From contig JAFGUF010000022.1 of NCBI GenBank assembly GCA_016938675.1, positions 62,001 to 126,000 on the forward strand: a stretch of DNA of 64,000 nucleotides. Reading direction: 5' to 3'. This document shows, piece after piece, positions 1 to 64,000 of this stretch; position 1 is the first letter of the stretch, and each line of letters opens with the position of its first letter. The notes beneath the pieces were generated by a model, which did not search any database, had not been told where the DNA came from, and saw nothing but the letters and a program-made list of their open reading frames with translations. Made by a program: the position numbers and the translations under genes. The stretch comes from Clostridia bacterium. Its GTDB lineage: Bacteria; Bacillota; Clostridia; Christensenellales; UMGS416.

Positions 1-717
1 GGCGCCGTCATAATAAAGTTTACCGCCGGCTTTATGAATAATCTCCGCAATCTTTACAATATCTCTCTCAAAAATTCCAAGAGTGTTTGGATTAGTAAGC
101 ATTAGAGCAGCTGTTTTTTCATCCGCCAGCTCTTCCAGCTTTTTGACGTCCACAAATCCGCCGTCTGTTGAAGGTATTTCAACAACCTCATATCCCACCA
201 TAGCAGCGCTTGCAGGATTTGTACCGTGGGCAGAATCGGGAATGAATACTTTGTTCCTGTATCCCTCTCCATTGGATTCATGGAATTGCTTTATCATCAT
301 AAGGCTGGTCAGCTCGCCGTGTGCGCCCGCAGAAGGCTGCAAGGTCATGTCATACATGCCTGTCACTTCGCATAGTGCTTCCTTAAGCTTATACATAACT
401 TCCATTGAGCCCTGCATGTCCGACTGGCTCTGCAGCGGATGAATATTTCTGAAGTTCTCGATTGAAGCTATTTCTTCATTTATAATCGGATTGTATTTCA
501 TTGTGCAAGAACCCAGAGGATAAAATCCGTTTGCTACGCCATGGGCTTTTCTTGCCAGTTCCTGATAGTGTCTTACCAAGTCAACTTCAGATACATCCGG
601 CAAATTTAGCTTCGCCTTGCGCGCATATTTCTCAGGAACGGTTTTCTCATCGCAATTAAAGAGTTTTCTTTTGTTCGCTCCTGCTACACTCTTTTCAAAT
701 ATCAGTTTGTTATACAT
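1..717 (-). CDS. gcvPB: Glycine dehydrogenase (decarboxylating) subunit 2, P-protein beta, C-terminus cut by window edge
   Basis: Reverse-strand translation [77 protein letters not shown]...; start overlaps the gcvPA stop. Confidence 0.95.
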
Positions 718-2032
718 GAGCAGACACCTCCCTGACTATCTGTACAAATTCGTCAATATCCTCAGCAGTATTTAGCTCAGTTACAGCTAGCAGATGCATA
801 TTCTCGCCCAGGTATAACCCTCCTAAGATATCGTTTTCCTTTAGCTTTTTGTCGAGGTCTCCGATGAAGCAAGGGATTTTAACGACAAATTCGTTGAAGA
901 TATCTTTCTGATATGTTTCTACTCCCTCGATTTCATTCATTTTCTTCTGCAGGTAACGAGCGTTCTCCATTGACTTAAGCGCAGCTTGCTTAAGCCCCGT
1001 TTCACCCATAGCTCCTAAATATGCTGCCGCTGTCAAGGCATTGAGAGCCTGATTCGAGCATATGTTTGAGGATGCCTTTTCCCTTCTTATGTGCTGCTCT
1101 CTTGCCTGCAGGGTGAGCACAAATCCTCTCTTGCCTTCGCTGTCTGTGGTCTGTCCTGCTATCCTGCCCGGGAGTTTCCTTATAAGCTTTTCAGTAGATG
1201 CCATAAATCCAAGATACGGCCCTCCGTTAGCCATGGAATTGCCAAGGCTTTGGCCTTCGCCTACAGCAATATCTGCATTGTATTCACCGGGGCTTTTTAG
1301 CACTGCCAGTGAAATTGGATTGACAACGGCAATAAACAGGCTCTTGTTTTCGTGCACTATCTTTTCGAATTCATCCATTTCCTCTATTGTGCCGAAGAAA
1401 TTGGGGCTCTGTATTGCGACGCCTGCGATATTATCGTTCAGCTTATTTTTCAGGTCCTCCGGGTTTGTCCTGTAGTTTTCTATATCCACAAGTTCCATCT
1501 CAAGGCCTGCGTATCTGCTCCATGTATCCATAACTTTTATGTATTCAGGATTTACACCCTTGGATATAAGAACCTTTTTCCTATTGTTCGTTCTTGTCAT
1601 CATGCATGCCTCAGCCAGCGCCGTTGCGCCGTCATATACGGATGCATTGCTTGCAGCCATTCCTGTCAGTGCGCATATATATGTTTGGTATTCAAATATC
1701 GCCTGCAGAACACCTTGGGATATTTCTGCCTGATACGGTGTATATGCAGTCAAGAATTCCTGCGTAGAGGCCACATCCATTACTACGCTTGGTATATAGT
1801 GGTTGTATACTCCTGCACCTAAAAAGCAGGATTTATATGTCCTGTTCTTTGCGGCAAGTGAGCGCATAATATTCCTGATTTCTATTTCGCTTTTCCCATC
1901 AGCTAGGTTTATGCCTCTTTTCAGCCTTACAGCGCCAGGCACACCGCAAAAAAGCTCCTCTGTATCTTTAATACCGATTACATCCATCATCTGTTTTCTT
2001 GTTTCATCGGTATTCGGAACATAACTAGTCAT
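710..2032 (-). CDS. gcvPA: Glycine dehydrogenase (decarboxylating) subunit 1
   Basis: ORF track 440 aa; [20 protein letters not shown]..., typical GcvPA, in gcv operon. Confidence 0.95.
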
Positions 2033-2104
2033 TATATTCTCCTTAAAAAATATTTATACGAACCTAAGGCGCATATGAAATGCGCCTTATAAATCAGTTT
2101 TTAT

Positions 2105-2473
2105 TTATTTAATCAGCTCTTCGTATTCTTCAGCAGATATTACTTCTTCCAGCTCATATATTTTGAGAACTGCAATCCATGTTTCGTAGCAGCTGACATT
2201 AAGCTTCTCCGGTTCATCCTCAAGCTCAGCGTTAGTTTCCAGTACTTCGCAGTCAAAAGGCATCGCTATCTCTGAAACAGCCTTAACTGACTCAACTGTT
2301 GCCAATGTGTCACCAGCTGATATTTCGTCGCCTACTTCCGGAAGCTCAACATATACTATGTCACCTAATGCTTCCTGCGCATATTCTGTTATGCCCAGCT
2401 TATAGGTTCCGTCTCCCAGGGGCTCCAGCCAGTCGTGCTCTTTTGTGTACTTTAAATTGCTTGGTATGTTCAT
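2105..2473 (-). CDS. gcvH: Glycine cleavage system H protein
   Basis: 122 aa, TKEHDWLEPLGDGTYKLGITEYAQEALGDIVYVELPEVGDE...ATVESVKAVSE lipoyl motif. Confidence 0.96.
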   Translation of the reverse strand: MNIPSNLKYTKEHDWLEPLGDGTYKLGITEYAQEALGDIVYVELPEVGDEISAGDTLATVESVKAVSEIAMPFDCEVLETNAELEDEPEKLNVSCYETWIAVLKIYELEEVISAEEYEELIK

Positions 2474-2497
2474 CCTTTAGCTCCTTTTCGCTCATTT

Positions 2498-3586
2498 TTA
2501 TTTTTTTCTTTTATAAAATGGCCCTCTTATGATGACCCCTTCTACGTTTTTGTTCCTTATATTTACCTGTAATGCCCCACCAATTTTATTATAAGGAAGT
2601 TTTATCATTGCAAGGCCTATGGATTTATCCAGTGTAATGGACTTCGATCCTGATGTTAAGTATCCCACACGAATATCATCCATAAATACCAGATTGCCTT
2701 CTCTTCCAATGCCTTTTCCCGTCAGTTCTATAAAGCATCTTCGACGATTCAGTCCATTTTTGCTCTGTGCAATCAATGAATCCTTGCCCAGAAAGTCGTC
2801 CTGGCTATCTAATGTGACAAACCTGTCAAGTCCTGCTTCCAGAGGCGTAATATCAGCTGACAACTCGTTGCCATATAATGGCATTCCAGCTTCAAGCCTC
2901 AGTGTATCCCGCGCCCCAAGTCCGCATGGGGTGATGTCCTCTCCGCCTGCTATGATCAGTTTTCCCCATACTTCCGGCGCAAGTTCATTGTTCAGGTAGA
3001 TCTCAAATCCGTCTTCCCCTGTGTATCCCGTCCTTGATATGATGCAATCTTTGGAGCCGTCTATATCGGTTTCTATAAAAGTATAGTACTTTTGCGGCAG
3101 CTCATCACAGTCTATTGCTCTCAGCAATATTTCCTCAGCCATAGGCCCCTGAATAGCAATCTGTGACACTTCAGAAGAGATGTTTTTTACTTCCGCATCA
3201 AACTTATTGTTCTTTTTTATCCACTCAAAATCCTTTTCAACATTGGATGCGTTCACTACAAGCAGAAAATCTCTTTTCTTTTTGTATACCAGCACATCAT
3301 CAACACATCCACCTGTTTCATAGCACATTGGTGTATACTTCACTTCACCGGGTTCCATTTCGCTGATATCTACTGTTACAAGGTATTGAACCAGTTTGGC
3401 TGATTCTGGGCCTGTCACTGCTATTTCTCCCATATGGGAAACATCGAAAAGCCCGCAGTGCTGCCTTACCATATTGTGCTCTTTCACAATTGATGAATAC
3501 TGAATCGGCATTTCGTATCCAGCAAACTCAACCATTTTGCCGCCTGCAGCAATATGCCTTGCGTAGAGCGAAGTTTTCTTGTACAT
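2498..3586 (-). CDS. gcvT: Glycine cleavage system aminomethyltransferase T
   Basis: 362 aa, KTSLYARHIAAGGKMVEFAGYEMPIQY...GLFDVSHMGEI. Confidence 0.96.
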   Translation of the reverse strand: MYKKTSLYARHIAAGGKMVEFAGYEMPIQYSSIVKEHNMVRQHCGLFDVSHMGEIAVTGPESAKLVQYLVTVDISEMEPGEVKYTPMCYETGGCVDDVLVYKKKRDFLLVVNASNVEKDFEWIKKNNKFDAEVKNISSEVSQIAIQGPMAEEILLRAIDCDELPQKYYTFIETDIDGSKDCIISRTGYTGEDGFEIYLNNELAPEVWGKLIIAGGEDITPCGLGARDTLRLEAGMPLYGNELSADITPLEAGLDRFVTLDSQDDFLGKDSLIAQSKNGLNRRRCFIELTGKGIGREGNLVFMDDIRVGYLTSGSKSITLDKSIGLAMIKLPYNKIGGALQVNIRNKNVEGVIIRGPFYKRKK

Positions 3587-3699
3587 AGTAACTCCTTTTA
3601 TTAGCTTATTTTGCTCTTCTCTCCTTGCTATTCTATATATCTATCTATTTCTATATATACTTTTACCATAAATAAAAAGACCCTAAAAATACGCAGCTG

Positions 3700-3890
3700 C
3701 TGCATACTCTTAGTGTCTCTGTCCCTATTCCTGAGAGATTCCCCTGCCATGCAGAGTTGCCCCGTCGGCCTGCGCGCTGCCGCAGATATCCAGAGTATCG
3801 TCCTACTACGGTCCTTTTACCTGAGAGTTTTCACACACATTCTCCTTCGGTCCTTTTTTCAAAGTGTCTCCCGCAGTTATCATCCGATTA
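3700..3890 (-). promoter_or_regulatory. Tandem glycine riboswitch upstream of gcvT
   Basis: Reverse complement contains GGACCGAAGGAGAA...CTCTCAGGTAAAAGGACC...ACTCTGG followed by GCCGACGGGGCAACTCTGC...AATCTCTCAGGAATAGGGACAGAG, i.e. two glycine aptamer cores; located directly 5' of gcvT. Confidence 0.92.
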
Positions 3891-3906
3891 TATTTACTAA
3901 TTTAAA

Positions 3907-3935
3907 ATTATAAATCCTATTCCTCGTAATGTCAA
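3907..3935 (-). promoter_or_regulatory. Consensus sigma-A promoter for the gcv operon
   Basis: Reverse strand TTGACA-17 nt-TATAAT (3935-3930 and 3912-3907). Confidence 0.85.
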
Positions 3936-3979
3936 CGTAGTAATTATATGCAATTACCTAATAAAGTTATTACTTAGCA

Positions 3980-6685
3980 TCAAATGTTAATCAGCATATA
4001 TTCGCTGCTTATCTGGGCTACGATATCCGCAACATAATCATGGCATGTAAACATGAATACCTGCCTCTCTCTGGATATCTGTTCGATTATCTTCATGAGT
4101 TTCGTAAAGCGCACTACATCCCAGTTTACCAGAGCTTCATCCAGAACTATTGGCAGCTTGTCGCCCTGCGGGTCAAATCTTTCCAGCATGGCAAGCCGCA
4201 AGGCCAGGTATATCTGCTCTCTTGTTCCCCTGCTTATGGTTGAATCTATAGCTTCAAAGTCGAAGACCCTAGCATCATCCTGCATAACCATAATAGATGT
4301 GCCTTTTTCGCTCAGGCGAATCTGGCTGTACCTTCCTTCTGTTATAGCTGAAAGGTATTCGCTGGCCTTGTCCAGGAATTTCGGGTTGAATTCGCTTATG
4401 AATTTATCCCTGGATTTCTGTATCAATCCGTAGCATATTGCGTATTCATCGCGCAGGCGAACGCTTTTTTCCTTCATTGCTTTTAGGTCTTCAATCTCTC
4501 CTTCAATTATAGCAGGTGACAGGCCGTTTTCATTAAGGTACCCCCTCTTTGATTTCAGCTCGCCCTTTTTCGCATTCAATTTCTGGAGTTCCTGCCTTTT
4601 TTCATCCAGCAGCTCCGCATTTCTCGCAGAAAGCGTGTTCATCTCGAATATCTTAGCCTCAAGGTTTTTGCCCGCCTTCTCAAAGAGATCGTCAAAATCC
4701 TCATATTTCTGTCTCAGCATACTCTCCCTGCTTTTTGCTGACTGGTAATCATCCCTCATCTTTTTTAGCTTTTCGGCTTTATCAAGAATATTATTTCCGG
4801 GAAGTATATGCAAGGCATCATCAATCGTTCGTATCTTTTCTTCATTTTCATTTATAGCTTCTGATATCTCTTTTATCTGCTCGTCTAGCATTGTAGTCTC
4901 TTTGCCTGCCGCCATTGCGTCGCTCTCCAGCTGCAGCAGTGTGTCCAGCCTGCGCCTCATATCATCAGTATCGGATTCATATCGTACGCTTCTGCCCAAT
5001 ATTTCCATGGCAATGCGCTTAACCTCATCTTCTTTCCTTATTGTTTCAACCTTGTCTTTTTCAACTTCGTCTTTTAGCTGAGAATACTCAAGATAATCAT
5101 CCTGGAGCTGTGCTATTGATTCAATAAGCGATTTATCAGGATGGTTTCTTTTCTCCATAGGTATAAATTCATACTCCAGCCTCTTTTGCAGGTTGAAAAG
5201 CACAGTATCATATTCATTATCCAGTTTCTTTAGCTCAGAGGCATTTTCATCGAATACAGGTTTGCTCTCTTCTCTAGATTTCTTAAAGTATGATACGGCC
5301 GCCGCGCCGCCCAGAAGAAGTGCGCCTAGTATGATAGTAATCGCTCTGCTTATGCCAAACGGTACAAATATCATCAGCAGTCCAATAATTCCGGCTCCAA
5401 AAAGAAGGTAGTCTGTTTTATCCAGCTTTTCAAAAAAGCTTTTGCTGTTTTGCGTGCTGTTTTCCAGCACCTTCTGGCTTAGCGCTGCTTTCTCCTCATT
5501 CAGCCTCTGCATTTTATCAAGGAAGGCAAAACAATCTGCAATATTTATCCTCATTAAGTCCGGAAAGCTTTCCCAAGTAAAGCTGCCTGTCAGCACCCTT
5601 TTTACTTTCATGCCTATCTGGTTGCGCTTAGTCTTTTCTCTGTCCAGGTCTCTTGCTGCGCTCGTCTTAAGCCCTTCAAGATTGCTTGTAATGCTCTCTG
5701 CCTTAGGCACCAGCTCCTTGCACAGCATGAGGTCTTTGTATTGATTCTGATACTGGTCTATGGTCTCTTTTAGCTGAGCTTTGCGTTTTGCCTTTTCCTG
5801 CAGTTTGCTGCGCTCGGCATTAATCTCTGTTACTATTTCCTCAAGATGCCTGCTGGTATCGCGTGGAACACTGTTAAATTTTTCTATCTGGCTTGTTTCA
5901 GCAAATGTCTCGCTTACTTTTGCCAGCTCATTATAGAAATCCAGCTGCCTTTTTGTCTCTATCTCCTCTTTCGTTACGTTTTCTATTGTATCGGTACACG
6001 CCTTTATCTTGTCATCGGTTTCCTCTTCTTCTATTTCAAGCGCGCGAATCCTCTGCTGATCCTGCCTGGCTTGTTTCATTTTCCCCTTCAGTTCAGCTAT
6101 TGCGTCCTCTGTCTCTTTTGCCTTTGTTAATTTGGTCAGCACCTTTCCCTTCCATGCTTCCTTTATCTTGTTATCCAGGTTTTCCGTTATTTTTTCATGA
6201 GGCAGCAGAAAATCAGGATATAGTCCACCGAGAATAGAGTCCTGCTCTCTTTCCCAGCTTTCCTTCAGTGCTACTATCTGCTCAATATCAAGGGAGTAAA
6301 TCCCCTCATATGTCTGCCTTGATATGCCCTTAAATAAATCCAGAGGTTCATTTTCGGATTCTTTAATCGTTCCGCCTCTCGCAATGCTCGCCTTAGGGTC
6401 GTTGCCGTCAAAATACCTAGAGACTTTATACGCGCCTGAATTATCAAGGCACTGGCCCTCTATCCTTGGATACCCCCCTGTAAAAGCTCTTGCCTTAGGC
6501 GACAGCCTGAACGATTTTCGCCTGCCATCATTCAAAAATCCGAACATCAAAGCCAGCATCGCATGATGCGTTGTGGATTTTCCGCTCTCATTATTGCCCT
6601 TTATTACGGATATGCCCTCACCGAAATTTATTTCTTTTTTCAGGATGCATCCGTATTCGCTTATATTCATACTTTTAATTTTCAT
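3980..6685 (-). CDS. AAA family ATPase, SbcC/YhaN-like coiled-coil protein
   Basis: 901 aa; N-terminal SVIKGNNESGKSTTHHAMLALMFGF Walker A, C-terminal LPIVLDEALVNWD Walker B; adjacent to SbcD/YhaO-like nuclease. Confidence 0.85.
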   Translation of the reverse strand: MKIKSMNISEYGCILKKEINFGEGISVIKGNNESGKSTTHHAMLALMFGFLNDGRRKSFRLSPKARAFTGGYPRIEGQCLDNSGAYKVSRYFDGNDPKASIARGGTIKESENEPLDLFKGISRQTYEGIYSLDIEQIVALKESWEREQDSILGGLYPDFLLPHEKITENLDNKIKEAWKGKVLTKLTKAKETEDAIAELKGKMKQARQDQQRIRALEIEEEETDDKIKACTDTIENVTKEEIETKRQLDFYNELAKVSETFAETSQIEKFNSVPRDTSRHLEEIVTEINAERSKLQEKAKRKAQLKETIDQYQNQYKDLMLCKELVPKAESITSNLEGLKTSAARDLDREKTKRNQIGMKVKRVLTGSFTWESFPDLMRINIADCFAFLDKMQRLNEEKAALSQKVLENSTQNSKSFFEKLDKTDYLLFGAGIIGLLMIFVPFGISRAITIILGALLLGGAAAVSYFKKSREESKPVFDENASELKKLDNEYDTVLFNLQKRLEYEFIPMEKRNHPDKSLIESIAQLQDDYLEYSQLKDEVEKDKVETIRKEDEVKRIAMEILGRSVRYESDTDDMRRRLDTLLQLESDAMAAGKETTMLDEQIKEISEAINENEEKIRTIDDALHILPGNNILDKAEKLKKMRDDYQSAKSRESMLRQKYEDFDDLFEKAGKNLEAKIFEMNTLSARNAELLDEKRQELQKLNAKKGELKSKRGYLNENGLSPAIIEGEIEDLKAMKEKSVRLRDEYAICYGLIQKSRDKFISEFNPKFLDKASEYLSAITEGRYSQIRLSEKGTSIMVMQDDARVFDFEAIDSTISRGTREQIYLALRLAMLERFDPQGDKLPIVLDEALVNWDVVRFTKLMKIIEQISRERQVFMFTCHDYVADIVAQISSEYMLINI

Positions 6686-6717
6686 AACTGCTCCCCATAT
6701 TCCATACTAAATAAAAA

Positions 6718-7929
6718 TCAGTCTTCCTGCTTAATCATCACTTCACAGAGCTTTCTGTCGATATTCTGCAAAAGCGATTGAATATATTCAGGGCTGTCCC
6801 CGCCGTCTAATCCCTTGTACTGCTCATTTATGATCTCAATAATTTCATTTTTAAGTTCATCGCTACTTTTTGCATCCTTAGCCATCTGAAGGGCAATAGA
6901 TAAAAGATGCCGGTCGCCTAAATATTCGTCAGGATTAATAAGTGAAGAAAGCGAATTTACCAGTGTAACGCTTGTGCCCGTTAGCTTGGTCAGGCTGTCC
7001 TGCATATCTGCCCTCGCTTCCTCGTCAAAATGCTCATACAATGGGCACTGGCCCTTTAGCGTAAGCCGGACAAAGCATATGCTGTTTTCATCCGCTTCAG
7101 CATTTATTTTATCTGCGCATATTTTCTGCATCGCTGCCGCGTCGTCGGCCTCGTCAAGCCCGTCTGCCTCTATATCATACCATTTTATATCAGCAAGTTC
7201 CTTAAACTCATATGTTGATACTCCCTTTTTATCAAGAGATACCAGATAGGCTCCCTTTGCGCCTGTTTCGCCGAAATCCCTGCCGCATGTACAGCCTGGA
7301 AAAACAGCAGGCCTGTCATCTCCATAAACTGCAGTTTTATGTATATGCCCCAGTGCCCAGTAATCAAATGGGAGCATCGAAAGGTCTTGATAAGTACAGG
7401 GCGAATACACCTTCTCGCCGCCGATGTCCAGAGAGGTGTGCAGCATGCCTACAATAGGCACGTCTGTATTTGCTTTTGGTATTTTGAACTTCTTTGCAAG
7501 ATTTTCTTCCACACGCGGCGAAGCATAGCCGACACCTATTACAATTCCGATAAGATTGCCCTCCTCGTCCTTCACCTCAACGCTTTCGGGGGATTCATCG
7601 TCAAATACATGCACATTCTCACCCAGCTTGAATTTTCGCAGTTTTGATGATTTAGGGTCGTGGTTTCCCAGACAGTAGAACACACAAATGGCTTTCTGGC
7701 TTAAACGCTCAAAGCTGTCTCTAAGCATAAGCTCCGTTCTGAAAGTCAGGTGGTCGTCATCAAATAAATCGCCTGATATAACCAGCGCATCGCAATTTTC
7801 CTCAATACAAAGGTTAACAGCTGCTCTGAATGACTTTTCTACAGAATCAAGAATCAAATCCCTGTTGTTTTTGTCGCTTAATATGACCGAATCTAAATGT
7901 GTGTCTGCAATATGAACGAACTTGAACAT
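6718..7929 (-). CDS. DNA repair exonuclease, metallophosphoesterase (SbcD/YhaO-like)
   Basis: MFKFVHIADTHLDSV...ALVISGDLFDDD...CLGNHDP...ALGHIHK metallophosphoesterase motifs. Confidence 0.88.
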   Translation of the reverse strand: MFKFVHIADTHLDSVILSDKNNRDLILDSVEKSFRAAVNLCIEENCDALVISGDLFDDDHLTFRTELMLRDSFERLSQKAICVFYCLGNHDPKSSKLRKFKLGENVHVFDDESPESVEVKDEEGNLIGIVIGVGYASPRVEENLAKKFKIPKANTDVPIVGMLHTSLDIGGEKVYSPCTYQDLSMLPFDYWALGHIHKTAVYGDDRPAVFPGCTCGRDFGETGAKGAYLVSLDKKGVSTYEFKELADIKWYDIEADGLDEADDAAAMQKICADKINAEADENSICFVRLTLKGQCPLYEHFDEEARADMQDSLTKLTGTSVTLVNSLSSLINPDEYLGDRHLLSIALQMAKDAKSSDELKNEIIEIINEQYKGLDGGDSPEYIQSLLQNIDRKLCEVMIKQED

Positions 7930-8135
7930 CTCAATACCTCCGGCTTTTTGTAAATACGAAAGGCTTCTCTTTTATATAATAACACCATTGATGTAAAAAA
8001 TAAAATAGTTTAAAAAAAAGAAACAAATTGTTTACCACATTATCAATATATATTGACAATTAAGAAAAGAAATGATAATATATCAATAGTTATATATCAT
8101 ATGTTATGTATCAATCGATATACAAGGAGAAATTC

Positions 8136-8711
8136 ATGCCGCCAAAAGTAAAATTCACAAAAGAACAGGTGCTCGATGCAGCATTTGAAATAGCAAATGA
8201 AGAGGGATTCGACAGCATAACCATACGCAGGGTCGCAGACAAGCTAGGGTCTTCCATAGCGCCTATTTATGTTAATTTCAAGAATCTTGATGAGTTGAAA
8301 TATGAATTGGCAGAAAAGATAATAAGCCTTACAACGGAGGTAATGCTGTCTGAAAAGACGCACGACCCTTTCCTTGATATCGGCGCCGGCAATATACGGC
8401 TTGCCCTTGATTACCCTCAGCTTTTCAGGGATTTTCACCTCAATCCAAACTGCCGAAAGTATTTCATAAAAAACAACTCACATCATGGAAAGCTAATAGA
8501 AAAAATGTCTGCATCACAAAAGCTTAAGGGCCTATCCACTGAACAAATGGGAGAGCTGCTGCAGACGATGGCATTCGTTACGTTCGGCATAATATTTGAA
8601 AGCCTTACCGGCGAAATGAAAATGGCTTACGAAGAGGTTGTAAGATATATGGAAGATACAGCAGATAGCCTGATTGCAGGATATAAAATTAGAAAGGGAA
8701 TAAAAGAATGA
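8136..8711 (+). CDS. TetR/AcrR family transcriptional regulator
   Basis: FTKEQVLDAAFEIANEEGFDSITIRRVADKLGSSIAPIYVNFKNLDELK HTH; AGGAG precedes ATG at 8136 (ORF track start 8106). Confidence 0.85.
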   Translation: MPPKVKFTKEQVLDAAFEIANEEGFDSITIRRVADKLGSSIAPIYVNFKNLDELKYELAEKIISLTTEVMLSEKTHDPFLDIGAGNIRLALDYPQLFRDFHLNPNCRKYFIKNNSHHGKLIEKMSASQKLKGLSTEQMGELLQTMAFVTFGIIFESLTGEMKMAYEEVVRYMEDTADSLIAGYKIRKGIKE

Positions 8712-9262
8712 TAATAACAATGGTGAATGGTATTGCAGAGAACCAGTATCCAGACGAGAGCAATGAAATAGTTTCTGCTGCAGAGTCGCTTAAGACGGAG
8801 CACCAGGTAAATCTATTTAACCTGAACAAATTGGATGTGCATCCATGTTCCGGCTGCTGGACATGCTGGATCAAAGAGCCGGGAAGATGCGTATATGATG
8901 ATGACATGACAGATATATACAGATCAACAGTAAAAAGTGATGTTCTGATATGGATATCACAAATCAAAGCAGGATTTGTTCAAAGTGATATACGCATGGC
9001 GACTGAGCGGATGTTCGCCCTTTTGCTGCCCCACATGATGGAGCTAAATGGCGAAATGCACCACATTCCCCGATATGAGAAGCAGCCTAAGCTTGGCTTG
9101 GTGATTGTAGGTGAATCCGAACATGACCTAGAACAGGAAGAAATATTGAAAGAGTATATGTATAGGCTCTCCCTGAATTTCAACAAGGCTTCAGGCAATT
9201 TTGTGCACTACTTTGAGCTAGGCAAAGGAAAGGAGCTTGCTGATGAAATTATCAATTTATAA
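8708..9262 (+). CDS. NADPH-dependent FMN reductase / iron-sulfur flavoprotein-like, Cys motif present
   Basis: HPCSGCWTCWIKEPGRCVYDDDM (C-x2-C-x2-C-x7-C) typical of the family. Confidence 0.75.
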   Translation: MIITMVNGIAENQYPDESNEIVSAAESLKTEHQVNLFNLNKLDVHPCSGCWTCWIKEPGRCVYDDDMTDIYRSTVKSDVLIWISQIKAGFVQSDIRMATERMFALLLPHMMELNGEMHHIPRYEKQPKLGLVIVGESEHDLEQEEILKEYMYRLSLNFNKASGNFVHYFELGKGKELADEIINL

Positions 9263-9893
9263 TGGTTCTCCAAGGGGCAGCTCAAGCAACTCGGATGTTT
9301 TTTCTGATTTGCTTGCAGAAGGCATGGGAAACTCAATAGAAATATCAAAATACTATTTGAAAGATACTGCAAAGCATCAGCAAATAATAAACGATGTGTC
9401 TGACTGCTACTTTGTTGTTTTCCCTCTTTATGCGGATCTTGCTCCGTATGCGGTGAAAGTGTTTTTTGAAAAAATGGAAGAAAACAAAGAAATCTATTCC
9501 GGCAAACCAATATACTTCTTTATTCACAGCGGCTTTCCGGAAGCAAAGCAATCCCGCTTACTTGAAAGATACCTAAAGTATTTCTGCAAAATAATAGGTG
9601 CTGAATGCAAAAGCGTATGCATTATGGGCAACAGCGAAGGCGTGCGTCACCTGAATAGGACATCAAAGCGATACAATAGAATTAAATTTTATATGCATTC
9701 ATTTGCTCAAGACATTATAAATGACAGGCAATTTAACGAAGAAGGAATCCGATTTTTTCACATGATGGAAACCTTGCCTAAGCCCGTTTTATTCATATTC
9801 AGGCATTTCCCTAGCATATTTAATAAAGGATTTGACATCATGATAAAGAAAAAAGGTGCCTATGAAAAAAGGTTTGATAAGCCATATGCTTAG
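9243..9893 (+). CDS. Flavodoxin-fold NAD(P)H-dependent oxidoreductase-like protein
   Basis: KLSIYNGSPRGSSSNSD FMN phosphate-binding loop; overlaps upstream gene; start 9243 more likely than 9237. Confidence 0.65.
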   Translation: MKLSIYNGSPRGSSSNSDVFSDLLAEGMGNSIEISKYYLKDTAKHQQIINDVSDCYFVVFPLYADLAPYAVKVFFEKMEENKEIYSGKPIYFFIHSGFPEAKQSRLLERYLKYFCKIIGAECKSVCIMGNSEGVRHLNRTSKRYNRIKFYMHSFAQDIINDRQFNEEGIRFFHMMETLPKPVLFIFRHFPSIFNKGFDIMIKKKGAYEKRFDKPYA

Positions 9894-9969
9894 ACGATTT
9901 TCAAATGACGAATATGTATCAAAAAATCCGTCCTTGAATTCTTCTATATCTTGTGCTATAATCTATCAA

Positions 9970-10228
9970 ACAACTTGATAGAAGCTTAGAAACTAAGCTT
10001 GATAAAAGCGATGACAAAGCATAGTAACCTGTGGAATCAGGCCATTTGCAGAGAGAGGCATAAATGCTGAAAATGCCTCATTGGCTCCATTAGCGAAATT
10101 CACTTTGTAGCTGATTGTCTCAACGGCAACAAGTAGGGCGATCCGGGAGCACTCCGTTAAACGTGCAGCTATTTTATGATAGGTGGTATAACGAGATTTA
10201 GCCTCGTCCTTTTCGGACGGGGCTTTTA
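9970..10228 (+). promoter_or_regulatory. T-box riboswitch (Phe), upstream of pheS
   Basis: AGTA/AGAGAG stem I motifs, specifier-region GAAATTCA giving UUC, T-box-like AGGTGGTATAACG at 10181-10193, terminator GCCTCGTCC-TTTTC-GGACGGGGC-TTTT. Confidence 0.9.
10202..10228 (+). terminator. T-box regulated intrinsic terminator
   Basis: gcctcgtcc ttttc ggacggggc tttt. Confidence 0.88.
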
Positions 10229-10254
10229 ATATTAACAGAAAGAGTGATGACTGT

Positions 10255-11289
10255 ATGAAAGAAAAACTGGACAATATTATCAAAAATGCGCAAGCAGAGC
10301 TTTCAAAGGCTGAAAACACCAAAGAGCTCAATGACATCCGTCAGCAAAACCTTGGGAAAAAAGGCGCTTTTACCGAGCTTTTAAAGAGCCTTGGTTCACT
10401 TTCGCCTGATGAGCGCCCGCAAGCCGGCAAAATAATAAATGAAGCCCGAATGATGTTTGAAAACATGCTAACAGAACAGGAAAAGAAAATAAAATCATTA
10501 GAGAAGCAGATTAAGCTTTCGCTGGAAACCATTGATGTTACTCTTCCCGGCGAAAAATCATCCATCGGCAGCGCCCACCCATTGAGCCTGGTACGTGATG
10601 AAATAGAGAATATATTCATTGCAATGGGTTTTGAGATAGCAGAAGGCCCGGAGATAGAGCTTGACCACTTCAATTTTGAGCTATTAAATGTTCCGAAGGG
10701 CCACCCTGCGCGTGACATGCAGGATTCATTCTATGTAGATGAAACACGCCTGCTGCGTACCCATACATCCCCTGTACAGGCAAGAGTTATGACAACGCAG
10801 AAGCCGCCTATAAGAATCATCTGTCCCGGCAGAGTATACCGTTTCGATGAAGTGGACGCCACACACTCTCCTGTTTTCCACCAATGCGAAGGCCTTGTAG
10901 TAGACAGAGGCATAAACATGGCTCACCTGCGCGGCACTATCGATGTATTCGCAAAGCGAATGTACGGCAGCAAGGTAAAGACACGTTTTCGTCCGTCGTT
11001 TTTCCCATTCACCGAGCCTTCGGCTGAAGTTGACGTATCATGCTACCTTTGCGGCGGCGAAGACAAAAACTGCCGTGTTTGCAAAGGCTCCGGCTGGATA
11101 GAGATATTAGGCTGTGGAATGGTTAACCCGAATGTACTTAAAATGTGCGGCATAGACCCGGATATATATTCAGGGTTCGCCTTCGGCATGGGAATAGACA
11201 GAATAACTACAAGCCGCTACACAATAAGCGACCTGAGAACACTCTTTGAAAATGATATGAGATTTTTAAAGCAGTTCCAGGGACTATAA
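10255..11289 (+). CDS. pheS: Phenylalanyl-tRNA synthetase alpha subunit
   Basis: 344 aa; GAFTELLKSLG...HPLSLVRDEIENIFIAMGFEIAEGPEIE...FGMGIDRI. Confidence 0.97.
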   Translation: MKEKLDNIIKNAQAELSKAENTKELNDIRQQNLGKKGAFTELLKSLGSLSPDERPQAGKIINEARMMFENMLTEQEKKIKSLEKQIKLSLETIDVTLPGEKSSIGSAHPLSLVRDEIENIFIAMGFEIAEGPEIELDHFNFELLNVPKGHPARDMQDSFYVDETRLLRTHTSPVQARVMTTQKPPIRIICPGRVYRFDEVDATHSPVFHQCEGLVVDRGINMAHLRGTIDVFAKRMYGSKVKTRFRPSFFPFTEPSAEVDVSCYLCGGEDKNCRVCKGSGWIEILGCGMVNPNVLKMCGIDPDIYSGFAFGMGIDRITTSRYTISDLRTLFENDMRFLKQFQGL

Positions 11290-11307
11290 GGAAGGATGTG
11301 AATAAAA

Positions 11308-13695
11308 ATGCTGGCACCATTATCATGGCTAAAAAAATATGTGGAAATAGATAAAGACGCTCAAACTCTAACAAACATGCTGACAATGACAGGCTCCGAA
11401 GTTGAAGGATACGAAAACCTTGCAAAAGGGCTGGACCACGTTGTAGTAGGAAAAATAACCAAAATCGATAAACATCCGGACGCTGACAGGCTGCAGGTAT
11501 GCAGAGTAAATGTGGGCGAGGAAAAAGACATCATTATAGTTACCGGAGCAACCAATGTATACGAAGGAGCGCTTGTGACTCTCGCAAGAGAAGGGGCTGA
11601 CCTTCCAAACGGAACGAAAATAACCAAAGGCAAGCTGCGTGGAGTCGTATCCTACGGAATGATGTGCTCCGGAGAAGAGCTCTGTATTGACGACAGCGTA
11701 TACCCCGGAGCTAGCGTAAACGGCATTATGCTGATCAACGAGGACGTAAAGCCCGGCACAAGCATAGCAAGCGTACTGGGAATGGATGACATTGTCTTCG
11801 ACATAAAAACCTATGCCAACCGCCCGGATTGCCTGAGTGTAGTAGGAACAGCAAGGGAAGTGGCCGCAACGCTGAATGTGCCTCTTACAATGCCGGAAAC
11901 GACCTACAAGGAGGACACAAAACAAACTCAAGACATCGTGTCCGTTGAAGTCAGCTCACCCGATCTATGCCCAAGGTACATGGGAAAGATAGTATACGAC
12001 ATTAAAATTGAGCCTTCTCCCAAGTGGATGCAGAAATCCCTTGCAGCAGCGGGAGTGCGCCCGATCAACAATATAGTTGATATAACAAACTACGTTATGC
12101 TTGAGCTGGGGCAGCCCATGCACGCATTTGATTTCAAGTATGTAAAAGAACAGAAGATAGTTGTCCGCAATGCGAAAAACGGCGAAAGCATTATGACACT
12201 TGACGGCAAAGAGCGAAAACTCACAGAAGAAATGCTGGTAATAGCTGATGCAGAAAAGCCCATAGCGCTTGCAGGCATTATGGGTGGTGAGCATTCAGGA
12301 ATTTACGAAGACACAAATACTGTGCTTTTTGAAAGTGCCATATTCAACCATGCAAATATCCGCATGACAGCGCGCGCCCTTGGCATGCGCACAGAGTCAT
12401 CATCCCGATATGAAAAAGGACTCGAAGCAGCCAATGCAGAGCTTGCCCTAAACCGCGCTATGCACCTGATAGAAAAGCTTGGCGCAGGAAAAATAGCGCA
12501 AGGTTGTGCGGACGTCCTTAGCGCAGACATCTCTCCAAGGACACTGACTGTGTCAATAAAGAGAGTAAATGAGCTCTTAGGCCTTGATCTCCCCGGCAAC
12601 ACAATGGACGGGCTTTTGCGCAGGCTTCAGATAGAATCCCACGCAGAGGGCGACAGCCTGATATGCGAAATACCTGCATTCCGGCAGGATCTACAGAATA
12701 CCGCAGACATCGCAGAAGAAATTTTGCGCATTTATGGTTTCGATAAGATTCCCTCGAAGCTGCCTGAAATGCATATTGAATCAAAAGGCCGCACCGCAAG
12801 GCAAAGAACAAACCTTGCAATAAGAAACTATATGTCAAGCCACGGGTTATACGAAGCGGTGCACTACTCCTTCATGAGCCCTGCAGCGCTTGATATGCTG
12901 CTGCTTCCTGAAAAAGATGAGCTGAGAAATGCAGTAAAAATAATCAACCCACTTGGCGAAGATTACTCCCTAATGAGAACAACACTGATGCCTGCTATGA
13001 TAAAGACAATAGCAGCCAATTTAAACCACCGTATTGACGATGTTAAGCTATTTGAACTATCTAAGACATTCCACGAGTCAAACGATGACCTGCCTCTAGA
13101 AGTCAACCGCCTTTCAATAGGAGTATGCTCAGATGATGAAACCTTCTTCACAGTAAAAGGAAGAGTAGAATCCATGCTGAAACCGCTCGGACTCAAAAAC
13201 TATGAGTTCAAAAGAGGCGGAGGTGCTTTCCTCCATCCGGGCAGAAAGGCAATAATGCTGGTTGATGAAATTCAGGTTGGTTTCATCGGCGAGCTGCATC
13301 CTGACGTTGCTGACGCAGCTGGAATAAAAAAACGTACATATCTAGCGGAGATTAATCTGGACGCACTTCTCGAAATACAGCGAAGCGAACTGGTCGTAGC
13401 AGAGCTTCCGAAATATCCTTCGGTAAGCCGCGATCTGGCAGTAGTGGTAGACAAAGATCAGCCTGTGGGCCAAATGCTTTCAGTAATAAAAGCCTCCTGC
13501 GGAAATCTGCTTGAAAGCATTGAAATATTCGATATATATGAAGGAGCACAAGTTGAAAAGGATAAAAAGAGCGTTGCCTTCTCGCTGATATTCAGAGCAT
13601 CGGACAGAACCTTAGTGGATGAAGATGTAAACAAAAAGTTCGTAAGAATACTAAACGCGCTGGATAAGAACTTCAACGCAAAACTGAGAGAATAG
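11308..13695 (+). CDS. pheT: Phenylalanyl-tRNA synthetase beta subunit
   Basis: 795 aa; N-terminal tRNA-binding domain, MLELGQPMHAFD motif; follows pheS. Confidence 0.97.
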   Translation: MLAPLSWLKKYVEIDKDAQTLTNMLTMTGSEVEGYENLAKGLDHVVVGKITKIDKHPDADRLQVCRVNVGEEKDIIIVTGATNVYEGALVTLAREGADLPNGTKITKGKLRGVVSYGMMCSGEELCIDDSVYPGASVNGIMLINEDVKPGTSIASVLGMDDIVFDIKTYANRPDCLSVVGTAREVAATLNVPLTMPETTYKEDTKQTQDIVSVEVSSPDLCPRYMGKIVYDIKIEPSPKWMQKSLAAAGVRPINNIVDITNYVMLELGQPMHAFDFKYVKEQKIVVRNAKNGESIMTLDGKERKLTEEMLVIADAEKPIALAGIMGGEHSGIYEDTNTVLFESAIFNHANIRMTARALGMRTESSSRYEKGLEAANAELALNRAMHLIEKLGAGKIAQGCADVLSADISPRTLTVSIKRVNELLGLDLPGNTMDGLLRRLQIESHAEGDSLICEIPAFRQDLQNTADIAEEILRIYGFDKIPSKLPEMHIESKGRTARQRTNLAIRNYMSSHGLYEAVHYSFMSPAALDMLLLPEKDELRNAVKIINPLGEDYSLMRTTLMPAMIKTIAANLNHRIDDVKLFELSKTFHESNDDLPLEVNRLSIGVCSDDETFFTVKGRVESMLKPLGLKNYEFKRGGGAFLHPGRKAIMLVDEIQVGFIGELHPDVADAAGIKKRTYLAEINLDALLEIQRSELVVAELPKYPSVSRDLAVVVDKDQPVGQMLSVIKASCGNLLESIEIFDIYEGAQVEKDKKSVAFSLIFRASDRTLVDEDVNKKFVRILNALDKNFNAKLRE

Positions 13696-13700
13696 CTATC

Positions 13701-13740
13701 CAAGGCTGACTATGCATAACGCAGTGTCAGCCTTTTTCAT
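13701..13740 (+). terminator. Intrinsic terminator after pheT
   Basis: AAGGCTGAC ... GTCAGCCTTTTT. Confidence 0.75.
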
Positions 13741-13851
13741 TTGTTCATGCATACTTAACCTATACTCTTTAAAATGAACCGGTTTTTTGATATAATTTTG
13801 GTATATCATTTTCGCCCTCATATCCTGAACCTAGGAAAGGAGCTAAACTTT

Positions 13852-14562
13852 ATGGAAAACCGATTAAGAAAGATACTTAACTTCTGCATCATATCCATGT
13901 TTTTTATTGCGGCATGTGCAAGCCCGGAAGATCCAAAGCCTGTTGAAGCCGAATCATTAGAAACTGTGCAGGAAAAAGCAACCGAATATATTGACAATTC
14001 TACTATTAATAATGAAGAAGATAATACCAAGGAGGTAGTTATGGAAAAAAACAAAAAAGTTGCTGTTGTCCTATCACGGGATAGATATCAGTCATTGGAG
14101 TATAACCCTGTAGCAGAGGCTTTGCAAAAAGCAGGATATGAGATAATTATTGCAAGCGATGCAGTGGGCGAAGCCAAGGGAACTACTGAAAACACACCAG
14201 TTGACATTGCCTTTTCAGATATCAATACGAAGGAGCTGCTTGCAATAGTACTAATAGGAGGAAGCAACAGCCTCTGGAACAATTCTGAGCTGCACCAGCT
14301 TCTTAATGAAATGCAGGAAATGGATAAAGTAATAGCGGCGATATGCTATGGTTCGGTAACCCTTGCTAAGGCAGGAGTGATAGGCGACGGCGACATTGCA
14401 TGCTGGTACAATTCCGCTGAATCAGACCCTGAGATGGAAAAAGAAGGTGTAATAGATTCTAAGCAGGATGTGACTATTTCAGGCAAACTCATTACGGGAG
14501 ATGGGCCAAGCGCTGCAGCAGAGTTTGCGGAAGTGCTGGTTGATATACTTGGTGAAGAGTAA
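13852..14562 (+). CDS. DJ-1/PfpI family protein fused to lipoprotein signal peptide
   Basis: ILNFCIISMFFIAACASPE lipobox then KVAVVLSRDRYQSLEYNPVAEALQKAGYE...AAICYGSVTLAKAGV; GGAAAGGAG before ATG at 13852. Confidence 0.75.
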   Translation: MENRLRKILNFCIISMFFIAACASPEDPKPVEAESLETVQEKATEYIDNSTINNEEDNTKEVVMEKNKKVAVVLSRDRYQSLEYNPVAEALQKAGYEIIIASDAVGEAKGTTENTPVDIAFSDINTKELLAIVLIGGSNSLWNNSELHQLLNEMQEMDKVIAAICYGSVTLAKAGVIGDGDIACWYNSAESDPEMEKEGVIDSKQDVTISGKLITGDGPSAAAEFAEVLVDILGEE

Positions 14563-14573
14563 TTGATAAATAG

Positions 14574-14612
14574 GGGCAGCCTGGCTTTGTATGCCATTGG
14601 CTGCCCTTTAAT
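14574..14612 (+). terminator. Intrinsic terminator
   Basis: GGGCAGCC ... GGCTGCCCTTTA. Confidence 0.65.
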
Positions 14613-14626
14613 AATTTAATAAATAT

Positions 14627-14830
14627 CTAATCTATATCCTTTGGCAATACTTCAGGCAAAGGCTCCCAATCAAGCATTTCACAAATTATTGTTGGTATCT
14701 GAGAAATGTGTTCACAGTCTTCAAAATTCTCGCTCCCATTCCCCATTACATACAATGGCACATCCTGCCGGGAATGCCCAGCAGTCAAAATCACTAGTGC
14801 TTCATCAGGATGCTCGCTATAGAACTCCAT
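14627..14830 (-). pseudogene. Alkaline phosphatase C-terminal remnant
   Basis: EIMEFYSEHPDEALVILTAGHSRQDVPLYVMGNGSENFEDCEHISQIPTIICEMLDW resembles alkaline phosphatase C-terminus, only 67 codons, catalytic core absent. Confidence 0.6.
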
Positions 14831-14891
14831 AATCTCAATTTTACGTTTTTATTCTACTTCTCATAACATCGTATTAAAACCGCAAAAAAGC

Positions 14892-14938
14892 TTGACATAC
14901 AATACTGCTCCTACTATAATATATATTGACCTAGGTCA
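14892..14938 (+). promoter_or_regulatory. Consensus promoter TTGACA-17-TATAAT with palindromic operator TGACCTAGGTCA
   Basis: TTGACA 14892-14897, TATAAT 14915-14920, perfect 12-bp palindrome 14927-14938 at the expected start site of the TetR gene. Confidence 0.85.
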
Positions 14939-14952
14939 GTATTGGAGCTTAA

Positions 14953-15570
14953 ATGACAGAATACAAAAAAACAAAAGAAGTAAAAGAAAATATCAAAGCA
15001 ATTGCTACAGCAATGTTTTCACAAAAAGGCTACGACAATGTAAAAGTAGAAGATATCGCAGCCGAGGCAGGCGTAGCCAAAGGATTGGTATTTTATCACT
15101 TTACATCAAAGGATGGCCTTCTTGGAGAAATCCTATGCGATGCCTCAAAATCTATGTTCACCCAATTAATGAGCTTCATAGAGGGCATGCCTCCGGATTA
15201 TGCCCTGCTGCAGTTATTTTACGCTATGTTTACTGCAACAGAGCCCGTCAATTTTGTTCCTGGATTTTTTGAAGGCGACATCCCAGAAAAGTATCACTAT
15301 GCAGTGGACAAAGCAAGGCTGAAAACAGTTTTTCCGGTAATCCATGAATTAATAAAAACGGGATGTCAAAATGGCCTTTTTAAAATTGAAGAGCTTGATA
15401 TCTCATATGCCATTGTGAGCATGGGGTTTAACAGCTATCTTAATAATTATTATCACCTATTCGCGGACAGAAGCCATCATGAGAGATTCCTCAAGGCTGC
15501 GGCATACGTGCTCAACTCCACTCTCAACCCGACAAGGATAAAATTCGAATTCCAACTAGAAAAAGAATAG
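14953..15570 (+). CDS. TetR/AcrR family transcriptional regulator
   Basis: VKENIKAIATAMFSQKGYDNVKVEDIAAEAGVAKGLVFYHFTSKDGLL HTH. Confidence 0.9.
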   Translation: MTEYKKTKEVKENIKAIATAMFSQKGYDNVKVEDIAAEAGVAKGLVFYHFTSKDGLLGEILCDASKSMFTQLMSFIEGMPPDYALLQLFYAMFTATEPVNFVPGFFEGDIPEKYHYAVDKARLKTVFPVIHELIKTGCQNGLFKIEELDISYAIVSMGFNSYLNNYYHLFADRSHHERFLKAAAYVLNSTLNPTRIKFEFQLEKE

Positions 15571-15602
15571 CTCATACACAGATTTATAAGGAGATAAAAC
15601 AA

Positions 15603-16334
15603 ATGAAAAAAAGACAACGCCTGCGTTACGGAATACTTATGCTCTTCTTTGCACTGTTCCCTATTACGCTAAACTATTATTCACCCTACCTTTCAGTTAT
15701 GGGTCCTAGTGAAGGCATAGTAAACGGCAGCCTTATAGTATTTGCCGGGCTCTTTATTGGATCGCTTTTCTTCGGCAGGTTCTGGTGCGGCTGGCTGTGC
15801 CCCGCTGGGGCTGCGCAGGAAGCCTGTGCTGTAGTTCAGCCGAAAAAGCTCAGCCCTAAATGGCTGAAATACTTAAAGTATGTAATCTACATTGCATGGA
15901 TATCACTGATTATACTGATGTTTATATCTGCAGGCGGAATCATTAAAACTGACTTCCTTTACATGACCGACCATGGTATCAGCGTAGCTCAACCTGCAAA
16001 CTATATCATATACTATGGCGTACTCTTTATAATGTGCATTCTTCCGCTTATTTTCGGCAAGCATGCAGCCTGCTATATGATTTGCTGGATGGCTCCTACT
16101 ATGATAATAGGTCAAACCATCGCAAAGTGGCTGAAATTGCCTAGGCTGCGCATAAAAACAAGCGCTGAAACCTGCGTAGACTGCAAAAAGTGTGACAGAG
16201 AATGCCCGCGAAGCCTGCCCGTATCTGACTATGTAAAAAAAGGTGAAATAACTGATGTTGAGTGCAGCAAATGCTTCGTTTGCGTGGATAACTGTCCCAC
16301 AAAATCATTAAGCATAAAATTTGGTGGCAGATAA
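15603..16334 (+). CDS. 4Fe-4S binding membrane protein (NapH/NosR-like)
   Basis: TM segments, FFGRFWCGWLCPAGAAQEAC motif, two C-terminal CxxCxxCxxxCP clusters. Confidence 0.85.
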   Translation: MKKRQRLRYGILMLFFALFPITLNYYSPYLSVMGPSEGIVNGSLIVFAGLFIGSLFFGRFWCGWLCPAGAAQEACAVVQPKKLSPKWLKYLKYVIYIAWISLIILMFISAGGIIKTDFLYMTDHGISVAQPANYIIYYGVLFIMCILPLIFGKHAACYMICWMAPTMIIGQTIAKWLKLPRLRIKTSAETCVDCKKCDRECPRSLPVSDYVKKGEITDVECSKCFVCVDNCPTKSLSIKFGGR

Positions 16335-16814
16335 ATGTTTGCTAATATAAAAATGTATCCCCAGAATCTGTGGATAGTGCTTGTCCTGCTTCTCCCTAAC
16401 CTGCTGCTTATTTTTTTCCCGGCGATGAATATTCCCACGGAAAGCACCAGGCCGCACGCATGGAAAATCGTTATTCTGCTTGAAAGAGCAGGTCAGACAA
16501 TGGTGTTTCTGCTTCCGCTTTTTCTAAAAATAGCAATGGACGTCGATTATAAAAAATTTGTACTTGCATTTATGATATTCGCTGCCTTATTGTACTACAT
16601 TTGCTGGGGTAGATTTTATTTTCAAGGGCGTTTTTTCTCACTTATGTACGAAAAGCTATGGTTTATGCCTATACCAATGGCAGTGCTTCCGGTTCTTTAT
16701 TTCTTCTCAGCAGCTTTGCTGATGAATTCATGGCTGTATGGGGCAGGCACCATGATCTTCGCCTCAGGCCATCTCATTGAAAGCTGGTATGTTGCAAATC
16801 AAATAGTATCATAG
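16335..16814 (+). CDS. Membrane protein of unknown function co-transcribed with NapH-like protein
   Basis: 159 aa, multiple hydrophobic segments, starts right at the upstream stop codon. Confidence 0.6.
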   Translation: MFANIKMYPQNLWIVLVLLLPNLLLIFFPAMNIPTESTRPHAWKIVILLERAGQTMVFLLPLFLKIAMDVDYKKFVLAFMIFAALLYYICWGRFYFQGRFFSLMYEKLWFMPIPMAVLPVLYFFSAALLMNSWLYGAGTMIFASGHLIESWYVANQIVS

Positions 16815-16817
16815 AGA

Positions 16818-16850
16818 AAATCCCGCGGCACTTGCAGCGGGATTTATTTT
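16818..16850. terminator. Bidirectional intrinsic terminator between convergent genes
   Basis: AAATCCCGC-ggcacttgca-GCGGGATTT. Confidence 0.8.
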
Positions 16851-16860
16851 AGTTTCTCCA

Positions 16861-18777
16861 TTATGAGATCTGCTCCAGTTCTCTAGTGAGCCTTTCCCAT
16901 TTTTCTATCTTGATATCCAGCTCAGTTTTCAGCCGGGCTTTGGCTTCCTCTAGGGTAAGCAGCTTTTCAAGGTCGTCTCCGTATTTCATCATCTCTTCGC
17001 CCAAGCTGCTTATTATTTCCTCTATGCTCTCTATTTCTGTTTCCATAGCATTCAGTTTTTTAGCAGCTCTCTGCATCTCGTTCTCTCTCATAGTGTCGAC
17101 GCTTTTGGTCTGCTGCTTTTTGATATAATCCGAGCTTTTTGATTCGGCTTCCTGCTTTATCTCCTGCTTCCTTGCAAGCTCCATCTTGTAATATTCATAA
17201 TCCCCGTTATAGAAGTCTATGCCTTTTCCGTTGAACACAGCTATGCGTCTTGCTACCTTTGCAATGAAATACCTGTCATGCGATACAAAGACTATAGTGC
17301 CTGTATATTCAGACAATATTTCTTCCAGTATCTCTCTGGATTCTATGTCCAGGTGATTTGTCGGCTCATCCAGTATCATCAGATTTACTTTCTCATACAT
17401 CAGGCAGCAAAGTCGAAGCCTGCTTTTTTCTCCGCCGGAGAGCACACTTATCTTCTTGAACACATCATCTCCGGTAAAAAGAACCTTAGCCAGCTCCATG
17501 CGAGCCACAGAATTGTCAATGTTGTACTTGTACTGAAAATAGTCAACAATCGCTTTATCCTCACTTTCAAAGCTGATGCTCTGCGCAATGTAACCTATAT
17601 TGATATTTGCTCCGAGTTTTACTTTGCCTGTATCCGGGCTTATTTCATTAATTAGTATTTTAAGCAATGTTGATTTGCCGCAACCATTGTCCCCGAGGAT
17701 TGCCAGTGAATCCTTAAGATAAACATTAATATCTACATTTTCAAATAGAACATTGCCGGCAAATGACTTACTTAAATTTTCTCCGACAATCGCATCCTTG
17801 CCTGCCCTTTTTGTTTCTGCTGCGCTTAGCCTTAGTTTCTTGTTTTCATAAACCGGCTTGTCCAGCTTATCCATCTTTTCGAGCTTTCTTTCCAGCTGCT
17901 TTGCCTGGGCATACATTTTGTCACTGTCGCGCATTGCGCCCCATATTCTATAACGCTTTATCTGCTCTTGAACTCTTTTTATATCCTTCTGGTTCTGATT
18001 ATAGGCCTTGACCTCCAAATCATATATTCTTCTTTTCTCTTCTACAAAATATGAATAGTTGCCGTGATATACATATGCCTTGTTTGGCGATAACTCAACT
18101 ATTTTCGTTACAGCCTTATCTAGGAAGTATCTATCGTGGGACACTATAATAACAGCGCCTGCATACTGCCCTATGTATTCCTCCAGCCACTCCATCGTAG
18201 ATAGATCCAGATGATTCGACGGCTCATCAAGCAGCAGGAGCGGCGGCTCCTCAAGAAGTATTTTTCCCAGTATTATCTTGGTCTTTTCTCCTCCGCTTAA
18301 TTTGTTAAATTTAGTAGCAAGCATTTTGTCTTCTATTTTCAGGCCCTTAGTTACTTTGCTTATTTTCTCCTCGGTGTCATATCCGCCCTTCATCTCGTAT
18401 TCTAATTGAAGCGCAGCATATTCATCCATAATTTCATCATGGATTTCAAGTACTGCCATTCTCTTCTCAAGGCTATGCATCCTGTTTTTTATTTCCCTTA
18501 TTCCTTCGAATGCAAGTTCCAGAACCATGCTGCCCGTCAAGCTGTCGTCATACTCCGGCATCTGTTCAAGATATCCGGGGACTACACCCTTGCGAAATGC
18601 GACAGTGCCTTCGCAGTCCTCTTTCCCCATAAGTATTTTTAGGATTGTACTCTTGCCCACTCCATTAGGCCCTACCAACCCCACTTTTTCATTTGTCTTT
18701 ATTTCAAAACTAATATTTTCAAATATTTTATCCGCACCAAAAGACTTGGATATATTTTGTATAGAACACTCTATCAT
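16861..18777 (-). CDS. ABC-F family ATP-binding protein (ribosome-associated; possibly antibiotic resistance type)
   Basis: Two ABC domains (GPNGVGKST, GDNGCGKST; two LSGGEK signatures), no TM, PtIM-like linker YRIWGAMRDSDKMYAQAKQLERKLEK, charged C-terminal coiled coil. Confidence 0.9.
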   Translation of the reverse strand: MIECSIQNISKSFGADKIFENISFEIKTNEKVGLVGPNGVGKSTILKILMGKEDCEGTVAFRKGVVPGYLEQMPEYDDSLTGSMVLELAFEGIREIKNRMHSLEKRMAVLEIHDEIMDEYAALQLEYEMKGGYDTEEKISKVTKGLKIEDKMLATKFNKLSGGEKTKIILGKILLEEPPLLLLDEPSNHLDLSTMEWLEEYIGQYAGAVIIVSHDRYFLDKAVTKIVELSPNKAYVYHGNYSYFVEEKRRIYDLEVKAYNQNQKDIKRVQEQIKRYRIWGAMRDSDKMYAQAKQLERKLEKMDKLDKPVYENKKLRLSAAETKRAGKDAIVGENLSKSFAGNVLFENVDINVYLKDSLAILGDNGCGKSTLLKILINEISPDTGKVKLGANINIGYIAQSISFESEDKAIVDYFQYKYNIDNSVARMELAKVLFTGDDVFKKISVLSGGEKSRLRLCCLMYEKVNLMILDEPTNHLDIESREILEEILSEYTGTIVFVSHDRYFIAKVARRIAVFNGKGIDFYNGDYEYYKMELARKQEIKQEAESKSSDYIKKQQTKSVDTMRENEMQRAAKKLNAMETEIESIEEIISSLGEEMMKYGDDLEKLLTLEEAKARLKTELDIKIEKWERLTRELEQIS

Positions 18778-18956
18778 TTTCTCTATTCCTCATTTTAATA
18801 ATTTCAATTCACGAATTATGAAAACGGCTGTCAAAATCGCGCAAACGCATACAAAGACAGAAAAAATAAAGCCTGTGCGTTTACCGCATTAAAATATATT
18901 TTTTTACAGTGGGTACATTAATTACTACTAAAAATGGACGCACTTGTAGTGTGAAA

Positions 18957-19007
18957 TCAGGATTTGGCGCTTAATGTTCTCTTTCCGTACAGCCATACTA
19001 AATTCAT
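18957..19007 (-). CDS. Candidate 16-aa leader peptide (uORF) of the ABC-F gene: MNLVWLYGKRTLSAKS
   Basis: AAAGGA 9 nt before ATG, downstream of a TTGAAT-17-TAGAAT promoter; not in ORF track. Confidence 0.6.
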   Translation of the reverse strand: MNLVWLYGKRTLSAKS

Positions 19008-19040
19008 ACTAACAAGTCCTTTGTTATAAATTGATAGTTT

Positions 19041-19069
19041 ATTCTATCATGGTGCGAAAAAAAATTCAA
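19041..19069 (-). promoter_or_regulatory. Promoter of the ABC-F leader
   Basis: Reverse strand TTGAAT-17 nt-TAGAAT (19069-19064 / 19046-19041). Confidence 0.75.
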
Positions 19070-19079
19070 CCATTATATT

Positions 19080-19110
19080 ACAAAAGGGCAAGCTCAGTGC
19101 CTGCCCTTGA
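19080..19110 (-). terminator. Intrinsic terminator after galE
   Basis: Reverse strand AAGGGCA-ggcactgagct-TGCCCTTTTGT. Confidence 0.65.
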
Positions 19111-19120
19111 AGTTTATGCG

Positions 19121-20134
19121 TTATTTATACCCATTAGGATTATTCTTCTGCCAGTTCCATGAATCGCGGCACATATCCTCTATATCCTTGTCCGCCTTCC
19201 ATTTAAGCTCCCGCTCTGCCTTTTTTACATCAGCATATGATTCCGCAATATCCCCTGCCCTTCGCGGCATTATTTCATACTTTATTTCTACATGGTTTAC
19301 TTTTTCGAATGCTTTAACAATATCAAATACGCTATAGCCTTTACCTGTTCCTAGGTTATACGCTTCCGATCCTTTTTTGTTTTCTAAACTCTCAAGTGCC
19401 TTTATATGACCTAAGGAAAGGTCAACTACGTGAATATAGTCGCGCACTCCTGTTCCATCACGCGTTTCATAATCATCGCCGAAAACTCCGAGATATTCTC
19501 TCTTGCCTACCGCAACTTGGGTTATAAATGGCATAAGGTTATTAGGAATTCCGTTAGGATTTTCTCCTATCAGCCCGCTTTCGTGGGCGCCTATGGGATT
19601 GAAATACCTTAATTTGGCTATTGCCCAATCGTTGTCTGATGTGTATAGATCGTCCAGTATTCTTTCTATAAACACCTTAGTTGTTCCATATGGATTGGTT
19701 GCGCTAAGCGGCATATCTTCCTTATATGGAGCAGGGTTATTCACACCATATACTGTGGCAGAGGAGCTGAAAACCATTTTTTTAACATTATATTTTTTCA
19801 TAGCATTAAGCAGCTCCAGCGTGCCTGCAATGTTTACTTTATAGTAATCAAGAGGCTTTTCTACGGATTCGCCTACTGCTTTTAATGCGGCAAAGTGTAT
19901 AACTGCGTCAATCTTATTTTCCTCAAATATTCTGCCTAATATGTCGCTGTCTAATATGTCTCCCTCATAGAAAGATACTTCCTTTGAAGTTATTTGTTTC
20001 ACTCTTTCCAGTGATTTTCTATCGCTGTTTGAAAGGTTATCAATCACAGCAACCTCATAACCTGAATTCAAAAGTTCAACACAGGTATGAGTGCCGATAT
20101 ATCCCGCTCCGCCTGTTATAAGTATTTTCCCCAT
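19121..20134 (-). CDS. galE: UDP-glucose 4-epimerase
   Basis: [37 protein letters not shown]. Confidence 0.96.
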
Positions 20135-21324
20135 CAGTTGCTCTTTGCCTCCTTGATCATTATTTCTCCTGCTCCGGCGCCTGCATCGGAGAAGTAGAAG
20201 CTTGGCTCATACCCAATTATTTTAGTATATTTTTCTTTCATTGTTTTCATAAAGCCTTCTACTTTATCTTTTGCCACTATGCTTATATTGCAGCCCCCGA
20301 AGCCGCCGCCTGTCATTCTGGATCCCACGACTCCGTCAATACCTAAAGCGATGTCAAACACCGTGTCCAGCTCTTGTCCTGTTGCTTCGTAGTCATCTCT
20401 CATTGATATATTTGCTTCATTTAAAAGCTTCCCGAAGGATTGCAAATCTCCGCTTTTGAGAACATTGACAGCGGCTTTCACTCTGGTTTCCTCCGTCACG
20501 CAGTGTCGCGCTCTCTTATATGATAGATCGCCGTTGAAATACTTCTCATATTTTTCGAGTTCATCAATCCTAATATCACATAAATATTCATAGCTTCCGC
20601 CATTTTCATTAATAATGCTCAGTGCTCTCTCGCACTCTGCCCGGCGTGTATTGTACTGCGAATCCGTCAGTTTATGCGCCGCATTTGTGTTTGTAATCAC
20701 TATCGTATATTCTCCCAGCTCCAGAGGCACCTTCTCATATTCTAAATTCGCACAGTCCAGATATAATGCATGGTCCTTCTCTCCCAGAGCTGAAATGAAC
20801 TGATCCATTATTCCGCAGTTCATGCCCACATACTCATTTTCTGCACGCTGGCTCAGTACTGCTATTTCTTTCATATCAAGGCTCGCAGCACCGCCAAGGC
20901 TTGCAAGGCATACTGCTGTAGCCACCTCAATGGATGCAGATGACGAAAGTCCCGCACCGTATGGCACCTCCCCATGATAAAGCAAATCGCATCCTACAAT
21001 ATTATAACCTGCTTCTTTAAGCATATATGCTACGCCTGCCTGATAATTACCCCATTCAAGGTTCTTATAGCTTTCCAGTTTCTCTATGTCCGCACTGACT
21101 CTATTAGGTAGGCTTGTTACAGCCATATTGATAAAACTCGAATTGTTCGGACGGGCGATGATTGTGTTGTTCATGTCCAAAGCCATCGGGAATACATGCC
21201 CGCCGTTATAGTCTATGTGCTCCCCTATAAGGTTTATCCTGCCTGGCGCTTGAAATGCTCTTATTCCCTCGCCACCGCTGCCATAGATTTCTTCGAATTT
21301 CTCTATAAGCTTGTTTAAATCCAT
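20134..21324 (-). CDS. galK: Galactokinase
   Basis: [33 protein letters not shown] before ATG at 21324. Confidence 0.95.
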
Positions 21325-21521
21325 TTTTACCTCCGGTGCCTTCCTAACTTTAATCAAAATGTATTATACTATTATAACCCAAAATATAAAAGTCCTAAAA
21401 ATCATACCGTATTATAAATGTGCTTTTTCAGCTAGTATCACCGCTATTTTCACATTGATATAATAAATTATATATGGTATATTTTATATGGTTTAAATAT
21501 AAAAAAACAGAGGGATAATTT

Positions 21522-23078
21522 ATGAAAAGCAAAATACTGTTGAAATTGCTTTTTTTGTGTGCACTTATGTCAGCGGTAAATATTTCTGTTGTTGCGCATG
21601 CAGAAGAAAATAGGCAGACGATTTCAATAATAGGTATTGATGAAAAAACAATAACAATTGATACATCTAATATCACAGATGAAAAAACAAGCTATTATGC
21701 AGTACTGGATTCTAGAACATCGGAAGAAATAGAAAACGTAATCACGGAAGAAACAAATGTGATCAAAGTTGAATTAGAGGGCGTATATTCATTCTATGTG
21801 GTTTCCCTAGATGAAAATAAAAAAGAAATCGCTTCTTCTGATATTATTACCGTCTATACTGAACCTGCTGAGCTGGACTCAATTATTTTATCAAATGATA
21901 TATATATGGCAGAGCTAACTGCAACAAACGGGGATATTGACCTTAATTCATTCAGTCTAAACATATTGGGCGATGCTGTTATATCATCTGATGTTTTCGT
22001 AAATGGAGGCACTTTTAATATCGAAGGAAAACTTCTGCAGCCAGGCGGATGCCTCACAATAGGGAATGGCGAGCTTAACGTAGGAGGCGACTATAGAATA
22101 GTAAACGCGCAGGACGGCCCTTCCTCCGGCAGACTGATCATGACAAAAAGCGAAGATAGAGTAAATGTAGGCGGTGATTTCAAAACCGACAGCATCTATT
22201 CGCATTCGGAGTTTTTAACAGATGGCGTTTTCCGTTTAAAGGGGAGCTTCTATCAGGAGGGCGCGGACAACAATTCCTTCGCTGCCAGAAGCAACTTCGA
22301 CACTTATGATAATTTCAAAATTGTATTTTGCGGCGATGATACTCAGGTCGTTTACTTTTTCGATCCTAAGCGCTCCCAGCTTAATATATGGGAAGTTGAA
22401 AACGAAAGCGAAAGGCCTATGGAGATACCAAACGGCTTCGGAATCAGAACCCTTAAGCAAGACAGCGTAATCCCATGCGACGTGGAATTCTGGTCACATC
22501 TTTATGATGACAAAGTGGCTTCCTCAATTGACCTGAACGGCTATACGCTGCTTATCAAAGGAGATGTTGTAAATAACCGCGTTAACCTGCGTATAGGCAG
22601 GGGAACATTGATAATAGAAGGCGACTACAAGCTGCAGATCCCGCAGGATATCGGCGAAGAGCAGCCTCTTCTCAGATGGACATACGGCACCCTGCGTATG
22701 CTGTATGACGAGGATTATATGCTTGTTATGGGCGATTTTCTGCAGGACAGCTATTACAGCCACACCAAAAGCCTTGTTGCAGGGACTCTGGAGGTAAAAG
22801 GCGACTTCCGGCAGATTACGACCAACTATAAACATGATACATACTTCAATTTCGACGCAAACGGCACACATAAGGTTATACTCTCCGGAGATGGTGTGCA
22901 GATTGTGGATTTCGAAGACCCCGAAACAAACCAGTTCAATATACTTGAAATACCCGAAACTGATAAGCCCGGGCACATAATAGTATTTATCTCTGAATGG
23001 CGCGCTAACGAGCTGATTATAAACAGCGATACAGCAGTACTGCTGAACTGGTATGAAAAAGAAAGCGAGGAGGAATAA
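21522..23078 (+). CDS. Secreted repeat protein of unknown function
   Basis: Signal peptide MKSKILLKLLFLCALMSAVNISVVAHA, then two homologous repeat units (see findings); GAGGG SD. Confidence 0.75.
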   Translation: MKSKILLKLLFLCALMSAVNISVVAHAEENRQTISIIGIDEKTITIDTSNITDEKTSYYAVLDSRTSEEIENVITEETNVIKVELEGVYSFYVVSLDENKKEIASSDIITVYTEPAELDSIILSNDIYMAELTATNGDIDLNSFSLNILGDAVISSDVFVNGGTFNIEGKLLQPGGCLTIGNGELNVGGDYRIVNAQDGPSSGRLIMTKSEDRVNVGGDFKTDSIYSHSEFLTDGVFRLKGSFYQEGADNNSFAARSNFDTYDNFKIVFCGDDTQVVYFFDPKRSQLNIWEVENESERPMEIPNGFGIRTLKQDSVIPCDVEFWSHLYDDKVASSIDLNGYTLLIKGDVVNNRVNLRIGRGTLIIEGDYKLQIPQDIGEEQPLLRWTYGTLRMLYDEDYMLVMGDFLQDSYYSHTKSLVAGTLEVKGDFRQITTNYKHDTYFNFDANGTHKVILSGDGVQIVDFEDPETNQFNILEIPETDKPGHIIVFISEWRANELIINSDTAVLLNWYEKESEEE

Positions 23079-23082
23079 TTAG

Positions 23083-23889
23083 ATGAAAAAATATATTTTG
23101 TTATTTTTAGCTTTTACCCTTCTTTTTACTTCATGCCAAAAAGAAAACGAAAAGTACACCGAGCTTAATGATGATATCACAGCAGTACAAAATAGGCTCT
23201 CTGATTTTGAATTAGAAATTGATAAAGCAATATCAGAAAGCACCAGCCCGTACGATACACTGATCTCCCTTTATATCGAAAGGGCAGATATACTTATACA
23301 AGCGGAATGCGCAAATCAGACCCTTGAGTCATTTAAAGATGAAATAAGTGAAGAGGAGTATACTTCTGCATCGGATATAATCTTTGAATTAAAGAAAAAT
23401 ATATCTCAAAGCATTTACCCTGCTGAAGGCTTCTATACTGAAAGCGTAACCCGTGAGGTAGCCTTAGCATTAAGTGAGTACGAAATGTCCGGCATATATA
23501 ACGTGGACAAATTGCTGGAAATTTATAAACAAGCTGACTCCCTTAATCTTGATTCTGTATTGCAAATTGCCGCCCTTCAAGGCCAGAAAACAATGATTGG
23601 CTCGTTTATCGCCTGCAGCCAGGCATACACAGAGTGGACAAATTACATAAAAGAATTCGCTGAGGCCTCTCTGTCATCCACTGACAAGCAGGCATCCAAA
23701 GCGCTTGTTGAAGAATATTTGGAGCAAACTAATAAGTACTACGGAATTCATATATCAGCCCTTGATTCAGTATCTTTATTAGATACAGCTTCTAATGAAA
23801 ATGCGGATGATTTCATTTCGATATTTAGTTCATATTCATCCATTTATGAAGATTTCATAAGCAGCCTAGAGGAAATCTTAGAATACTAA
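23083..23889 (+). CDS. Putative lipoprotein
   Basis: MKKYILLFLAFTLLFTSCQKEN lipobox; starts within 5 nt of the upstream gene. Confidence 0.75.
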   Translation: MKKYILLFLAFTLLFTSCQKENEKYTELNDDITAVQNRLSDFELEIDKAISESTSPYDTLISLYIERADILIQAECANQTLESFKDEISEEEYTSASDIIFELKKNISQSIYPAEGFYTESVTREVALALSEYEMSGIYNVDKLLEIYKQADSLNLDSVLQIAALQGQKTMIGSFIACSQAYTEWTNYIKEFAEASLSSTDKQASKALVEEYLEQTNKYYGIHISALDSVSLLDTASNENADDFISIFSSYSSIYEDFISSLEEILEY

Positions 23890-23907
23890 AGCGCAAAAGT
23901 ATAAATT

Positions 23908-23942
23908 AAAAGGCACACATTCAAAACAATGTGTGCCTTTAT
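23908..23942. terminator. Bidirectional intrinsic terminator between convergent genes
   Basis: AAAAGGCACACATT-caaaac-AATGTGTGCCTTT. Confidence 0.9.
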
Positions 23943-23960
23943 AATTTTATGATACTTTTA

Positions 23961-25052
23961 TTATTCAGCCGGAACCTTTGCCTTTTTTGCCCGAGAGACC
24001 AGCACAATTACTGCAACAACCCCAACTATCATTGAAATTGCAAGCACCGGCTTATAATAAAGCCAGCCAGCCGCGATAACAATTATTGCCCACGCTCCGC
24101 CTATTACGCCGCCAACCAAAGCTATACCGCCGTTTACTATATTGCCTAGTATAGGAATTCTTGCAAGCAGATTGGTAATCGGCGAGAAAAGCAGTCCCAC
24201 TGCAAACATCATTCCGAACAGAAGGCCTATTCTTACAGCCCAGGTTCTTCTTTCGTTTTCATCTATTTTTTCCTGCTTTAATACTGCTTTGTCCTTAATG
24301 CCATATGAAACCTCCGCAAGAGTGCCTGTTTTCGTCTGATAGCTTATTATATTTTGCCCAGAAACTCCCCCAGCAACAGTTATACTTTCAGCGCTTACTA
24401 TTTCATATTCTATCAGGTAATCGCCGACTGACGGTGACTCAATTGTTGATTTGCCGTTCGCGCTTATAAATATTTTATTTTCAGCGACACTATATGTCAG
24501 ATCTTTTATCTTCATGTCCATATTTTTGTACGGCTTGTAATTATTAAGCTGACTAACAAATGAGTTATCCAGCGTATAGACTCCGAGCGTTACATCATTG
24601 GCAACAAACGTGTCTCCCGTATATATCATGGCGGCCGGATTTTCGTGTCCCCGCTGCGCATTAAAATCAGAGGAATCAATCAGGTTTTTAGACCATATCT
24701 TCTTATACTCGTAGGTAGTATTTTCACTATCATCCGTCTCTGAAGATTCACTCCATTGATACAATGAAACTGTTTTTTTCAGTTTAATTGTATTCTTTGG
24801 CGCGGTTATATCAAATGTTTCATCTACTATTATATCGTCAGTCTCCAATTCTCCCGAAACAATAATCAAGTCGCCGTCATTTACTGCCGACGTACCGTCA
24901 GATGATATTTCGACAGCCTCGTCAATATTCTCAAGCGCCTTTTTTCTGTTAACTGCTGTCCCTTCGTTTTTAAACAAGAACACAGAAAAAGCCACAATCA
25001 TTATAAGCCCGAATAAAACACCGGCAAATACACTTCCCTTTCTTCTAAACAT
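23961..25052 (-). CDS. TMEM43 family membrane protein
   Basis: N-terminal TM, NRKKALENIDEAVEI...VNDGDLIIVSGELETDDIIVDETFDITAPKNTIKLKKTVSLYQW..., C-terminal TM cluster. Confidence 0.75.
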   Translation of the reverse strand: MFRRKGSVFAGVLFGLIMIVAFSVFLFKNEGTAVNRKKALENIDEAVEISSDGTSAVNDGDLIIVSGELETDDIIVDETFDITAPKNTIKLKKTVSLYQWSESSETDDSENTTYEYKKIWSKNLIDSSDFNAQRGHENPAAMIYTGDTFVANDVTLGVYTLDNSFVSQLNNYKPYKNMDMKIKDLTYSVAENKIFISANGKSTIESPSVGDYLIEYEIVSAESITVAGGVSGQNIISYQTKTGTLAEVSYGIKDKAVLKQEKIDENERRTWAVRIGLLFGMMFAVGLLFSPITNLLARIPILGNIVNGGIALVGGVIGGAWAIIVIAAGWLYYKPVLAISMIVGVVAVIVLVSRAKKAKVPAE

Positions 25053-25234
25053 TCTACATTCTCCTTGTGAACTTTTTTATTTTATGAAATAATTATACTT
25101 CATTTTTATCCATTTTGAAACAATATCTATAGGCACATTTTGCAAGGCGCACATCTCATTGTAATTTGTCTTTTTTTATACTATACTATAAGAAGCACCC
25201 ATCTTATCTATTCATATCCGAAAGGAATACCGCC

Positions 25235-26170
25235 ATGACAGAATATCAGGAAAAAATTAATCTCATAATTGATAACATTGAAAAAACTTTCCTTGGAAAA
25301 AGAGACGTGATAAAGCTGCTGATGATTGCTGCTGTAGCGCGCGGCCATGTGCTTATAGAGGACGTCCCAGGCGTAGGCAAGACAAGCCTTGCCAATGCTT
25401 TGGCCAAATCCTTTGACGCATCTTTTAAAAGAATTCAGTTTACTCCTGATACTACTCCTTCAGATGTAGTAGGCTTTTCGATGTTTGATTCCAAATCAGG
25501 CGAATTCCGCTATGTCGACGGCGCAGTTCTAAATAATATTATTCTGGCAGACGAGCTGAACAGAACATCGCCGAAGACCCAGTCTGCGCTCCTTGAGGCG
25601 ATGCAGGACGGCAAGGTGACAGTAGACGGCATAACCCACGAAATACCCCAGCCATTCCTGCTGATAGCTACGCAGAATCAGGCTGAGCAGTTCGGTACAT
25701 ATCCGCTGCCTGAGTCACAGCTTGACAGGTTTACTATTGTTATGGCAATAGGCTACCCGGATGAATTATCCGCTATAAAAATAGTAGAAGGCGGAAAAAC
25801 AGAACCCACGGTTGAAAAAGTCGCCTCAAAGGACGACCTTATATATCTGCAGAAAGCTGCGGATACAATATTTCTGGACGGAAAACTCAGCCAATATATA
25901 GTCAAAATAGCCATTGAAACAAGAAACAGCAGATATGTGCAGACTGGCGTAAGCACCAGGGGCACGCTTCTGCTTACAAGGGCTGCGCGGGCAAAAGCAC
26001 TGATAGAAGGAAGAAACTATGTAATACCTGATGATATAAGAGAGCTTGTGAATCCGACCCTTGCACACAGGCTGATACTCAGCCGCGAAGGTCTGACACG
26101 GCATTTGAGCGCAGAAAACATATTATCAGAGATAATGAGACAGATTCCTGTTCCTGAGTTTGAAAAGTAA
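25235..26170 (+). CDS. MoxR family AAA ATPase
   Basis: HVLIEDVPGVGKTSLANALAKSFDASFKRIQFTPDTTPSDVVGFSMFD; SD AAAGGAA before ATG at 25235. Confidence 0.93.
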   Translation: MTEYQEKINLIIDNIEKTFLGKRDVIKLLMIAAVARGHVLIEDVPGVGKTSLANALAKSFDASFKRIQFTPDTTPSDVVGFSMFDSKSGEFRYVDGAVLNNIILADELNRTSPKTQSALLEAMQDGKVTVDGITHEIPQPFLLIATQNQAEQFGTYPLPESQLDRFTIVMAIGYPDELSAIKIVEGGKTEPTVEKVASKDDLIYLQKAADTIFLDGKLSQYIVKIAIETRNSRYVQTGVSTRGTLLLTRAARAKALIEGRNYVIPDDIRELVNPTLAHRLILSREGLTRHLSAENILSEIMRQIPVPEFEK

Positions 26171-26181
26171 GCGGTGATATC

Positions 26182-27381
26182 ATGCTTCGCAACAGGATAG
26201 TATATTCATGCTTATTAGTCGGCTCATCGCTGCTTGCGTATTATTTGCCGAATATAATAACGTCCATATTCTTTCATACAATCTTATTCATTCTATTTAT
26301 TTCGCTTGCCCACCTTGCATATTCCTATGCAGTTGTTAAAGTAAGCCAGAAGCTTGAGCCTAGCGTTGTAGAGCACGGCGAAAAAGCAACCTATACATGC
26401 AGAATACATAACGAAGGCTTCCTTCCCACATGCGCTTTAACCATCAATTTTCTTTTCAGCGAAACGATGTTTAAAGATCAGCTTGAAAAAAAATCTTTTT
26501 CGCTGCCTCCCGGGGTAAGCTCAAATTATGAATACAGCCTGTTCTGCAGGTACAGAGGCGTCTATTCGGTGGGTATTGATACAATGGAAGTCACTGACCT
26601 TTTAAATGTATTCAGAGTGAAGATAACAAATATTGAATCAAAAAACATAACCGTCCTTCCGAAAATAACCCAGCTGCCCTATTTCGTGCTTTCTCCTAAA
26701 GCAGAAAGTGATGTTATGGTGTCCTCATCCATGTCTGCAGAGAGCGCAAACTCATTGGTGGACGTGCGCAGGTTTGAGCAGGGAGATGCGCTTAAGCATA
26801 TCCATTGGAAGCTTTCCGCAAGGCATAATCAGCTGCTGGTGAGAAACATGGAGCGCAGCGCGCAGAATTCCACACTCATATTTCTCGATACATCAAAGGG
26901 GAAGTACAGCTTTGAAAAAAACCTGATAATAGAAGATAAGCTGATGGAGGCGCTGGTTTCTGTTGTAAACCAGTGTATTATCCAAAAACATATTATTGAA
27001 ATAAACTATCATGAATTCGCCGAGGTAAGAACCGTTTGCAAAAACCGTGAAGATTTCCGTGATTTTTTCAATAAGGCTGCCAACCTTTCATTTATGCATA
27101 AGGTGAATATTAAATCCTCTGTTGACAGCTACTTGTCTGACCTAGACTACAAAAATAACCTTTTCGGAAAGGATATATTCATTTTCACATCCCATCTAGC
27201 ATTGCTTGATAACCTCTCCGAAATAAAAAAGCAGATGGGTACAAGCTGCGCGCTTCATATAGTAAGCTGCTCATTTAATAAGGATAGTGAGGGTTCATAC
27301 CGCACAAGCGACGGCATATATTATTATAACCTGTCTCCCGGAAGCGACTTGCAGGACATTTTTATAAGGAGCATAAAGTGA
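26182..27381 (+). CDS. DUF58 domain-containing protein
   Basis: VDVRRFEQGDALKHIHWKLSARHNQLLVRNMER motif. Confidence 0.9.
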   Translation: MLRNRIVYSCLLVGSSLLAYYLPNIITSIFFHTILFILFISLAHLAYSYAVVKVSQKLEPSVVEHGEKATYTCRIHNEGFLPTCALTINFLFSETMFKDQLEKKSFSLPPGVSSNYEYSLFCRYRGVYSVGIDTMEVTDLLNVFRVKITNIESKNITVLPKITQLPYFVLSPKAESDVMVSSSMSAESANSLVDVRRFEQGDALKHIHWKLSARHNQLLVRNMERSAQNSTLIFLDTSKGKYSFEKNLIIEDKLMEALVSVVNQCIIQKHIIEINYHEFAEVRTVCKNREDFRDFFNKAANLSFMHKVNIKSSVDSYLSDLDYKNNLFGKDIFIFTSHLALLDNLSEIKKQMGTSCALHIVSCSFNKDSEGSYRTSDGIYYYNLSPGSDLQDIFIRSIK

Positions 27382-29462
27382 TGAAGACTGAGAAATTAAA
27401 AAATAATCTTCTTCCGCTGATTTTCATTATCGGCCTTTCTGCCTCTGAATGCTATTATGTCTTGAAAACTATGGCAGACCTAAACACAGCCTTTATGCTT
27501 TCCGTCCTTTCTGTAGTTATAATTACTGCCGCAGCTGTTTTAGTGTCTATGCTTCCGAAGAAAATATCAATACCGATATTTTCAGCTGCTGCAATTGCCT
27601 GCCTGATCATAATTATAAAGTTCTCAGAGCCACTAGCTGCCTTCCTTAGTGCAGCCACGGAAAGCGCAATAGAGCATTCATACATCCTAATGGAAAATCC
27701 AGTTCTTTTTGCTTTTGCACTTGCGGCTATTGCCTGCATAGTAAACTATTTGCTGGTTTGCGTTCTTGACAAAGCAATAATTTCAGCTTTGCTATCTGTA
27801 GCATTGATTTGTGTAATATATTTCGCGTATGAAGAGCTAGACATAATTTTCTCTGTATTGTATCTTGCGCTTATACTCCTGATATTCCTTCTATGGTTTT
27901 CGCCCGGAAATGAAAATGGCGAAAAAACTAAAAAGCCTATCATCCCAATAGTTCTTATACTTATGGCGGCCGCTATAGCCGCACTTACATCAGTTCTTGT
28001 TTCCAACTTAAGGCCTGCGCCGCTAAAGTGGATAGACGACCTTGATTGGTTTAAGACGGAAGAAACTCAGCCAACAGTATATGTGCTTCGCATTGACGCG
28101 CAAAGCAAGCTGACAAACCTTAGCGATGAGTATACATATTCCGACACACTCATGATGACTGTCGTCTCGCCATATTTTGAAAGGCTTCGCAGCAAAACAT
28201 ATGATTTATATGAAAAAGAAGGCTGGGAGAAATCAATTGCCGAGAATGCAGACAGCGACATGCCTCAAAATGACACTGGCGCCCTTATAGAAATACTCAA
28301 TGAAAACAATGTGCCATATAGCCTTTATCAGATGACTGTTACGCTGAATGCCAGCTCGCAGATTATCTTCGCACCCGCTAATTCATCCATCCAATCGCAG
28401 CTTCCAGACACAGTATATCAAAATTCATACGGTGACTTCTATACGGAAAATGTAATAAAAGACGGTACGGAGTATACCCTTGAGGTAGTGGACATAGACT
28501 ATAAGTCTGATGAGTTTCTTAATATGATAACGAAGAAAACATCAGAAAATGCAGAAAATATGGAAAGTTACCTTAGCATTTCTTCGCGGATGAAAAATTC
28601 GCTCAGCCCCGTTGCACAGGCCCTTACAAAGAACGCACAAAGCAGCTATGAGAAGGCAAAGATAATCGAAAGCTATCTTTCCTCCCACTACTCATACACC
28701 AATATGCCCCCGGAGAAACCTGCTGCAAAAGACTTTGTAGAATATTTCCTGTTTGATACAAAAGAAGGCTTCTGCACACATTATGCTTCATCAATGGTTA
28801 TGCTGCTTAGAAGCATTGACATTCCATGCAGATATGTTACAGGGTATATCATGGACTTGCCCTCATCCTATTACAGTCTGCCAGAAGAGGCACTCGAAGG
28901 CATCCGAATAGCAGAAGGCGAGCCTATGGAATTCAATATCCAAAAGGATGCTTCACATGCTTGGGTTGAAGTCTGGTTCGACGGGTATGGCTGGCTTGCC
29001 TTTGAGCCCACAAGTAAATACGTATCCCCTCTGGGAGAAGCAGAGCAATCTGATTATATAGAATACGATAATCTATCGGATATAACTCCGCCTCAAGAGG
29101 AGCACAAACAGAACAATATTCTGATTATATTATTGATTTCCTTGGCGGTGACCGCAGGAATAACAATACTTGCCGTCAGAATAATAATAGTAATGAGAAG
29201 AAGCGACCGAGAAAAAATATCAGTATTATGGGATAAAATAAAGAAAAGCTACTACAAAAAAAGGAAAGTAAAAAAAGAAAATCAAACAGCAAGGGAGTTC
29301 TTCAAAAAGGCCGACAGTAAAAATGCCGATCTACTCGCAGCTCTTGAAATATATGAATTCGCAACGTTTTCTAAGGAGAAAGTTGCAGACTGGCAGCTAA
29401 TAAAAATGCAGCGAATTTACAAAAGCATAAAAAAATACAATAACCAATTTAACAAATCCTGA
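27378..29462 (+). CDS. Transglutaminase-like membrane protein
   Basis: N-terminal TM helices; KEGFCTHYASSMVMLLRSIDIPCRYVTGYI...DASHAWVEVWFDGYGWLAFEPT. Confidence 0.92.
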   Translation: MMKTEKLKNNLLPLIFIIGLSASECYYVLKTMADLNTAFMLSVLSVVIITAAAVLVSMLPKKISIPIFSAAAIACLIIIIKFSEPLAAFLSAATESAIEHSYILMENPVLFAFALAAIACIVNYLLVCVLDKAIISALLSVALICVIYFAYEELDIIFSVLYLALILLIFLLWFSPGNENGEKTKKPIIPIVLILMAAAIAALTSVLVSNLRPAPLKWIDDLDWFKTEETQPTVYVLRIDAQSKLTNLSDEYTYSDTLMMTVVSPYFERLRSKTYDLYEKEGWEKSIAENADSDMPQNDTGALIEILNENNVPYSLYQMTVTLNASSQIIFAPANSSIQSQLPDTVYQNSYGDFYTENVIKDGTEYTLEVVDIDYKSDEFLNMITKKTSENAENMESYLSISSRMKNSLSPVAQALTKNAQSSYEKAKIIESYLSSHYSYTNMPPEKPAAKDFVEYFLFDTKEGFCTHYASSMVMLLRSIDIPCRYVTGYIMDLPSSYYSLPEEALEGIRIAEGEPMEFNIQKDASHAWVEVWFDGYGWLAFEPTSKYVSPLGEAEQSDYIEYDNLSDITPPQEEHKQNNILIILLISLAVTAGITILAVRIIIVMRRSDREKISVLWDKIKKSYYKKRKVKKENQTAREFFKKADSKNADLLAALEIYEFATFSKEKVADWQLIKMQRIYKSIKKYNNQFNKS

Positions 29463-29484
29463 AAGAAGCATATCTATTATCTCA

Positions 29485-29524
29485 ATAAAATCCTCTGAAT
29501 AAAAATTCGGGGGATTTATTTTCT
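29485..29524 (+). terminator. Intrinsic terminator
   Basis: AAATCCTCTGAA-taaaaa-TTCGGGGGATTT then T-rich. Confidence 0.7.
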
Positions 29525-29578
29525 TGACAAAAAGCTTTGGCTGTATTAATATCAATAAATAACAGTTGTTTTTTATTG
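29524..29578 (+). promoter_or_regulatory. Promoter TTGACA-17-TAATAT with imperfect inverted repeat
   Basis: CAATAAATAACAgtTGTTttttattg at the start site of the TetR-ABC operon. Confidence 0.6.
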
Positions 29579-29585
29579 AGGTATT

Positions 29586-30197
29586 ATGCAGATAAAAAAA
29601 GATGAAATGGAAAAACGCCTTTTGAGCGCAGCCAGAGAAGAATTCCTTGTAAATGGTTTTCAGGGTGCTTCTATCCGTGGAATTGTGAAATCGGCGGATA
29701 CAACTATCGGAAACTTCTACAATTATTTCGATAGCAAGGAAGCGATCTTTTCTGATCTTGTGGCTGATATCTACAACGGATTTTCATATGTGCTGGCACA
29801 TCATAATGATATTGCAGGCTCTGATATGGATAATGTGGATATCTACAATATAGATATTCTGGTGCTACGCCCTATGATACGAAATGAGATACAAAAAGTA
29901 ATCTCTATTTTGGATAACAGCTTTCTACTGCTGATAGAAAAAAGTAAGGGTACAAAATATGAAAACTCCAAGCAGGAGCTTATTGACATGATGAGCGAAC
30001 ATTTTCTGATGCATATAGAGGAAGTAAACCAAAACTATGCATCCCCAGATATAGGCAAAGTGCTGGCACATCAGCTGATAGAGGGCGCAATAAATATTTT
30101 AAAAGTATATAAAAAACCGGAGGAAAAATTAGATATGCTCACCGAACTGATGATATACACTATCGCAGGCATGGTAGGCATGCTAAAAGGAGAATGA
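29586..30197 (+). CDS. TetR/AcrR family transcriptional regulator
   Basis: AREEFLVNGFQGASIRGIVKSADTTIGNFYNYFDSKEAIF HTH. Confidence 0.9.
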   Translation: MQIKKDEMEKRLLSAAREEFLVNGFQGASIRGIVKSADTTIGNFYNYFDSKEAIFSDLVADIYNGFSYVLAHHNDIAGSDMDNVDIYNIDILVLRPMIRNEIQKVISILDNSFLLLIEKSKGTKYENSKQELIDMMSEHFLMHIEEVNQNYASPDIGKVLAHQLIEGAINILKVYKKPEEKLDMLTELMIYTIAGMVGMLKGE

Positions 30198-30198
30198 T

Positions 30199-31053
30199 AT
30201 GATTGATGTATCCAACTTAAACTTCACTTATGAACAATCAAAAAAACACGCCGTTAAGGGACTGGATTTTCATATTAGTAAAGGAGAGATTTTTGGCTTT
30301 CTGGGTCCTAACGGCGCAGGCAAGACCACAACTCAACGCCTAATTATCGGCCTGCTTAAGGGCTACACTGGCAAGATTGAAATAATGGGCAAGGAACGCA
30401 GCAAATGGAACAAGGATTTCTTTGAGCATATCGGAGTGGCCTTCGACTTCCCTAACCTCTACACAAAGCTCACTGGTGAAGAAAACCTTAAATTAATATC
30501 AAGCTACTACAAAAAGCAGCCCGAAAATCTTGATTTGCTTTTTGACAAAGTAGGCCTTTCCAAAGACAAACATACAAAAGTAGAGTCATATTCAAAGGGC
30601 ATGAAAATGAGGCTTAATTTCATTCGCTCCATTATGCACGACCCTGATATTATGTTTTTCGACGAGCCAACCAGCGGCCTGGACCCGGTAAACGCAAAAA
30701 TAATAAAGAACATGATAACAGAAATGAAGGACAACAATAAAACTGTATTTTTGACTACCCATAATATGACAGTGGCTGAGCAGCTCTGTGACAGAGTGGC
30801 CTTCATAAATGATGGATGTATATCAGTGATTGACAGCCCTCAGGACCTAATGATAGAAAACGGTGAAGCTGTTGTAAATGTTGCATATAAGCAGGGCAAC
30901 AAACTATTAAACTCAAGCTATCCAATGAAAGGCTTATACGAAAATCAAGATTTCATTAATTTGCTTAAAACAGATACCGTGGTATCAATTCATTCCAAAG
31001 AAGCAACTTTGGAAGATATATTTATTAAGCTCACAGGCAGGGAACTTTCATGA
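30199..31053 (+). CDS. ABC transporter ATP-binding protein
   Basis: FLGPNGAGKTT, YSKGMKMRL, MFFDEPTSGLDP. Confidence 0.95.
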   Translation: MIDVSNLNFTYEQSKKHAVKGLDFHISKGEIFGFLGPNGAGKTTTQRLIIGLLKGYTGKIEIMGKERSKWNKDFFEHIGVAFDFPNLYTKLTGEENLKLISSYYKKQPENLDLLFDKVGLSKDKHTKVESYSKGMKMRLNFIRSIMHDPDIMFFDEPTSGLDPVNAKIIKNMITEMKDNNKTVFLTTHNMTVAEQLCDRVAFINDGCISVIDSPQDLMIENGEAVVNVAYKQGNKLLNSSYPMKGLYENQDFINLLKTDTVVSIHSKEATLEDIFIKLTGRELS

Positions 31054-31772
31054 ATATGAATATAAAAAGAAGTGTTAACTGCATAAATGCCGATGTAAAG
31101 TTCCAGCTTAAGCACGGTTTCTACACTGTATACATAGTGCTCTCTGTCGTATATATCATTATTAATAGCTTTATATCGCAGGAAGCCCTTAAATATGTGC
31201 TGCCGATACTGATATATATGGATCCAGCAGGTCTTGGCCTTTTTTTTATAGGCGGCATGGTTCTGATGGAGAAGGAGCAGGGAATTCTATCTCTGGTATA
31301 TATAACTCCACTAAGGGTTAATGAATACATCGTAAGCAAAATAATCACACTGGGATTGATATCCGCACTGGCAGGCACGGCCGTTTCCCTGGCATCGTAC
31401 AGGCTGCACTGCAATTATTTTCTGCTGTTTTCCGGCACTTTTCTGGTTTCTGTTTTTTATACATTGCTTGGGTTTCTTATTGTAGCCCGTGTAAAAACAG
31501 TAAATGAGTATTTGATAAAAATGATCCCTTTGATGTTGATTTTCATTATACCCTGCCTCACTATGATACCGAACAGCTTTTTGCCCGGTTTTGTGAACAC
31601 CATATCATACGCTGTTCCAAGCGCAGGCGGACTAAAGCTGATATTCGCTGCATATGAAGCAGTTCCTCCGCTTGATGCTGCAGTTAGCTTTCTGGGGTTA
31701 ATTCTATTTGACGGACTGCTCATAAAAAGGGTACATAAAATACTAACAGACAAAATAATCCTTAATGCGTGA
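31050..31772 (+). CDS. ABC-2 type transporter permease
   Basis: 240 aa polytopic, overlaps ATPase gene. Confidence 0.8.
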   Translation: MNMNIKRSVNCINADVKFQLKHGFYTVYIVLSVVYIIINSFISQEALKYVLPILIYMDPAGLGLFFIGGMVLMEKEQGILSLVYITPLRVNEYIVSKIITLGLISALAGTAVSLASYRLHCNYFLLFSGTFLVSVFYTLLGFLIVARVKTVNEYLIKMIPLMLIFIIPCLTMIPNSFLPGFVNTISYAVPSAGGLKLIFAAYEAVPPLDAAVSFLGLILFDGLLIKRVHKILTDKIILNA

Positions 31773-31781
31773 GGTCAAAAA

Positions 31782-32480
31782 ATGTTTAAATTCATCCATA
31801 TAAAAAGTGAACTCAAGAAAATATTCAGAGAGCCTATAATGGTGCTTCTATTTTTCGCCCCTATCTTAATAACTCTGATTTTTAAGCTCATGTATGTATT
31901 TTTAGTGCCCTTCATTCAAAAGTATATTGCTTTTGATATGTCACAGTATCAGCACTACGTCCTTGTCTTTACGATGATAATGAGTGCAATGCTTCTGAGC
32001 ATAGTGATGGGATTTACTATGATAGACGATAGAGACAATAAAATCGTGGAATTAATATCCGTGACCCCGATGGGCAAATCAGGCTATCTTTTTATGCGTC
32101 TATCCCTGGTTTTCTTGTTTGTATTCATATACTCAATTTACACCTATCTTTTTATGGGAATATATATATTGCCCGTTTTCACTCTTTTGTATTTATCCCT
32201 AATACTCTGCATATACTCTGCGGTAATGGGGCTTCTTCTTTTCTCAGTAGCCAGCGATAAAGTGAATGGACTGACATATGCAAAAGGCATGAATGTTGTT
32301 TTCCTGTTTGCTTTTGTTGATTTGCTGAATATTAAGTGGCTCAATGCAGTAGGTGGAATTTTCCCTCCATACTGGATTACTAAAATAATTGCAAGCCCTA
32401 CGAATATCTACCCTCTTATTATGGGCGCCGTTGTTCCGATTATCTGGTTTCTTATTGTTTTGAAAAGATCAAAAATATAA
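31782..32480 (+). CDS. ABC transporter permease
   Basis: 232 aa polytopic, same operon. Confidence 0.75.
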   Translation: MFKFIHIKSELKKIFREPIMVLLFFAPILITLIFKLMYVFLVPFIQKYIAFDMSQYQHYVLVFTMIMSAMLLSIVMGFTMIDDRDNKIVELISVTPMGKSGYLFMRLSLVFLFVFIYSIYTYLFMGIYILPVFTLLYLSLILCIYSAVMGLLLFSVASDKVNGLTYAKGMNVVFLFAFVDLLNIKWLNAVGGIFPPYWITKIIASPTNIYPLIMGAVVPIIWFLIVLKRSKI

Positions 32481-32504
32481 AAAATCCCCTTTTTCTTTGT
32501 ATAC

Positions 32505-32546
32505 GATGCCTTCTCCCAGCATTTTGCCGTGGAAGGCATCTTTTTA
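32505..32546 (+). terminator. Intrinsic terminator
   Basis: GATGCCTTC ... GAAGGCATCTTTTT. Confidence 0.88.
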
Positions 32547-32629
32547 ACTTTCACACCTAATTTACATTTGTTTATTGCTCTGGTTTTGATTAAATGATAT
32601 GATTATCATAATAATTTTAAGGACTGACT

Positions 32630-33676
32630 ATGAAAAACGTTTATGAAAGACTGGCTGATGCCCTTAATACTCTTCCCAACGGCTTTCCGAGAACTGAAAC
32701 AGGCTCTGATATAAGGCTGCTTGAATTTATGTACTCTCCCGTAGAGGCGGCTTTGGCATGCGAACTTACAAATGAGCCTGAAACGGTGAGTGAAATTGCA
32801 GAGCGGCTAAACAAAATATCGAAGGAAGTAATGGCGGGCTTGCTCCACCTTTCAAAGGAAGGCAAAGTATGGATGGATATGTCCGATGGCAAGCCGAAAT
32901 TCCGCCTGGCCCCGTTTATAGTCGGCAGCTATGAAGCACATGTAGACCATATGAATGCAGAGATGGCTCTTCTTTTTGAGGAATACTTAAATGACGGCGG
33001 CGTAAAAGGCATTATGGGAGTATCTCCTTCTGTGCATAGAGTTATTCCGACTATTGACCATTCAGAGCTTGAATGGATACTTCCCTATGACAGTGTAATC
33101 AAAATACTTGAGCAGGCAAACACCTTCCATGTACAGGACTGCATATGCCGTCTTCAGCAGGAATCAATTGGCAAAGGATGCGATGCACCAAAGCACAACT
33201 GCCTTTCATTCTCTGCCGCGAAAAGAAAACCTATAGAAGGCGATATAACAAAAGAAGAAGCCTTGGAAATAATTAAGGAGGCCGAACAAGCGGGCCTTGT
33301 GCATTCCGTCAGCAATGTTGTAAACGGGCTGCACTATATATGCAATTGCTGCGGCTGCTGCTGCGGAATACTGCGCAGTATCAATGAATGGGGAATAGAA
33401 AACTCCATGGCAAGGGCAAACTATGAGGCAATAGTAGATGATGATAAGTGTATTGGCTGCGAAGTCTGCGTGGATAGATGCCAGGTAAGCGCAATTGAAA
33501 TGGCCGAAGGTTTAGCAAAAATAAACAGAGATAAATGCCTAGGCTGCGGGCTTTGCATATCCACCTGCCCCTCGGAGGCAATAGCACTTTTTGCCCGCCC
33601 TGCTGAGGAACAGGTAACACCGCCGGAAGATTTTGGGCAATGGGAGAAGCAACGGCTGGAGAAAAGAAATATTTGA
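32630..33676 (+). CDS. Winged-helix-like / 4Fe-4S dicluster ferredoxin-domain protein
   Basis: N-terminal HTH-like SEIAERLNKISKEVMAGLLHLSKEGKVW; CNCCGCCCGI; two CxxCxxCxxxCP ferredoxin motifs. Confidence 0.8.
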   Translation: MKNVYERLADALNTLPNGFPRTETGSDIRLLEFMYSPVEAALACELTNEPETVSEIAERLNKISKEVMAGLLHLSKEGKVWMDMSDGKPKFRLAPFIVGSYEAHVDHMNAEMALLFEEYLNDGGVKGIMGVSPSVHRVIPTIDHSELEWILPYDSVIKILEQANTFHVQDCICRLQQESIGKGCDAPKHNCLSFSAAKRKPIEGDITKEEALEIIKEAEQAGLVHSVSNVVNGLHYICNCCGCCCGILRSINEWGIENSMARANYEAIVDDDKCIGCEVCVDRCQVSAIEMAEGLAKINRDKCLGCGLCISTCPSEAIALFARPAEEQVTPPEDFGQWEKQRLEKRNI

Positions 33677-33706
33677 TAAATTTTTAAGAAGACTGGAGAT
33701 ATAACT

Positions 33707-34315
33707 ATGGAAATATTATATTATCTGATTGTAGTAATTGTGTGCTATTTCTTAGGCTGCATACAAAGCGCTTATATAATCGGGAAATTCATGAAAAAAA
33801 TCGACATTCGCGAGCACGGCTCTAAAAACGCCGGCGCGTCCAACGCCTTCACAATAATGGGCTGGAAAACTGGTGTTGTTGTAGCAGTTGTTGATATATT
33901 GAAGTGCGCAATACCCGTGTTTATACTGAAGCTTGTATTCCCGGATAACACCCTAATACAGGTGTTAGGCGGCATCAGCGTGGTTCTTGGCCATGTTTTC
34001 CCAGTATTTATGGGCTTCCGCGGAGGAAAGGGCACAGCCAGCCTGATGGGTATGGCTCTAGGGCTTCATCCGATGCTCTTTGTAGTCGCCGGCCTTGCAA
34101 TAATAGCCGGCTCATTTCTAAGTGATTATATAGCCATTGGCACCGTTGTCACACTGCTTGCAATATTAACATGGATGATAGTATTTGATTTCAGTATGTT
34201 CGCCATTATCATCTATTCTATGATTATTCTGCTCAGCCTCTATAAGCACTACGTCAACTTCAAAAGAATATATCACCACACAGAAACTAAAATGAGCGAT
34301 GTATTCAAAGTATAA
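33707..34315 (+). CDS. plsY: Glycerol-3-phosphate acyltransferase PlsY
   Basis: YFLGCIQSAYIIGKFMKKIDIREHGSKNAGASNAFTIMGWK...GFRGGKGTAS. Confidence 0.95.
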   Translation: MEILYYLIVVIVCYFLGCIQSAYIIGKFMKKIDIREHGSKNAGASNAFTIMGWKTGVVVAVVDILKCAIPVFILKLVFPDNTLIQVLGGISVVLGHVFPVFMGFRGGKGTASLMGMALGLHPMLFVVAGLAIIAGSFLSDYIAIGTVVTLLAILTWMIVFDFSMFAIIIYSMIILLSLYKHYVNFKRIYHHTETKMSDVFKV

Positions 34316-34335
34316 TATATCAAATTGATAATATT

Positions 34336-34366
34336 TAAGGGCGTAATAGATATTACGCCCTTTTTG
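34336..34366. terminator. Bidirectional intrinsic terminator
   Basis: AAGGGCGTAAT-agat-ATTACGCCCTTTTT. Confidence 0.9.
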
Positions 34367-34394
34367 ATTTTATTTATTCCTATAGATAATAAAT

Positions 34395-36179
34395 CTATTT
34401 CTTAACCAATTCGCAGAATAAATCAATTTTTTCTACTATTCCATTAAGAGCATTCTGCCATGTTTCCTTCTTAGTTAGGTCAACATCCATCATCATAGCA
34501 ACATCATAGACATCGTTTGAACCTGTCGCTGCAAGCAATTTTTTGTACTTCTCAACAAAGCCATCCGGAGTCTTTTTGTATATTTCAGATATGCACTTGC
34601 CAAAGAGAAGCCCGAATGCATACGGCCAGTTATAGAAGGCCAGTTCAGGTATATAATAATGGCTCTTGCAGGCCCACATATATGGGTGCAGTGTATTTTC
34701 ATCCAGCCCGTCACCGTATGCCTTTTTCTGAGCATCCAGCATGGCTTCCTTCATCTCTTTTACGCTCATACCATGGTCATGGCGGACTTCTATTACCTTT
34801 GATTCAAATAAATATCTGCTATAGATATCAACTATTACCTGCGTCGCGTCCATCAGCTCAGTTTCTATGATTGCCAGTTTTACTTCGTCATTTGCCTTTG
34901 ATAGCACTGCATCTGTTACAACGCCTTCATTGAATATAGAAGCTGTCTCAGCAAGAGGCATCGGATAGTTAGTTTTAAGCACAGGGAAATCCTTCAAGCA
35001 ATGTCCGTGCCACGCGTGGCCCAGCTCGTGCGCTAGCGTAGTGACGCTTGAAAAGCTGCCGTCAAAATTGGAAAGCACTCTGCTCTCACCTATAAACGGA
35101 AGATTCGCGCAGAACGCGCCGCCGCCTTTGCCTTCCTTCGGGAATGGATCAATCCAGCTGTTTTTAAATGCGTTATCAATAAACTCAGACATCTCTACAG
35201 AAAATCCCTTGAAAGTATCCACTAGAAATTCATGTGCTTCTTCATAGGTATACTTCATGTCGGCCGTTGCCCCTATTGGTGCGAACATGTCATAGAAAGG
35301 AAGTCCGCTCTCATGTCCCAGATATTTTGCCTTAGCCTTCAGGTAGCGCCTGAAGTCCGGCATTGCGTCCTCCATAGCGGAGAGCATAGCATCAAGTATA
35401 TCCCTGCTCATTCTGGAATTCTCCAGTGTTCTGTCTAAGATAGAATCATATTTTCTCATCTCGCAGGTAGTTATGTTCTCTCCCTTAATCGCGTTAAGCG
35501 CATGGGCGAGCGGCATCTCTATCTTCTTATAGGCGTTTATTTCAGCCTCGAATGCCTTTTTGCGGACATCGGCACTTTTGTCATATGCCATATTGCGAAC
35601 CATCGGCAAGGGTAATGATTTGATTTCCCCGTCCTGCTCTATCTCAACAGTCATAGTTCCGTCTATCATATCCCGCATTCTGCTCCATGCGTTGCCGCCT
35701 GTGAGGGATAGCTCAGCTACTGCCTTTTCAACATCATCTGAAAGCAGGTGCTTTGATTCTTTGTATACTTCATTTAGGTAATAGTCGAATTCCTTTAATT
35801 TTTCAGAAGAATCTATTACGCTCTGCAGATTTTCAACCTCGCCTAGGAAGCGGGTGAACTTTGATAGCAGCACCTGGCTTTGGGTCACTACTCTCTCCAG
35901 TCTGTCCAGCATGCCAAGCGCAGTTTCATTAGTAGCGTCAGTTGCCAGCGTCAGCTGCGCATATGAACCCAGCCTCCAGTGCAAAGTCATCTGCTCCTCT
36001 GCTATGTCTATCATCTTGCTAAGCTTTTCTACGACGTTTGAAGTATCCTTAAGCTGCAATTTCGCCCATTCTTCAGCTTCAGTAATTCCGTCTTTTACCC
36101 TCTTCATGTCCTTTTTGAATTCTTCAGATTCAAATGAAGGATATAGCTTTGTTAAATCCCAATTCTTTGAAAGTCCCAT
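34395..36179 (-). CDS. pepF: Oligoendopeptidase F (M3 family)
   Basis: 594 aa; TLAHELGHAWHG zinc motif. Confidence 0.93.
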   Translation of the reverse strand: MGLSKNWDLTKLYPSFESEEFKKDMKRVKDGITEAEEWAKLQLKDTSNVVEKLSKMIDIAEEQMTLHWRLGSYAQLTLATDATNETALGMLDRLERVVTQSQVLLSKFTRFLGEVENLQSVIDSSEKLKEFDYYLNEVYKESKHLLSDDVEKAVAELSLTGGNAWSRMRDMIDGTMTVEIEQDGEIKSLPLPMVRNMAYDKSADVRKKAFEAEINAYKKIEMPLAHALNAIKGENITTCEMRKYDSILDRTLENSRMSRDILDAMLSAMEDAMPDFRRYLKAKAKYLGHESGLPFYDMFAPIGATADMKYTYEEAHEFLVDTFKGFSVEMSEFIDNAFKNSWIDPFPKEGKGGGAFCANLPFIGESRVLSNFDGSFSSVTTLAHELGHAWHGHCLKDFPVLKTNYPMPLAETASIFNEGVVTDAVLSKANDEVKLAIIETELMDATQVIVDIYSRYLFESKVIEVRHDHGMSVKEMKEAMLDAQKKAYGDGLDENTLHPYMWACKSHYYIPELAFYNWPYAFGLLFGKCISEIYKKTPDGFVEKYKKLLAATGSNDVYDVAMMMDVDLTKKETWQNALNGIVEKIDLFCELVKK

Positions 36180-36184
36180 ATTTC

Positions 36185-36362
36185 CTCCTTGTGTAATATA
36201 TTTATAACTCTTACTATCTGTGTCGCCTTGCTATGGTTCCGCTTCGCTTGAAACCAAACTCGACCTGTCAGTTCACTATTCATTGTGTCGGAGATTTTGT
36301 TTCATAAAATCTCCTTGTGTAATGTATTTGTACCTCTTACTATCTGTGTATCGCCTTGGTAT
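36185..36362 (-). repeat. Direct repeat of a ~50 bp 5' leader/SD segment (copies 36185-36234 and 36311-36362)
   Basis: ctccttgtgtaatRtatttRtaMctcttactatctgtgt(at)cgccttgStat shared between copies. Confidence 0.9.
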
Positions 36363-36385
36363 TCTTATTTGCTTATGCTATTGTC

Positions 36386-38302
36386 CTAATCACCATTATC
36401 TCCTATGTTATTACCCGTCCCAATGTTTTCATCTTTATCCTTTATTCCATTCTGGTCCTGATCCTCGGAGATATATATAAACCGCGCATATAGCCTAGGA
36501 TAATTATCGTATTTTCCCGTTACATCAGCGTACATATCATATATCATATCGCCTATAATTATGTCATAGTTTCCATTATACTCGATTACCACATACTTTG
36601 GATCAGCCGCTGTTCCTGTATTGAAAAGGAATAGCTTTGCTTCCGGTGTTTCTATACGTTCTGTTACAAATCCATTAAGGTGGTATATCTGCCCTATCAT
36701 CTTGCTTGCTGCAGTTGACAGCGCTTTATAATCCAGAACCCATGCAGCACTGGTGTAGGCACCTTCCAGAGGCAAGCGGTGGATGATGTGCTTCAGCGTC
36801 GCCGTTCTTCCATCCGGAGTAGTGACATAAAGTATAACTTCATTTTCACCGAAATCACTAAGTTCTGTCTTAATAAAGAATCTGCCTTCTTTATCTACGT
36901 TTATATAATCAATGAGCAAAGGTAAGCGATCGTCCAATGTTACAGTTGCTCCCGGCTCAGTCTGACCATCTATTCTCAGCTGGCTCATCTGCGTCTCTGT
37001 TGGTGCCTCAATAAGTTTAATATCCACATCTTTCGGCGGACTGTAAATAAGCAGTGTGTAGTTATTCACTCTGTATCCGTCAGCTTCTACAAGTATAGGT
37101 ATCTCATTCATGCCTTCATTAAGGAAAATATATGTGCTGGTATATCCCTCATCATCAATATTACCGGACATGTTTTTGGTATCGATAATTACGCGGCTTG
37201 CCTGCTCTACCTTTACTCTTACCTTAACCTGAGTAGTATCAACGCTTGTGCCCTGCTCCACCGGATAAATTATTGTAAGAGGCGCAAGAGGCACGCTTAT
37301 TCTATATGTCGGTACGTTGAGCTCCGTTTCCACTCCGTCCTTGTCAAAATGCCATGCCTTAATATCAACGTATGTGAATTCGCTACCGTAGTATTCATCT
37401 CCGTCCTTAGGTATGTATGAGTAATCATCAAGGCTCAATACAGCCATGTTGTTGTGAATAGTCAATGTTCTTTTAAGGTCGTGAGATTCATCTTCAACGA
37501 GTATTTTATCGCCGTCTTCGCCATAGAAGGTTACGTTGTGCCATGTCTGACCGTCCTTAAGCACCCTTTCAACCAACGGCTCCCCACCGTTTGGCAGCTG
37601 GTTTCTGGATACAAAAAGCTGGGACATCCCTTCAGAAACCTTTCCGGCAAGTGATGATATTCCGATAATTATACCGAAAATTATGCAAACCGCAAGAAGA
37701 GAAATCAATATCAGCCTTCCCCACTTAATGCTAAGTTTCTTTTTATAGGTTTTCTTTTTGGGTAGATTGTCCTTTTTGGGCTCTACGGGCTTTTCCTTCT
37801 CCGCAGGAACTACAATACCTATTTCCTGGCCTTCACGAAAATATCTGATTCTTTTTGCATTTTCAGAGAGCGGCTCTGCTCCGTATTTCGATCCCCTTTT
37901 ACTCTTTCTGGCTATGCTTTCATCGGATTCATCTTCCAATGCAACAACTGGAATATTTCCTTCGCCTCTGCGGGCATATCTGCTGTTTTTTTCATTGCCC
38001 CATATTCCCCGCTCCTTAGCAGCCTCTCTTTTTGCATATATGGAATACTGTCTGCCTAAGACTGGGTCTTCATCCGTGTCCATTGAGCTGAGGTCATAAA
38101 ATGTGCCGTTTTCTTTTGGCCTGCCTGCTTTATCCTGGCGTATGTTTGTTACATCGACTTCATCCTCTTCTCTGAAGGCCGACTGCGTCCACATGTTGTT
38201 TTTCTTTTTTTCTTCAATATATTCCTGCGGCAGCACCTCATTGCATACATAGCATTTTCTGTACTCCGGCTTATTATAAGTACCGCACTTTGGACATTTC
38301 AT
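36386..38302 (-). CDS. Zinc-ribbon membrane protein with extracytoplasmic Ig/PEGA-like region
   Basis: MKCPKCGTYNKPEYRKCYVCNEVLP, central TM ILISLLAVCIIFGIIIGISSLAG, C-terminal beta-rich region; AAAGGAAATG precedes ATG at 38302. Confidence 0.65.
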   Translation of the reverse strand: MKCPKCGTYNKPEYRKCYVCNEVLPQEYIEEKKKNNMWTQSAFREEDEVDVTNIRQDKAGRPKENGTFYDLSSMDTDEDPVLGRQYSIYAKREAAKERGIWGNEKNSRYARRGEGNIPVVALEDESDESIARKSKRGSKYGAEPLSENAKRIRYFREGQEIGIVVPAEKEKPVEPKKDNLPKKKTYKKKLSIKWGRLILISLLAVCIIFGIIIGISSLAGKVSEGMSQLFVSRNQLPNGGEPLVERVLKDGQTWHNVTFYGEDGDKILVEDESHDLKRTLTIHNNMAVLSLDDYSYIPKDGDEYYGSEFTYVDIKAWHFDKDGVETELNVPTYRISVPLAPLTIIYPVEQGTSVDTTQVKVRVKVEQASRVIIDTKNMSGNIDDEGYTSTYIFLNEGMNEIPILVEADGYRVNNYTLLIYSPPKDVDIKLIEAPTETQMSQLRIDGQTEPGATVTLDDRLPLLIDYINVDKEGRFFIKTELSDFGENEVILYVTTPDGRTATLKHIIHRLPLEGAYTSAAWVLDYKALSTAASKMIGQIYHLNGFVTERIETPEAKLFLFNTGTAADPKYVVIEYNGNYDIIIGDMIYDMYADVTGKYDNYPRLYARFIYISEDQDQNGIKDKDENIGTGNNIGDNGD

Positions 38303-38425
38303 ATTATCATTTCCTTTTGTATCGTTATGCAATTACATTGGTATTCAAATTATACCTATGAAATATTACATTTCCATGTTAAAATATTATACACGAAAAA
38401 ACTTATTTTTGGGAGTGTTATTTTT

Positions 38426-38986
38426 ATGAACAGATACAATGATGTATTTCACGAAGAGATAATTGTAAGAAAAAATAAAGGGCTTTACAATTTTCTCTAT
38501 ATCATATTCAGTATAATGATGTGGATATCTCTTATTTTCACTTTAATGGGCCTTCAGGGAATTATGCAGGCCTTTACAGGCACTGTCCCCTTTGGTAATG
38601 CTCTCGTTTTGTTTTTCGGCTTTGGTGCACTGTCGGGTATATCATATCTTAATAAGAATTCCATGAGAATAGATTATGAATATTCCTTCACAAACGGAGT
38701 TTTGGACATCGCTCAGGTTAAAAACAACACAAAGCGCAAAGAAATATTATCGATAGATACAAAAGAAGAACTGGAGCTGATTGCGCCGATAATGACAGAT
38801 GAGTTTTTGAGATACCAATGCATGAATGATATCAAGAGGATTAATGCCTGGCTTAACAGAGACATCAAAAAACACTTCGCTGTAATCAAAAAAGACGGCC
38901 AAAGAATTATGCTGGTATTTGAGCCCAGCGAAAACATGATAAATACATTGAAAAAATATAACCCGCAGAAGGTAAAGACAAGCTGA
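38426..38986 (+). CDS. Small membrane protein, DUF6106-like
   Basis: MNRYNDVFHEEIIVRKNKGLYNFLYIIFSIMMWISLIFTLMGLQGI; GGAG before ATG at 38426. Confidence 0.55.
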   Translation: MNRYNDVFHEEIIVRKNKGLYNFLYIIFSIMMWISLIFTLMGLQGIMQAFTGTVPFGNALVLFFGFGALSGISYLNKNSMRIDYEYSFTNGVLDIAQVKNNTKRKEILSIDTKEELELIAPIMTDEFLRYQCMNDIKRINAWLNRDIKKHFAVIKKDGQRIMLVFEPSENMINTLKKYNPQKVKTS

Positions 38987-38988
38987 TA

Positions 38989-40143
38989 ATGGCAATCTAT
39001 TTTGATAACGCTGCAACAACAAAGGCTTCACCTGGCGTATGTGAAGCGGTGAATGAAGTATTAGTGAAAGACTACTATAATCCTTCTTCTTCCTACTCTG
39101 CCGCTTTAGATATAGACAAAAAGCTTGAAGCATCCAGAGAAACTATACTTAAAAACCTTAACATGCAAGGAAACCTGATTTTCACTTCCGGCGGCACTGA
39201 GTCTAACAATATAGCAATATTTGGTGCGCTTAAGAAAATGAAATCTGCCTGTATAATCACCAGTGAAACGGAGCATCCCTCTGTTAAAAAAACATGCATT
39301 GAAGCAGCAAGTGAATTAGGAAGAGAACTCAAAATAATACCCGTAGATATCAAAGGGCATATAAAAACGGATGAGTACATTTCCGCATGTAAGAAAGCAG
39401 ACAGTGCATTCGTATCAATTATGCATGTAAACAATGAGACTGGCACTGTGCAGGATATAGAGTGCCTCGCTGAAATCGCGAAACAAAATATTCAAAAGTG
39501 TGTTTTCCATTCGGACGGCGTTCAGGCATTTATGAAAGTTGATCCGCTAAATAAAAATTCGAAAGTTGATTTATATTCATTGAGTGCTCACAAAATCCAC
39601 GGCCCAAAGGGCGTAGGCGCACTATATTTGAAAGATAAAAGCATATTAAGTGCTGCTTCCTACGGCGGAGGACAGGAATACGGCCTGCGCTCCGGAACAC
39701 ACAATACTCCCGGTATCTATGGCATGGCAAAAGCAGCAGATGAGCTTTCCAGCAGACATGATGATTACATTGCTACAATGCGAAATATAAAAAAAATAAT
39801 AATTGATGAGTTTAAAGGCAGCAATATTGATTATATAATCTGTGGGGATAGTATAGAAAAGTCCGCCCCTCATATCCTGAATGTTGCTTTCAGGGATATT
39901 ATGGGCGAGGTTCTGCTCTCCGCTTCAGATTCAGATGGGTTAATAGCAAATACAGGGTCTGCATGTTCATCGAAAAAACGGTCGGTAAGTCCCGTACTAA
40001 AGGCGATGAATATTGACCCGAATTATATACAAGGCGCAATGCGGCTAAGCTTTGGCGTATTCAGCACAGAGGACGAAGCCAGGCAAGCTGCGCAGATAAT
40101 CATAAACAACGTAAAAAGGCTAAGGAGATTCAAGAGAGCGTGA
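38989..40143 (+). CDS. Cysteine desulfurase (NifS/NifZ type, partner of ThiI)
   Basis: MAIYFDNAATTKASPGV...SLSAHKIHGPKGVGALY...NTGSACSSKKRSVSPVL. Confidence 0.93.
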   Translation: MAIYFDNAATTKASPGVCEAVNEVLVKDYYNPSSSYSAALDIDKKLEASRETILKNLNMQGNLIFTSGGTESNNIAIFGALKKMKSACIITSETEHPSVKKTCIEAASELGRELKIIPVDIKGHIKTDEYISACKKADSAFVSIMHVNNETGTVQDIECLAEIAKQNIQKCVFHSDGVQAFMKVDPLNKNSKVDLYSLSAHKIHGPKGVGALYLKDKSILSAASYGGGQEYGLRSGTHNTPGIYGMAKAADELSSRHDDYIATMRNIKKIIIDEFKGSNIDYIICGDSIEKSAPHILNVAFRDIMGEVLLSASDSDGLIANTGSACSSKKRSVSPVLKAMNIDPNYIQGAMRLSFGVFSTEDEARQAAQIIINNVKRLRRFKRA

Positions 40144-41318
40144 ATAAAGTACTGCTGATATCATTCGGCGAAATTTTCCTGAAAGGCAAAAACAGGCCTT
40201 TCTTCCTTAAGAAGCTTAAGAAGCTTATTGTTATAGCAGCATCATGCGATGAAACGGCATTAGTAGAGCTGAGTGACAATAGGTTTTATATAAGAGATTT
40301 CTCAGAGCAGAACCTAAGCAAAATAATTGAAAGAGTTAAAAAAGTCTTCGGTGTTCATTCCATGAGCGTAGCTTTGGAGACATCCAAAGATTTAGCCAGC
40401 ATTGAAATAGCGTGCATTGAAGCAGCCAAAGAGCCCGCAAAAAACATGCCTACTTTCAAGGTGGATACTAAACGTGCAGACAAGAATTATTCCATGAAAT
40501 CCATGGAAATATCAGCGCACTTGGGCGGCGTACTGCTGGATAAATTCCAGCAGCTAAAAGTTGATATCCATAATCCTAGCTTCACAGTATATGTTGAAGT
40601 CAGGCAGGAAAATGCTTATATATACTGCGAGAGAATAATGGGTCCTGGCGGGATGCCGGTTGGCAGCTCCGGAAGAGCCATGCTGCTTTTATCAGGAGGC
40701 ATTGATTCCCCTGTCGCTGCATATATGCTTGCAAAAAGAGGGCTCGAGATTGAAGCTGTGCACTTCTTTTCACCGCCATATACATCAGAAAGGGCAAAGC
40801 AGAAAGTCATTGATTTGGCAAAAATAGCATCAGAATACTGTGGCCCCATAAAGCTGCACATTGTTCCTTTTACGAAAGTGCAGGAAGAAATATATGAAAA
40901 ATGCCATCATGAACTGCTAACTGTAATAATGCGCAGGTTTATGATGAAAATTGCCGAAAATATTGCGCAAATGAATAAATGCAGCGCTCTCGCAACAGGC
41001 GAATCTTTAGGTCAGGTGGCAAGCCAGACATTGGAGAGCCTTTATGCTACAAACAGCTATGTTGATATGCTGGTTCTGCGACCACTGGTATGCCTTGACA
41101 AGCTGGAGATAATCTCAATAGCCGAGAAGATAAACACCTATGAAACGTCCATACAGCCATTTGAGGATTGCTGCACGGTCTTCACTCCGCGACACCCCGT
41201 TACAAAGCCAAAAATAGAAAACCTGGAAAAAAATGAAGCTAAGCTGGATGTGGAAGGACTGGTTAAATCAGCTCTGGAAGAAACATATACTATAGAATGC
41301 CTACCCGAAAGCAAATAA
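40140..41318 (+). CDS. thiI: tRNA 4-thiouridine sulfurtransferase ThiI
   Basis: THUMP region, MLLLSGGIDSPVAAYMLAKRGLEIEAVHFFSPPYTS. Confidence 0.95.
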   Translation: MNKVLLISFGEIFLKGKNRPFFLKKLKKLIVIAASCDETALVELSDNRFYIRDFSEQNLSKIIERVKKVFGVHSMSVALETSKDLASIEIACIEAAKEPAKNMPTFKVDTKRADKNYSMKSMEISAHLGGVLLDKFQQLKVDIHNPSFTVYVEVRQENAYIYCERIMGPGGMPVGSSGRAMLLLSGGIDSPVAAYMLAKRGLEIEAVHFFSPPYTSERAKQKVIDLAKIASEYCGPIKLHIVPFTKVQEEIYEKCHHELLTVIMRRFMMKIAENIAQMNKCSALATGESLGQVASQTLESLYATNSYVDMLVLRPLVCLDKLEIISIAEKINTYETSIQPFEDCCTVFTPRHPVTKPKIENLEKNEAKLDVEGLVKSALEETYTIECLPESK

Positions 41319-41410
41319 GTAAAGATAGAATACAATTTAAATATATATGCTGAAAGGACAACATAAAATAAAAGATATATAAACATACATACAAGAAAAG
41401 AGGATAGAAG

Positions 41411-42412
41411 ATGCCTAAATTAATATCAGAAGAAGCCGAACAACTGCTAAAAGTATTAATGGACACAAAAGACGTCAAGAAATATCTTGACGATAAATTC
41501 ATTTCGTATGGATACAAATCAGATGAAGCACAGCATCTCAAAACCCTGATTGATGAACTATCGGATAATCATCTGGTAATGTGCGTATGGTACGCAGAGA
41601 CCATTCATGAAGCAAAAATACCTATATCCGCTGAAAAATATTTTGAAGAAAAAGAAAAAGCCCTGCAGGAAGAAGCTGCAAGAAAAAAAGAAGAAGAACA
41701 ACTGCAGGAAGAAGCCAGGCTTATTGAAGAAATGCGCAGAGAAAAGGCTCGCCAGGAAGAAGAGCGCCTTAAGGAAGAGGCACGCCTGATAGAGGAAATG
41801 AGGCAGGAGAAGACCAGGCAGGCCGAAGAGGAAAAGCAGCGTGAAGAATCCAAAAAGAGAGAAGCAACACGTCAGAAAGAAATAGAAAAGCTGCAGGAGC
41901 AAGTTAAAAAGGCCGATGAAGCAAGGCAAAGAGAAATAATAAAGCTGCAGGAAGAGGCGCGGCTGGCAGACGAAGCAAGACAAAGGGAAATAAATAAACT
42001 TGAAGAACAGATCCGCATCGCCGAGGAAGAGCGCAGGGTAGAGGCGGAACGTCTGATGGCTGAAGCGAGGCAAAGGGAAGAAACACGCATTAAGGAAGCC
42101 AAAGAGCTGCTCAAGGAAGCAGGAATCGGCGAAATACAGCAGAATAACAATGTCTATTCTATTCAGGGCAATATGTCCGTAAATGACGTCAAAGACCAAA
42201 TTGCAAAATCGGGCGGCAGCGAAGCGCAGCAGCTTAGCTCCCTGCTATCAGAAGCCATCGAGATAATAGAAGAGATTCAGCAGACAAGGCGCATACCAAA
42301 GCGCAGCAGATTCGTAAATGAACTCAGGAGCGTATCGGGCAAGCACATGTGGTTCTATCAATCTGTAATGGCCATTATTTGCAAAGCCAGTGTCGATTTG
42401 CTTGAAGGATAG
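41411..42412 (+). CDS. Coiled-coil protein with winged-helix-like N-terminus and distinct C-terminal domain, unknown function
   Basis: Low-complexity E/R/K heptads from ~residue 75 to 240; N-terminal TLIDELSDNHLVMCVWYAETIHEAKIPISAEKYFEE. Confidence 0.75.
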   Translation: MPKLISEEAEQLLKVLMDTKDVKKYLDDKFISYGYKSDEAQHLKTLIDELSDNHLVMCVWYAETIHEAKIPISAEKYFEEKEKALQEEAARKKEEEQLQEEARLIEEMRREKARQEEERLKEEARLIEEMRQEKTRQAEEEKQREESKKREATRQKEIEKLQEQVKKADEARQREIIKLQEEARLADEARQREINKLEEQIRIAEEERRVEAERLMAEARQREETRIKEAKELLKEAGIGEIQQNNNVYSIQGNMSVNDVKDQIAKSGGSEAQQLSSLLSEAIEIIEEIQQTRRIPKRSRFVNELRSVSGKHMWFYQSVMAIICKASVDLLEG

Positions 42413-42468
42413 CCTGCGAGTAAAAAGAATAAGAAAATAATAAAACTAACTATAATCAAGGACACACG

Positions 42469-44709
42469 ATGAACCTGGACCAGCTGCTACAAAAGCTGCG
42501 AGGCGATTTGTCTTTCATGGGCAATGTAACCAATTGGAAGGAAATCCCCGTAAAAGAAGCACAATACGAAAACTTTGGCTCCTATCTGGATCCAAGGCTT
42601 ATTTCAGCTTGTGAAAAGCGCGGTATACACAGGCTCTATACTCATCAGCGCAGCGCAATGGACGCACTCAACGAAGGCAAAAATATCGTTGTCGTTACGC
42701 CCACTGCATCAGGAAAGACATTGTGCTATAACCTTCCAGTCCTGAACGAGATATTGAAGGACAATTCATCAAGGGCGTTGTATCTGTTCCCAACAAAGGC
42801 CTTATCCGCAGACCAAGTGAGTGAACTATACGAATTCATAAACTTAGCCGAAATTGACATAAAAACATATACCTACGATGGCGACACTCCGGTAGCGGCG
42901 CGAAAGGCAGTCCGCTCCGCAGGCCATGTGGTTGTTACGAATCCTGACATGCTGCACTCCGGCATAATGCCCCATCATACCAAGTGGGTAAAATTGTTTG
43001 AAAACCTCAAATTCATAGTAATTGATGAAATACACACATACAGAGGTGTATTTGGCAGTCATGTAGCCAACGTAATCAGGAGGCTTAAGCGAATACTTGA
43101 ATTTTACGGAGTCAAGGTGCAGTTTATATGCTGCAGCGCAACCATAGCAAACCCTGTGGAGCTGGCATCAAATATAATAGGTGAAGACGTGGAGCTGATA
43201 GATAATAACGGCTCGCCCTCCGGAGAAAAGCACTTTATATTCTATAATCCTCCTGTGATAAACAAGCAGCTAGGCATAAGAAAGAGCGCTATACTGGAAA
43301 CTAAAAATCTAGCTTTGAAGCTTCTCTACAATGACATATCCACAATAGTATTCGCCAAGGCACGCCTCACAGTGGAGGTGCTGGTGAATTACCTTAAAGA
43401 AAAAGCGCGCGACATGCTGGGGGATGATTCCGGTGTCCGCGGATACAGGGGCGGATACCTGCCCACCCAGAGAAGGCAGATAGAAAAAGGCCTGCGTGAA
43501 GGCACAATAAAAACAGTAGTATCCACCAATGCACTGGAGCTGGGAATAGACATAGGTTCACTGCAGAGCTGCATAATATGCGGCTACCCCGGCACAATAT
43601 CCGGCACATGGCAGGAAAGCGGACGTGCAGGCAGGCGCAATGAAACAGCATTAACTATAATGGTCGCTAACTCATCACCATTAAGCCAGTTTATAATAAA
43701 ACACCCAGAATACTTCTTCGAAAGCTCACCCGAGCACGGGCTTATAAACCCGGATAACCTTTATATCTTAATCAGTCATATTAAATCTGCTGCCTTTGAG
43801 CTTCCCTTTAAGGATGGTGAAACATTTGGCGGAGCAGCCATCGGAGAAATACTTGAATTCCTTGGAGAGAACGGAATCCTTCATCGTGCAGGGGACACAT
43901 GGCACTGGGCATCGGACAATTTCCCTTCAAGCGATATATCTCTGCGCTCTGCTGCCGATGCAAACTTCATAATAATCGATATTTCAGACCCCGCAAAGCA
44001 CAAAGTCATAGGCGAAATGGACCGGTTCGCCGCGCCCATGCTGCTGCATGATGAAGCTGTCTATATGCACGAAGGCAGCCAGTATCAGGTGGAGAAGCTG
44101 GATTTCGATAACAAAAAGGCATATGTGCGCTATGTAAATGTTGATTATTACACAGACGCAGACCTAGCTGTTACCCTCAAGGTGCTGGATGAATTTGAAA
44201 CGGACGAAAATAATTATCACGGTGAAGTAATGGTATCATCCCGCGTAACAATGTTTAAGAAAATCAAGCTCAATACTCACGAAAACCTCGGCTGGGGCAA
44301 GGTGCACCTGCCGGAGCTTGAGATGCACACCACATCATTCTGGATGTCATTTGATGACGAAACGGCGGAAAAATTCAGCAAGGAAGATTTGGAGAGTGCT
44401 TTGATGGGCGTTGCAAACCTGCTTGCCAACGTTGCTCCGATGTATTTGATGTGCGACCCTATGGATGTATCCGTGCTTTATCAGGTGCGCTCTCCCTATA
44501 CGCACAAGCCGACAATACATATATATGACAATCAGCCTGGCGGCATAGGCTTCAGCCAGAAGCTCTTTTCCTTCTCAAATGACCTATTAAAGAACGCTCT
44601 TAATATGTTGAATGACTGCGACTGCCTAGATGGATGTCCTGCCTGCGTGGGGGTGGATGGCAGCTCCAAAATGGTTACTAGGGCATTTTTAAATCAAATA
44701 ATAAAATGA
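42469..44709 (+). CDS. mrfA: DEAD/DEAH-box helicase MrfA/YprA family
   Basis: VVTPTASGKTLCYNLPVL, VIDEIHTYRG, CSATI, C-terminal CDCLDGCPACVG Cys cluster. Confidence 0.9.
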   Translation: MNLDQLLQKLRGDLSFMGNVTNWKEIPVKEAQYENFGSYLDPRLISACEKRGIHRLYTHQRSAMDALNEGKNIVVVTPTASGKTLCYNLPVLNEILKDNSSRALYLFPTKALSADQVSELYEFINLAEIDIKTYTYDGDTPVAARKAVRSAGHVVVTNPDMLHSGIMPHHTKWVKLFENLKFIVIDEIHTYRGVFGSHVANVIRRLKRILEFYGVKVQFICCSATIANPVELASNIIGEDVELIDNNGSPSGEKHFIFYNPPVINKQLGIRKSAILETKNLALKLLYNDISTIVFAKARLTVEVLVNYLKEKARDMLGDDSGVRGYRGGYLPTQRRQIEKGLREGTIKTVVSTNALELGIDIGSLQSCIICGYPGTISGTWQESGRAGRRNETALTIMVANSSPLSQFIIKHPEYFFESSPEHGLINPDNLYILISHIKSAAFELPFKDGETFGGAAIGEILEFLGENGILHRAGDTWHWASDNFPSSDISLRSAADANFIIIDISDPAKHKVIGEMDRFAAPMLLHDEAVYMHEGSQYQVEKLDFDNKKAYVRYVNVDYYTDADLAVTLKVLDEFETDENNYHGEVMVSSRVTMFKKIKLNTHENLGWGKVHLPELEMHTTSFWMSFDDETAEKFSKEDLESALMGVANLLANVAPMYLMCDPMDVSVLYQVRSPYTHKPTIHIYDNQPGGIGFSQKLFSFSNDLLKNALNMLNDCDCLDGCPACVGVDGSSKMVTRAFLNQIIK

Positions 44710-45866
44710 TTTCAAATCTTCAGAAAAAGCTGGCTGCAATATCAAAAGAAATGCAAAGCTCCGCAGAAAACGCACCTCATGCAGACGAGCTTGATTTTTC
44801 CTGTTCAGTTTATGAAAATTCATACGACACAGATTATTCAGTAGGCAATATAAAAATAAATAGTTTACTTACTCAAGATGCTAATATACTTGCCGATATA
44901 TGCTTTGCAGAGCATGATGAGAAGATAAACATTTCAGACATCCTTTTTTTTGATACAGAAACAACCGGCCTCGGAACAGGCGCCTCAATACTGGCCTTCC
45001 TTATAGGCGTTGGATATTTCGAAAGCGATAAGTTTATCCTAAAGCAATTTCTGATGAATGATTATCATCAGGAGAGCAGTATACTTAAAAACTTCAATGA
45101 CCTGCTTGCAAGACATAGGGCAATAGTATCCTACAACGGCAAGTCATACGACACGCATATTGTGAATTCGCGTTCAATCATAAACTCCTTGCCAAGAATG
45201 ATGGAAGGCAAAACACAGCTTGACCTTCTGCACAGTGCCCGAAGGCTATATAAGAGAAGACTTGAAAGCTGCTCATTAAGCAGCCTAGAAAAGGAAATAC
45301 TAGGCATTCACCGCATAGACGATATTCCCGGCAGCGAGATACCAGAAATATTCTTTAACTATATCAAATACAAGGATAAATCAATGCTTGAGAAGGTTAT
45401 AGAGCACAACAGGCAGGATATACTCAGTATGGTAGGCGTAGCATCCAAACTAATTGATGCCTTTGATAACGGTGAAGCTCTTGGCCACAGGGAAGATATA
45501 TTCAGCCAGGGAATGATATTTGAAAAATTAAACTTTCCACAAAAAGCTATATTATGCTATAATGTTCTAGGAAATTATCCTCCAGCCTTGCACAGGCTGG
45601 GCCACATTGCCAAAGCTGATATGAAATACGCAGAAGCAATTGAACATTTTTCAACTCTGAGCAAACTGCAGAAATTCGATTTTTCTGCAGATATTGAGCT
45701 GGCAAAAATATATGAGCATAAAATGAACGACTGCCTAAAGGCTATTGAGCATACAAACAGAGCCTTAGAAAAGGCTGACTCGTTTTTATCCAGTGCATCG
45801 AAGGATGCTATGGATGAAATAAAAAAAAGAAAACATAGGCTGAGTGAAAAACTTAAGAAGCAATAG
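44706..45866 (+). CDS. mrfB: RNase H-like exonuclease MrfB/YprB family with TPR-like C-terminus
   Basis: LFFDTETTGLGTGASILAFLIGVGYF, HNRQDILSM; overlaps mrfA. Confidence 0.88.
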   Translation: MISNLQKKLAAISKEMQSSAENAPHADELDFSCSVYENSYDTDYSVGNIKINSLLTQDANILADICFAEHDEKINISDILFFDTETTGLGTGASILAFLIGVGYFESDKFILKQFLMNDYHQESSILKNFNDLLARHRAIVSYNGKSYDTHIVNSRSIINSLPRMMEGKTQLDLLHSARRLYKRRLESCSLSSLEKEILGIHRIDDIPGSEIPEIFFNYIKYKDKSMLEKVIEHNRQDILSMVGVASKLIDAFDNGEALGHREDIFSQGMIFEKLNFPQKAILCYNVLGNYPPALHRLGHIAKADMKYAEAIEHFSTLSKLQKFDFSADIELAKIYEHKMNDCLKAIEHTNRALEKADSFLSSASKDAMDEIKKRKHRLSEKLKKQ

Positions 45867-45878
45867 GAAGGAAATAAA

Positions 45879-46562
45879 ATGTCATTAAGAGCAAACGTAA
45901 CAGGAAATCTGGCATATCAGGGCCAAATGAAGGGTGACTATGAGAAGGCAAAGGCTCTGTATGAGCAAGCTCTTGCCGAGGGAATGGACAAGCCTAATTT
46001 AATTGACGCCTACGGAGTGCTGCTGATGAGAGAGGGCCAGTTTGAAAAGGCTATTGAGATATTCGGAAAGGCTCTTAAAGCGAAACCGCCGCTGACAATG
46101 AGATATACCATAAGGGTACACCGCGCAATAGCAAACCTGAAGCTTGGAAATATTGAGCATGCGAAAGTAGCGCTAGAGGATATCCACCAGAGAAACGAAA
46201 TGGAGATAATATACGAAACTCTCGGATACCTCTACATAATAACCGACGATGAAAAAGCAAGAACTTTCAACGAAAAGGCAATTAACCTATATCCGGAAAA
46301 CGCAACTATTCTAGACAACATCGGCCAGTACTATCTGGAAAAAGGCCATCCGGAAATAGCAAAAGAATTCCTGCTGGAATCATACGAGATAAGCAAAACC
46401 AAGTTGGATACCAATTACCACCTAGCACTTGTTGCAAAAAGCGAAGGTGACAAGATTAAAGCAGTTGAGTATCTTGAGGCAGCAAAGGCATGCCCCATCT
46501 CGGCGCTAAACGACACAAAAAAAGAAGATATTGAAGCCCTATATAAAGAGCTGCTTGGCTGA
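45879..46562 (+). CDS. Tetratricopeptide repeat protein
   Basis: Repeated TPR motifs: GDYEKAKALYEQALAEG, GQFEKAIEIFGKALKA. Confidence 0.8.
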   Translation: MSLRANVTGNLAYQGQMKGDYEKAKALYEQALAEGMDKPNLIDAYGVLLMREGQFEKAIEIFGKALKAKPPLTMRYTIRVHRAIANLKLGNIEHAKVALEDIHQRNEMEIIYETLGYLYIITDDEKARTFNEKAINLYPENATILDNIGQYYLEKGHPEIAKEFLLESYEISKTKLDTNYHLALVAKSEGDKIKAVEYLEAAKACPISALNDTKKEDIEALYKELLG

Positions 46563-46579
46563 AAAGAACAGGAGAAGCT

Positions 46580-47710
46580 ATGAGTAATATATTCAGCAGC
46601 GACACTATTGCTGCAAAGCCAAAGAAAAAAGACCCGAAGGACTGCAAAATTGTAATCCTTCTGCCCTCATATAATCCAGATGATAAACTGCCGAAATTCG
46701 TTAATAGCCTAAAAGAAGCAGGCTTTTCAGAAATAGTTGTAATAGATGACGGAAGCAAGCAGGAAACCCAGAAATTCTTCGACGAAATAAAGCCGAACGT
46801 CCAGCTTGTGCGCCATGCAGTAAACCAGGGCAAAGGAAGAGCCCTGAAAACCGGGCTAAACTATATAAAGCTGACATACTCTGATAACCTGCTGGGCGTA
46901 ATAGCGGCAGACGGAGATGGACAGCATCCGGTTTCAGCTATACTGGACTGCAAGGAAGCAATGCTTAATAACCCTGATAAGCTAATACTGGGTGTCAGGA
47001 GATTTGCTAAGGGGCACGTTCCATTGGCAAACCTAATGGGCAACCTTATAACCATTGCAGTATTTTTCGGGATAACCCAGCTTAAGTTCAGTGACACTCA
47101 ATGCGGCCTCAGGGGATTTTCCGACCAAATAATAAATGATATGATAGCGACCCACGGCGAAAGATTTGAATATGAGAATATCATGCTGCTGGATGTAAGA
47201 AGGAAAGGCATTGACTATGTTGAGGTGCCTATGGATGCGGTATACATAGAAAATAATCAGACATCTCATTTTAATAAAGTCACAGATTCCATCCGAATTT
47301 ACGCCAATATACTGCAGTTTACAGTCTTCCCTATATTCGCCGGGCTCTTAGGCTTTCTGTTTTCATATATATATTTTATGAATTTGGGCTGCCTGGCAGA
47401 CAGAAACATATTGCTCACGTATTCGGCAGGAGCACTGCTGAGCTGGCTTATTTTATCAATGACAATCCGGAACGAAAAGAAGATGGATGTGCTGTTTATC
47501 ATCCTTTGGACGGCTGCTGCAACAGCGATATTCTTCGGTTTGTTTAAATGGCTTTATAACTATCCTGCTGCTTGGTGGCTCTCCGCTGTAGTGGTAGCGC
47601 CTGTCAGCTATGCTCTTTATTTAAGGGCGAGATATGGCAAAAAGCCCAAAAGAATGAAGATAAAGACACCGAAAAAGGCAAAAGAGAAGAAATCAAAAAA
47701 CAAAGAATAA
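46580..47710 (+). CDS. Family 2 glycosyltransferase with C-terminal membrane domain
   Basis: ILLPSYNPDDKLPKFVNSLKEAGFSEIVVIDDGS, AADGDGQHP, TM segments, Lys-rich tail. Confidence 0.9.
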   Translation: MSNIFSSDTIAAKPKKKDPKDCKIVILLPSYNPDDKLPKFVNSLKEAGFSEIVVIDDGSKQETQKFFDEIKPNVQLVRHAVNQGKGRALKTGLNYIKLTYSDNLLGVIAADGDGQHPVSAILDCKEAMLNNPDKLILGVRRFAKGHVPLANLMGNLITIAVFFGITQLKFSDTQCGLRGFSDQIINDMIATHGERFEYENIMLLDVRRKGIDYVEVPMDAVYIENNQTSHFNKVTDSIRIYANILQFTVFPIFAGLLGFLFSYIYFMNLGCLADRNILLTYSAGALLSWLILSMTIRNEKKMDVLFIILWTAAATAIFFGLFKWLYNYPAAWWLSAVVVAPVSYALYLRARYGKKPKRMKIKTPKKAKEKKSKNKE

Positions 47711-47731
47711 ATTTAAGGAATATTACAGACT

Positions 47732-48799
47732 ATGGCAAAAAAAGACACACAAAAAAAAGCTATGCCGAAGGCAATGAAAACCGTACTAGTTATAGTTGCG
47801 GATTTGATAATGATCGGCGTGTTTCTATGCACTTTTGCGTACTTCCACCATGTAAGGCCGCATAAGAGCACCGAAGCTCCGGTAGTTATTGTGCGCCCCA
47901 CTGAAGCACCAGCTGCTATCGTAGAAACAACACCGGGTCCCAGCACTGGCGAGGATGCACAGCCTACAGAAGTAGTGCCCCTTACTTGGAAAGAGAAATT
48001 TGCAGATAAGTTTACTGACGGCGAGGTTATCCGGACTGAGAATTCTTATATTAGCGCCAATACGCATGTAACGATTACAAAGCATGAAACCACTGTGCAA
48101 AGAGAATACAACAAGACAATGGTTAATTACCCGCTTGTATACTATGTTGCTGATATATATATAACAGACGTTGAGCAATTCGGCGCTGTATTCGCTAAGG
48201 GTGAATACCTTCCGGGGTCATCGGCCTCCACTCTGAATCAGGTAGTAGGCAATAATGGCGTAATAGGAATAAACGGAGACAACTACGGCTCAAGACAAAT
48301 AGGCCTTGTAATAAGAAACGGCGTCCTCTACAGGCAGGATTTATATCCAGGCGATGTAATGGTTCTTTATTATGACGGTACAATGGAGCCTATATATTAT
48401 AGTGATGTAGATGTAAATAGTATCGTTGCAAAGGGCCCTTATCAGGCATGGTCATTCGGCCCAATTTTCGTGAAAGACGGCCAGCAGGTAATAAGCCCGC
48501 AAAGAGAAGACTACATAGATCAGGATAATCCCCGCACATCAATAGGATACTTTGAGCCTGGTCATTACTGCATGGTTGTAGTTGAAGGCAGGAGCGACAC
48601 CTCAATAGGCGCAAACTCAACTGAAATTTCGCAGATATTCCTAGACCTTGGCTGTGAATCGGCATATAACCTAGACGGCGGCGGAACATCCGCAATGGTA
48701 TTTAACGGTGAGTACGTAAATGAGCGTGCCGGCGGCGGACGAAACAGCAACGACACAATTGTAATATTTGACCCTGACTTCGCAAAGGATGGTGAGTAA
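47732..48799 (+). CDS. Phosphodiester glycosidase (NAGPA-domain) family exoprotein
   Basis: N-terminal TM; NNGVIGINGDNYGSRQIGLVIRNG, LDLGCESAYNLDGGGTSAMVFNG. Confidence 0.88.
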   Translation: MAKKDTQKKAMPKAMKTVLVIVADLIMIGVFLCTFAYFHHVRPHKSTEAPVVIVRPTEAPAAIVETTPGPSTGEDAQPTEVVPLTWKEKFADKFTDGEVIRTENSYISANTHVTITKHETTVQREYNKTMVNYPLVYYVADIYITDVEQFGAVFAKGEYLPGSSASTLNQVVGNNGVIGINGDNYGSRQIGLVIRNGVLYRQDLYPGDVMVLYYDGTMEPIYYSDVDVNSIVAKGPYQAWSFGPIFVKDGQQVISPQREDYIDQDNPRTSIGYFEPGHYCMVVVEGRSDTSIGANSTEISQIFLDLGCESAYNLDGGGTSAMVFNGEYVNERAGGGRNSNDTIVIFDPDFAKDGE

Positions 48800-48801
48800 A
48801 A

Positions 48802-49005
48802 ATGAAACTGCATAAAATATTACCTCACATTAATTTAGCTCTGTCTATTACCATGCTTACTGTAATCGTGGTAAACTCCATAAATCCGATGATGACTTTC
48901 CTTGTAGGAAATGAATTTGAAACTCTTTTGATTGTATTAGTAGGCATCGGAATAATATCATCTTCCGCGGCGATATGGCATAATGCAAAATGTAATAAGA
49001 AATAA
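48802..49005 (+). CDS. Small membrane protein
   Basis: 67 aa with two hydrophobic segments, 2 nt after upstream stop. Confidence 0.6.
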   Translation: MKLHKILPHINLALSITMLTVIVVNSINPMMTFLVGNEFETLLIVLVGIGIISSSAAIWHNAKCNKK

Positions 49006-49031
49006 TTAACTCTGATTAATGGCTTTTAGTA

Positions 49032-49066
49032 AAGAATCCACTGCTAAGCAGTGGATTCTTTTTAAA
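49032..49066. terminator. Strong intrinsic terminator hairpin, possibly bidirectional
   Basis: AAAGAATCCACTGC-taa-GCAGTGGATTCTTTTT. Confidence 0.88.
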
Positions 49067-49169
49067 TGCATTTTTGTGATGTTTGCTGTAATATATAGTC
49101 TGAGAATTTCATCTCGCGTTGTCTGCTTTTTGTTCCCTCGCGGCTTTTTGCCATCGATGAGTGTTTCAT
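49062..49169 (-). CDS. Unannotated small protein, 35 aa: MKHSSMAKSREGTKSRQREMKFSDYILQQTSQKCI
   Basis: GAAAGGAGTG SD, consensus promoter TTGACA-17-TACAAT about 107 nt upstream, hairpin just past stop; absent from supplied ORF track because it is short. Confidence 0.65.
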   Translation of the reverse strand: MKHSSMAKSREGTKSRQREMKFSDYILQQTSQKCI

Positions 49170-49282
49170 AAAATATTCACTCCTTTCAAAAAAGACACAT
49201 TGTAAATATTTCGTTTTTTGCCTTCTTACTTCATTAATATTATTTGTAATCGAGAAAGTTATCTTTTGCTAACTTTACCTGT

Positions 49283-49311
49283 ATTGTACTGCCTCCTAAT
49301 ATAATTGTCAA
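49283..49311 (-). promoter_or_regulatory. Consensus promoter for the 35-aa ORF transcript
   Basis: Reverse strand TTGACA (49311-49306), 17-nt spacer, TACAAT (49288-49283). Confidence 0.8.
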
Positions 49312-49347
49312 CTGACAGAGCCATTATTTCGGTATTTCCTTTAAATA

Positions 49348-49384
49348 AAAGGAACACTTAGCTTTTTACGCCAAGTGTCCTTAT
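49348..49384. terminator. Intrinsic terminator
   Basis: AAGGAACACTTagctttttacgccAAGTGTCCTTATTA. Confidence 0.75.
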
Positions 49385-49407
49385 TATCTTAAGTGTGATT
49401 ATAATTT

Positions 49408-49782
49408 CTAATACTTTTCAGAGTACCCTTTCTCTATTCTCCATTCGGGTACTTCCCCGTTTTCGCCCCAGTATTCTGTTATTTCATCTATTTTCCCATC
49501 ACTGACTTTAAAAAACGAAGTAACGTAAAGACTTATTCCCTCATCATTAAAAACTTTCACCGCTGAAACAGCAAAATTATCACATGCAGCAATCTTTTCG
49601 ATTTCAGCGTGCCATCTGCCCGGATAGTCCCGGTTGAATTCAATATAGTTTTCGCAGCCTCTAAATATCTCTCTGGTATTGGGGAGGATAACATTTGCGT
49701 TGTCTTCCATTACTACACGCAGTTTATCAAATTCCGCCTTGTCAATGTATTCCCAGAATTTTTTAACGATTTCTATATTCAT
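49408..49782 (-). CDS. SnoaL/NTF2-like fold protein
   Basis: MNIEIVKKFWEYIDKAEFDKLRVVMEDNANVILPNTREIFRGCENYIEFNRDYPGRWHAEIEKI. Confidence 0.7.
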   Translation of the reverse strand: MNIEIVKKFWEYIDKAEFDKLRVVMEDNANVILPNTREIFRGCENYIEFNRDYPGRWHAEIEKIAACDNFAVSAVKVFNDEGISLYVTSFFKVSDGKIDEITEYWGENGEVPEWRIEKGYSEKY

Positions 49783-49783
49783 T

Positions 49784-51259
49784 CTAAAGGATATATTCTT
49801 TGTCTTTTTCCGGACGGGCATTCAGCTCTGCCTTTTTCTCTTCGAATCCTTTTTTGCCAAGTAAGGCGTATGTGGCGTTCTTGCCTTCTTCTACACCAGG
49901 CTGATTAAATGCGTTGATATTCAGCAGCTCGCCTGCAACAGCTGTCTGCATCATAAAGAAATACATAAGCTGCCCTATTGTGAAAGCATTCACCTCAGGA
50001 AGTGTAATCCTTTGGTTCAGCTTGCCCTGTACTGTTAATGCATACTCCGTTGCGTCCAGCTCACTCTGGATAAGCTCATTCAGTGTGTGTCCGCCAAGGA
50101 AGGCAACATCCGGAATATCTTCGCATCCATTTGGTATAGCGTACTCCATGCGGTAATTTCCAACACCGATAAAAGTAATCACTTTGTCGAACGGGCCTTC
50201 TGCGTATAGCTGAACCTGCGAATGCTGGTCAGTTACGCCCAAAGCTTTGACGGGAGTCTGCCCCACGTTCACTGCCTTGCCATCCAGCGAATACTTCTTG
50301 CCAAGGCTTTCGGCCCATAGCTGCGCATGCCAGTCAGCCATGTATTTCAATGAATCCGCATAAGGCATAACAACCTGAATATTTTTGCTCTTCTTTTCCA
50401 TTGCAATATACATAAGAAGCCCTGCCATATGTGCAGGATTTTTGAATACATCCTTTTCCTTTGAAATCTCATCCATATAAGCTACGCCTGCAAGCATCTC
50501 TTTTATATCTATTCCGCATACAGCGGCAGGCAGCAGCCCAACCGGGCAGATTTCGGAAAATCTTCCGCCTACTCCGTCTGGAATATAAAATGTCTTAATG
50601 TTCTCTTTTTGGGCGATTTTGATTAGGTTGCCCTTTGAGTGGTCTGTGGTTGCTACAATATTATTATTCCACTTGCAGCCTAGCGCTTTCTTTAAAAGGT
50701 CAGATACGATCAGATACTGCGACATAGTTTCAGATGTGCCGCCTGATTTTGAAATGACATTAAAACATGTCTTTCTAATGTCAATCACATCAAGTAGAGC
50801 CTGCATTCTTTCAGGGTCAACATTATCCTCAACGAAGAACTTGGGACCCTTTCTTTCTTTTTTCGGCAGGTCATTGTATTTCATGTGGTTTAAAGCCTGC
50901 TGTATAGCAATAGGGCCCAGTGCGGAGCCGCCTATACCTAGCACAACGAAGTTATCGAACTTTTTCTGCACTTTTTTTGAATATTCAATAATATCTTCAA
51001 CAATTTCATCCTGATTGTAGGCTAGGTTGCTCCAGGCCATCTCAAACTCTGCCTTGCCAATCTTAGCTTCCATGCTTTTTCTTGCAGCATTATATTTATC
51101 CATCATGGCTTCTATGTCAGCTCTTGATATTGCTCCTGTTTTCTTTTTATCAGCTTTATCTTTTACCTGTTCATTTATTACAGTATCCATCAGGTTATTA
51201 AAATCATATTTAATTCTCATACTGTCTTTGAAATTTTTATCTTCGTATCTGTTCATCAT
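49784..51259 (-). CDS. pgi: Glucose-6-phosphate isomerase
   Basis: FVVLGIGGSALGPIAIQQAL, FNVISKSGGTSET, GGRFSEICPVGLLPAA; GAAGGG SD before ATG at 51259. Confidence 0.95.
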   Translation of the reverse strand: MMNRYEDKNFKDSMRIKYDFNNLMDTVINEQVKDKADKKKTGAISRADIEAMMDKYNAARKSMEAKIGKAEFEMAWSNLAYNQDEIVEDIIEYSKKVQKKFDNFVVLGIGGSALGPIAIQQALNHMKYNDLPKKERKGPKFFVEDNVDPERMQALLDVIDIRKTCFNVISKSGGTSETMSQYLIVSDLLKKALGCKWNNNIVATTDHSKGNLIKIAQKENIKTFYIPDGVGGRFSEICPVGLLPAAVCGIDIKEMLAGVAYMDEISKEKDVFKNPAHMAGLLMYIAMEKKSKNIQVVMPYADSLKYMADWHAQLWAESLGKKYSLDGKAVNVGQTPVKALGVTDQHSQVQLYAEGPFDKVITFIGVGNYRMEYAIPNGCEDIPDVAFLGGHTLNELIQSELDATEYALTVQGKLNQRITLPEVNAFTIGQLMYFFMMQTAVAGELLNINAFNQPGVEEGKNATYALLGKKGFEEKKAELNARPEKDKEYIL

Positions 51260-51500
51260 TTTTCCCTTCAATTCAATATTCATTATTAGTTCGGGTATAT
51301 TATAGCATATTATTTGTTTTTTTAAAGAATAAATATACATAAAAACAATTATAAATTCCTTTGTGAAATGCTATTTTAATTCTTTTCAGCGATTAATTTG
51401 CTGCTTATCAATCAATATATTTTGCTGCTAAATTTGACTTATCTGCTTCATTCCCTGTGTAAGATACTGGTAAACTATCATTAGTTCAGTTCATTAAATA

Positions 51501-51556
51501 TTGACGGCTTCAAAAAACTGTGGTACTATGTCTGCATATTAGTTAGTAGTGCTAAT
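51501..51556 (+). promoter_or_regulatory. acc-fab operon promoter (TTGACG-17-TACTAT) with FapR-like operator ATTAGTTAGTAGTGCTAAT
   Basis: -35 51501-51506, -10 51524-51529, inverted repeat 51538-51556 overlapping expected start site. Confidence 0.6.
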
Positions 51557-51611
51557 TAATAAATATTATGAGAGGAGTTATACATTTAAGAAAGGAGCAT
51601 AAAAAGTAAAT

Positions 51612-52040
51612 ATGTCAAATGAAGAGATATTCGGTATTATCAATTATTTAAATTCTTTATCATTCTCAGAATTTGAACTAGAAACAGGTGACCTCAAGAT
51701 ACGCATAAAGAGGGATTCATCCTCTGTTAAGTATATTGAAAAACAGCCAGACGAGGCCGCCGAAGCCACTCCACAAATAAAAATTGAAGAAGATAATAAC
51801 AAGCCAAGCATTTTAGCGCCTATTACCGGCGTTTATTACCAATCTTCCGCACCCGGCGAAAAGCCATTTGTAAAAGTTGGTGACACGGTTAAGGAAGGCG
51901 ATGTCCTCTGCATTCTGGAAGCAATGAAAAACATGATAGAGGTAACATCCGATAAAAGCGGGCAGATTGAGCAGATATTAGGCACAGACGGCGACTCCGT
52001 TGAAGAAGGCCAGGCTCTCTTTATCTTCAAGGGAGAGTAG
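51612..52040 (+). CDS. accB: Acetyl-CoA carboxylase biotin carboxyl carrier protein
   Basis: C-terminal ITGVYYQSSAPGEKPFVKVGDTVKEGDVLCILEAMKNM. Confidence 0.95.
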   Translation: MSNEEIFGIINYLNSLSFSEFELETGDLKIRIKRDSSSVKYIEKQPDEAAEATPQIKIEEDNNKPSILAPITGVYYQSSAPGEKPFVKVGDTVKEGDVLCILEAMKNMIEVTSDKSGQIEQILGTDGDSVEEGQALFIFKGE

Positions 52041-52043
52041 CAG

Positions 52044-53402
52044 ATGAATACAGTGCTTATTGCAAACCGCGGAGAGATTGCGGTTCGCATAATAAGAACA
52101 TGCAAAAAGCTTGGACTTAATTCAATTGCTGTCTACTCCGAAGCCGACAAAGATGCCTACTATACCAGAATCGCAGATCAGGCGGTTTGCATCGGCCCCG
52201 CTAAGGCCGAAAAAAGCTATCTGAATATAGATGCCATAATGACAGTAGCCAAGGTATACAATGCCTGTGCCATCCATCCCGGTATAGGATTTCTTTCCGA
52301 AAACTCCGATTTTCAGAGAGCATGTGAGGAATCCGGAATTATATTTATCGGCCCTGACGCCCTTTCGATGGACTTATTAGGCGACAAGGCGCATGCAAGG
52401 CAGCTGATGATAGATAACGATATACCTGTGCCGATGGGCTCAGACGGCGAAATAAACGACTATGACGAAGCGAAAGCTTTGGCGGACAGAATTGGCTATC
52501 CAGTTATTATTAAGGCTTCCCATGGCGGTGGTGGCGGTGGAATCAGAATAGTCCACGACCCTGAAAAATTTAAAAGTGAATTTATGCTTGTAAAAAAAGA
52601 GGCTCTTGCATCATTCGGAAGCGAAAGCGTATATATTGAGCAATACCTCCAAAAAACAAGGCATATAGAAGTACAGATACTGGCTGATGGCCACGGGAAT
52701 GTTCTGCATTTCGGTACAAGGGAATGCAGCATGCAGAGAAAGAACCAGAAGCTAGTTGAGGAAGCACCAGCGCCATTTATACCTGAAAGCATCAGGCATG
52801 AAATGGAGATGTGCGCAGTAAAAATAGCGGAAATCGCGAAATATAAAAATGCCGGAACAGTTGAGTTTCTGTTAACGGAAGATAATAAATTCTACTTCAT
52901 GGAGATGAACACACGAATTCAGGTGGAACATCCCGTAACAGAAGCAGTATATGGAATAGATTTGATAAAAGGCCAGATTCAGATTGCGCTTAACCATAAG
53001 TTTGCATTGGAACAAAAGGATATCAATGCCAGCGGACACGCAATCGAATGCAGGATAAACGCGGAAAACCCGGAAAAGAATTTCGCTCCCAGCCCAGGCA
53101 GGATAAAATCCATGCAGCTGCCGGGAGGTTTTGGAGTAAGGGTAGACAGCGGATATGCCGACAAAGATAAAATATCGCCCTTTTACGACTCCATGATACT
53201 AAAGGTGATATGCCATGGACAGACCAGAGATGAGGCCATTGCAGCATCATGCCAGGCTCTTTCTGAACTCGATATTCAAGGCGTTGATATAAACTCCGAT
53301 TTCGCAAAAACAATATTGAAGCATGAAGATTTCAAGACCGGCAATGTCCATACAAAGTGGATAGAGCAGGTGCTTTATGCGCAGGTATTCAAAAAAGCGT
53401 GA
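52044..53402 (+). CDS. accC: Biotin carboxylase
   Basis: MNTVLIANRGEIAVRIIRTCKKLG; ATP-grasp motifs. Confidence 0.97.
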   Translation: MNTVLIANRGEIAVRIIRTCKKLGLNSIAVYSEADKDAYYTRIADQAVCIGPAKAEKSYLNIDAIMTVAKVYNACAIHPGIGFLSENSDFQRACEESGIIFIGPDALSMDLLGDKAHARQLMIDNDIPVPMGSDGEINDYDEAKALADRIGYPVIIKASHGGGGGGIRIVHDPEKFKSEFMLVKKEALASFGSESVYIEQYLQKTRHIEVQILADGHGNVLHFGTRECSMQRKNQKLVEEAPAPFIPESIRHEMEMCAVKIAEIAKYKNAGTVEFLLTEDNKFYFMEMNTRIQVEHPVTEAVYGIDLIKGQIQIALNHKFALEQKDINASGHAIECRINAENPEKNFAPSPGRIKSMQLPGGFGVRVDSGYADKDKISPFYDSMILKVICHGQTRDEAIAASCQALSELDIQGVDINSDFAKTILKHEDFKTGNVHTKWIEQVLYAQVFKKA

Positions 53403-53428
53403 TTTATTCGCGCAGTTAAAGCGGAGAA

Positions 53429-54253
53429 ATGTCAATGAAACTATTTGACGAAAATATAAACACAGCCAAAGACTTAACAGAAATTAAGAAACCAGAATTT
53501 TTAAAGTGCTCAGAATGCGGCAGAGAGATACTTAAAGAGCTGGTTCACTCCAACCTGTCCACATGCGTATACTGCGGATATCTTTTTCGCGTACCGGCAA
53601 AAAATAGAATCGACATGATCGCCGACAAAGAGACCTTCATTGAAATTGGAGCCGAGAAAACAAGTACAGATCCGCTCAATTTCCCGGATTACCCTGATAA
53701 GCTGGAGAAGGCAAAGGAAGCCTCCGGCATGAATGAAGCAATAATTACCGGAATATGCAAAATCGGCGGATACAAAGCAGGCCTTGCCGTAATGGATTCA
53801 TACTTCATGATGGGCAGCATGGGCCAGATGGTGGGCGAAAAAATAACAGACCTTGCTGAGGAATGCACAAAGCAGAATCTTCCCTTGATTATTTTTTCAG
53901 CTTCGGGCGGAGCAAGAATGCAGGAAGGCATAATATCGCTTCTCCAGATGTCACGTACCACCGCAGCATTAAACAGAATGCATGATGCCGGGCTGCCTTA
54001 TTTAAGCGTGCTGACAAATCCTACAACAGGCGGAGTGACGGCTAGCTTTGCAATGCAGGGCGACATCATTATCTCTGAACCCAAGGCTTTAATAGGCTTT
54101 GCAGGTCCAAGAGTTATACAGCAGACTGTAAAGGACAAACTGCCCGAAGAATTCCAGACAGCGGAGTTTCTATTAAAGCAGGGCATGATAGACCGGATAG
54201 TAGAGCGCAGGGAGCTGAGGACAGTGCTTGCGCAGATATTATCGCTTCACTGA
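53429..54253 (+). CDS. accD: Acetyl-CoA carboxylase carboxyltransferase beta subunit
   Basis: CSECGREILKELVHSNLSTCVYCGY zinc finger; FSASGGARMQEGIISLLQM. Confidence 0.96.
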   Translation: MSMKLFDENINTAKDLTEIKKPEFLKCSECGREILKELVHSNLSTCVYCGYLFRVPAKNRIDMIADKETFIEIGAEKTSTDPLNFPDYPDKLEKAKEASGMNEAIITGICKIGGYKAGLAVMDSYFMMGSMGQMVGEKITDLAEECTKQNLPLIIFSASGGARMQEGIISLLQMSRTTAALNRMHDAGLPYLSVLTNPTTGGVTASFAMQGDIIISEPKALIGFAGPRVIQQTVKDKLPEEFQTAEFLLKQGMIDRIVERRELRTVLAQILSLH

Positions 54254-54258
54254 CAAAT

Positions 54259-55113
54259 ATGGACGAAAAGGAGAAAAATATGCAGGCATACATCCCGCAG
54301 GCGGACAATATTGAAATTTCAGCTGCATGGAAAAAAGTCCAAACGGCCAGAATGCAGAACCGCCCGCAGTCCAGAGACTACATAAATGCTCTTTGCCAAG
54401 ATTTCTTTGAAGTGAAGGGCGACAGATGCCTGGGCGATGACGACGCGATAGTTACAGGCATTGGAAGAATAAATGAAACCGTATTTACAATAATAGGCCA
54501 GCAGAAAGGCATAACAATAGAGGAAAAGAAGGCTTGCAGTTTTGGCATGGCAAACCCGGAAGGCTATAGAAAATCCATGCGTGCCATACGGCAGGCTGAA
54601 AAATTCAATCGCCCCATACTCACTCTGATTGATACGCCCGGTGCATTCTGCGGAATAAAGGCGGAGGAAAAGGGCCAGGGAACAGTAATAGCAGAGCACC
54701 TGCAGCTGATAGCCAGCGCGAAAGTACCCGTGATAGCTGTAGTTTTAGGCGAAGGCGGAAGCGGCGGCGCATTGGCTCTTGCGCTCTCTGACAAACTGGC
54801 GCTGCTTGAAAACAGCTACTTTTCTGTAATTTCGCCGGAGGGCTGTGCCTCGATACTTTTTAAGGATTCATCGAAAGCTCAGCTGGCTGCTGAAAGCCTG
54901 TGCCTTACTCCTGATGACCTTATAAAGTTCGGTATAGCAGACGATATAATCAAGGAAAAGCCGGGCTATTCGCGGGAAAACATGGCCTATACTGTATATA
55001 AGGTAAAGCAGAAAATCAAGGAATATATAGATGAGCTCAGCAGCTATTCAGGCGAAGATCTGGTAAAGCGCAGATATGAGAAGCTTCTTAACATGAAAGG
55101 ATTCAACAATTGA
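54259..55113 (+). CDS. accA: Acetyl-CoA carboxylase carboxyltransferase alpha subunit
   Basis: AWKKVQTARMQNRPQSRDYI...DTPGAFCGIKAEEKGQG. Confidence 0.96.
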   Translation: MDEKEKNMQAYIPQADNIEISAAWKKVQTARMQNRPQSRDYINALCQDFFEVKGDRCLGDDDAIVTGIGRINETVFTIIGQQKGITIEEKKACSFGMANPEGYRKSMRAIRQAEKFNRPILTLIDTPGAFCGIKAEEKGQGTVIAEHLQLIASAKVPVIAVVLGEGGSGGALALALSDKLALLENSYFSVISPEGCASILFKDSSKAQLAAESLCLTPDDLIKFGIADDIIKEKPGYSRENMAYTVYKVKQKIKEYIDELSSYSGEDLVKRRYEKLLNMKGFNN

Positions 55114-56084
55114 GTATTAACACAAAAATAACAGGTGTAGGGTCATATCTTCCCGAAACAATTGTTACAAACGCAATGATTGAGGATATACTTGACACAT
55201 CCGATGAATGGATAATCAAAAGGACAGGAATAAGGCAACGCAGAGTAGTAAAGGACGAAACCACAACATATATGGCGGTGGAAGCCGCGAAAAGAGCAGT
55301 AGAAAATGCGGGAATTAAATCAGAAAATATAGAGCTGATAATAGGCTCTACAATATCAGGCGACGTATCCAGTCCAGCAATAGCCTCCTATGTGCAAAGA
55401 ACATTGGGATGCGAAAATGTGGCTGCTATGGATGTGGCTGCCGGCTGCACGGGCTTCATCTATGCGATGGCGACCGCCATTTCATTGATGGAGACATTGA
55501 ACAAGAATACTGCCGTGGTAGTAGCATCTGAAAATCTTTCCTGCCGCTCAGACTGGAGCGATAGATCATCATGCATACTCTTCGGCGACGGGGCAGGCGC
55601 AGTTGTAATAGAAAGAAGTGAATCAAACTCAATCTATCACCCTGTGCTTCACGCAATACCTGATACCGACGATGTATTGTACGTAGCCAGCTCAAAGTAT
55701 GCACATCCCTGGAGTAAAGACATAGCTACAGATGACTGCGCAATTAGAATGGACGGCAAGAAGGTATTTGCTTTCGCCGTTGACGCAGTGGAAAAGACCC
55801 TGAATGAACTTACAGAGCTATGCGGCGACAAACCAATAACAAAGATAATTCTTCATCAGGCAAACAACAGAATTATCAGGTATGCGGCGACATCATCAAG
55901 CTATGACAAGGATCAGTTCTTTGTAAATGTAGACAGGCTCGCAAACACGTCCTCTGCATCAATACCTCTTGCAATAGATGAAGCAGCAAGAGAAGGATGG
56001 CTAAAAAAAGGAGATGTGGTGGCACTTGTCGGTTTCGGTGCCGGCTTATCCTACGGCGGAATAATTATCGAATGGGCTATATAA
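55110..56084 (+). CDS. fabH: 3-oxoacyl-ACP synthase III
   Basis: DEWIIKRTGIRQRR, DVAAGCTGFIYA, HQANNRI. Confidence 0.96.
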   Translation: MSINTKITGVGSYLPETIVTNAMIEDILDTSDEWIIKRTGIRQRRVVKDETTTYMAVEAAKRAVENAGIKSENIELIIGSTISGDVSSPAIASYVQRTLGCENVAAMDVAAGCTGFIYAMATAISLMETLNKNTAVVVASENLSCRSDWSDRSSCILFGDGAGAVVIERSESNSIYHPVLHAIPDTDDVLYVASSKYAHPWSKDIATDDCAIRMDGKKVFAFAVDAVEKTLNELTELCGDKPITKIILHQANNRIIRYAATSSSYDKDQFFVNVDRLANTSSASIPLAIDEAAREGWLKKGDVVALVGFGAGLSYGGIIIEWAI

Positions 56085-56088
56085 CATG

Positions 56089-56113
56089 ATATTAGGGCGC
56101 AAGCCTTTAATAT
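56089..56113 (+). other. GNRA-tetraloop hairpin in the fabH-acpP intergenic region
   Basis: ATATTAGGGC-GCAA-GCCT(T)TAATAT. Confidence 0.6.
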
Positions 56114-56153
56114 AAAACAAACATTATTATTTATTTTGAAAGGTATTATAAAA

Positions 56154-56372
56154 ATGAAAGAACAAATTATAGCAATTTTAATGGAACAATTAGATTTAGA
56201 AAGAGACGACATCAAGGACGATTCAGACTTTGTAGAAGACCTCGAGATGGATTCACTGGACATGATGGAACTGGTAATTGAAATCGAAAAAAAATTGGGC
56301 CTTTCCATTGACAATGAAAAGCTCTCTGAAATCCACTGCATGAATGACCTGATGGAATACATCGAGGCATAA
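56154..56372 (+). CDS. acpP: Acyl carrier protein
   Basis: DFVEDLEMDSLDMMELVIEIEKKLGL phosphopantetheine DSL motif; ATG at 56154 follows GAAAGGTATTATAAAA (ORF track start 56136). Confidence 0.93.
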   Translation: MKEQIIAILMEQLDLERDDIKDDSDFVEDLEMDSLDMMELVIEIEKKLGLSIDNEKLSEIHCMNDLMEYIEA

Positions 56373-56373
56373 A

Positions 56374-57327
56374 ATGACTGCCAAGCAAAGAATAACAGAA
56401 ATGTTCAATATCCGATACCCCATTATCCAGGGCGGCATGGCCTGGGTATCGGATGCCTCTTTGGCGGCAGCTGTATCTGAAGCGGGAGGCCTAGGCGTGA
56501 TAGCCGCGGGCAACGCACCGGCCAACTGGGTAAAAGAGCAGATTGAACTACTAAAAAGCAAAACGGATAAGCCCTTTGGCGTAAACGTTATGCTGCTAAG
56601 CCCATTTGTGGATGAAGTAGCTCAGGTAGTTGTAGAATCTAAAGCAGACGTTATTATAACAGGTGCCGGCAACCCTGCAAAATACATGAAAATGTGGCAG
56701 GATACAGGGGCAAAGGTTGTGCCTGTGGTAGCCAGCAGCGCACTTGCAGCAATGATGGAAAAGATGGGCGCGGATGCCGTTGTAGCCGAAGGCTGCGAAG
56801 CAGGCGGACATATTGGCGAGCTGACTACAATGGTGCTTGTTCCCGATATACTTCAATCAGTAAGTATACCTGTAGTAGCGGCTGGCGGAATATATGACAG
56901 CAGAACAGCGCTTGCAGCATTCTGTCTTGGCGCAGACGCCATTCAGGTCGGAACTCGCTTCATAATGGCTTCAGAGTGCAATGCTCACCAGAACTACAAA
57001 GACAAAATAAAGAAAGCAAAAGACATAGACAGCAAAGTGACAGGGCGCGTAACAGGCCACCCAGTCCGCCTGATACGCAACGCCTTAGCCAGAAAAATGC
57101 TGGCGGCTGAATATGAAGCTAATGCCGTTGAAGTTTTAGAAGAGATGGGCTCAGGCTCATTGCGCGCAGCCGTAGTCGAAGGCGACATCAAGGAGGGCTC
57201 ATTTATGGCCGGACAGGTTGCATGCATGCTGAATGATGAAATGAGCGCAAAGGAAATAATTGAAGAGATATTCTCAAACGAAAAAATGACTGCTGTGCTT
57301 AAAGATGCATCAAGATTCATTAAATAA
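56374..57327 (+). CDS. fabK: Enoyl-ACP reductase II (FMN-dependent FabK)
   Basis: RYPIIQGGMAWVSDASLAAAVSEAGGLGVIAAGN...GCEAGGHIGELTTM. Confidence 0.95.
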   Translation: MTAKQRITEMFNIRYPIIQGGMAWVSDASLAAAVSEAGGLGVIAAGNAPANWVKEQIELLKSKTDKPFGVNVMLLSPFVDEVAQVVVESKADVIITGAGNPAKYMKMWQDTGAKVVPVVASSALAAMMEKMGADAVVAEGCEAGGHIGELTTMVLVPDILQSVSIPVVAAGGIYDSRTALAAFCLGADAIQVGTRFIMASECNAHQNYKDKIKKAKDIDSKVTGRVTGHPVRLIRNALARKMLAAEYEANAVEVLEEMGSGSLRAAVVEGDIKEGSFMAGQVACMLNDEMSAKEIIEEIFSNEKMTAVLKDASRFIK

Positions 57328-57339
57328 GGATACTATATT

Positions 57340-58263
57340 ATGAAAAGAGCAATACTGTTCCCTGGACAGGGAGCGCAGGAAACCGGCATGGGAAAAGACC
57401 TATATGAAAGCAGCGCAGTATACAGGGAAGTTTTTGATTCCATAGATGCAGGGCTTGACTTCTCACTCAAGGAATCCTGCTTTGAAGGCGTGAATATGGA
57501 CAAAAGTGAATATGTTCAGCCTGCAATATATGCCCATTCTGTAGCGCTGCTTAAAGCACTTGGAATCGGCGCGGATATATACGCGGGGCTTTCGCTTGGC
57601 GAGTATTCCGCAATGACGGCTGTAAACATGCAAGACGCCGTAAAGGGCGCTCAGCTGGTAAACCAAAGAGGAAACATTATGGACTCTGCTGTGGAATATG
57701 GCAAAGGCGGCATGATGTCCGTACTGGGCCTTGATATGGAATCTGTTGAAAAAGCACTGGCAGAGTATGGCAACATCTGGGTAGCCAATCACCTTTCGGA
57801 GGGCAATATAATAATAGCAGGCGAAAAAGAAAGCGTAGAGAAATCTGAAAGCAGATTTATTGAACTGGGCGCGAAGACAATAGTCCTGAATACCAGCGGA
57901 CCGTTCCACACGCCTATGCTTGAAAGCGCAGCCGAAAAATTCATAGAGCATTTGAAGAAGGCCGATTTCAAAGAACCTGACGCAATTATTTATTCAAATT
58001 ATACAGCAATGCCCTATGAAAGCGCAGCCGATGCACCACATCTGCTTTCAAAGCAGATGTCAAACCCTGTAAGATGGCATGAGATAACTGAAAAGCTCAT
58101 AGCCCTAGGCGTAGATGAGTTTGTGGAAATAGGCCCATCAATGGTGCTGAGCAAGATGCTGAAAAGAAGGCTTAAGGAAAGCGACGTAAAAATTCATTCA
58201 GTAAGAAACCTGAAGACATTTGAAAAATATTTGGAAGAACAAAAGGAGACGTATAATGGCTAA
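57340..58263 (+). CDS. fabD: Malonyl-CoA:ACP transacylase
   Basis: FPGQGAQETGMGKDLYE, GLSLGEYSAM. Confidence 0.95.
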   Translation: MKRAILFPGQGAQETGMGKDLYESSAVYREVFDSIDAGLDFSLKESCFEGVNMDKSEYVQPAIYAHSVALLKALGIGADIYAGLSLGEYSAMTAVNMQDAVKGAQLVNQRGNIMDSAVEYGKGGMMSVLGLDMESVEKALAEYGNIWVANHLSEGNIIIAGEKESVEKSESRFIELGAKTIVLNTSGPFHTPMLESAAEKFIEHLKKADFKEPDAIIYSNYTAMPYESAADAPHLLSKQMSNPVRWHEITEKLIALGVDEFVEIGPSMVLSKMLKRRLKESDVKIHSVRNLKTFEKYLEEQKETYNG

Positions 58264-58990
58264 AACAGCGCTTGTTACCGGCGCATCAGGCGGAATAGGC
58301 CAGGCAGTGGCCGCAGAGCTTGCATCCATTGGCTTCGACATAGGAATACATTACAATTCAAATGAAGCTAAGGCGATTGAAACCAAACACATAGTCGAAT
58401 CCTATGGGCAGAAAGCCTTGCTGCTTAAGGCCGATCTAAAATCATCAGAGGAATGCAGCTTTATTGTGCAAAAATGCATTGATGAGTTAGGCGGGATCTA
58501 TGCACTTGTCAATAACGCAGGCATCACAAAAGACGGCCTTGCTATGCGCATGAGCGATGACGATTTTACGGAAGTTATTGCAGCAAATTTAAACTCATGC
58601 TTTTATATGACAAGAGCCGCCCTTCCCCACCTTCTTAAAAAGCGTGAGGGCAGGATAGTTAATATATCATCTGTAATCGGACTAACCGGCAATGCAGGAC
58701 AGGCTAATTATGCTGCTTCAAAGGCCGGGATAATAGGCTTCACCAAATCTATAGCAAAGGAAGCGGCATCCCGCAATATATGCGTGAACGCAGTTGCCCC
58801 GGGATACATTGTTACTCCCATGACTGAAACATTGAATGACAAGGTAAAAGAAACAATTCAAGAGAAGATACCTCTTAAGCGCCTAGGCACTCCGGAAGAT
58901 GCCGCTAATATCGTGGGCTTCCTCTGCTCCGAAAAAGCAGGTTATATCACGGGCCAGGTCATCTGCGTAGACGGCGGCATGATAATTTAA
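58256..58990 (+). CDS. fabG: 3-oxoacyl-ACP reductase
   Basis: TALVTGASGGIGQAVA, YAASKAG; ATG at 58256 overlaps fabD end. Confidence 0.95.
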   Translation: MAKTALVTGASGGIGQAVAAELASIGFDIGIHYNSNEAKAIETKHIVESYGQKALLLKADLKSSEECSFIVQKCIDELGGIYALVNNAGITKDGLAMRMSDDDFTEVIAANLNSCFYMTRAALPHLLKKREGRIVNISSVIGLTGNAGQANYAASKAGIIGFTKSIAKEAASRNICVNAVAPGYIVTPMTETLNDKVKETIQEKIPLKRLGTPEDAANIVGFLCSEKAGYITGQVICVDGGMII

Positions 58991-59012
58991 CTCTGGAAAG
59001 GAAATTTAGATT

Positions 59013-60242
59013 ATGGCAAATCGCGTAGTTATTACCGGTATGGGGGCCGTTTGCCCTCTGGGCGATAATATCGCTGAAATATATGAAAACGCAAAAAACG
59101 GTGTGTGCGGCATTGTTCCTGCCACGATGTTTGACACGGAACAAATAAACAATGTACACTTCGCGGGAGAAGTGAAGGACTTCGACCCCAGTCAATACAT
59201 CGCCAAGCGTGAAGCAAGAAGGCTCGACAGATTCGCACAGTTTGCAATATACGCTGGCATGCAGGCGTTTGAAGACTCCGGCCTTGCAGAATATGACCCC
59301 TACAGGGTAGGCGTGATACTAGGCAGCGGCATGGGCGGGCTTGAGACCATTTGCGAACAGAACGAATCAATGATTACATCGGGAATGAACACAGTATCAT
59401 CTCTGTTTATCCCTAAGTCAATCATAAACCTAGCTGCCGGCAGCCTAGCTATAAAGCTGAATCTGAACGGACTGTGCTACAGTGTTGTCTCGGCCTGCGC
59501 TTCGGGGACAGATGCAATAGGCCTAGCCTACCAAGCAGTAAAAAACAATCAGGCTGACGCTGTGCTTGTAGGCGGCGCAGAGGCAGTTATCGGCAATCTC
59601 GGTGTCCAGGGATTCAACCAAATGGGTGCACTTTCGAATTCTGATAAACTGGAAAGAGCCAGCATACCATTTGATAAGGAGCGTAACGGCTTCGTAATGG
59701 GTGAAGGGGCGGCATTCATGCTGGTAGAAAGCTATGAGCATGCGCAAAAGCGAAACGCCCATATTTACGGCGAAATAGCAGGATTCGGGCAGACATGCGA
59801 CGCGAATCACATAACAGCGCCAATGGAGGGCGGTATACACGCGGCTAGAGCCATGGAAATGGCTGTAGAAGAAGCAGGCATAGCAAAGGAGAAAGTCGGC
59901 TATATCAATGCCCACGGCACAGGAACACCGCTTAACGATAAAACCGAAACATCCGCCATAATTACCTGCTTTGGTGATCACAGCAAAAGCATTGCGGTAT
60001 CCTCAACCAAGTCAATGACCGGCCACTTGCTGGGAGCAGCGGGCGCCATAGAAGCCATACTCACGGTTATGTCATTAGGCGAATCAATAGCTCTTCCAAC
60101 TATAAACTATCAGATCCCTGATGAAGAATGCACACTAAATTATGTGCCAAATAAACGGCAGGCAATTTCCTGTGAATACGCAATATCCAATTCATTGGGC
60201 TTCGGCGGGCACAACAGCTCCCTGCTGTTTAAAAAGGGCTAA
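59013..60242 (+). CDS. fabF: 3-oxoacyl-ACP synthase II
   Basis: RVVITGMGAVCPLGDN, SACASGTDAIGLAYQ, AHGTGTPLND. Confidence 0.96.
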   Translation: MANRVVITGMGAVCPLGDNIAEIYENAKNGVCGIVPATMFDTEQINNVHFAGEVKDFDPSQYIAKREARRLDRFAQFAIYAGMQAFEDSGLAEYDPYRVGVILGSGMGGLETICEQNESMITSGMNTVSSLFIPKSIINLAAGSLAIKLNLNGLCYSVVSACASGTDAIGLAYQAVKNNQADAVLVGGAEAVIGNLGVQGFNQMGALSNSDKLERASIPFDKERNGFVMGEGAAFMLVESYEHAQKRNAHIYGEIAGFGQTCDANHITAPMEGGIHAARAMEMAVEEAGIAKEKVGYINAHGTGTPLNDKTETSAIITCFGDHSKSIAVSSTKSMTGHLLGAAGAIEAILTVMSLGESIALPTINYQIPDEECTLNYVPNKRQAISCEYAISNSLGFGGHNSSLLFKKG

Positions 60243-60265
60243 AAACATAACGAAAGGCAAAGCAG

Positions 60266-60700
60266 ATGTTTGGAATAGAAGAAATCAAGAATATACTTCC
60301 CCACAGAGAACCTTTTCTGATGATTGACAAAGTGGTAGAAAACAAACCCGGCGACACGACAAAGGCGATAAAAGCAATTAGCGCGAATGAATGGTATTTC
60401 CAGGGCCATTTTGAAAAAACCAAAGTGATGCCCGGTGTTCTTATAATTGAAGCTATTGCCCAGACCGGTGGAATAGCCATACTGACAATGGATGAAATGA
60501 AAGGCAAACTGGCCTTCCTAGCAAGGATAAACAAAGCTCGCTTTATGCAGAAAGTTGTGCCGGGTGATATACTGGAACTAGAAACCAAAATTACTACATT
60601 CAAGCTGAACGTAGGAATAGGTGAAGGAATAGCTAAAGTAAACGGCAAGATCGCCGCCAAATGCGAATTAACCTTCGCAATAGGTGACGAGGAAAATTGA
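60266..60700 (+). CDS. fabZ: 3-hydroxyacyl-ACP dehydratase
   Basis: ILPHREPFLMIDKV...FQGHFEKTKVMPGVLIIEAIAQTGG. Confidence 0.96.
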   Translation: MFGIEEIKNILPHREPFLMIDKVVENKPGDTTKAIKAISANEWYFQGHFEKTKVMPGVLIIEAIAQTGGIAILTMDEMKGKLAFLARINKARFMQKVVPGDILELETKITTFKLNVGIGEGIAKVNGKIAAKCELTFAIGDEEN

Positions 60701-60738
60701 CAAAATTCTCTCCTTAGGTAATTATATATACACTTTTA

Positions 60739-60773
60739 AGAGCAATCCTCAAATGGATTGCTCTCTTTTTTTA
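60739..60773. terminator. Intrinsic terminator after fab operon
   Basis: AGAGCAATCC-tcaaat-GGATTGCTCTCTTTTTTT. Confidence 0.92.
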
Positions 60774-60774
60774 C

Positions 60775-61506
60775 TTATTGGTCATAAAGGCCTTTTATGG
60801 CACGAACAGAGGCCGTGCACACATTGTCTCCGTTGAGGAAAATTTCTCTGGTCTTTTTGTCAACCATTGATATATGGTCTTTATTGATAATATATGACTT
60901 ATGACATTTATAAAATCTGTCATCCAGCTCTCTAACTATTTCTCCGATATGCCCGTAGAACTCGATGCGCCGCTTCAAAGTATGGATAAGCACCTTATGC
61001 GGAGTAAGAGAAGTTTCAAAATATATAATCTCCTCAAAAGGTATATGCAGAACCTTTTGCCCGCACTTTGCATAGAAAAATTTCTTTGTGTCTTTCTTTG
61101 TGCTTATAAATTTCTTATTAGCATTCAGTATACACTTTCTTATGTTCTCATTAAGGTCTTCGTTTTCGCTCTTTATGATGTAATCCAAGGCCTCAACTTT
61201 ATATTTGAATGTAAGATAGCTGAGTTCAGGATGAGTAGTGACAAAAACTATAAATCCGCGCGGGTCATAATTTCTTATGTTCGATGCCAGCTCAATCCCG
61301 TCTATTTTCGCATTAAGCTCCACATCCAGAAAATATATTCCCGGCCCATTGCTCTGCTCAACGATATGGAGAATCTCAAAAGGGTCTGATGAGGATACTT
61401 CCACTTTCATGTCCAGTTCTTCCGTAAGGATCGCTTTTTCAACAGCCTTGGTTATCATATCCAGCTGCTTTTTGTCGTCTTCACAAATATATATCTTCAG
61501 CATCAC
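60775..61506 (-). CDS. LytTR-family response regulator (AgrA-like)
   Basis: IYICEDDKKQLDMITKAVEK receiver; FFYAKCGQKVLHIPFEEIIYFETSLTPHKVLIHTLKRRIEFYGHIGEI LytTR domain. Confidence 0.9.
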   Translation of the reverse strand: MMLKIYICEDDKKQLDMITKAVEKAILTEELDMKVEVSSSDPFEILHIVEQSNGPGIYFLDVELNAKIDGIELASNIRNYDPRGFIVFVTTHPELSYLTFKYKVEALDYIIKSENEDLNENIRKCILNANKKFISTKKDTKKFFYAKCGQKVLHIPFEEIIYFETSLTPHKVLIHTLKRRIEFYGHIGEIVRELDDRFYKCHKSYIINKDHISMVDKKTREIFLNGDNVCTASVRAIKGLYDQ

Positions 61507-62867
61507 TCCTCCTTTATACTTTCATCAATATGTATTACCTGCTTGAATTCATTTCTCTCTATTGAAGTATCCAGCAGAATATTTTTGTATTTGCTCAAAA
61601 TCTCACTAACGTTTGCGAGGCCTATCCCCCTGCCCTCGCCTTTTGTCGAAAACCCCGGCTCGAATATTCTGCGCAAATTTACCGACCTGTCCAATGTGCT
61701 GTTTACAATAGCTATTATAAGAGTATTTTCGGATTTTACAAAACCTATATCAACGTAGGGTTTCTCGCATTCTGATGCGGCTTCAACTGCATTATCCAGC
61801 AATATGCCTACAATCCTGTTGATGTCTAGTATCTCAACAGTTTTTATTTTTATATCCTCATTAATATCTATTTTGACAGGTATATTATTTTCCTGCGCAC
61901 GGATAATCTTTACTGCAAGTACCCCTTTTAAGCTAGGATCCTTCACCCTCGAGAGAACACTCATATTATTATCGGCGGTTTCCATCCTCCCTGCGAAGGG
62001 AACAATCTCATTTTTAAAATATTCTCTCAGCCCGTTCATATCATTTTCATCCAGATAACCTATCATTGATGAGATGACATTTGAGTAGTCATGCCTGATA
62101 CTTCGGATATCTCTGTACATAGATTCAATATTGGCTGTGTATTCCTCAAGCCTTTTCATCTCCTCCGCTCCGTGCTCCAGCCTGCGTTCTTTGAATGTAG
62201 TATTGAATACGAAATACGTGAATATAATTAGGAACAGAAAAAACACAATATATATTATTATTAATTGCGGGTGTAGGCTTATAGTTCCCTTGATTGCTGT
62301 AGCATACATAAAGACAAACACTGACATTGTAGTCACAAAGAATACTATCAATACCTTTAAATCTACCTTGCCGGATTCCTTTATGTGCATCTTCTTATGA
62401 AGCAGCTGCCTCATAGTTACGCTGAACATAATTGCTATAAGCCCCTCAATAATAAAAAACTGAGCAAAAAGCTGCCAGCTTAGTCTAAGTTGGGCCTGAA
62501 AATCAATATCTATATATATTTTTTTCAGTAAAAATGATGCAACTGAGTCAGCAATAATCATTATAATCATTGCAAACATAGCGCTGTTGAAGCCAGACAC
62601 CAGTTTGTTTCCGTTGTTTCTAATCATAATAGCCATAAGAACAAAAATAGCTGCGCTTGATAGTACTCTGCTGTAAAGCAAAGAAACCCCCACAACAATA
62701 TAGGAAGCAATCGTCCATAAAAGAAAATTGAGTTTTTTTATTTTGATATCGGATATTATTCCCGCAGTAAGGCAGAATATAATTGCCGTCAGCGGCTTGA
62801 TAAAATCCATATATACCATTCCTAGTCTACTCCCCCATGTTTTTCTTTTCTTATTGAAGTATACCAT
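61503..62867 (-). CDS. GHKL-domain sensor histidine kinase (AgrC-like)
   Basis: N-terminal TM region; DIRSIRHDYSNVISSMIGYL H-box; ILLDNAVEAASE; GRGIGLANVSEI. Confidence 0.88.
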   Translation of the reverse strand: MVYFNKKRKTWGSRLGMVYMDFIKPLTAIIFCLTAGIISDIKIKKLNFLLWTIASYIVVGVSLLYSRVLSSAAIFVLMAIMIRNNGNKLVSGFNSAMFAMIIMIIADSVASFLLKKIYIDIDFQAQLRLSWQLFAQFFIIEGLIAIMFSVTMRQLLHKKMHIKESGKVDLKVLIVFFVTTMSVFVFMYATAIKGTISLHPQLIIIYIVFFLFLIIFTYFVFNTTFKERRLEHGAEEMKRLEEYTANIESMYRDIRSIRHDYSNVISSMIGYLDENDMNGLREYFKNEIVPFAGRMETADNNMSVLSRVKDPSLKGVLAVKIIRAQENNIPVKIDINEDIKIKTVEILDINRIVGILLDNAVEAASECEKPYVDIGFVKSENTLIIAIVNSTLDRSVNLRRIFEPGFSTKGEGRGIGLANVSEILSKYKNILLDTSIERNEFKQVIHIDESIKEE

Positions 62868-63070
62868 TTCTTTGGAATTTACTTGTAAATAATTGATAAA
62901 GTTTATTCTTTATTCTTAATTTTAATATTCTGTTTTTATTTAACTTATTTGTTATCTACGTAATTTAAAAATTGGTAAAACAAAAGAAAGAAAATTAACA
63001 ACAATAAAAATAAATATTCCGCAATTGTATTTATCAAAGTTTATTATTGAGTTATGATCAAATAAAACCG

Positions 63071-63793
63071 TTAGTTGTTTGTAAGAATTACACCTTTAAT
63101 GTGTTTTCTGTCCAATATGCCGGAATAATCAGAAAGAGGTTTGTCAATCTTTATCAGCATGTTTAGGCCTTCGTACTCCTTGCCCGCCTGGCTATAATAC
63201 TTATAAAAATGTTTTTCAAATTTCTCTGCTTTCATGGGGCGAATTATATCGCCGAAGGTAAAATACTTAATATTGTATTTCCTTGCCGCTTCCTGAGCAC
63301 ACTCCAGCTGAGACCTGAGTATTTTTTTCATCTGGTATATGCACGAGGCAAAAGCCTTGGTTTTCGAAAGAGCCGGAAAATCATCCATGGACATCCATGA
63401 CTCAAGCATGTTTGTATAAGGCGTGCTGCTTATCTCCCCGACATATATCGCTTCGCTTTCGTTGTCCATTGCTGAGAGAATTTCTGCATCATTAAGCTTG
63501 GATTCAATGTCCTTTAAGTAGATAAGCAGTGTTTCCAGGTGGGATTCGCTGCTCACATACTGGCTTCTTATTTCTCCTGTATTCTTGCTTACATCTTTTG
63601 ATATCCTCTTCTCAGGAGTGTAAAGGGTAGTCCTTAACAGCTCCTCATCTATTGATGAAACGCTCTTTTTGAAAATTGCGCAATTGGGATGCTCATTTCT
63701 TATTATATTAATTCTTTCTACGTCTTTTCCGTCGCTTTGTATATCGTTATAGTTTTCATTTCCTGATACACAGAAGAATTTATCCGTACTCAT
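63071..63793 (-). CDS. Conserved hypothetical protein, soluble, unknown function
   Basis: AGGAG upstream of ATG at 63793 (ORF track start 63820). Confidence 0.6.
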   Translation of the reverse strand: MSTDKFFCVSGNENYNDIQSDGKDVERINIIRNEHPNCAIFKKSVSSIDEELLRTTLYTPEKRISKDVSKNTGEIRSQYVSSESHLETLLIYLKDIESKLNDAEILSAMDNESEAIYVGEISSTPYTNMLESWMSMDDFPALSKTKAFASCIYQMKKILRSQLECAQEAARKYNIKYFTFGDIIRPMKAEKFEKHFYKYYSQAGKEYEGLNMLIKIDKPLSDYSGILDRKHIKGVILTNN

Positions 63794-63944
63794 TATTTCT
63801 CCTAGCTTGTGCCGCGCCAATCAGCTCGCTCGGCATAAGGGCATTTTTTGTTTATTTTTTTCTTTAACTGTATTATAATATCATGTAGACTGCCCAAAAA
63901 TCAACAGTATTAATAAAGGCAAGTTTTTGAAAGGCGATAAATAA

Positions 63945-64000
63945 TTGAATAAAGATAAATTGGAGATTATTCTGCAGACAGTGGAGAAGCCATCCAGATA
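63945..64000 (+). CDS. N-terminus of a B12-binding-domain radical SAM protein (TIGR03960-like), truncated by window
   Basis: TTG-start frame (L/M)NKDKLEIILQTVEKPSR matches the typical N-terminal ...ILpkVeKPaRY; only 18 codons visible. Confidence 0.45.
   Translation, partial: MNKDKLEIILQTVEKPSR

Follow-up and report, generated by a model that had tools for sequence, protein, structure and literature searches.

An ABC-F gene of a Clostridia bacterium whose leader appears to be a degenerate member of a conserved, putative attenuator family

Published leaders of resistance ABC-F genes carry upstream open reading frames (uORFs) of 3 to 9 codons (PMC9226507, PMC10201436, PMC12421871). The vmlR leader of Bacillus subtilis has the 3-codon uORF MIN and combines transcription with translation attenuation (PMC9226507); cplR, vmlR2 and lsaA have the short uORFs MR[I/M], MK[L/Q] and MAGN, respectively (PMC10201436); and the leader uORFs of ARE5 genes encode MLV and MVGDDDISG (PMC12421871).

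We analysed a 64,000-nt stretch of contig JAFGUF010000022.1 from a Clostridia bacterium (hereafter the window, to which all positions refer), in which an intergenic region of 329 nt on the minus strand lies between galE (19121–20134) and an ABC-F gene. Like vmlR, this is, by its sequence, an ABC-F gene with its own promoter and a putative uORF that has a Shine–Dalgarno (SD) sequence and a start inside a hairpin; an intrinsic terminator before the gene is a likeness confined to the window's relatives, the window leader having none, and the relatives' uORFs run to 34–57 codons with a conserved C-terminal box, against 3 codons in vmlR. CplR of Clostridioides difficile (uORF MRI) is likewise a clostridial ABC-F under uORF-dependent attenuation (PMC10201436), but its uORF has three residues, the leader box is not shared, and the window protein scores 277 bits against the CplR model, the cut-off of which is 780. 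With msrD the locus would share a leader peptide regulating an ABC-F gene upon exposure to a ribosome-targeting drug (PMC10314930), but neither the window nor its relatives encode a comparable peptide. OptrA and PoxtA (phenicol–oxazolidinone ABC-Fs) have the same resistance-type ABC-F architecture, but both—as also MsrA—fall outside the window's group in our tree, on long branches. Whereas the published ABC-F leaders cited above have short uORFs, the leader family found in the window's relatives has a longer one that carries a conserved box. RppA of Bacillus thuringiensis reportedly has a ribosome-dependent leader, too, which could belong to this family or stand apart from it.

The window ABC-F retains both Walker A, signature and Walker B motifs, and its Pfam domains (ABC_tran twice and ABC_tran_Xtn) correspond to two ABC domains and the ABC-F linker with no transmembrane part. 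It scores 442 bits against the NCBIfam model ribo_prot_ABC_F (cut-off 380), but this model is not discriminating, since the YdiF-like paralogue of the same genome (L039, about 39% identical to the window protein) passes it as well. The models of named resistance subfamilies (Vga, Lsa, Msr, Sal, CplR and OptrA) all leave the protein far below their cut-offs, OptrA scoring highest (342 bits, cut-off 1450). In a tree that did not include Uup, the window protein and two Clostridia proteins of about 50% identity (L045 and L046) form a clade with 100/100 support within a 26-row group (support 94/82) that stands apart from the YdiF-like proteins, EttA and the paralogue; the inter-domain linker is about five residues longer than that of the paralogue (149 versus 144). 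The earlier note on this DNA had taken the gene for something other than a housekeeping ABC-F, and the phylogenetic placement bears this out. On tree, profile and motif evidence, the window protein belongs to a resistance-like group and is probably a ribosome-protection protein. No close copy occurs among relatives in its own family, which, together with its sparse distribution, suggests horizontal transfer of the gene; nor were closer homologues found in its own order, in the orders of genomes G167 and G101, in plasmids or in genome contigs, the scan of the last yielding only remote ABC-Fs. A Staphylococcus saprophyticus plasmid (L147, 1492–3108) encodes an ABC-F that is 41–43% identical to those of the window and L045, is annotated merely as ribosomal-protection-like, and clusters close to the window's clade, together with L154, an ABC-F of Listeria.

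The elements of the window leader are collected in Table 1. The promoter-like site, the small hairpin presenting the SD sequence and the 16-codon uORF are all present as the earlier note described them, and its figure of about 180 nt between the uORF stop and the ABC-F start agrees with the 230 nt that separate the two ATG codons. Comparison with dinucleotide-shuffled versions of the intergenic region (329 nt) puts these elements in proportion: the SD-containing 6-bp hairpin recurs in 1.2% of them and an SD-preceded ATG ORF of 10–60 codons in 12%, so that the uORF by itself is unexceptional, and the promoter scan found two sites where shuffles predict 2.4. In most relatives, however, a similar promoter precedes the leader at the equivalent position, 15–48 nt upstream of the uORF SD.

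Table 1. Features of the ABC-F locus and its leader (window positions).
Feature	Position	Strand	Basis or value
ABC-F ATPase, 638 aa, resistance-like clade	16861..18777	(-)	tree, profile match, motifs
ACGCACAGGCTTTATTTTTT, proposed terminator 3' arm and U-tract; lacks an adequate 5' arm and is not accepted as a terminator	18861..18880	(-)	
Putative residual box AGTGCGTCC (consensus AGTSTGTCC); preceding GGG block missing	18936..18944	(-)	alignment, core HMM
Possible imperfect hairpin joining the uORF SD and start to the bases that precede the box	18936..19020	(-)	-20.2 kcal/mol
16-codon uORF MNLVWLYGKRTLSAKS-TGA	18957..19007	(-)	ATG at 19007, stop at codon 17
Small hairpin TAACAA-AGGAC-TTGTTA with the uORF SD (AGGA 19020-19017) in its loop	19010..19026	(-)	sequence
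Promoter-like site TTGAAT-17-TAGAAT, TG before -10	19041..19069	(-)	9/12 match

A common leader precedes the ABC-F genes of L045, L046, L048, L049, L050, L052, L054, L055, L058, L060, L062 and L093; several ABC-Fs of the window's group (L047, L051, L053 and others) lack it. Its uORF, introduced by an SD sequence, spans 34–57 codons and is open through the box GGGRGAAGTSTGTCC in 23/23 family leaders; in 21/23 the box is in frame, and in this usual frame it encodes the peptide [GR]S[LV]SK. Terminators of -12 to -23 kcal/mol are found in 22 of the 23 leaders. Both sisters of the window protein, L045 and L046, have an intact leader ORF, a terminator (-14.2 and -16.7 kcal/mol, respectively) and a helix (z -3.5 and -3.4). 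This long-range helix pairs the uORF start region with RNA past the box and was significant at p<=0.007 in all ABC-F leaders that were put to the test. Among nine aligned arms, compensatory changes occur in 8 of 12 pairs, and 86% of cells are paired, against 77% in shuffled arms and at most 42% when an arm is slid; the arms having been picked by eye, this covariation evidence is strong yet not independent. The duplex tests and the hand-extracted arm alignment replaced an RNAalifold run on a MAFFT alignment, which gave only three pairs because the helix arms were misaligned. A leader ORF followed by a terminator, as seen in most of the nearest relatives, is by its sequence the architecture of ribosome-mediated attenuation.

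A sequence model of the relatives' leader (R1), run over 391 genomes of the class, brought up further ABC-F leaders and, to our surprise, members that precede major facilitator superfamily (MFS) transporters. A second model (R2), run over 399 genomes of the phylum, matched in nine genomes, which belong to families outside the class and all have an ABC-F downstream of the match. The leaders from the phylum scan (L157–L163) precede ABC-Fs and include those of a family of large genomes (f135, 5.6–6.8 Mb); AGTCTGTCC retains its codons in these leaders outside the class. Model matches before replication-initiation-like genes (L126, L128, L130, L131 and L133) were set aside as chance. Rfam matched the leader neither in the window nor in ten relatives' loci; its two hits in the latter, one a NiCo riboswitch and the other a Clostridiales-2 RNA below threshold, lie elsewhere in those loci. 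The box pattern has no exact match in viral contigs, and two of the leaders, searched for in plasmids, have none there. A text search of the open literature for the leader peptide motifs returned nothing relevant. The leader family is conserved and, as far as Rfam and the open-access literature show, apparently undescribed so far.

The MFS genes that follow the box (MFS_1; L123, L124, L125, L127, L137, L138, L139, L140 and L142) are named by no NCBIfam model at E 1e-60. Their leader peptides end in GRSVSKIxYYVN; the box is common to all of these leaders, the helix present in some only. Such a leader also occurs in the host genome itself: the top R2 match in the whole genome (E 1e-3; G000:C37:27689-27815 (-), locus L144) lies on the same contig, outside the window, where ACCAAGGGGGGAGTCTGCCTATTT and a terminator of -14.4 kcal/mol precede an MFS gene whose product is 45% identical to that of L138. 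This leader has a less pronounced helix (p 0.046), and its best uORF is in a different frame from the box; on its sequence we assign it to the leader family.

In the intact family, a ribosome would translate the 34–57-codon uORF as far as the box and through it. Once transcribed, the SD/start region of the uORF would pair with the RNA that directly follows the box, and the strong terminator would keep transcription from reaching the gene; a drug that stalls the ribosome on the uORF would leave the helix open and so favour read-through. A search for a common antiterminator, in which the leader would pair with the 5' arm of the terminator, found none (the pairing is significant in L093 only); the antitermination step in the family is therefore inferred. 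As a side observation, the nucleotide box is retained in L050, L139, L158 and L144 though the uORF there reads another frame, and persistence of the box through such frame changes hints at conservation at the RNA rather than the peptide level. We tentatively entertain the broader idea that the box GGGRGAAGTSTGTCC and the long helix, not the peptide, are the conserved element, that together they form a new, widespread and general sensor of ribosome-targeting drugs for ABC-F and MFS genes, and that the window copy is its loss-of-repression variant. If the attenuation model of the family is right, one drug-sensing leader would be wired to a whole clade of uncharacterised ABC-Fs, in Clostridia as well as in other classes of the phylum, and to an MFS efflux family in Clostridia; this would predict ribosome-targeting drugs as their substrates and provide a ready reporter for those genes.

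The earlier note read the window leader as a working transcription attenuator, in which a new 16-codon leader peptide would control a long-loop terminator near 18860 through an ACGCA/TGCGT antiterminator. Promoter, SD hairpin and uORF exist, as do complementary stretches, and the relatives do use attenuation-like leaders. The terminator, however, does not hold up: its arms AAATCCTG and CAGGCTTT contain a mismatch (T18962/C18871), the nested pairing needs C18875 twice and closes a 57-nt loop, and the structure reaches merely -4.3 kcal/mol, compared with about -15.8 for the alternative (minimum free energy, MFE) fold of the same stretch. A strict pattern scan of the window leader found no terminator, the most stable compact hairpin (up to 60 nt) that precedes a T-tract has only -1.5 kcal/mol (against the family's -12 to -23), and folding of the whole 257-nt leader gives a stability at the level of its shuffles (z 0.26); we regard such an attenuator as very unlikely. 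A compact translational attenuator is an unlikely explanation, too. Here, the hairpin 18936–19020 and a U-rich tract (18868–18860) paired with the ABC-F start AGAGAAAATG would be rearranged by a stalled ribosome; the hairpin around the uORF start is borderline (z -1.8 to -2.0, p about 0.05), the MFE fold of the whole leader does pair the U-tract with the ABC-F start region, and CplR provides a precedent in which translational attenuation can suffice (PMC10201436). Against it stand the overall fold, no better than shuffles (the downstream half has z -0.3), and the absence of comparative support, the genomes examined containing no close relative of the locus and no close strain by which selection on the short uORF could be judged.

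The remaining alternative, to which we give little credence, is that the uORF arose by chance and that the 5' region is an ordinary long untranslated region unrelated to the leader family. The frequency of such uORFs among shuffles and the ABC-Fs of the group that do without the leader are compatible with this, and neither R1 nor R2 matches the window leader significantly. But the leader is present in both sisters, and the window leader occupies the place expected of a member, upstream of an ABC-F of the leader-bearing clade and with a promoter spacing like that of the family. The window peptide VWLYGKRTLSAK aligns to LWIGFKRNMTAK of the L045 leader (p 0.006) in the same order and spacing; summed over all family members, the similarity has p=0.195 for the peptide and p=0.023 for the DNA, all of these residual-similarity tests having been selected after looking at the data. 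The putative residual box begins at codon 22, in frame with the uORF but five codons past the TGA, and lies 17 codons from a shared Trp, the same distance as in L045; it is also the top match of a core-motif HMM in the entire window, yet with an E of only 1.1. When the window leader was tested for the long helix that joins the uORF start to the RNA beyond the box, the result was z -0.3 and p=0.33. The idea that TGA is read here as an amino acid was ruled out, TGA being a normal stop that ends 12 of 33 long ORFs in the host genome. Similarity to the family is thus residual and weak, but with intact leaders in both sisters in the tree, descent with loss is the simplest account, and the 16-codon uORF is probably what is left of the 5' part of a longer, conserved leader ORF rather than the new leader peptide that had been proposed.

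We therefore favour, with moderate confidence, the reading that the window leader is a degenerate family member and that its ABC-F gene is expressed constitutively or, at the most, under weak (translational) regulation. The gene would be transcribed from its own promoter with a 5' leader of about 260 nt descended from the conserved attenuator. In this leader the ORF now ends at codon 17, the box lacks its GGG block, and neither the long helix nor the terminator would have survived. With terminator and helix gone, transcription should mostly run on into the gene even when no drug is present. Some translational control might persist through the borderline hairpin in the uORF start region, and given this hairpin the window leader could possibly be a shorter, rewired but working attenuator. 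Drug inducibility of the ABC-F, as put forward in the earlier note, is thus likely for the clade, where most nearest relatives have leader ORF and terminator, and unlikely in the proposed form for the window locus, because terminator and switch helix are missing and the uORF ends before the box. If the favoured reading is true, the window copy would show how an attenuated gene can lose its repression in nature.

Elsewhere in the window, two Rfam RF00504 matches mark a tandem glycine riboswitch at 3717–3883 (-).

Follow-up and report, generated by a model that had tools for sequence, protein, structure and literature searches.

The window analysed here, a 64-kb stretch of DNA, comes from contig C37 (160.7 kb), one of the 45 contigs of a 2.6-Mb genome. 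Only ~5.4 kb of the window is intergenic. One of its intergenic gaps separates two convergent groups of genes (Table 1). On the plus strand, a gene for a small membrane-type protein comes after the phosphodiester glycosidase (NAGPA) gene. On the minus strand, an operon of pgi and a SnoaL-like gene ends at a terminator inside the gap. Bounded by this terminator and that of the convergent gene, the minus strand carries a candidate unit with a promoter, a short leader, a Shine-Dalgarno (SD) sequence and a 35-codon open reading frame (ORF).

Table 1. Features of the candidate unit and its immediate neighbours, in window positions
Feature	Positions	Strand	Details
Convergent neighbour, 67-aa membrane-type protein	48802-49005	+	Paired with the NAGPA gene 47732-48799; pair kept in family relatives
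Hairpin, 14-bp stem, -21 kcal/mol	49028-49061	+	T-tract TTCTTTTTAAA on the plus strand; ~20 nt beyond the stop codon of gene 48802-49005
35-codon ORF MKHSSMAKSREGTKSRQREMKFSDYILQQTSQKCI	49062-49169	-	ATG 49169, stop TAA 49064-49062; pI 10, GRAVY -1.2
Shine-Dalgarno GAAAGGAG	49180-49187	-	Ends 10 nt before ATG 49169
Inverted repeat AAAGTTA-N8-TAACTTT	49255-49276	-	Predicted 5' end; weak 5' hairpin or single operator
Sigma-A type promoter TTGACA-17-TACAAT	49283-49311	-	TTGACA 49311-49306, 17-nt spacer, TACAAT 49288-49283
Terminator of the upstream pgi/SnoaL-like operon	49352-49380	-	Separates the operon from the small transcript

The neighbouring genes

The nearest genomes compared were seven relatives at the family level, and the 65% identity of its pgi makes a MAG a relative at this level. 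Both pgi and the NAGPA-linked 67-aa gene exist across the family, but in the relatives compared they are not adjacent to each other, and no ORF resembling the 35-codon frame lies beside either of them. The plus-strand pair (47732-49005) consists of NAGPA and a membrane-type protein of 65-86 aa with the motif ILPHxxIxLxxMMxVFxxxDxxNxAMxF. It occurs in four or five other family genomes with varying remaining neighbours, and no Pfam or NCBIfam model matched the membrane-type partner. The SnoaL-like gene (49408-49782, minus strand) begins directly after the pgi stop. Its homologues are found in about 30 of 396 order genomes and in none of the seven other family members, which suggests that it was acquired by transfer or lost repeatedly.

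The promoter and the leader

The initial annotation read a TTGACA-17-TACAAT promoter on the minus strand, and its coordinates proved exact. Genome-wide there are 40 copies of TTGACA-N17-TAYAAT, against three of the control, the same pattern read backwards. We inspected 30 of the 40 sites, including the one at this locus, and 28 of the 29 others face a gene, tRNA, riboswitch or T-box. The features following these sites include tRNAs, NiCo and TPP riboswitches, a T-box and the window's glycine riboswitch, and the protein genes include rpmH, ferredoxin, AbrB-like and YceD-like genes and other long ORFs; the protein names were assigned by reading translations. Given the 40:3 enrichment and the genes or RNA genes faced by nearly all other inspected sites, the promoter is very probably real, and it provides the frame with a promoter of its own, as in orphan small-protein genes.

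The single exception (L088, G000:C15:23114-23142) is a TTGACA-17-TACAAT site with overlapping palindromes. Within 1 kb downstream on the same strand no gene is evident, and the site may mark an operator region or an unannotated RNA. The window's glycine riboswitch is a tandem one (3717-3883, minus strand), lying 3' of a promoter at 3935 that matches the consensus perfectly.

The promoter control also bears on the view that no functional transcript exists and that the elements came together by chance. The unit is the best case picked by a reader scanning 64 kb, and it lacks conservation, as a coincidence would. However, the reversed pattern is found only three times against 40 genome-wide, the combination of SD and ORF described below is nearly gene-specific in the window, and the intergenic DNA in which such a coincidence could arise is scarce. 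We therefore regard coincidence as very improbable.

The predicted transcript begins with an inverted repeat. The 5' hairpin proposed earlier is present, but it is weak (-4.0 kcal/mol), and the repeat could act as an RNA stabiliser or as a local operator. A regulon sharing this operator was rejected, as the repeat has one exact copy genome-wide, and sites with up to two mismatches are fewer (22) than those of the reversed control (51). The predicted transcript contains no Rfam family at the gathering score; the sub-threshold matches are chance only, and a known RNA family was rejected.

The hairpin at the stop codon

A terminator-like hairpin at the stop codon had been counted among the signals of the unit. 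The stem is indeed present, but its T-tract lies on the plus strand, shortly past the stop of 48802-49005; therefore, the hairpin is primarily this convergent gene's terminator. Read on the minus strand, the hairpin is followed by ACTAAAAG, with no T-tract of its own 3' of the stem, and the sole possible U-tract is TTCTTT within the stem arm. In addition, the terminator scan did not pick it up. The hairpin is thus no independent evidence for a minus-strand gene, and it is plausible that it works as a bidirectional terminator common to the small transcript.

Alternatively, the same promoter might produce a regulatory RNA of ~255 nt, non-coding or dual-function, which acts by base-pairing, for example with the convergent 48802 mRNA (through 3' overlap at the shared terminator) or with distant mRNAs, leaving the ORF incidental or secondary. 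The very probable promoter and the weak coding signal described below suit such an RNA, and the transcript folds better than shuffles (z -3.9) with its 5' hairpin. However, the folding excess is mostly the terminator stem, which alone gives z -7.2. No C-rich pairing loop was seen by eye, no Rfam family reached the gathering score, and the arrangement of SD, ATG and ORF is rare by chance. We consider a regulatory RNA of this kind rather unlikely.

Translation start and codon usage

The SD sequence before ATG 49169 was confirmed, the ORF coordinates and its 35-aa translation were exact, and the peptide is basic, as had been noted. In the 259-nt transcript, AGGAG or GGAGG a short distance 5' of an ATG that opens a frame of 30 codons or more arises in 0.12% of dinucleotide shuffles, and a looser rule, with four-base SD matches and any start codon, is satisfied in 2-4%. 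Across both strands of the window, the strict rule selects 26 places. Known genes account for 23 of these, and a 239-aa ORF on the edge of the window for one more; the remaining two are the 35-codon ORF and an apparent chance case at 31561-31653. The start signals hence lie above chance, as in orphan small-protein genes. The accessibility of the SD (0.39) is ordinary, the range in 40 genes of the genome being 0.02-0.97. RNA-thermometer-like sequestration, in which a U-run would pair with AAAGGA, was rejected because the accessibility is ordinary against these 40 genes and barely shifts between 15 and 50 °C. The initiation region is also much like TTTTTTGAAAGGAGGAATAATTTATG, the apparent start of an unrelated ORF in another order genome (L103). 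Taken together, the rarity under the strict rule, the ordinary accessibility and the likeness to this start make translation of the 35-codon frame probable.

Beyond the start signals, the frame has no coding support. Among real gene chunks, its codon score ranks at the 2.5th percentile, and 13% of same-composition random frames score as high, a comparison of little power at 34 codons. A gene-like codon signal is often missing in young or very short genes, and the low score is weak evidence against coding in a 35-codon orphan. The single-sequence AlphaFold2 model shows one helix at residues 10-34, which is common for short peptides and by itself little evidence.

Searches for relatives

Homologues of the peptide were found neither in the seven family genomes nor in the 396 order genomes (best per-genome E 0.019, put down to chance after inspection), the 392 class genomes, phages or plasmids. 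The weak protein matches in the family and order genomes (E 0.02-0.4) were judged chance because they have stops inside or abutting, have no corresponding start, or form part of long frames that are unrelated. When 85,462 species genomes were scanned by pattern, with the ORF queried as part of its 68-aa open frame, there were 135 pattern matches and no relative. The peptide matched nothing in Pfam, NCBIfam, PHROGs or PDB sequences, in agreement with the initial annotation, in which its family was not recognised. The absence of homologues is again that of an orphan small-protein gene. At the DNA level, a search with the whole unit returned short matches only and no relative; one of these is the SD and start region of the unrelated L103 ORF, and the rest look like chance.

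The orphan status would also be expected if the promoter, leader and first 35 codons were what is left of a longer gene that decayed or was truncated. The stop codon inside the A-tract of the neighbour's terminator and the codon usage, which is not gene-like, fit such a remnant. However, a longer relative of the peptide is absent from its own genome and from every genome searched, and no Pfam, NCBIfam or PHROG profile matched, so that we find a remnant improbable.

Discussion

The enrichment of the promoter class and the nearly gene-specific SD rule make a ~255-nt minus-strand transcript likely and its translation probable. The initial annotation held that the signals together exceed chance and mark a stand-alone small-protein gene. 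The first claim stands for the promoter and for the SD-ORF arrangement, but not for the hairpin, which belongs mainly to the convergent gene. As to the second, genome-calibrated controls support a transcription unit with a translation start well, whereas neither homologues nor codon usage support a functional protein. We lean somewhat towards a stand-alone, lineage-private small mRNA that is translated and ends at the shared hairpin, most likely a young orphan gene. It is probably genuine and not extraordinary; the unit is ordinary in kind; its signals are good, and it offers no handle on function.

According to this preferred reading of a small translated mRNA, transcription would start near 49276 at the near-consensus sigma-A promoter, just 3' of the terminator of the pgi/SnoaL operon. 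The good SD would direct translation of a 35-residue peptide that is basic and largely helical, and the ~255-nt mRNA would end at the hairpin with which the convergent gene is terminated too. If the peptide has a role, our guess is that it binds RNA or an acidic protein partner. Possible, but doubtful, is the bolder proposal of a new, genus-private regulator, either a small basic peptide or a dual-function RNA, expressed from a promoter that looks to be among the strongest of the genome.

If expressed, the unit would be a clean case of a small gene that lacks annotation and is private to its uncultured clostridial lineage, a kind that gene callers can miss. In addition, the promoter-class control is a simple means of ranking such candidates.

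FbpB-type proteins of Bacillus are small and basic. The peptide resembles them in being small and basic with a helical C-terminal part, but it has no Pfam match at E <= 1, and no Fur-box-like repeat was seen by eye at its promoter. The small protein SR1P has 39 residues. Together with its RNA it forms SR1/SR1P, a dual-function sRNA of Bacillus subtilis (PMC8501984, PMC8152036). Our unit is likewise a small independent transcript with a small-protein ORF and possibly a dual-function sRNA, but neither the 35-residue peptide nor the RNA has a family-library match. Orphan intergenic small genes have also been found by ribosome profiling, for example in E. coli O157:H7 (PMC5597208, PMC4765031). Whereas the E. 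coli genes come from ribosome profiling and the 35-codon unit is predicted from sequence, both are short intergenic ORFs without a known domain, taxonomically restricted and equipped with a promoter and an SD sequence.
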